From a virus, in IMG/VR virus record IMGVR_UViG_3300034283_001708, positions 1-23,351 of that record: DNA of 23,351 bases; one strand, given 5' to 3'. This document shows, piece by piece, positions 1-23,351 of the stretch (positions within the stretch are counted from its first letter, which is position 1; each line of letters starts with the position of its first letter). Position numbers and translations under genes: made by a program. The notes under the pieces were generated by a model, which saw only the letters and a list, made by a program, of their open reading frames with translations, was not told the DNA's origin and made no database searches.

Positions 1-109
1 TCAACGGTGGTTGGACTCATAGCGCAAATGGCGCTTTGCCAAATGGAACAAATGCCTACGCAAATACCTTTTTAGACCCATCGGTTGCTTTAACCATAAA
101 TAATACAGC
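1..109. repeat. Left copy of 109-bp terminal direct repeat
   Basis: Bases 1-109 are identical to bases 23243-23351. This is seen directly: both copies begin TCAACGGTGGTTGG and end TAATACAGC. Such an exact end overlap usually means the contig is circular (assembly overlap from a circular or circularly permuted genome). A true direct terminal repeat is the alternative. The copies lie inside a coding sequence, which favours the assembly-overlap reading. Confidence 0.95.
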
Positions 110-539
110 GTTAGGATTTTATTCGGGAAGCTCAGGCGTAGGAGGGTCGGCAACATCCATAGGAACAAGGTCCGTAGCAGGCAATTTTGTCAGTATAGTA
201 GTAAACGCAAGTAATTTATACTATGGTCAAGTAAATGATACAGGATCGCAAACTACATCAAATACAAATTCCTTTGGTTTTTTTATTGCATCAAGAATTT
301 CATCGACTCAAAAAATTCATTCTATAAGAGGAACAAATACAACCAAAACGGAAACATCTACCGCTATTCCTGCATTTGCAATTTATTTGGGATCTATAAA
401 TAATGCTGGGACAGCTAGTTCTTTTACGGTACATCAGCACCGATTATCTTTTGTTTCGACATCGCTTTCTTCCTCGGATTGCACAGCGCTATACACTCTT
501 GTTGAGGCGTACCAATTGGCTTTAAGCAGGAATACCTAA
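1..539 (+). CDS. Putative tail fibre / receptor-binding protein, 3' part (gene spans the junction)
   Basis: This is the 3' part of a gene that starts at ATG 22984 and crosses the circular junction. Bases 22984-23242 plus 1-539 give 798 nt, or 265 residues, and the frame stays open across the joint. The protein has a basic and hydrophobic N-terminus, a segment LKDPRDLD followed by FNGGWTHSANG, and a long body rich in Ser, Thr, Asn and Gly, typical of beta-structured phage fibre or lectin-like proteins. I cannot name the fold; a concanavalin-like receptor-binding domain is an inference. It lies downstream of other beta-rich tail genes and immediately upstream of the lysis block. The stop overlaps the next start as TAATG. 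Confidence 0.8.
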   Translation, partial: NGGWTHSANGALPNGTNAYANTFLDPSVALTINNTALGFYSGSSGVGGSATSIGTRSVAGNFVSIVVNASNLYYGQVNDTGSQTTSNTNSFGFFIASRISSTQKIHSIRGTNTTKTETSTAIPAFAIYLGSINNAGTASSFTVHQHRLSFVSTSLSSSDCTALYTLVEAYQLALSRNT

Positions 540-754
540 TGCCATTAATTTACCCAATTACTGAATCCCAGGCAAACCAGCTTAAAGGCCAGGGATTTGC
601 TCCTGATTCCTTTTTTAATCCGACTCAAGACGGGTCCGGCAAATGGTTTATTTCACCAGAAGAATGGGAGCCTGCGGATAAGGTACAATGGCCTTTTTTG
701 GTTGGGATTGTGCCTGTCGAATATGTTGAACCAGTAGACATAGATCCACAATAA
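539..754 (+). CDS. Small hypothetical protein (71 aa)
   Basis: The start ATG at 539 overlaps the stop of the putative fibre gene (TAATG), with AGGA about eight bases upstream, so translation is probably coupled. The protein is acidic, with Pro, Trp and Glu in its second half (PEEWEPADKVQWPF) and no membrane segment or signal peptide. Being coupled to a fibre gene, it could be a fibre-associated chaperone or tail protein, but nothing in the sequence shows a function. I do not recognise the family. Confidence 0.6.
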   Translation: MPLIYPITESQANQLKGQGFAPDSFFNPTQDGSGKWFISPEEWEPADKVQWPFLVGIVPVEYVEPVDIDPQ

Positions 755-763
755 GGAGCAACC

Positions 764-1051
764 ATGTCAGAAATTGTTCACATAATTGAAAGTGTTGGCT
801 TCCCAATTGCAATTATCATTTTTGGTGCATGGTATTTTCTTATTCCCTTTCGGGATGCGGGATTAAGATTTATCGCAACCCTGGAATCTTTCCTGTCAGT
901 TGCAGGACAGGACATCCATGGATTAAAGGCAACCGCGGCTGACATTGACGAAAAAGTGGAAACCACAAATAAAAAAGTGGAAGTCATTGGCGACAGAGTC
1001 AATGAAATTAGCAATGCACTAGGCGACATGAAAAAGGATAATCAACAATGA
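764..1051 (+). CDS. Holin-like single-pass membrane protein with coiled coil (95 aa)
   Basis: A strong site (AAGGAG) sits just before ATG 764. Residues about 11-29 form one hydrophobic helix (GFPIAIIIFGAWYF within it), followed by a basic/aromatic stretch. Residues about 55-88 form a charged heptad-like region (DIDEKVETTNKKVEVIGDRV) that should be a coiled coil. One transmembrane helix plus a polar coiled-coil tail matches small holin-like phage proteins such as the BhlA/UviB type. The gene overlaps an exported protein by ATGA and lies two genes before a peptidase, so a role in membrane permeabilisation at lysis is a reasonable inference. A structural membrane protein cannot be excluded. Confidence 0.55.
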   Translation: MSEIVHIIESVGFPIAIIIFGAWYFLIPFRDAGLRFIATLESFLSVAGQDIHGLKATAADIDEKVETTNKKVEVIGDRVNEISNALGDMKKDNQQ

Positions 1052-1551
1052 TTCAATCTGCGCTGGCATTTCTTATTCTTGCCATTCCTCCACAGATAGA
1101 AATTACGGGCAAAGGCACAAAGATTATTCAAGGGCAGGTTACGGTTACGGTGTTGGCTGATGGTTCTGTCCTTATCAAATCACCTAGTGCTAACCTGGTG
1201 ATTCCCGCGGCTGATGCGGATCCCGTTGTTCCTCCAGGTGATGATTTGGCCGATGGATTAAAAGCGATTTATGGTGCTGACCAGGACGCAAATAAAAAAG
1301 CCAAACTAACGGCCCTAATAAAAAGCTACCAAACGGCCCTTGATGGCATTGACAAGGCAACGACCGTGGCGGATTTGGCGCTTGCCATGACCAAAGCCCA
1401 AACCCTTAAAGCCGCGGATTTAAGGCCCTTACGGGATCGCATTGCCCAGGAAATCCAATCCAGTCTGGGCACAGATCCCGATGCCATCCTTGATGCCAAT
1501 GCGACCAAATCCCTGCTCCAAAAACTAATCAACATCTTGAAGGGAATCTAA
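1048..1551 (+). CDS. Exported protein of unknown function (167 aa), lysis-block neighbour
   Basis: ATG 1048 overlaps the previous stop as ATGA. The first 15 or so residues (MIQSALAFLILAIPP) look like a signal peptide or short membrane anchor without a strong basic start. Residues about 17-55 alternate hydrophobic and polar residues like beta strands (EITGKGTKIIQGQVTVTV). After a Pro/Asp linker (VVPPGDD), residues 70-165 look all-helical (KAKLTALIKSYQTALDGI onward). The layout suggests an envelope-located protein made together with the holin-like protein. A spanin-like role is possible, but no lipobox or clear transmembrane coiled coil supports it. Family not recognised. Confidence 0.55.
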   Translation: MIQSALAFLILAIPPQIEITGKGTKIIQGQVTVTVLADGSVLIKSPSANLVIPAADADPVVPPGDDLADGLKAIYGADQDANKKAKLTALIKSYQTALDGIDKATTVADLALAMTKAQTLKAADLRPLRDRIAQEIQSSLGTDPDAILDANATKSLLQKLINILKGI

Positions 1552-1554
1552 TTT

Positions 1555-2478
1555 ATGGGTGATCCATTTGATTATCCAGCGGATTACCCTGGATGGATTG
1601 ACGACCCAAAGGCCGTTGCGGAAATTGCTGCGCTCCAGCCAATCGCATCCTTTGGGGACACCCCTGCGGGACAGGATTCCTCACCACTTCCTGACCATGT
1701 CTTTTTGTGGGATGCGGCACGCAAGGTAACGGGCGGTTTGCTTCCTCCACGGAATCAGGGAAACATTGGCACATGTGTTTCCTTTGGAACCGCTAGAGCT
1801 ATTGAATACACTATGTGCGCAGAAATTGCGGCAGGCGAGCCGGAGCATTTCCGGACCATCGCAACGGAACCAATCTATGGAGGTTCCAGGGTTGAGATTG
1901 GTAAAGGAAGGTTGGGGCGTGGGGATGGTTCCGTAGGTGCATGGGCTGCCCAATGGGTAAAGGATTTTGGGATCATTGAAAGGGGCAAACATGAAGGATA
2001 TGATTTGTCACAATATTCCGTCAGCCTCTCCAGAACCTGGGGTTCGTCTGGTGTTCCCAACAATCTTGAAAGCATCGCCCAGCTTCATCCGATTAAAGCC
2101 ATCACAAAGATCACAAATTGGGAACAGGCGAAGCGTGCGCTGGCATCCGGATTTGGAATCAGCATTTGTTCGGATCAGGGATTTGCAATGGTAAGGGATG
2201 GTGAAGGGTTCTCCCGCGCCCATGGTTCGTGGTCCCATTGCATGTGTTTGAGCGGTTACCAAACAGGCATCCGTGAAGGCGGCAGACTGGATAACAGTTG
2301 GGGTTCTTCATCCCACACAGGGCCCGTAGGTGCAGGGAATCCAGGGCCAGAAGGGTTCTGGGCAGATGCAAGGATTATTGATCGGATGTTGAACTATGGG
2401 GATTCGTGGGCGTTTTCCGCTTTCGATGGCTTCCCTGCGCGCCCTGACAAATCACTTGACTGGACTTTACACACTTAG
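1555..2478 (+). CDS. Papain-like (C1A-type) cysteine peptidase, candidate lysin
   Basis: The 307-residue protein carries the papain signature in order. An oxyanion Gln and catalytic Cys lie in RNQGNIGTCVSFG (Q68, C74). The catalytic His lies in AHGSWSHCMCLSGY (H228), and the Asn in DNSWG (N247). The spacing and the NSWG motif are classic for C1A peptidases. There is no obvious signal peptide or long inhibitory propeptide; residues 1-60 form a Pro/Asp-rich lead. It follows a holin-like and an exported gene, which is where phages usually keep the endolysin, and no other muralytic enzyme is visible in the genome. Cleaving cell-wall or surface peptides is therefore the inferred role. It could instead act on host proteins or be virion-associated. 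The catalytic assignment is firm; the biological role is not. Confidence 0.8.
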   Translation: MGDPFDYPADYPGWIDDPKAVAEIAALQPIASFGDTPAGQDSSPLPDHVFLWDAARKVTGGLLPPRNQGNIGTCVSFGTARAIEYTMCAEIAAGEPEHFRTIATEPIYGGSRVEIGKGRLGRGDGSVGAWAAQWVKDFGIIERGKHEGYDLSQYSVSLSRTWGSSGVPNNLESIAQLHPIKAITKITNWEQAKRALASGFGISICSDQGFAMVRDGEGFSRAHGSWSHCMCLSGYQTGIREGGRLDNSWGSSSHTGPVGAGNPGPEGFWADARIIDRMLNYGDSWAFSAFDGFPARPDKSLDWTLHT

Positions 2479-2488
2479 GAGAATTAAA

Positions 2489-2788
2489 ATGGTAGATTAT
2501 CCTCTTACTTTGTCTACTGATGCGCTTATGACTTTGCTGGATGTGGTCCGCGGAAAGGTGGATTCTAGCAAGGGGGTTCATGCAGCCTGGAACATTCTGG
2601 GCTACGGCTTGGCGCAAGGTTTCCCGATTCAACAAGGGATTGGGGACAGTTCCGATGGCGCAATCGTGGAAGCAATTGAGGCTCTGTTGGCCAACCAGGG
2701 ACCACAGGAAGCCGTGGGCTTTCCCTCGCTTGCATTGGGAATTGTTCTAAAATTGGCGGTAAAAATTATCCTCGAGTCCCTTTCCTAG
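2489..2788 (+). CDS. Hypothetical protein with hydrophobic C-terminus (99 aa)
   Basis: I chose ATG 2489 because AGGAG lies just upstream (overlapping the previous stop), although the frame is open further upstream. The protein starts MVDYPLTLSTDALMTLL and ends in a hydrophobic, possibly amphipathic helix (ALGIVLKLAVKIILESL). It is the last gene before the terminator cluster and immediately follows the papain-like peptidase. It may be a small partner of that enzyme or a second lysis-related membrane-active peptide. Both ideas are inference, and I do not recognise the family. Confidence 0.6.
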   Translation: MVDYPLTLSTDALMTLLDVVRGKVDSSKGVHAAWNILGYGLAQGFPIQQGIGDSSDGAIVEAIEALLANQGPQEAVGFPSLALGIVLKLAVKIILESLS

Positions 2789-2854
2789 GTGATATCCGGG
2801 TTCGCCTTGTTTCCGGATTAACCAGGATAGTGGGCGGGATGGTCCCTCCACTAT
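2784..2854 (+). other. Two tandem hairpins upstream of the terminator
   Basis: Hairpin A pairs ATCCGG (2794-2799) with CCGGAT (2813-2818), extended by GGT/ACC (2788-2790 with 2821-2823) and CCT/AGG (2784-2786 with 2824-2826). Hairpin B pairs ATAGTGG (2827-2833) with CCACTAT (2848-2854), with an inner GGGA/TCCC. Neither is followed by a T-run. With the terminator at 2872-2909 they form three consecutive stem-loops after the lysis block. They could protect the 3' end of the late mRNA or be part of a small RNA. Confidence 0.6.
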
Positions 2855-2871
2855 GATCCATGGATGGGGTT

Positions 2872-2909
2872 ACGGCACTTTGGGAAAGATTCCTGGGGTG
2901 CCGTTTTTT
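2872..2909 (+). terminator. Rho-independent terminator of the tail/lysis operon
   Basis: ACGGCAC (2872-2878) pairs with GTGCCGT (2898-2904), with an inner GGAA/TTCC helix, and is followed by a T6 run. It should end + strand transcription after the lysis genes. Confidence 0.85.
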
Positions 2910-3068
2910 CGTTTCTATATCCCGTTGAAAAATAAGAAGTTAGGGAAATTCCAAATCAATTTGCAAAACTCCCCTGGACATTTTGGAGCACAAAGCCGAT
3001 ATTGAGGATGTCGAGCCATGAAGGTTTGGCCCACCTGGTTGGGATCCAGGAACACAATGAGGTTTGAA
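2910..3068. other. Non-coding gap before the early genes
   Basis: This roughly 160-base stretch follows the terminator and should hold the promoter of the early block. I see TTGAAA at about 2924 but no convincing -10 at a suitable distance. A perfect 5-bp stem with a 7-base loop lies at 3034-3050 (CCTGG/CCAGG), resembling a tRNA anticodon arm, but the other arms are absent. No gene is supported here; ATG 3018 lacks a ribosome site. Confidence 0.5.
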
Positions 3069-3260
3069 ATGTCTGATTACATGTTATTTACGATTAGCTA
3101 TACTGTTCTCGCCAATGGATGGACCAACAGAAAAACAATCCGCGCAAAAGATGATGCTGATGCCCTATCTACATTTGCCGAAAGTTGGGAGCGCGACGGT
3201 TCCTCAATTGAAGAACTGAGTTCTTTCTACATCGTCAATCGCATGAGCTATAGCGCTTAA
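3069..3260 (+). CDS. Small hypothetical protein (63 aa)
   Basis: The frame is open from ATG 3018, but ATG 3069 is preferred because GAGGT lies about six bases upstream of it, while 3018 has no Shine-Dalgarno site. The product begins MSDYMLFTISYTVLANGW, then RAKDDADALSTFAESW. The beta-hairpin followed by a helix with D/A/E resembles small early phage proteins, but no family is recognised. It is the first gene after the terminator cluster and is closely followed by a tiny lipoprotein-like ORF. Confidence 0.55.
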   Translation: MSDYMLFTISYTVLANGWTNRKTIRAKDDADALSTFAESWERDGSSIEELSSFYIVNRMSYSA

Positions 3261-3263
3261 ATC

Positions 3264-3392
3264 ATGCGATACATTGCATTGTTTTTGATCTGTGGTTTTG
3301 GCGTTGGATGCGCCCACCACAGCACAACAATTAGCGTGATTTACGGCAACGGACCTGGAACAGTCCAGATCATGCACACCATTTCCCGATAG
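3264..3392 (+). CDS. Tiny lipoprotein-like ORF (42 aa)
   Basis: This short frame starts at ATG 3264, four bases after the preceding stop, and ends at TAG 3390-3392. The N-terminus MRYIALFLICGFGVGC is a basic start, a hydrophobic core and a Cys at residue 16. It resembles a lipoprotein signal peptide, although the -3 position (Gly) is not the usual Leu. The remaining 26 residues are polar. Phage o-spanins of the Rz1 type are similarly tiny lipoproteins, but they normally sit with the lysis genes, which end before the terminator here. There is no strong ribosome site, so coupling to the upstream gene is assumed. Confidence 0.4.
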   Translation: MRYIALFLICGFGVGCAHHSTTISVIYGNGPGTVQIMHTISR

Positions 3393-3414
3393 ATTCAAAC
3401 AAAGGAATGATTTA

Positions 3415-3690
3415 ATGAATTACCGCATTATTAGAACGAAGATTAAGCCAATTGATTGTGGGGTTATGGACCAAACTTATCTGGGTCCAGATGCAACCTA
3501 TGTGGATCTGTGGAGATGGTACAGCACATTTGCCACGATAATCCATAACCAGGAATTGATAGAAGATCTGGGCATTCCATGTGGCGGGGATGATCCCGAA
3601 AACATCGGCCAACACATAGATGATTGGATCTGGAATCGGGGCGAATATTCCGACAGGTTCGACCAAATCCTAGGCCCTTTGGAATCCTAG
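3415..3690 (+). CDS. Hypothetical acidic protein (91 aa)
   Basis: ATG 3415 is preceded by AAGGAA. The protein opens with a basic beta-like stretch (MNYRIIRTKIKPIDCG) and becomes acidic and Trp-rich (YVDLWRWYSTF, HIDDWIWNRGEYSDRF). There are no membrane segments or recognised motifs. It sits in a run of small early genes before the CsrA-like regulator. No function can be assigned. Confidence 0.6.
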   Translation: MNYRIIRTKIKPIDCGVMDQTYLGPDATYVDLWRWYSTFATIIHNQELIEDLGIPCGGDDPENIGQHIDDWIWNRGEYSDRFDQILGPLES

Positions 3691-3703
3691 GAAATAACCA
3701 GGG

Positions 3704-3745
3704 TGTGCGGTTGGCGCTCTCCGCGGTTCGATCCCGCGGCACCCA
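3704..3745 (+). other. tRNA 3'-end-like double hairpin
   Basis: CCGCGG (3721-3726), loop TTCGATC, CCGCGG (3734-3739) forms a 6-bp stem with a 7-base loop identical in form to a tRNA T-arm. The flanks GGGTGT and GCACCC can pair like a shortened acceptor stem around it. No D-arm or anticodon arm fits, so this is not a working tRNA. It may be a remnant of a tRNA 3' end (attachment-site-like) or just a stable hairpin ahead of the next ribosome site. Confidence 0.45.
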
Positions 3746-3774
3746 ATCCCAATTACGGGAATGGAGGTTAAGAA

Positions 3775-3996
3775 ATGTCAGTCAATGAAGATTTTGTAGG
3801 AAGGCAATTAGCCTGCGCTTGGGATTTGGTCAGCATATCAAGGCAAAAAATTGCAGAATTGCAAACGGAAATCCAGGTTCAACGGCAGGAAATCTGGCTC
3901 CAAATGCAATGCGTAAATGTCCTAACAGCCAGACTAAAAGAACGGGAAATTCGCTGGGCAAGCATGGGAGAAAATGAGGTGGCAAATGAATCATGA
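3775..3996 (+). CDS. Small coiled-coil protein (73 aa)
   Basis: A strong GGAGG site lies about eight bases before ATG 3775. Residues about 15-60 are a continuous helix rich in Gln, Glu and Arg (SRQKIAELQTEIQVQRQE), most likely a coiled coil. The end of the gene overlaps the CsrA-like gene by 11 bases and provides its ribosome site, so the two are translationally coupled. It may be a small oligomeric regulator or scaffold; there is no firm family. Confidence 0.6.
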   Translation: MSVNEDFVGRQLACAWDLVSISRQKIAELQTEIQVQRQEIWLQMQCVNVLTARLKEREIRWASMGENEVANES

Positions 3997-4189
3997 TGCA
4001 ATTATTAGTCAGGGCGGTTTGGTCTTGAGTCGCAACATTGGGGAAGGCATCACTATTGTGGACCGCAGGACAGGTGACATCCTCCACATCCGGGTTGTTG
4101 GCGTGACGGGAAAACGCGCCCAACTACGACTGGTGGCAGAGCGACAGGATTACATCATTATGCGTGATGAACATCAAAGGAGCGAATGA
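3986..4189 (+). CDS. csrA-like: CsrA-like RNA-binding translational regulator
   Basis: ATG 3986 (GAGGTGG just upstream) gives 67 residues, close to the usual 60-70 for CsrA. The CsrA pattern is visible: LVLSRNIGEGITI (residues 12-24) corresponds to the N-terminal LxLxRxxGExxxI strand; ILHIRVVGVTGKRAQLRLVA (32-51) corresponds to the central V-x-G strands; IIMRDE (57-62) supplies the conserved Arg and Glu that contact GGA RNA. CsrA dimers bind GGA motifs over ribosome sites and block or promote translation. A short insertion (RRTGD, 27-31) lies between strands 2 and 3, and ten extra residues precede the fold. The gene sits in the early block before the recombination genes, so it could retune host or phage mRNA use. 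Confidence 0.8.
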   Translation: MNHDAIISQGGLVLSRNIGEGITIVDRRTGDILHIRVVGVTGKRAQLRLVAERQDYIIMRDEHQRSE

Positions 4190-4190
4190 C

Positions 4191-4913
4191 ATGAATGAAT
4201 TAACGATAAGTGAAAAAGCAGAATCAGCGATTATTGAAGGCGACCTCAAAACCTTATCACCAGGGGAAAGGGTTGCGTATTACAACCGGGTTTGCGATGC
4301 AATTGGATTGTTGCCCACAACCAGACCATTTGGATACATCGTCCTAAATGGTAAGCTTACCCTATATGCTCTTCGCGGATGCACGGACCAACTGCGAAAA
4401 CTTCACCAAGTTTCCATAAGGATCGACAGCATTACAGCCGCGGATGGTGTCATAACGGCACAGGTTTCCGGAACTGATAAGGCAGGTAGAACCGATACGG
4501 AAATTGGTGTTGTGCCGATCGGCAAGGCGCAAGGGGAAGATCTGGCCAATGCCCGGATGAAGGCCTTAACCAAAGCCAAAAGGCGGCTAACCCTTTCCCT
4601 GTGTGGGCTAGGGATGCTTGATGAATCCGAAGTGGTTAGCATTCCTGGTGCTCAGGCATTTCCACCTTTGGCAATTGAATCCAAACCCATTGAGGTTCCG
4701 GAGCCTCCACCAGGAAACGACCCAATCACACCACCAATCCTCAGGCAATTACAGGCAACAATTAAATCCGTAGCGGATAAGTTGCCACCAAATTGGAGGG
4801 AAGAAACACTTTCAAAATTCCAGGTGAAATCCAGCAAGGATCTAACGAACAGACAGGCGATGATCATAATTGGTGAACTTAATACCTATCAAGGAGCATG
4901 CGATGTCGAATGA
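4191..4913 (+). CDS. Putative single-strand DNA annealing recombinase (RecT/Rad52-like)
   Basis: ATG 4191 is chosen because AGGAG lies eight bases upstream; the frame is open from 4164. The 240-residue protein contains YYNRVCDAIGLLPTTRPFGY followed by LNGKLTLYALRGCTDQLRKL, and later ANARMKALTKAKRRLTLSL with CGLGMLDESE. This arrangement (a 'GLxPxxxPF' helix, a substrate-like beta sheet, then a KAxxKAxRR helix ending in GLG) is characteristic of phage annealing proteins of the RecT/ERF/Rad52 kind. A Pro-rich linker (residues about 165-185) leads to a small C-terminal helical domain. It is followed by a DUF669-like protein, a common partnership. The exact subfamily is uncertain. Confidence 0.55.
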   Translation: MNELTISEKAESAIIEGDLKTLSPGERVAYYNRVCDAIGLLPTTRPFGYIVLNGKLTLYALRGCTDQLRKLHQVSIRIDSITAADGVITAQVSGTDKAGRTDTEIGVVPIGKAQGEDLANARMKALTKAKRRLTLSLCGLGMLDESEVVSIPGAQAFPPLAIESKPIEVPEPPPGNDPITPPILRQLQATIKSVADKLPPNWREETLSKFQVKSSKDLTNRQAMIIIGELNTYQGACDVE

Positions 4914-5385
4914 TTTTGGTTTGGAATATTGGGACGAAACATTTGTTCCAACTGGAAACGCGGTAAAAGTGGATGATTTGGTTGCAGGAGAATACCGCGG
5001 TCAAATCCGATCAGCTGTATTGGAAAAAGCGAACAATGGGGCAACCATTGTTAAATGGATTCTGGTAATTGAATCCGGACCATGCGCCACCAGGCAAACC
5101 CTGGAACACACCAGTTGGTTGACGGATGGAAATGCCGTTGGAAGATTTGGTGGAGAGCTCGCCACCCTTGGAATTGATACCGCTTCTTGGATCCCACCAC
5201 TACGACCATTTTCCAGGATGCTTCCATTGGCATTGCAGGATTTAAGCGGTTCATCGGCGCGATGGAAGATTAGCCCATGGACCAGCAAAAAGACAGGTGC
5301 AACTACCATGCAGCTAAAATTTTTGGTGAACATGGCACCAGCGGAAATAACTGTTTTTGATTCACAGGAAAACCTAGCATTTTAA
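4903..5385 (+). CDS. DUF669-like protein, probable ssDNA-binding recombination partner
   Basis: ATG 4903 has AAGGAG six bases upstream, inside the end of the annealing-protein gene (11-base overlap). The 160-residue protein starts acidic and aromatic (MSNDFGLEYWDETFVP), then has GEYRGQI and an alternating beta pattern (IVKWILVIESGP), the layout of phage DUF669 proteins that sit beside annealing recombinases. The C-terminal part (ARWKISPWTSKKTGATTMQL) resembles an OB-fold strand pair. A role in binding single-stranded DNA during recombination or replication is inferred from neighbours and layout. Confidence 0.5.
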   Translation: MSNDFGLEYWDETFVPTGNAVKVDDLVAGEYRGQIRSAVLEKANNGATIVKWILVIESGPCATRQTLEHTSWLTDGNAVGRFGGELATLGIDTASWIPPLRPFSRMLPLALQDLSGSSARWKISPWTSKKTGATTMQLKFLVNMAPAEITVFDSQENLAF

Positions 5386-5397
5386 GGAGTTCATGGA

Positions 5398-5706
5398 ATG
5401 AGCTGGAACTACATTGACAGAAAACAAAAGGATATTAACGCGGGTTATTTTAAGCAGATTGCCAAGCCGCCAAAGATACCAGCAGGCACCAGGTTGGATT
5501 GTGGATCATTGGTGGTCACTTACACCAGCAATTTTGGGGCGTGTCGATCCTACAAATTGCTGGAGGAAATTGAGAAAACGGATTTTATGGGGCGGCCTAT
5601 TTCCCTGGTGAAATTGGGATTCCTCAAAAACAAAGGAGAAAAAGAAGGCACATTTATTGTTGAACGGGCAAAGGTAGATTTTGGACCAAAGCCAGATCAA
5701 CAGTAA
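5398..5706 (+). CDS. Hypothetical protein (102 aa), last gene of the early block
   Basis: ATG 5398 follows an AAGGAG site. The protein is basic, with an N-terminal helix (MSWNYIDRKQKDINAGYF) and beta-rich remainder (GTRLDCGSLVVTYTSNFGAC, then FLKNKGEKEGTFIVERAK). It sits directly after the DUF669-like gene and just before a strong structured terminator, so it belongs to the recombination operon. Family not recognised. Confidence 0.6.
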   Translation: MSWNYIDRKQKDINAGYFKQIAKPPKIPAGTRLDCGSLVVTYTSNFGACRSYKLLEEIEKTDFMGRPISLVKLGFLKNKGEKEGTFIVERAKVDFGPKPDQQ

Positions 5707-5712
5707 CGAACT

Positions 5713-5794
5713 AATGCCCGTCTGGCTTGTGGATTATTTCTCATTAAATGTTTAATGGGATCCAACAAGGTGAGCACCCAGGCGGGCATTTTTT
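5713..5794 (+). terminator. Long multi-helix terminator after the recombination genes
   Basis: AATGCCCGTCTGG (5713-5725) pairs over 13 positions with CCAGGCGGGCATT (5778-5790), with one G-T pair, followed by T4. Inside it CTTGTGG (5726-5732) pairs with CCAACAAG (5762-5769), and CATTAAA (5742-5748) pairs with TTTAATG (5751-5757). The stacked structure is far longer than a typical intrinsic terminator. Confidence 0.85.
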
Positions 5795-5989
5795 GAAGAA
5801 TTGAAGACGCAATAAAAAAAGGTTTAAAAAAACCTAATGAGGATTAACCAAATCACTTCCAGCAACCGTGGCTTAGTGGGCAAACATGCCGCGGTCGTAA
5901 ACGGTGAGCCCCAACCAAGGCTGGAATAATTGGGGCAACCTGTCCCACCTGAAATATGGTGGGCAGGTTTATTTTACATAGGGGAAAAC
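5795..5989 (+). ncRNA. Structured leader / possible small RNA before the replication operon
   Basis: This is a gene-free stretch with dense pairing. TTCCAGC (5857-5863) pairs with GCTGGAA (5920-5926). Inside it ACCGTGGC (5865-5872) pairs with GCCGCGGT (5888-5895). CCCCAA (5909-5914) and TTGGGG (5930-5935) form an alternative helix that overlaps the outer stem. A terminator-like hairpin follows at 5937-5969. Mutually exclusive helices ahead of a terminator resemble a riboswitch or attenuator leader, or a discrete ncRNA. I match it to no known class. A small A/T hairpin (AGGTTT/AAACCT, about 5820-5834) precedes it. Confidence 0.5.
5937..5977 (+). terminator. Terminator-like hairpin in the leader of the 5990 gene
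   Basis: AACCTG (5937-5942) and CCCACC (5944-5949) pair with GGTGGG (5958-5963) and CAGGTT (5964-5969), a 12-bp stem with one bulged T and an 8-base loop. TTTATTTT follows. The next ribosome site lies only about 10 bases downstream, so it could act as an attenuator rather than a full stop. Confidence 0.7.
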
Positions 5990-6163
5990 ATGTGGAAAGA
6001 AATAATGACTAGGGATGCAATTGATGATTTGGTTCAGATTCATCTGACGGATGGAAAGGAATCAACGCATTCGGATCAATGCCACAGATGGCACATTAAA
6101 TGCGCTTTGTTTCGTGTCATTCAAGCATATGAGGAATTGAGAAAGGAAATGGAAAATGAATGA
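5990..6163 (+). CDS. Small hypothetical protein (57 aa)
   Basis: The frame is open from 5930, but that part is the terminator hairpin. ATG 5990 with AGGGGA just upstream is the real start. The product (MWKEIMTRDAIDDLVQIH, later CHRWHIKCALFRVIQAYEEL) is helical with paired Cys/His residues (CHRWHIKC) that might bind a metal. It is the first gene after the structured leader, so any attenuation would act on it and the following replication genes. Function unknown. Confidence 0.6.
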   Translation: MWKEIMTRDAIDDLVQIHLTDGKESTHSDQCHRWHIKCALFRVIQAYEELRKEMENE

Positions 6164-6524
6164 AGATAAAATACTAGGTGCAGGACTAATGAAGGATGCG
6201 ATAAGATACAAAGAAATTATTGCATACAAAGAAACCTGTACAGATCCATTTGTCAAACAAATTATCCGTAGATTTCTGGGCGCAAACAATGCAAATGGTT
6301 CATTGTTTGCCCAACTACGGAAAACATGGGAACAATGCAAACGGCTCCAGGATGCGATTAAAGAGCACAAGAAAAAGCATTTTTCGGAAGGCTATTCCAG
6401 CCAATGCAATGAAGCCAATTTGGAGCTTTGGGAATTGGTAAATGATGATTTGGAAAAAATCAAACCAAAGCGCAGAGAATATAAAAGCGGACCAATAAAC
6501 CATCAACAGGAGCAAGGCAAATGA
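6156..6524 (+). CDS. Hypothetical helical protein (122 aa) with internal hairpin
   Basis: ATG 6156 overlaps the previous gene by eight bases. The product is strongly helical and charged (KDAIRYKEIIAYKETC, then RKTWEQCKRLQDAIKEHKKK). The coding sequence contains a perfect 10-bp inverted repeat at 6282-6310 that should fold into a stable hairpin. It lies in the run of small genes leading to the replication initiator. No family recognised. Confidence 0.6.
   Translation: MNEDKILGAGLMKDAIRYKEIIAYKETCTDPFVKQIIRRFLGANNANGSLFAQLRKTWEQCKRLQDAIKEHKKKHFSEGYSSQCNEANLELWELVNDDLEKIKPKRREYKSGPINHQQEQGK
6282..6310 (+). repeat. Perfect 10-bp inverted repeat inside a coding region
   Basis: GCAAACAATG (6282-6291) pairs exactly with CATTGTTTGC (6301-6310) around a 9-base loop, with further GG/CC pairing outside. 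No T-run follows, so it is not a terminator. An operator or an mRNA-level hairpin is possible. Confidence 0.8.
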
Positions 6525-6706
6525 ATGACCAGGCAGGACCAAACATCAGCGCGGCACAACAGATCCTTGGCAATATGCTTGCCAGAGTTACCGCGCTTTA
6601 TGACACAATTAACGACGACACATTACCGCCACGGTTACGACAGGTGCAGATTGGAAACCTGGGCGAAGACCTCGAGCAACTGAAAAAGGTGATGAAATAT
6701 GAATGA
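6521..6706 (+). CDS. Small hypothetical protein (61 aa)
   Basis: ATG 6521 overlaps the previous stop by four bases, with AGGAGC upstream. The product is helical (SAAQQILGNMLARVTALY, then LRQVQIGNLGEDLEQLKKVM), without motifs. It overlaps the next gene by eight bases. It resembles many small accessory genes ahead of phage replication modules; no function is visible. Confidence 0.55.
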   Translation: MNDQAGPNISAAQQILGNMLARVTALYDTINDDTLPPRLRQVQIGNLGEDLEQLKKVMKYE

Positions 6707-6893
6707 TAGGTTTGATGATGCGATGCTTGCCCGGATGATCCTCCAAAGGATTTCCACAGCAAGGAGGGTTCCAGGATCCGGACCATTCCAACGCGGCTAC
6801 CAGGCTGGATTGGATCTGGCTGCAAATTTGATTAAGACCATGTTGGACCAACAGCAACAAAAGATTGAGGATGATTCACATTTAAAATGGTAA
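6699..6893 (+). CDS. Small hypothetical protein (64 aa)
   Basis: ATG 6699 overlaps the previous gene by eight bases and uses a site within it (AAAAGGTGA). The product has an amphipathic N-terminal helix (RFDDAMLARMILQRIST), a Gly/Pro turn and a second helix ending in a Gln-rich segment (DQQQQKIEDD). It directly precedes the replication initiator and may be co-expressed with it. Family not recognised. Confidence 0.55.
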   Translation: MNDRFDDAMLARMILQRISTARRVPGSGPFQRGYQAGLDLAANLIKTMLDQQQQKIEDDSHLKW

Positions 6894-6908
6894 AGGGAGA
6901 AACCAGAA

Positions 6909-7781
6909 ATGAAATCTGGAGCGATGACAAGTGTTAAGTTAATGCGATTAAAAAGGGCACTAGGATTGACTCAGTATCAGGCAGTTGGATTGCTGGAATG
7001 CCTTTGGCATTTTACGGCACATAATACGCCAGATGGTGGAATTGGACGATACACCGATGATGACATTGCCGCGGTATTGGAATGGGAGAATTCCGCCACA
7101 GAATTGATTGGGGCTTTGATTGAATCGGGTTGGATTGACCGCCACCAGGATGGATCCCTTTGGATTCATGACTGGCTTGACCATTGCCCAACATGGGTTA
7201 AGGGTGTGGCCGCAAACAAGATTGCCAGAGAAAAAAATGTGTGCGGTACTAAGTGCGGTACTAAGTACCCAACTAAGTCCCCAACTAAGTCGGATACTAA
7301 GTCCCATACTAAGTACCCAACTAAGTCCGCAACTAGTGTGGCAACTACCTTACCTTACCTTCCCTTACCTTCCCTTACCAAAACAGAAATACATTTGCCC
7401 GGACCAGAGGTCACGGGCCTGCCGCGTCCGGAAAATCCAAATGGGGAAATCTTGACAGCTCCGCTAGCGGATGGGACCACCTGGACGATTACCCAACCAA
7501 TGCTCGAGGATTGGACTAGGAGTTTTCCAGGCCTCGAGGTCCGATCCCAAATCCTGGGCGCTATCGCATGGCTCGAGGCAAACCCAAAAAAGCGAAAAAC
7601 GGCCAAAGGAATGCCAAGGTTCATCACCTCCTGGCTTCTGCGCACCGTTTCCCGGCCCGTAAAGGCACCGCCAAGCCACGATCTCTCCCAAATTGGGTCA
7701 GAGGTCGGATTTGAAAAGATCGGCGGTCCTGCGCCATTTCTGGAAAGATTGGCAAATCTTGAATTGGAGGTGATGAAATGA
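6909..7781 (+). CDS. Replication initiator, lambda O-like, with winged-helix domain and iteron-encoded linker
   Basis: The 290-residue protein has an N-terminal winged helix-turn-helix layout (residues 1-95: MRLKRALGLTQYQAVGLL, RYTDDDIAAVLEWENSA, GWIDRHQDGSLWIHDWL), like phage replisome organisers. Residues about 113-147 are a low-complexity linker repeating T-K-S/Y/C-P/G/D/H/A, encoded by a 12-bp tandem array. After a Pro/Leu segment, a C-terminal domain (from about 195) contains LEDWTRSFPGLEV and MPRFITSWLLR, resembling the C-terminal part of phage initiators that recruit helicase or loader. In lambda the O protein likewise binds iterons located within its own gene. Function by architecture: origin recognition. 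Confidence 0.7.
   Translation: MKSGAMTSVKLMRLKRALGLTQYQAVGLLECLWHFTAHNTPDGGIGRYTDDDIAAVLEWENSATELIGALIESGWIDRHQDGSLWIHDWLDHCPTWVKGVAANKIAREKNVCGTKCGTKYPTKSPTKSDTKSHTKYPTKSATSVATTLPYLPLPSLTKTEIHLPGPEVTGLPRPENPNGEILTAPLADGTTWTITQPMLEDWTRSFPGLEVRSQILGAIAWLEANPKKRKTAKGMPRFITSWLLRTVSRPVKAPPSHDLSQIGSEVGFEKIGGPAPFLERLANLELEVMK
7248..7350. repeat. ori: Iteron array: 8-9 copies of a 12-bp repeat, predicted replication origin
   Basis: The core ACTAAGT occurs exactly every 12 bases at 7248, 7260, 7272, 7284, 7296, 7308 and 7320. Degenerate copies follow at 7332 (ACTAGT) and 7344 (ACTAC). The core has dyad form ACT-A-AGT. A pyrimidine-rich tract of CCTTA/CCTTC pentamers follows directly (about 7347-7380). 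Regular iterons inside an initiator gene match the lambda ori arrangement. Confidence 0.75.
7347..7380 (+). repeat. Pyrimidine-rich pentamer repeat after the iterons
   Basis: Repeating ACCTT/CCCTT pentamers form a stretch almost free of G. In the initiator it codes for a Leu/Pro-rich linker (LPYLPLPSL). In DNA terms it is a strand-asymmetric tract beside the iterons, where duplex opening might start, although it is not A/T-rich as in lambda. Confidence 0.6.
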
Positions 7782-8353
7782 ACTGGGCGCAACAGCACGC
7801 GGCGATATTTGGCCACAGGTCCGCGGATTGGACAGAAACCTATCGCATCTGGCACCGTCTCTGGAGTCTCGAGGGATACACCCCATCGGATCTGGTGTCA
7901 GCCGTTACCGCGGTGAGCAGAAGGAAGAAGCCACCCAACTTTGTGAGCGAACATTTTAGCGCCCTATCTGAAGAACTGCGCGAATTGCGGATTCAATCCC
8001 TGGCGAAAAAGGTTGAGGCTATCAACGACACCAGGGGTGTTTGCACCTGTTGCGGCAATACGGGGCATATCGTCGTACCACATCACAACAGTTGGAAGGA
8101 TGGCAAATGGACCCGGAATCTGCCGCCACATGAGGGCTATACCATGGCTGTTATTTGCCACATGTGCCGAATTGGCGAACATCGCAATTTAAGGGGAACC
8201 AGGTTAAGTGAATATGAATTGCAGCACCCAACTTGGCGGTCTGAAATGCGGCAATGGGACGAAATCCAAAAGCAGAGAACCGCGGTAGCTGGTCATAATA
8301 AATTCCGAATTGATTCTTATTCCGTCAACATCAAAAGGAAGGGCGACGAATGA
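7778..8353 (+). CDS. Replication accessory protein with zinc knuckle, possible helicase loader
   Basis: ATG 7778 overlaps the initiator stop (ATGA). The 191-residue protein has an N-terminal helical region (WTETYRIWHRLWSLEGYT, then SDLVSAVTAVSRRKKPPNFV) resembling the start of phage loader or DnaB-interacting proteins. A probable zinc site follows, made of CTCC (C89, C92) and CHMC (C127, C130). The tail is basic. Coming straight after an O-like initiator, where lambda has P, it is likely to bring a host helicase to the origin. No Walker motif is present, so it is not itself a helicase. Confidence is high for the zinc site, moderate for the role. Confidence 0.5.
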   Translation: MNWAQQHAAIFGHRSADWTETYRIWHRLWSLEGYTPSDLVSAVTAVSRRKKPPNFVSEHFSALSEELRELRIQSLAKKVEAINDTRGVCTCCGNTGHIVVPHHNSWKDGKWTRNLPPHEGYTMAVICHMCRIGEHRNLRGTRLSEYELQHPTWRSEMRQWDEIQKQRTAVAGHNKFRIDSYSVNIKRKGDE

Positions 8354-8562
8354 ACGAACTACAAAGAATTAAAGCTGAAAGGGATTTCTACGAATCGGCA
8401 ATTGTCGATTTGATGCGATCAGGAAATGGTTTAAATTTTACCTATGTTCGTTCCAGGTTGGGAGCCATTCCATTAGACGAATGGTGCCGTCAAACCATTG
8501 CCATGGCGGAAATGGTAGAGGATATTCCACAAATGATCCAGGCAATTCAAGGTGGCCAATGA
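8350..8562 (+). CDS. Small hypothetical protein (70 aa)
   Basis: ATG 8350 overlaps the preceding stop by ATGA, and AAGGAAG lies upstream. The product is helical with an acidic C-terminal half (RIKAERDFYESAIVDLMR, then MAEMVEDIPQMIQAIQGG). It also overlaps the nuclease gene by ATGA, so it belongs to the replication/recombination operon. No motif is recognised. Confidence 0.55.
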   Translation: MNELQRIKAERDFYESAIVDLMRSGNGLNFTYVRSRLGAIPLDEWCRQTIAMAEMVEDIPQMIQAIQGGQ

Positions 8563-8870
8563 AGGCAAAGATACCACTAATCGAATACATAAAACTATGT
8601 GGATCCATTCCAGAGCCAATTCCAGAATTCCAATTTGCACCGCCAAGAAAATGGCGCTTAGACTACGGTTGGCCTGAAGAAAAAATAGCATTGGAAATTG
8701 AGGGTGGTATTTGGATCCGCGGCAGGCATACCAGGCCAAAAGGATTCATTGCCGATATGGAAAAATACAATGAATTGGCAATTAAAGGATGGAGGCTTTT
8801 GCGCGTGACACCACAGCAAATCCAAACAGGAGAGGCAATAAGCCTATTGATACGGTGCTTCCATGGATGA
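8559..8870 (+). CDS. PD-(D/E)XK-type endonuclease (Vsr/DUF559-like), possible junction resolvase
   Basis: ATG 8559 (ATGA overlap) is preferred over upstream in-frame codons and gives 103 residues. The core reads FQFAPPRKWRLDYGW, then KIALEIEGGIWIRGRHTRP, FIADMEKYNELAIKGWRLLRV. The acidic pair D35 and E46/E48 with the nearby H57 and a final GWxLLR strand form the compact nuclease fold of Vsr-like/DUF559 enzymes common in phage replication modules. Such enzymes cut branched or mismatched DNA. With no RusA- or RuvC-type resolvase seen here, debranching of DNA before packaging is the likely role. Confidence 0.65.
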   Translation: MKAKIPLIEYIKLCGSIPEPIPEFQFAPPRKWRLDYGWPEEKIALEIEGGIWIRGRHTRPKGFIADMEKYNELAIKGWRLLRVTPQQIQTGEAISLLIRCFHG

Positions 8871-9141
8871 TTTAAAAAGAGGCATACCAATCATTACAAT
8901 CCTAAAGCGATTGGAAAAAGCCATGCTGAAAGTGCCAATGCCGTTAGATGATTGGGCAAAGATTTTCACCATTATTTGTCCCGAACAATATGACGAACTT
9001 CAAAATGAAAGAAGCGGCATGACACCCAAACGACCACGGAAGGAAACCGAGCAAGAAAAAAGGAAATATATAATTGCATTGCAAAGACGCACAAACATTG
9101 TGGAAGATATATCGGAAGTGCAGGATTTGGAGGAATGTTAA
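8863..9141 (+). CDS. Hypothetical basic protein (92 aa)
   Basis: ATG 8863 overlaps the nuclease gene by eight bases. The product has an amphipathic helix (IITILKRLEKAMLKVPM), a middle segment (DDWAKIFTIICPEQYDEL) and a charged, basic C-terminal half (PKRPRKETEQEKRKYIIAL). It is the last gene before the terminase region. It may be a small DNA-binding or late-regulatory protein, but this is only suggested by position and charge. Confidence 0.55.
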   Translation: MDDLKRGIPIITILKRLEKAMLKVPMPLDDWAKIFTIICPEQYDELQNERSGMTPKRPRKETEQEKRKYIIALQRRTNIVEDISEVQDLEEC

Positions 9142-9144
9142 TTT

Positions 9145-9229
9145 GGGAAAGTTGGGTTGAGTTTGCCGATTTTGCGGGGATGGGGGTCTGGGGGATCATT
9201 TATTTTTGCCATCTGACCGACCCAGACCC
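9145..9229 (+). promoter_or_regulatory. G-rich tract and 9-bp inverted repeat before the terminase genes
   Basis: G-runs at 9145, 9154, 9176, 9182 and 9190 (three of them four or five Gs) could form a quadruplex on the + strand. GGGTCTGGG (9184-9192) pairs exactly with CCCAGACCC (9221-9229). This is the only non-coding gap near the terminase, the usual place for a cos or pac site. Confidence 0.45.
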
Positions 9230-9273
9230 GTCTCATGTTTTTGCGCTCAAATTTTGAAAAAAAAGGAGCTGAA

Positions 9274-9705
9274 ATGGCACGAGGAAGACGGGAAAAACCC
9301 AAACTTGATGGGGCAAAGTTACCAGCTACAGTTCCTGGGCTATCATCTGATGAGCAGTTGGCCTATGAGGAACTCAGATCCGATCTAAACCGCCATGGAT
9401 GGGGACAACGCGCGGATTTGCAATGCGTGATCCTTGGCGCTCGTCGATTGGCAAAGGTGCGAAAGTTTGCGGCGCTGGTGGAGGCTTTGCCAGAACTGCT
9501 GGTGGACAACGGAAATGGCAGGGAAATCATGCACCCATACTGCAAAGAACTCCGCCAATCTGAAGCAGATTTGGCCGATAGTTTGCGTGTGTTATTGTTG
9601 TCCCCTGGTGCTCGCAAATCGGTAAGAACTGGTGGGCGAGAAATGGAACAAGAGACAGAATCTGTAAACCCTAAAACAGCAAAACTATTAAAGTTGATGC
9701 CGTAG
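9274..9705 (+). CDS. terS: Terminase small subunit (P27-like)
   Basis: The frame is open from 9235, but ATG 9274 is chosen for the AAGGAG site just before it. The 143-residue protein begins with a basic Arg/Lys/Pro lead (MARGRREKPKLDG), has a helical body (LIxxARRLAKVRKF-like helix, then HPYCKELRQSEADLADSL) and ends with LLLSPGARKSVR. The 'HP...LG/LSPxxR' arrangement is typical of P27-family small terminases, which recognise phage DNA and stimulate the large subunit. The large-subunit gene follows immediately, supporting the call. Confidence 0.8.
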   Translation: MARGRREKPKLDGAKLPATVPGLSSDEQLAYEELRSDLNRHGWGQRADLQCVILGARRLAKVRKFAALVEALPELLVDNGNGREIMHPYCKELRQSEADLADSLRVLLLSPGARKSVRTGGREMEQETESVNPKTAKLLKLMP

Positions 9706-9713
9706 GAAATTGA

Positions 9714-11240
9714 ATGTTGCCATCAAAAAAGTTTGAGGAATTCTGTGCCACATTTTTGACACATACCAAAGGGCCACTAGGGGGCAAACCATTAACCCTT
9801 GATAAGTGGCAAATAAATGACATTATCAAACCACTATTTAACACAAAGCTTAAGAATGGAAGAAGGCAATACAGAAAAGCATTGGTGATGCTTGGAAGGA
9901 AGAATGGCAAGACCACATTAGCGGCAGCCGTGGCGCTATTCATGCTGTTCATGGATCAGGAACCTGGAGCAGAAATCCTTTCCGCGGCCTGCGATAGCGA
10001 CCAGGCGGCTTTGGCATTCGATATCGCAAAACAAATGGTGTTACATTCTCCTGTGCTGTCAAAGAAATGCAAGGTTTACAGGCGGCATATTGAGGCCAAT
10101 AGGGGTGCAGTTTATAAGGTAATTGCGGCTGATGCAGCAGGCAACCTAGGACATAACATAAGCACTTTAATATTCGATGAATTGTTGACACAAAAAAGCA
10201 GGGATCTTTATGAATCCTTGATTACATCCATGGGAGCAAGAACAGAACCATTAGCATTTATGATTAGTACTAGTGGACATGATCGCGGTTCGTTGTGTTA
10301 TGAATTGTATCACTATGCGAAACAGGTTAGGGAAGGTGTGTTGGTGGATCCGACATTCCTACCAATCATTTATGAAGCAGCACCAGAATTGGACTGGCGT
10401 AGTGAATCATCCTGGAGGATGGCAAATCCAGGGCTAGGCAAATCCGTCACGCTGGAATATCTGCGGGACACCTGCCACGAAGCCCAGAACAATCCAGCGC
10501 GTGAGCAGTCTTTCCGCCAATTCCATCTTAACCAATGGGTTGAATCTGCGGCCCGTTGGATCAGTTCAGAATCCTGGAACAGTTGCGAAACACATCCAAC
10601 CAACCTCGAGGAAATCCCGTGCTATGCCGCCTTGGATCTTTCCTCGAGGGAAGATCTGACCTCATTCACTTTGGCATTCCCGTTACCAGGTGCGATCCAT
10701 TTGAAGGCTTTCGCCTGGACCACATCCGCCATGGTGGGAAAAAGAAATGACACCAACCGCATTAGGTATGACCAGTTTGTCCGAGCCGGTTCCCTCGAGG
10801 TGATACCAGGGGAAATTGTTGACTATGAAATCATCCTAAAAAGAATTGCCGAAATTGCGGCAGAATTTAAAATTAGGGAAATTGCAGTCGATCCATGGAA
10901 CGCAGAATTTCTAATGCAAAAATTGGAGAATCAAGGTTACACCATTACGGAATTCAGGCAGGGATTCCGCAGCATGTCACCACCAACCAAAGATTTTGAA
11001 GCAGCAGTTTTACAGAAGCAAATCAGCCATGATGGCAATGCGGTTCTAAGATGGTGCATTGACAATGTGGTTATTGAACGGGATGCGGCAGGGAATTGCA
11101 AACCATCCAAAAGCAAATCAGTCGAAAGAATAGATTGTGCGGTATCATCAATTATGGCATTTGCGAGAGCTAGGAAAGCGGAAGCAACTGGGCTAGACGG
11201 TTCATCCGTCTACCAATCAAGAGAATTTTTAATGCTCTAG
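9714..11240 (+). CDS. terL: Terminase large subunit
   Basis: The 508-residue protein has the full motor-nuclease layout. Walker A is GRKNGKTT (residues 61-68), Walker B is TLIFDE (151-156), and a coupling segment MISTSG lies at 183-188. The RNase H-like nuclease has acidic residues in YAALDLS (D308), VDPWN (D393) and ERIDCAV (D474). Length and motifs match HK97-type terminases. It pumps DNA into the prohead through the portal and cuts the concatemer. AGGAAA lies before ATG 9714. The gene ends just before a promoter-like element driving the portal. Confidence 0.95.
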   Translation: MLPSKKFEEFCATFLTHTKGPLGGKPLTLDKWQINDIIKPLFNTKLKNGRRQYRKALVMLGRKNGKTTLAAAVALFMLFMDQEPGAEILSAACDSDQAALAFDIAKQMVLHSPVLSKKCKVYRRHIEANRGAVYKVIAADAAGNLGHNISTLIFDELLTQKSRDLYESLITSMGARTEPLAFMISTSGHDRGSLCYELYHYAKQVREGVLVDPTFLPIIYEAAPELDWRSESSWRMANPGLGKSVTLEYLRDTCHEAQNNPAREQSFRQFHLNQWVESAARWISSESWNSCETHPTNLEEIPCYAALDLSSREDLTSFTLAFPLPGAIHLKAFAWTTSAMVGKRNDTNRIRYDQFVRAGSLEVIPGEIVDYEIILKRIAEIAAEFKIREIAVDPWNAEFLMQKLENQGYTITEFRQGFRSMSPPTKDFEAAVLQKQISHDGNAVLRWCIDNVVIERDAAGNCKPSKSKSVERIDCAVSSIMAFARARKAEATGLDGSSVYQSREFLML

Positions 11241-11241
11241 A

Positions 11242-11287
11242 GTATTGTAAAACATCCCCTGTAGTATAATATTCGTACAAACAGGGG
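11242..11287 (+). promoter_or_regulatory. Promoter-like element with flanking inverted repeat before portal
   Basis: A perfect -10 hexamer TATAAT lies at 11265-11270; the -35 region (GTATTG, 17 bases upstream) is poor. CCCCTGT (11256-11262) and ACAGGGG (11281-11287) form an inverted repeat around the -10, and the right arm contains the portal ribosome site. A protein could bind here as an operator, or the arm pairing could hide the ribosome site. Confidence 0.55.
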
Positions 11288-11293
11288 AAATAA

Positions 11294-12853
11294 ATGGACT
11301 GGATATCAACGGCAGATAACGAAAACCGCGCAGGTCAAGTGCCGTTGATCAAGAATCAGCCTATTGGTTACACGGTATTAAGTGGTTATTCTGGTGCAAA
11401 TGTTTCCGTAAATGAAACATCAGCCCTTACAGTCGCAGCTTTTTTCGATGGTATCAGGATTGTTTCTGAAACAATCGGCACTCTTCCGCTGAATGTTTAT
11501 CAGCGCACAGAAGATGATGGCCGGAAGCTGGCATTAAGTCACCCAGCATTTGATCTATTGCACGATTCCCCAAACTATGAATCTACAGCATCTGTTGTAC
11601 GTGCAGGGCTCCAAGCCCAATCCATGTTGCACGGTAATTCATTTGCGGAAATTGAATGGAATGATGCGGAAACAAGGGATTATCCCGTAGCAATTTGGCC
11701 GTTGGCTTACGATTCCGTAAACGCTTGGCGAGACCAGGAAGGCAATTTATTCTATCGCATTCAACCGATTAGCGGCGCTCAAGTGGACATGGATCCGCGG
11801 GACATCCTCCACTATCGCGGCCTTGCATTCGATGGATTCTGGGGCAAATCTGTGCTCCAGATGGCAAGGGAATCCCTAGGGCTTGGCATTGTCTATGACA
11901 GGCACGCAGGGAAATTCTTTGGCAATGGTTCCCGTCCTGGTGTCGTAATTAAGCACCCTGGCCGACTGGGAGAGGAAGCGGTAAAGCGCTTGCGGGAAGG
12001 ATGGGAACGAATTCACCAGGGAGTTGAGAATACCGCCAAAGTTGCCATCCTCGAGGAAGGGATGGATGTCAGCGCCTATTCCATCAACAATGATGATGCG
12101 CAATTTCTCGAGTCCAGAAAATTTACAATTGAGGAAGTGGCAAGGTGGCTCAACATCTCGTTGAATCGGCTACGGGTTTCCGGAGCAACCGCATTTACAA
12201 ATCCTGAAGATGATGCAATTGATTATGTGGTAAACACCATCCGCCCATGGCTGGTAAGGATTGAACAGGAAAACAATAAAAAACTATTTCCAAACAAGCA
12301 GTATTTTTGCGAACATCAAGTGGAGGGTTTGCTTCGTGGCAATATTGCAGCCCGCTACAATTCCTACGCCATTGCTCGCAATTGGGGTTGGTTCTCAGTT
12401 AACGACATTAGAAAGCTGGAAAACCTTCCTGCCATTGAAGGTGGCGACACCTATATGCAACCACTTAACATGGCTTCCATTGGGCAGGCAACGGGCGCAA
12501 CATCGGCACCAATCACATCACCAACATTGGGTGTCATCACGCCAACCGCACCAATTGCACCAGCGGCACCATTGCCCGTGGCTCCTGTCGAAACCACAAC
12601 ACCAGAACCGCAACCAGCACAGGAACAAACTGACCAGGTGGCTGCTCCCGCGGAGGCCTTGAACGGGGCACAGGTGGCAAGCCTCCTGGAAATTGTGCTC
12701 CAGGTTGGGCAAGGTTTGGTCAGCAAATTGACAGCCAAAGCCCTTGCAGAAGCGGCATTCCCAGCACTTGACAAAACAATTCTAAATAGTATTTTCGATA
12801 ACATGATTATTAACCCAACAGAACCAATACAGCCAACAAACCAGCCAAATTAA
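11294..12853 (+). CDS. Portal protein (HK97 family)
   Basis: The 519-residue protein shows the HK97 portal pattern: AFFDGIRIVSETIGTLPLNV near the N-terminus, LLHDSPN, then LHGNSFAEIEW, DILHYRGLAFDGFWG and FGNGSRPGVV, and a clip/stem region ending in FTIEEVARWLNISLNRLR. The C-terminal 120 residues are Pro/Ala/Thr-rich and probably disordered before a last helical segment. The portal forms the dodecameric DNA gate of the capsid. AGGGGA precedes ATG 11294. It heads the head-gene set portal, protease, capsid. Confidence 0.95.
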   Translation: MDWISTADNENRAGQVPLIKNQPIGYTVLSGYSGANVSVNETSALTVAAFFDGIRIVSETIGTLPLNVYQRTEDDGRKLALSHPAFDLLHDSPNYESTASVVRAGLQAQSMLHGNSFAEIEWNDAETRDYPVAIWPLAYDSVNAWRDQEGNLFYRIQPISGAQVDMDPRDILHYRGLAFDGFWGKSVLQMARESLGLGIVYDRHAGKFFGNGSRPGVVIKHPGRLGEEAVKRLREGWERIHQGVENTAKVAILEEGMDVSAYSINNDDAQFLESRKFTIEEVARWLNISLNRLRVSGATAFTNPEDDAIDYVVNTIRPWLVRIEQENNKKLFPNKQYFCEHQVEGLLRGNIAARYNSYAIARNWGWFSVNDIRKLENLPAIEGGDTYMQPLNMASIGQATGATSAPITSPTLGVITPTAPIAPAAPLPVAPVETTTPEPQPAQEQTDQVAAPAEALNGAQVASLLEIVLQVGQGLVSKLTAKALAEAAFPALDKTILNSIFDNMIINPTEPIQPTNQPN

Positions 12854-12865
12854 AGGGTTAAAAAA

Positions 12866-13438
12866 GTGACTGAAATACGCAATATTGAACTACGAAACCT
12901 GGAAGTAAATCCTTCTGGGCGGCGTATTGTTGGCATTGCGGCAGCATATGAAACCCTTTCCGGCGACCTTGGAGGATTCAAGGAGAAAATAGCACCAACG
13001 GCATTCCTTAAAAGCATTGGTGAGAATGACATCCGAGCCCTTTACAATCATGATTCCGCTAAAATTCTGGGCAGGATTTCCGCTGGAACATTGAAACTAT
13101 CATCAAATGATCGCGGTTTGGAATTTGATCTGACATTGCCCAACACCAGTTACGCAAATGATCTGGTGGAATTGATGGCAAGAGGTGATGTAACAAGCTG
13201 TTCATTTGGTTTCTTTACCAGGTCCGATAAATGGTCCACGGATCCAGAAACTAAAATAAGAATCAGAACATTGCATGATGTGGATTTGCGGGAGATTTCC
13301 ATTGTTGGGGATCCGGCTTATCCTAGTGGCACATCTGCCGCTTTGCGCTCGCTTACCGCTTGGCAGTCCACATTGGACACCAGGCGCAAACGCTGTCTTC
13401 TGTCCTTTCTCAAACGGCGCAACCCGCCACGGAGTTGA
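12866..13438 (+). CDS. Prohead maturation protease (HK97 gp4-like, U35)
   Basis: Start is GTG 12866, with AAAGGG about eight bases upstream. The 190-residue protein has the serine-protease signature: His62 in LYNHD, Ser113 in SCSFGF, and the DLREISIVGDPAYP motif. The lead (ELRNLEVNPSGRRIVGIAA) is also typical. It cleaves the delta domain of the capsid protein inside the prohead. The basic C-terminus (TRRKRCLLSFLKRRN) is unusual and may be read out of the expected frame, but it ends two bases before the capsid start, so it is probably genuine. Confidence 0.9.
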   Translation: MTEIRNIELRNLEVNPSGRRIVGIAAAYETLSGDLGGFKEKIAPTAFLKSIGENDIRALYNHDSAKILGRISAGTLKLSSNDRGLEFDLTLPNTSYANDLVELMARGDVTSCSFGFFTRSDKWSTDPETKIRIRTLHDVDLREISIVGDPAYPSGTSAALRSLTAWQSTLDTRRKRCLLSFLKRRNPPRS

Positions 13439-13440
13439 TA

Positions 13441-14763
13441 ATGATGATTGCTGAACTGCGGGCACAACGCGCCCAGGTTATGGATGAATCCGCTAAAATT
13501 CTGGCCGTCACCGATGGTCCTGAAAAGCGGGAAATGACACCTGAAGAGGTGGCAAAATTCGATGAACTCATTGCTCGCGTAGATGAATTGGATGCGCGCA
13601 TCGCAGCCATGGAATCCGAAATGGTTCCTGCGGAATTGGAACCGGCAATGGACATGAGCTCCAGGCCAACTGGCAACCTGCGCAGCGAATACAACAAACG
13701 GATTCAAACCCGCAAGGTAAATCCTGCTCCTGGATTTGTCCGCGATTACAACGACCGTCAATCCATCCGCGATTCTGCGATGGCTTTCCGTGGTTGGTGT
13801 CTGGGCAAAGAAGCAACCAACGAACAACGCGCCGCGGCACATCGCAGCGGGTTGAATCTGGATGGACCTATTTTTGTAAATCCAAATCCAACTGAAGAAC
13901 AACGCGCGCAATCCACCAGCGGTTCTTCTGGCGGTTACACGATTCCTCAAGGCTTCCTTGCAGAGCTCGAGAAAAAAAGGCTTGCATTCAATCCCCTTCG
14001 TGGTGTGGCTCGCGTTATCCGCACCGATAGCGGCAATTCAATGCCAATGCCAACGGTTGATGACACAAGCAATACCGGGGCTTTGGTGGCGGAAAACACC
14101 GCAACCAGCGCAACCGATTTTACTTTGGGACAGGTAACCTTTGGCGCGTATTCGTACAAATCTGTGGTCAATTGTTCCCTGGAATTGCTCCAGGATACAG
14201 GCCTTGATCTGGGCGCCATTGTTGGTGAGCTCCTGGGCGAAAGGCTTGGACGATCTGAAGCCGCGGCATTTGCAACTGGAACCGGTTCCAGCCAACCACA
14301 GGGCGTGACTGTTGGGGCATCCGCAGGCAAAACGACTGCCAGCGCCACAGCAATTACCATCAATGAAATCTATGATTTGGTAAACAGCCTTGATGCTGCT
14401 TATCAGCCAACGGCTTCATTCATGTTCCATCAGTCCGTTTGGACCTATCTGCTTAAATTGCAGGATTCAACCGGCTTGAATCTTATTCAAAGGAATTTGG
14501 GTTACACGGAAGGTGTGCAGCCCAGATTGTTTGGGTATCCTGTCATTGTTAATAACAACATGAACAGCGCCATCACAACTGGTTTGATTACTGGTTTGTT
14601 TGGTGACTTCAGCAAATTCTACATCAGGGATGCAGGCCCAATTGTCATTCGTCGTTCGGATGATTTCCTCTTCACCAGCAACGCAGCAAGTTTCCTTGCA
14701 GTTGAGCGGTTCGATTCCAAAGTGGTTCAATCTGCCGCAATCAAGAAGCTTACCCAGGCTTAA
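13441..14763 (+). CDS. Major capsid protein (HK97 fold, with delta domain)
   Basis: ATG 13441 has GGAG six bases upstream; the frame stays open upstream into the protease gene but lacks a start site there. Of 440 residues, the first 110 or so are the helical delta domain (coiled coil at about 30-62: EEVAKFDELIARVDELDARI). The HK97 fold begins at STSGSSGGYTIPQGF (about 158 on) and continues through NPLRGVARV, MPMPTVDD, LGYTEGVQPRLFGYPV and FLAVERFDSKVVQ at the end. The delta domain acts as built-in scaffold and is removed by the protease. A terminator follows directly. Confidence 0.95.
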   Translation: MMIAELRAQRAQVMDESAKILAVTDGPEKREMTPEEVAKFDELIARVDELDARIAAMESEMVPAELEPAMDMSSRPTGNLRSEYNKRIQTRKVNPAPGFVRDYNDRQSIRDSAMAFRGWCLGKEATNEQRAAAHRSGLNLDGPIFVNPNPTEEQRAQSTSGSSGGYTIPQGFLAELEKKRLAFNPLRGVARVIRTDSGNSMPMPTVDDTSNTGALVAENTATSATDFTLGQVTFGAYSYKSVVNCSLELLQDTGLDLGAIVGELLGERLGRSEAAAFATGTGSSQPQGVTVGASAGKTTASATAITINEIYDLVNSLDAAYQPTASFMFHQSVWTYLLKLQDSTGLNLIQRNLGYTEGVQPRLFGYPVIVNNNMNSAITTGLITGLFGDFSKFYIRDAGPIVIRRSDDFLFTSNAASFLAVERFDSKVVQSAAIKKLTQA

Positions 14764-14778
14764 GATGCAATTGAATCC

Positions 14779-14815
14779 TAGGATACTCAGCCTAAAAATT
14801 GAGTATCCTATTTTT
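14779..14815 (+). terminator. Terminator after the capsid gene
   Basis: TAGGATACTC (14779-14788) pairs perfectly over 10 bp with GAGTATCCTA (14801-14810), followed by a T-run. It should lower transcription into the connector and tail genes relative to the capsid gene. Confidence 0.9.
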
Positions 14816-14839
14816 GATTTATTTTGAATGAGGTGTGAA

Positions 14840-15049
14840 ATGAAATACCAGGTGCAGCAATCATTGGTCGGTACCAATCCTTTGACGGGTGAGGAAATTT
14901 GTTTGCGTCCTGGTGACCAGGTGGAATGGTGCCCCATTGAAGGCCCTAGGATGGTCGATGCGGGGATCTTTGTCCCTGTGGCAAGCAATGCCACACCAGA
15001 GACACCAGAAGCCCCTAAGGCAAAAACCAGGGCAAAGGAAACCCGCTAA
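14840..15049 (+). CDS. Small hypothetical protein (69 aa) between capsid and connector
   Basis: ATG 14840 is preferred to ATG 14828 because GAGGTG lies between them at a suitable distance. The protein begins MKYQVQQSLVGTNPLTGEEI, looks beta-rich, and ends in a Pro/Ala/Lys-rich tail (ETPEAPKAKTRAKETR). Small proteins at this position in HK97-like phages are often minor head or decoration proteins. This is inference from order only. Confidence 0.5.
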   Translation: MKYQVQQSLVGTNPLTGEEICLRPGDQVEWCPIEGPRMVDAGIFVPVASNATPETPEAPKAKTRAKETR

Positions 15050-15588
15050 TGGCATTGCCAACTTTGGCGGATGTGAAACTACATTTGCGCGTAGACAGCA
15101 CCACAGAGGATGCTTTGATTACATCCTTGTTGGCTGGTGCAATCGATCATTTTGAGCAATCCACTAGGCGCGTTTTATCCTCGAGGTCCATTGTCCAACG
15201 GCTGGATTCTCTTCCAGACTCCCGCGTGATATTCCTGGAAAAAGGTCCGGTTACTTCTGTCACATCGGTAACCGTCAGAACATTGGCTGGCGTTTCTACC
15301 ATATCAGCAAGCGATTACATTACCATTACAGGACAAACAGAAACCAAACCACTAATCGCATTTAAGGATACCGCAAACCTTCCAACACCAGATAATTACC
15401 CTGGTGCCGTAACGGTAACCTATGTGGCGGAAACCACTACAATTCCAGAATCCATCAATGCCGCAATTCGATTGTTGACAGCCCATTGGTACGAAAACAG
15501 GCAAGCCGTTGGTCCTACTGGTGGCAATGAGGTTCCATTGGCCTACCAATCCGTAGCATCCAAATACATGTGGGGAGCCTACGGATGA
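15049..15588 (+). CDS. Head-tail connector (HK97 gp6 / phiE125 gp8-like)
   Basis: ATG 15049 overlaps the previous stop (TAATG). The 179-residue protein opens MALPTLADVKLHLRVD followed by DALITSLLAGAIDHFEQST, the hallmark of gp6/gp8-type adaptors. Central beta strands (RVIFLEKGPVTSVTSVTV) and a final helix (NAAIRLLTAHWYENRQAVG) follow. It docks under the portal to receive the tail. Its place between capsid and head-closure genes fits. Confidence 0.85.
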   Translation: MALPTLADVKLHLRVDSTTEDALITSLLAGAIDHFEQSTRRVLSSRSIVQRLDSLPDSRVIFLEKGPVTSVTSVTVRTLAGVSTISASDYITITGQTETKPLIAFKDTANLPTPDNYPGAVTVTYVAETTTIPESINAAIRLLTAHWYENRQAVGPTGGNEVPLAYQSVASKYMWGAYG

Positions 15589-15926
15589 AAATTGGCGACC
15601 TAAGGCACAGGATTGACTTACAATCCTACACCGATTACATCGACATTTACGGTAAGCCTGACAGGTCATGGACAACATACGCAACCGTTTGGGCGCAAAT
15701 CACGCCAACATCAAGTAGTGAATCGATTAACGGGTTACAATTAAACACCAGCACCACACATGCAGTTTTAATCCGTTACAGAACAGATGTGCAACCAAAC
15801 CATCGGGTTTTATTTGGTTCCAGAATCCTTAACATCCAGGGTGTCAGAAACCTGGATGAAACAAACATTGCAACGGGGTTAACCTGCCAGGAAGCTATAT
15901 CCATGGAAGGCGGAATCCCACAATGA
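15585..15926 (+). CDS. Head closure protein (SPP1 gp16 / HK97 gp7-like)
   Basis: ATG 15585 overlaps the connector stop as ATGA. The 113-residue protein starts MKIGDLRHRIDLQSYT, the standard opening of head-tail joining proteins, then DRSWTTYATVWAQITPTSS and VLFGSRILNIQGVRN. It seals the packaged head and forms the tail interface. Length and order are as expected for the family. Confidence 0.85.
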   Translation: MKIGDLRHRIDLQSYTDYIDIYGKPDRSWTTYATVWAQITPTSSSESINGLQLNTSTTHAVLIRYRTDVQPNHRVLFGSRILNIQGVRNLDETNIATGLTCQEAISMEGGIPQ

Positions 15927-16663
15927 TTAAGATCAACACACCAGAATTTAGCACACAGATTATGACTGCGGTAAGGCAATTCCTTAACACCGCATCGGAT
16001 CGGGACACCAAAAAAGGGATCGCATCCGCACTATACCAGGGCGGAAAGATTATCGCATCCAAAGCAAGACAGCTTGCACCCAAAGCACCGCGAAAGAAAA
16101 AAAAACAACGCAAAGCATACGGCAGAACCGGCTTGCTACGCAGATCCTACACCACAAAAAAAGGTGTTACCAAAAAAGGTGCAGGGGAACCATATGCCGT
16201 TGTTGGTCCATCCAAAACATTGAAAAAGGATATTGTCAGGGGAAATAAAACGGTAACTGTCAAGCCAAGTAATTACGCGCATTTGGTGGAATTTGGATTC
16301 AATGCACATGCCAGGGTTCCATTGGTTCAGGGCAGGAACCATGAAAAATTTGTAAAAAAAGGAGTCCTTTGGAAAGGCAGCACACTTGAAGAATACATAA
16401 GCAAAAAAAACATTGACAAGGCAAAGTTGTCTAAAGGAAAAGCATTTAGAACAGCCACATTCATCAAATCCACAGGGCAAAAATTTACCAGAGTAGCTGG
16501 GCAGAAAATTGTTGAGCGCGCATACCAATCATCTATTGGTGAAATGAAAACCATTATCCTCCAGAATTTGGGGATTGAAATTGACAAAGCAGCACAAAGA
16601 AGCTATTTGAAACAAGTCAGAAAATATAATGCAAGCGCATCAGGCATGCGAGGTGTGCGGTAA
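15923..16663 (+). CDS. HK97 gp10-like neck / tail completion protein, enlarged
   Basis: ATG 15923 overlaps the previous stop by ATGA. The pattern of a helical start, ASKARQLAPKAPRKKK, RTGLLRRSY, AVVGPSK and YAHLVEFGF is that of the gp10 family (substrate-like 'P-x-xTG-L' and 'Y-x-x-xVEFG' motifs). At 246 residues it is clearly longer than the usual 130-160. The extra segment (about 135-240) is Lys-rich. A run of nine A bases near 16097-16105 codes for KKKK. It likely completes the neck or tail end. Confidence 0.75.
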   Translation: MIKINTPEFSTQIMTAVRQFLNTASDRDTKKGIASALYQGGKIIASKARQLAPKAPRKKKKQRKAYGRTGLLRRSYTTKKGVTKKGAGEPYAVVGPSKTLKKDIVRGNKTVTVKPSNYAHLVEFGFNAHARVPLVQGRNHEKFVKKGVLWKGSTLEEYISKKNIDKAKLSKGKAFRTATFIKSTGQKFTRVAGQKIVERAYQSSIGEMKTIILQNLGIEIDKAAQRSYLKQVRKYNASASGMRGVR

Positions 16664-17079
16664 TGTCCCTGGCATTTGCAAAAACTCTGCGCTCATTGCT
16701 GCTCTCAGATGCGGCAGTATCTGCGGCCCTTCCTGGTGGCATTCATCCTGACATGATTCCACAGGAATCCGCATTTCCTGCGGCAGCCTATACGGTTAAC
16801 AGCACACCCATTTCATCCTTAACCAGAACCTTACCAATTAGTACAGCAGAATTTGTATTGCATGTCCGAGCTATTACACCAACTCAAGTGGCTGCGGTAG
16901 CATCCGCGGTATTAGCTGTAATAAATGGGCAACCAAACCAGACAACAGCCCATGGGACCATCATTGCAGGTTTGAGGATTACAGGCATTCAATCCGATGC
17001 TGAAGCCTTGAATGATGGTGAGGATGCACCTTATCAAACGGGCGAAATAAATATTAGCGGTTGGGTAAGGGAACAGTAG
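16663..17079 (+). CDS. Tail terminator (DUF3168-like)
   Basis: ATG 16663 overlaps the previous stop (TAATG). The 138-residue protein starts LAFAKTLRSLLLSDAAVSAA with IHPDMIPQESAFPAAAYTVN, matching tail-terminator proteins of the DUF3168 group. The middle (FVLHVRAITPTQVAAVASAV) and end (YQTGEINISGWVRE) also fit. It caps the growing tail tube and joins it to the head. Confidence 0.8.
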   Translation: MSLAFAKTLRSLLLSDAAVSAALPGGIHPDMIPQESAFPAAAYTVNSTPISSLTRTLPISTAEFVLHVRAITPTQVAAVASAVLAVINGQPNQTTAHGTIIAGLRITGIQSDAEALNDGEDAPYQTGEINISGWVREQ

Positions 17080-17105
17080 AATTACATTAACCAGGAGCTT
17101 GAACA

Positions 17106-17540
17106 ATGCCAATTGCAACAACCGACATCATCATTCCACAGGGAGCCAGTCTAGCCTATTTGGCTTCTGGTGGATCCTCAGTAACAATCTTAAATCCAAC
17201 TAATATTTCAGGGCTGTCCCAAACCCTTGCAGATATTATGATTTCCGGTGTTACATTAACGACAGAGTTGAAAGTACCAGGAAAGAAATCATTCTCAGAT
17301 ATTACGGTTACGGCAACCTACACCGAAAGTGAATTTACCGCAATTCAAACTGTGATGAATGCGCGGACATCAGTAACCCTTACACTTACCACAGCAGGTT
17401 CATTGGCATCAACACCGCTAGTAACAACTGCGGCTTTTGGAGGTTACTTCAAAGGTTTGACAATTCCAACCATTGCTGACAACAATGAACCGCTAACTTA
17501 TGAATTTGTGTTTCTGGTTAACAGCGTTACCATTTCCTAA
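17106..17540 (+). CDS. Major tail tube protein
   Basis: AGGAGC lies before ATG 17106. The 144-residue protein is almost all beta (GASLAYLASGG, SGVTLTTELKVPGKKSF, TATYTESEFTAIQTV, FVFLVNSVTIS), as expected for a tube subunit. It sits between the tail terminator and the G/GT chaperone, the standard place. It is on the small side for the family. Confidence 0.75.
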   Translation: MPIATTDIIIPQGASLAYLASGGSSVTILNPTNISGLSQTLADIMISGVTLTTELKVPGKKSFSDITVTATYTESEFTAIQTVMNARTSVTLTLTTAGSLASTPLVTTAAFGGYFKGLTIPTIADNNEPLTYEFVFLVNSVTIS

Positions 17541-17548
17541 GGTTTAAA

Positions 17549-17884
17549 ATGAGCTTGAAATTCAACAGAATCCTGACCGTGGAAAACAAACCTGGTGAGC
17601 CGGAAAAGGTTCCAGGTTTAATTGGGCAGGCATTCGTTAAAAAGATCCTGTTAGGCGATGCCAAATCCTTGATGGGGTTGGATGGTCTGACAGGATATTC
17701 CCGCATCCTGGAATTGAGCCTATGCGATGCAAACGGCAAATCCTTGAGTGCCGAGGAAATCAATGACATGCCATTTGACGCAACAAAGGCATTAGCCGAA
17801 ATTGCAAGCGAATGGAATGGGCTCTCCTCCAAGGCACAAAAGGATCTGGAAAAAAACTCCGAGCCCAGCCAGAACGAAGGTTAA
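17549..17884 (+). CDS. Tail assembly chaperone, G-type product
   Basis: ATG 17549 starts a 111-residue acidic protein (LKFNRILTVENKPGEPE, then DGLTGYSRILELSLCDANG). It has the size and place of lambda gpG. Near its end codons GAA AAA AAC form a slippery heptamer A AAA AAC at 17851-17857, so a fraction of ribosomes should shift -1 into the next frame. The unshifted product is the shorter chaperone that coats the tape measure during tail assembly. Confidence 0.8.
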   Translation: MSLKFNRILTVENKPGEPEKVPGLIGQAFVKKILLGDAKSLMGLDGLTGYSRILELSLCDANGKSLSAEEINDMPFDATKALAEIASEWNGLSSKAQKDLEKNSEPSQNEG

Positions 17885-18243
17885 TGTTCGCCTTGGCTGG
17901 GCATCTGGGCAGAACCGTTGCAGAACTTGAAGGTTCAATCTCAGTTGAGGAATTTGTTGAATGGGCAATGCTCCAGGCAATTGAGCCATGGGGCGGTTCC
18001 AGGTTGGATGTGCTTTCCGCAATGCAACAGCACGCGGCCTTGGCTCCCTGGTGCTCGGGAAAAATAAAGGTACAGGATTTAATCCCCAAATGGGGCGGAG
18101 AATCCAAAGAAGCTGGAAGTTTTGCGGAATCGGCAAAACAACTAATTGAAAGGGCAAGAGCGATAGCAGATGGCCAAAACAGCAATCGCAAACCCAACAA
18201 TCATATTAGGACTGGACAGCAGCCAATTAACAAAAGGCCTTAG
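17549..18243 (+). CDS. Tail assembly chaperone, GT frameshift fusion (-1 at 17851-17857)
   Basis: Reading G to 17857, shifting back one base and continuing from CTC 17857 to the stop at 18241-18243 gives about 231 residues. The T part (LRAQPERR, FALAGHLGRTVAELEG, SVEEFVEWAMLQAIEPWGG) matches the gpT domain that binds tail tube subunits. A perfect stem GCCCAGCC (17863-17870)/GGCTGGGC (17895-17902) begins five bases after the slip site, the ideal spacing for stimulation. The T frame also has ATG 17884 (TAATG overlap), so separate reinitiation cannot be ruled out. Confidence 0.85.
17851..17902 (+). promoter_or_regulatory. Programmed -1 ribosomal frameshift signal
   Basis: Slippery heptamer A AAA AAC (17851-17857), five-base spacer, then an 8-bp GC-rich stem 17863-17870 with 17895-17902 around a 24-base loop. 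Both the frame relation (frame 2 to frame 1) and the open overlap agree with -1 shifting, as in lambda G/T. Confidence 0.85.
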
Positions 18244-19567
18244 TGGTGCCGTATCTGTTGCCGGATCATTTGGTAAAAAAATTGGAGAAACACTAAGCGC
18301 GGCAATCATGGCTCCCATGAATGCGCTTAAAATTGGCGCAGCCATTTCAACACCATTGAATCAGGCAATGGAATTGATGGGCAAGGCCAACACCATCCTA
18401 GGTGCTCCTGTCCGGGCATTGATGGCAAGGGAAGCGGACCAGGCGGCAGCGGCAGGGATGCCAATTGCCAATGCCACATCCAGCACCATGACTGGTGTGA
18501 TGGCGCGGTTTGTGTTTGAAATTGAAGAACTGGCAGCCGATCTTGTCGTTGGCCTGGATAGGGCGTTTAACTTTCGTGCAATCCTGGAAGGTTTCCGCGG
18601 TGTCGCTTCTGGTGTGCGTAGTTTGTTGGTCGCAGCATTTGGCCCGTTAATCGCAGTTGCCAATGATAAGCAGGCATTGGATGCCGCATTTGCAGCAGGA
18701 CAGCAAATTGCGGTTGAAGGTTTCAAGATGATTGCTGAAGGGTTAATTGATGTCGCTGCAAATATAATTGATTTATCTAATACAGTAATTAAATTTTTTA
18801 ATAGCCTAATGGGCATAATGCCATTTAGTGCAAAACAAGAAGAAGCAATTAAAGATTGGCAAAATGCAAATCAACAATGGGTGCCAGGACTTGGCGGTGG
18901 TCCAGTTGGTGGCTTTGGTGGAATTAATCCCAATGTTGGGCAAGGACGATTCATCCCAGGAAACAGGGAAGATGCAATAAAAGCACTAGGCTTAAATCAG
19001 GAGCAAGATTTACTTCCCGGAATAAACGTTGGTGCAGCAAAACAAGGTATTGCAAATATAATAGCAGGATTCAAACCAGCAGCACCAGAACCGGCAAGAA
19101 TGGCGGAAAATGAATTAAGGAATTTCATCACTACTTTGGGGGATGCGCGGACACCCTTGCAAGATCTGGCCTTGCAGATGCAGCAATTCCAGGCAAACGC
19201 AGATGCAATGCGCAATGCGGTTAATGCAATGCCAGCTGGACAAGAACAATTAGCCGCGGCAGCCAGATACAACCAGATGATTGAACGGGGCGAAATCCTG
19301 TTGGGGCAAAGGCTCCAGGGGATTCTAAGCCCAACAATGCAGAGCATGGAAGCTGGAAGGATCACTTCTGCGGCTGATGTGGGATCCGCGGCATTGGTTG
19401 AGGCCATTGTTCGCGCATCGGCGCAAAGTGCAGGCGGGGACATCCAACAGCAAATCAAATCGGCAATTGAAATGCAATTGGCCCAGCAGGAAGCCCAAAC
19501 CAAAATACAGCGTGCGATCCTGGAAGCAGCAAGAAATGGCGGCCTTGTCGGATTGGGGAAAATTTAA
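18170..19567 (+). CDS. Short tape measure protein (465 aa)
   Basis: ATG 18170 lies 74 bases inside the end of the T frame. The opening (TIILGLDSSQLTKGLSGAV) is typical of tape measures. Hydrophobic stretches (residues about 150-230: VRSLLVAAFGPLIAVAN, GLIDVAANIIDLSNTVIKFF) and long Gln/Ala-rich helices follow (QDLALQMQQFQANADAM). At 465 residues it is among the shorter siphoviral tape measures; at about 1.5 angstrom per residue the tail would be roughly 70 nm. The part at 18750-19080 is noticeably more A/T-rich than its flanks. Confidence 0.8.
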   Translation: MAKTAIANPTIILGLDSSQLTKGLSGAVSVAGSFGKKIGETLSAAIMAPMNALKIGAAISTPLNQAMELMGKANTILGAPVRALMAREADQAAAAGMPIANATSSTMTGVMARFVFEIEELAADLVVGLDRAFNFRAILEGFRGVASGVRSLLVAAFGPLIAVANDKQALDAAFAAGQQIAVEGFKMIAEGLIDVAANIIDLSNTVIKFFNSLMGIMPFSAKQEEAIKDWQNANQQWVPGLGGGPVGGFGGINPNVGQGRFIPGNREDAIKALGLNQEQDLLPGINVGAAKQGIANIIAGFKPAAPEPARMAENELRNFITTLGDARTPLQDLALQMQQFQANADAMRNAVNAMPAGQEQLAAAARYNQMIERGEILLGQRLQGILSPTMQSMEAGRITSAADVGSAALVEAIVRASAQSAGGDIQQQIKSAIEMQLAQQEAQTKIQRAILEAARNGGLVGLGKI

Positions 19568-20580
19568 TGCCAACAATTTCGTATCTTGAGCATCCAGGAA
19601 ACAGCGATTCTGTTGATGCCAAATTGACGCGCAATACAACCCGTAAAATTATTGCGGAATGTGATGAAGATATTTCATCTGTTTCAATGTCACTTGCATT
19701 TTCTGTTGACAACAACATTTACATCGGGACAACGCACCCAAATCTAAGCAGTTTGTTTTGCACAAATATCAGCGTTACGCGTGATGAAAATTCATGTGTT
19801 CCAAGAGTCATTTACAACATTGAATTGACTTATTCAAACAATCTGGATTCTGGTGGGGCATCATCCAATTCCACAGGCGGTTCAGCATCCGCGGCAACTT
19901 CTGGACAACAGCAGGGAGTTCCGCCAACAGAGAGACAGACAAACCCTGTGTTGAGGCCTGTGGACATTAGGGCAAGTGCTGGCATTCATGAAATGGCCTG
20001 CCTTAAAGCCTATGATCCGGAGACAGGAAGGATTGTTCCCTATGTAAACACCGTAGGGGATTCTATCCTTCCACCACTTACCAGATCCGCACCAACTTGC
20101 CGAATTACCATTGGGCGAAATAACCTTATTTATCCTGGAAATTTAGTGCAGGATTTGGGCAAGATCAACGACCGTGATTTGGTCATTCCAATTTTAAATG
20201 CTTTTTTTCCAAAATGGTCTTTAAAATTTACTGGCATGGAAGCAGAACCAGTCTACGAAAACGGAATATCCTATTGGCGCATTACATTGACAATTGAAAT
20301 GAGCCCATTTCAAAATGAGTACACAACCAACATTGGTTGGATAAAGACTGTGGCCAATATGGGAAAGCGCGAGTTTGCAGACTTTGGCCGATCCACAAAA
20401 TTGCTAACAGATCAGTTTACAGGACAGCCACTAACAGAGCCGGATTTCCTAACGCAGGGTGGATCACAGATCAATAAAAAGAATCCAAATGGTACATATA
20501 ATCCAAATTGGATAGATGAAATTTATTATTTGAGGTTTCGCCCAGATAGTGACTTTAATATGAAAGCACTTTGGACATGA
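19567..20580 (+). CDS. Distal tail / baseplate protein, unassigned (337 aa)
   Basis: ATG 19567 overlaps the tape-measure stop (TAATG). The N-terminal third is beta-rich (TTRKIIAECDEDISSVSMSL), followed by a Ser/Gly/Ala/Gln linker (about residues 100-125), then a larger domain with VLRPVDIRASAGIHEM, PLTRSAPTCRITIGRN and YWRITLTIEMSPFQNEY. It follows the tape measure, where distal tail and baseplate hub genes lie. No peptidase or lysozyme motif is seen. Structural role inferred. Confidence 0.6.
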   Translation: MPTISYLEHPGNSDSVDAKLTRNTTRKIIAECDEDISSVSMSLAFSVDNNIYIGTTHPNLSSLFCTNISVTRDENSCVPRVIYNIELTYSNNLDSGGASSNSTGGSASAATSGQQQGVPPTERQTNPVLRPVDIRASAGIHEMACLKAYDPETGRIVPYVNTVGDSILPPLTRSAPTCRITIGRNNLIYPGNLVQDLGKINDRDLVIPILNAFFPKWSLKFTGMEAEPVYENGISYWRITLTIEMSPFQNEYTTNIGWIKTVANMGKREFADFGRSTKLLTDQFTGQPLTEPDFLTQGGSQINKKNPNGTYNPNWIDEIYYLRFRPDSDFNMKALWT

Positions 20581-21464
20581 GCAGCGGAATTGCCTTTACT
20601 CCGGATTCAGCGCGACGAATTGCAAATGCCACGCGTGGTTATGAGCAAGAGCAAGGAGCGCCAGAACCTGTCACATACCAGGCTGATGGCTCTTATGGTC
20701 GCATGATGTTGGTGCGAACGGCATCAACTTTGCCAGCCAATTACACAGGTTTGATGGCAGTCCAGGCAAACATTGTTGAAAAATTGCCTAACAATACTGT
20801 AAATGTAATTTCTAATGTTTGGGTAAAAGATTTAAACAATCAGTTGTTAAGTGCAAACACAATTTATAATGCGCGATTGTGTGGTGAGTGGACACAAAAC
20901 ATAATAGTAAATGGAATTGTTACACCAACAACTTATGGTCTTTATGTTGTGCAAAATGCACAAACTCCAAGTATTGCTGAACCATTTAAAGTTATGAGTG
21001 TTAGTGGCGGCTTTACATTCATTCAAACAATTGATGGAACCAAATCGGGAAAATTTGCTGGGTCAATTTGGACTCCTGAAATATGGGCTAACATATTTAA
21101 CCAATTTAGACCAACTGTTTATGGTGTTGCTGTTTTCCAACCAACAATTCAATTTGCAGTATTTTACCCATTTACATTGCAAGTTGATGCGTATTATTAT
21201 GCGTCTTATTCAACGGGAGATACGGTAACCTGTGCTGCTCCAGGTGGCCAAAGTTTTTTTAGTGCACATGATCCATTGCAGTTAATGCGAGCAAATGGGT
21301 ACAGGGGCAGGGCAATTATTTCCTATGGAACAAATCACTTTGGATCCGTTTCCTATTACCCAAATGGCTCTTCACCATTTACGGTAATAGCGGCAAGGCA
21401 AACAGATAATTTTACACCAGGCGGCATCGGATCTGGCATTGGTTCCGGAATCTCAGGAGTTTAA
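20577..21464 (+). CDS. Tail-associated protein (295 aa), A/T-rich middle
   Basis: ATG 20577 overlaps the previous stop (ATGA). The protein has a helical start (FTPDSARRIANATRGYEQEQ), then beta-rich segments with many Asn, Val and Thr, and ends in Gly repeats (GGIGSGIGSGISGV). The coding region at about 20770-21260 is strikingly richer in A/T and uses TTT, AAT and TTA more than its neighbours, suggesting a module acquired separately. It probably belongs to the tail tip or adhesion apparatus; family not recognised. Confidence 0.55.
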   Translation: MSSGIAFTPDSARRIANATRGYEQEQGAPEPVTYQADGSYGRMMLVRTASTLPANYTGLMAVQANIVEKLPNNTVNVISNVWVKDLNNQLLSANTIYNARLCGEWTQNIIVNGIVTPTTYGLYVVQNAQTPSIAEPFKVMSVSGGFTFIQTIDGTKSGKFAGSIWTPEIWANIFNQFRPTVYGVAVFQPTIQFAVFYPFTLQVDAYYYASYSTGDTVTCAAPGGQSFFSAHDPLQLMRANGYRGRAIISYGTNHFGSVSYYPNGSSPFTVIAARQTDNFTPGGIGSGIGSGISGV

Positions 21465-21467
21465 ATC

Positions 21468-21854
21468 ATGTCAGTTACAAACACAAATGATTATCTGCCC
21501 ACAGGTGGCATTGCAGAAGTGGCACAAATAACAAGTGCCAATGGAACCAATGAAAGTGCAGATTTGATTGTTGGGTATGCCCAGGGAAAACGCATCAAGG
21601 AAATCCGCGTATTTTCAGGGCCAACAAATCCAATACCAGCTGGAACAGTATTGGTGTTAAAATTGTTTGATGGAACCAACAGCAGAACAATTGGTAGCGC
21701 AATTTGTCCTGGTGGTCCAGACGCTTTGCAGGCATTCTTCACATTTACTAATTTGTTTCTGCCAACGACAGCCCATGCTTTCCGCGCACAATTACGCACA
21801 CCATTAGCAACAGGTGCTACACTAGACTTTACATTCGTTGGGGAAGTATTCTAA
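21468..21854 (+). CDS. Small beta-rich structural protein (128 aa)
   Basis: ATG 21468 lies three bases after the previous stop; no strong ribosome site, so coupling is likely. The sequence alternates hydrophobic residues (GKRIKEIRVFSGPTNPIPAG, TVLVLKLFDGTNS, TLDFTFVGEVF) like a beta sandwich. It sits among tail-tip genes. A decoration or fibre-base role is plausible but unproven. Confidence 0.55.
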   Translation: MSVTNTNDYLPTGGIAEVAQITSANGTNESADLIVGYAQGKRIKEIRVFSGPTNPIPAGTVLVLKLFDGTNSRTIGSAICPGGPDALQAFFTFTNLFLPTTAHAFRAQLRTPLATGATLDFTFVGEVF

Positions 21855-21869
21855 CCAGGAGGATTTAGC

Positions 21870-22385
21870 ATGACATTGAGCCTAACCAGATCCCTTACAG
21901 TTCAAGGGACATTGACTAATGACAGCACCATTTCCATTACCACGGATGCGGTAACAAGTGGAAGCAATTCCTTCCCCGCACTAAGCAGAACTATTACCGA
22001 TGGCACAGGTGCTGGGCAATGCAACAAATGGTACAGGGCATACCGAACCCTTACCGCGGGTTCAGCAGATAACCTGGATTTGGCTGGATCCCTCCTGGAT
22101 CCCTTTGGAAACACCCTGACATTTACTGGCATCAAATACATTGCAGTAGCGTTGATCAGCGCCAGCGCAAATGGAACCAATAAATTGGTGCTGGGCAATG
22201 CCACAAATCCATTTGTTGGGCCACTAAGTTCCGCAGGCACCATCGACATTTTTGACAGCCTGGAACTTTATCATCCTGGAGCATCGGGTTGGAGCGTTAC
22301 CGCAGGAACCGCGGACATCCTCAAAATTAACAACCCTGGTGCCGCATCTGTCACCTATTGCATTCTTATTGCAGGCAATGCGTAA
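21870..22385 (+). CDS. Beta-rich virion protein (171 aa)
   Basis: AGGAGG lies before ATG 21870. The product is rich in Thr, Ser, Gly and Asn (SLTRSLTVQGTLTNDSTISI, then KLVLGNATNPFVGPL and GWSVTAGTADILKINNPGA), typical of phage beta-sandwich proteins on tails or capsids. Together with the genes at 21468 and 22704 it forms a group of small beta proteins interrupted by the HNH gene. Exact role unknown. Confidence 0.6.
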   Translation: MTLSLTRSLTVQGTLTNDSTISITTDAVTSGSNSFPALSRTITDGTGAGQCNKWYRAYRTLTAGSADNLDLAGSLLDPFGNTLTFTGIKYIAVALISASANGTNKLVLGNATNPFVGPLSSAGTIDIFDSLELYHPGASGWSVTAGTADILKINNPGAASVTYCILIAGNA

Positions 22386-22387
22386 GC

Positions 22388-22681
22388 ATGGTTCAGCGCA
22401 GGAACATCCATAGGAATCCAGGCCCTAAGCGCAGGGAAGCGCCCAGGGATCTTTCCACATCGGAAAGGGGATACGACCACACTTGGCAAAAACTTAGGAA
22501 ATGGAAATTGGCAACAGACCCATTCTGCGCTAGTTGCGGGAATGGCGCAAATCAAGTGGACCACATAAGACCAATAAATGATGGAGGTGCTAGGCTTGAT
22601 CCAAACAACCTCCAAAGCCTTTGCATTTCCTGTCACAGCAAAAAAACGGCAATAGACAAAGCCAACAGAAAACAAGTATAA
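22388..22681 (+). CDS. HNH endonuclease
   Basis: ATG 22388 (97 residues) follows the previous stop by two bases. The basic lead (MVQRRNIHRNPGPKRRE) is followed by RGYDHTWQKLRKWKL and the HNH core: C47-x2-C50, VDHIRPINDGG (D58, H59), NNLQSLC (N74), CISCH (C79-x2-C82, H83). Free-standing HNH enzymes of this type often work with terminase in DNA cutting and packaging, but usually lie beside terS. Here it is among tail genes, about 9.9 kb from terS on the circle. It could also be a homing-type insertion. Confidence 0.85.
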   Translation: MVQRRNIHRNPGPKRREAPRDLSTSERGYDHTWQKLRKWKLATDPFCASCGNGANQVDHIRPINDGGARLDPNNLQSLCISCHSKKTAIDKANRKQV

Positions 22682-22682
22682 T
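22653..22682 (+). promoter_or_regulatory. Promoter candidate at the end of the HNH gene
   Basis: TAGACA (22653-22658), 18-base spacer, TATAAT (22677-22682). Five of six bases match the -35 consensus and all six the -10. It would drive the 22704 gene, the tail fibre and the lysis block. The -10 overlaps the HNH stop codon. Confidence 0.6.
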
Positions 22683-22703
22683 TTACCAAACGAGGAACCA
22701 ATC

Positions 22704-22973
22704 ATGCCAGCGACAGATAATTTTGTAACAAACATTGTTGGGACCACATCACCAGCATCCATTGCGGAAGCTGTGACACCATCGGATTCCACAGACTTAA
22801 CCAATGTTTCCCGCGCCCTTTGGATTGGCGGTGCAGGGAATATTTCTGTGATTATGGCAAATGGTTCAACTGTCTTATTTTCTGGTGTTCCTGCGGGGAC
22901 GCTGCTTCCTTTGCGGGTCTCCCGGGTCCGCTCCACCAGCACCACCGCAACGCTTATCGTCGCAATTTCCTAG
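22704..22973 (+). CDS. Small conserved-type phage structural protein (89 aa)
   Basis: GAGGAA precedes ATG 22704. The product reads as a compact beta barrel: SDSTDLTNVSRALWIGGAGN, ISVIMANGSTVLFSG, VPAGTLLPLRVSRV, then RSTSTTATLIVAIS. Proteins with this 'RALwiGGaG...G...FsgvpaGtllPl' pattern are common in tailed phages and are thought to be virion proteins. Its position just before the fibre suggests a spike-base or decoration role. Confidence 0.65.
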   Translation: MPATDNFVTNIVGTTSPASIAEAVTPSDSTDLTNVSRALWIGGAGNISVIMANGSTVLFSGVPAGTLLPLRVSRVRSTSTTATLIVAIS

Positions 22974-22983
22974 GGGGCTACTC

Positions 22984-23351
22984 ATGATCAGCCTCGATCT
23001 TGGTTTTTGGCAAAACCGCATTGCGAGTCCTTATGACAGCGACGCAGCGGCTTTTTTTAGTGCCGCCTCCATTAACAATGAGACGCAAAAAACCGCAATT
23101 AACCAATTAGTTTTAGGGCTTAAAAGCAATTCGCTTTGGTCCAAAATGTTGGCGCTTTATCCTTTTGTCGGAGGAACAGCCACAACGCATAAATTTAACC
23201 TTAAAGATCCAAGAGACCTGGATATAGCTTATAGGCTTACCTTCAACGGTGGTTGGACTCATAGCGCAAATGGCGCTTTGCCAAATGGAACAAATGCCTA
23301 CGCAAATACCTTTTTAGACCCATCGGTTGCTTTAACCATAAATAATACAGC
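22984..23351 (+). CDS. Putative tail fibre / receptor-binding protein, 5' part (continues at base 1)
   Basis: AGGGGG lies just upstream of ATG 22984. The product starts MISLDLGFWQNRIASPYDSD, continues with KTAINQLVLGLKSNSLWSKM and LALYPFVGGTATTHKF, and runs off the window end. Because the last 109 bases repeat the first 109, the frame continues at position 1 and ends at 539 (265 residues in total). The N-terminal helix is probably the attachment to the tail; the later Ser/Thr/Asn/Gly-rich part probably binds the host surface. Confidence 0.8.
   Translation, partial: MISLDLGFWQNRIASPYDSDAAAFFSAASINNETQKTAINQLVLGLKSNSLWSKMLALYPFVGGTATTHKFNLKDPRDLDIAYRLTFNGGWTHSANGALPNGTNAYANTFLDPSVALTINNT
23243..23351. 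repeat. Right copy of 109-bp terminal direct repeat
   Basis: Exact copy of bases 1-109. Counting it once gives a unit length of 23,242 bp. Confidence 0.95.

Follow-up and report, generated by a model that had tools for sequence, protein, structure and literature searches.

A probable phage replication origin of short dyad iterons and a C-rich stepped tract inside an initiator gene

The sequence analysed here (the window), 23,351 bases long, is an entire virus record and may represent only part of the phage. It very probably carries a phage replication origin within the gene that encodes the initiator, in which an array of iterons would be bound by the N-terminal domain of the encoded protein and is joined by a C-rich tract. 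An in-gene iteron origin had been put forward as an interpretation in the first-pass annotation, and it is supported by the gene family, by the position of the array in the linker and by the comparison with relatives. The data directly support the array, the gene family, the domain layout, the conservation of the core at the DNA level and the recurrence of a two-part anatomy; the features are collected in Table 1.

Table 1. Features of the initiator gene and of the putative origin, in window coordinates.
Feature	Coordinates	Strand	Basis
Gene for the replication initiator (290 aa; starts with ATG)	6909..7781	+	PHROGs profile matches
Winged-helix-like N-terminal domain, aa 1-112; presumed to bind the iterons	6909..7244	+	AlphaFold2
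Linker, aa 113-180, predicted disordered, holds iterons and tract	7245..7448	+	AlphaFold2
Iteron core 1, ACTAAGT	7248..7254	+	
Iteron core 2, ACTAAGT	7260..7266	+	
Iteron core 3, ACTAAGT	7272..7278	+	
Iteron core 4, ACTAAGT	7284..7290	+	
Iteron core 5, ACTAAGT	7296..7302	+	
Iteron core 6, ACTAAGT	7308..7314	+	
Iteron core 7, ACTAAGT	7320..7326	+	
Two degenerate units, ACTAGTG (7332) and ACTACCT (7344), 12-bp register kept	7332..7350	+	
C-rich strand-asymmetric tract, CC every 5 nt (7348, 7353 ... 7378)	7346..7379	+	Tandem repeat, period 5 and 10
Confidently folded C-terminal domain, aa 181-250	7449..7658	+	Block-mean pLDDT about 86-96

Seven perfect copies of ACTAAGT follow one another on the + strand of the window between 7248 and 7326 at a step of exactly 12 bp, and together with the two degenerate units their coordinates agree with the array first annotated at 7248-7350. 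The motif occurs only once more in the window, at 22223; 1.0 +/- 1.0 copies are expected by chance, and a total of eight was reached in 0/100 shuffles. Tandem Repeats Finder delimits the array as 7246-7335 and reports a separate 5/10-bp repeat at 7346-7379. The array lies in frame with the open reading frame 6909-7781, and the Thr-Lys repeat linker that it had been said to encode is found in the translation, CGTK-CGTK-YPTK-SPTK-SDTK-SHTK-YPTK, with TK in 7/7 units. In the window Thr is encoded by ACT in 16% of cases and Lys by AAG in 31%, so that seven ACT and seven AAG codons would be rare under codon usage alone, yet this is no proof, because tandem duplication could yield them. Because the cores are dyads, either strand of 7240-7340 folds more stably than shuffled sequence does (z -3.5 and -4.3).

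The N-terminal domain of the protein matches the PHROGs profiles phrog_9474 (replication initiation protein, E 7.3e-20, residues 7-103), a match that places it in PHROG 9474, and phrog_13246 (replisome organizer, E 1.8e-10); phrogs 9474, 13246, 2447, 3926 and 2509 are the only ones matched by the initiator. Searches with the protein gave no match in Pfam (E 0.1), nothing useful in NCBIfam, no relative among profiles of solved structures and none in the genome contigs scanned; its two close relatives share 92% and 87% amino acid identity with it. A full-length AlphaFold2 model was built on 46 sequences, and the block-mean pLDDT of the linker is about 44-62, lying below 50 across most of its length. 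Modeled alone, the N-terminal domain (pLDDT 89, pTM 0.80) consists of a helix-turn-helix (HTH) with a beta wing, the helices being accompanied by a hairpin of residues 76-78 and 84-86. Its matches in the viral structure library BFVD include primosomal protein 1 and a replisome organizer, at TM 0.78-0.82; those in the PDB are weak, many being winged-helix regulators and none falling below E 0.001, and include the Rep entries 4pta and 5kbj (E 0.2, TM about 0.4). The phrog_9474 match and the HTH/beta-wing model bear out the earlier description of the gene as coding for a winged-helix initiator. In a tblastn search, query residues 169-257 match gp42 of phiRgIBDN1, annotated as 'replisome organizer' (E 1e-9), and the C-terminal domain is presumed to contact a helicase loader or primase.

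Other observations concern neighbouring genes and related loci. An open reading frame that overlaps the end of the initiator gene (7778-8353, +) encodes a 191 aa protein with CxxC pairs, for which no family match above noise was obtained in Pfam or PHROGs; it is a candidate for the loader or primase partner. The initiators of the homologous loci L076 to L153 seem to differ in their C-terminal domains despite similar N-terminal domains, which suggests domain shuffling at the origin-bearing linker. Elsewhere in the window, a small open reading frame (3974-4189, +) resembles CsrA just below the curated cut-off (PF02599, E 1e-4) and may be a phage-encoded relative of this post-transcriptional regulator, and an HNH endonuclease gene is present at 22358-22681 on the + strand (PF01844, E 2e-10).

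The relationship between the array and the residues that it encodes was analyzed in 23 units, taken from the window and from the two relatives closest to it. All six bases of the ACT-N-AGT dyad (A1, C2, T3, A5, G6 and T7) are invariant in 23/23 units; the sole variable core base is the central base 4, either A or G, which changes Lys to Glu, and the wobble positions of the codons for Thr and Lys/Glu are unchanged throughout, although tandem copying can mimic part of this fixity. Beyond these close relatives, L078, with 51% identity in the N-terminal domain, reads ACTAAGT as CTA AGT (Leu-Ser) where the window reads ACT AAG (Thr-Lys), ACTCAGT of L134 is read in the third frame, and ACCTAGT of L076 would give a stop if read in the frame of the window; ACT-N(1-2)-AGT is thereby found in all three reading frames among more distant cousins. 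Relative to the rest of the same loci, ACT-N1-AGT is enriched 22-fold and ACT-N2-AGT 16-fold in the linkers, ranking first and second among 320 trinucleotide dyads and occurring in all three codon phases. On these comparisons the linker DNA sites are conserved independently of the encoded residues. The expectation set out with the first description, that relatives would keep the DNA core while the residues vary, holds in all the units compared, and the cousins even change the frame. A Mantel test of N-terminal domain identity against array k-mer similarity was set aside as uninformative (r 0.31, with r 0.35 for adjacent coding DNA), and it does not separate site recognition from shared ancestry.

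The spacing of the repeats was surveyed in 180-nt linker segments of 72 non-redundant homologues and in 1537 equal segments of neighbouring genes. Periods of 10, 11, 13 or 14 bp are present in 26/72 linkers compared to 0/1537 control segments, and such periods are beyond explanation by protein repeats; examples are CTTGTCAACCA-type units with a period of 11 bp in the linker of Ruminococcus phage phiRgIBDN1, CCAGTACCCTACT with 13 bp in L103 and GCAACCCAAGGTCA with 14 bp in L108. A period of 12 occurs in 24/72 linkers and 11/1537 control segments, an excess that may partly reflect the low complexity of linkers, since the controls are neighbouring genes and not disordered linkers of other proteins; the non-triplet periods and the 5-nt tract are immune to this objection. 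Roughly 30-40% of the 72 homologues have no clear array by the array detector, 26/72 falling below the control 99th percentile in one version and 31/72 below the threshold in a later one. A period that is a multiple of three and in frame, as originally pointed out, is thus correct for the window array and does not extend to the family as a rule, because many homologues use 10, 11, 13 or 14 bp.

A second element, absent from the first-pass annotation, is the tract immediately downstream of the iterons in which CC recurs every 5 nt. On the coding strand, runs of seven or more CC dinucleotides spaced 5 or 6 nt apart are found in 25/55 family linkers compared to 0/514 controls, and chains of GG, representing the reverse strand, in 1/55 linkers. 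When only 5-nt steps are counted, chains of at least four occur in 18/55 linkers compared to 2/514 controls, with CC as the top dinucleotide; such steps cannot be a protein repeat. C (41%) and A (30%) predominate in the family tracts, which have almost no structure as single strands, with a median 45-mer folding energy of -0.5 compared to -4.5 kcal/mol in random control windows; for the tract of the window, too, no single-strand structure is predicted. Its position corresponds to that of the AT-rich opening region in lambda and SPP1, but no such AT-rich region was found here, as 7346-7379 has about 50% G+C. We infer that the tract of the window is a strand-opening or single-strand loading element. 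It is further conceivable, at rather less than even odds, that a CC tract with steps of 5-6 nt, placing G-rich GGTAAGGTAAGG on the opposite strand, is the opening element of a large tailed-phage family, following dyad iterons in a linker whose coding is free in frame and period; it would act as a single-strand recognition element in the manner of DnaA-trios or the ATCA repeats of RctB, or else as a former of G-rich structure.

In the proposed mechanism, winged-helix-like N-terminal domains would bind the 12-bp-spaced ACT-N-AGT iterons in the linker-coding DNA, and their binding along the array would bend or strain it. The strained array would open the adjacent C-rich 5-nt tract, or mark it for strand loading, such that one strand becomes available and the C-terminal domain may bring the helicase loader or primase. 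Iteron binding, opening, recruitment and the start of replication at this locus are putative steps. Two features of in-gene iteron origins are observed here: the initiator gene itself contains the repeated sites, and these are conserved at the DNA level apart from the encoded residues. The inflection of GC skew that had been predicted near 7.3 kb did not materialize, the window showing neither an inflection nor a sign change there.

In-gene origins have been described in a few model phages and plasmids. In lambda, the iterons lie in the middle of the O initiator gene with the opening region adjoining (PMC7466680), the same layout as in the window; however, lambda has four longer iterons and an AT-rich opening region, in contrast to the short 12-bp units and C-rich tract described here, and no match of the window protein to O-like PHROGs profiles was found. 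An O-like initiator gene of another virus (L004:4482-5210, phrog_678, E 8e-15) contains GGGTGGTA-type repeats and, downstream of these, three ACTAAGT units 12 bp apart. The oriL of SPP1 lies within gene 38, encoding gp38, and comprises direct repeats and an unwinding element (PMC6316719); these repeats are likewise inside the initiator gene, but the unwinding element is AT-rich and a second origin is located elsewhere, and the likeness considered here is one of layout. The replisome organizers ORF13 of TP901-1 and Rep2009 of Tuc2009 bind direct repeats in their own genes that act as the origin (PMC8965321), and these lactococcal P335 phages are again compared to the window by layout. A parallel in domain arrangement is drawn with Rep of plasmid pSK41, in which a wHTH N-terminal domain binds boxes in the DNA of the central linker, the C-terminal domain contacts the replication machinery (primase), and the linker encoded by the origin is dispensable as protein (PMC5703833); the window protein has a winged-helix-like N-terminal domain, and repeated sites lie in its linker-coding DNA, although pSK41 has four Rep boxes and the window seven or more 12-bp units, no RepA_N domain was detected in the window protein (Pfam, E 0.1), and its fold matches to 4pta and 5kbj are weak (TM about 0.4). 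The putative window origin would resemble those of lambda O, SPP1, TP901-1 and pSK41 in its working, and membership of the RepA_N or O family is unsupported. For the tract, there are precedents in DnaA-trios and in the ATCA repeats of RctB, both of them short motifs repeated beside the sites of an initiator and read as single strand (PMC10316083, PMC10797057). On V. cholerae chromosome II, RctB sites adjoin 5-nt (G/A)ATCA repeats in the opening region, which the initiator binds single-stranded (PMC10797057, PMC10316083); as proposed for the window, initiator sites stand beside a short 5-nt repeated element, but that origin is not in-gene and RctB belongs to a different initiator family.

A raw 12-bp repeat proves nothing by itself, and the case rests on gene context and relatives. 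Scanning for 12-bp-spaced ACTAAGT returned 51 bacterial and 13 viral stretches, many of which are simply minisatellites within spacers or unrelated genes. Among viral contigs the permuted dyad AGTAACT is far commoner at this spacing (83 tandem stretches, compared to 13 for ACTAAGT and 4 for CATAATG), and for this reason the repeat pattern by itself is given no weight here. Arbitrary 7-mers in such arrays are not rare in viral contigs. These counts bear on the explanation of the array as a coding minisatellite, in which slippage expanded a Thr-Lys linker repeat, any selection acts on the protein and the DNA repeat is a by-product. Consistent with it are 12-bp arrays with unrelated cores elsewhere, a period divisible by three, a copy number that differs between close relatives, and CCAGAG repeats in the linkers of some homologues, which fit a Pro-Glu protein repeat. 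Nevertheless, it is improbable given the non-triplet periods of so many linkers, the identical core in all three frames, and the restriction of core variation to a single base at which changes are non-synonymous, the wobble bases being fixed.

A second alternative is that the array is an operator: the initiator or another regulator would bind it and shut the early operon, by autoregulation or as a transcription roadblock, with the origin elsewhere. Any HTH protein could bind repeated dyads, and GC skew does not indicate the array as an origin; however, the array is mid-gene with nothing above chance in a promoter scan nearby, and comparable arrays recur here in initiator genes with the strand-asymmetric tract directly after, as in known in-gene origins, making this function very unlikely. 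Plasmid iterons serve both replication start and copy control, and the array could by the same token be an incompatibility or copy-control platform that titrates the initiator rather than a start site. Such a role is highly improbable for a single array beside a tract suited to strand opening, and titration is more a need of plasmids than of phages.

With an in-gene replication origin as the preferred reading, what is new in comparison to the open-licence literature is the use of short dyad iterons whose reading frame and period shift within a broad family of phages, together with the C-rich stepped tract. One core read in three frames makes an unusually clean case for a coding linker that doubles as regulatory DNA, and a tract that is not AT-rich makes the mode of origin opening by initiators directly testable. 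In dozens of uncultivated phages the anatomy of iterons followed by a C-rich 5/6-nt tract is readable from sequence directly, so that origins and initiator-site pairs become predictable in metagenomes.
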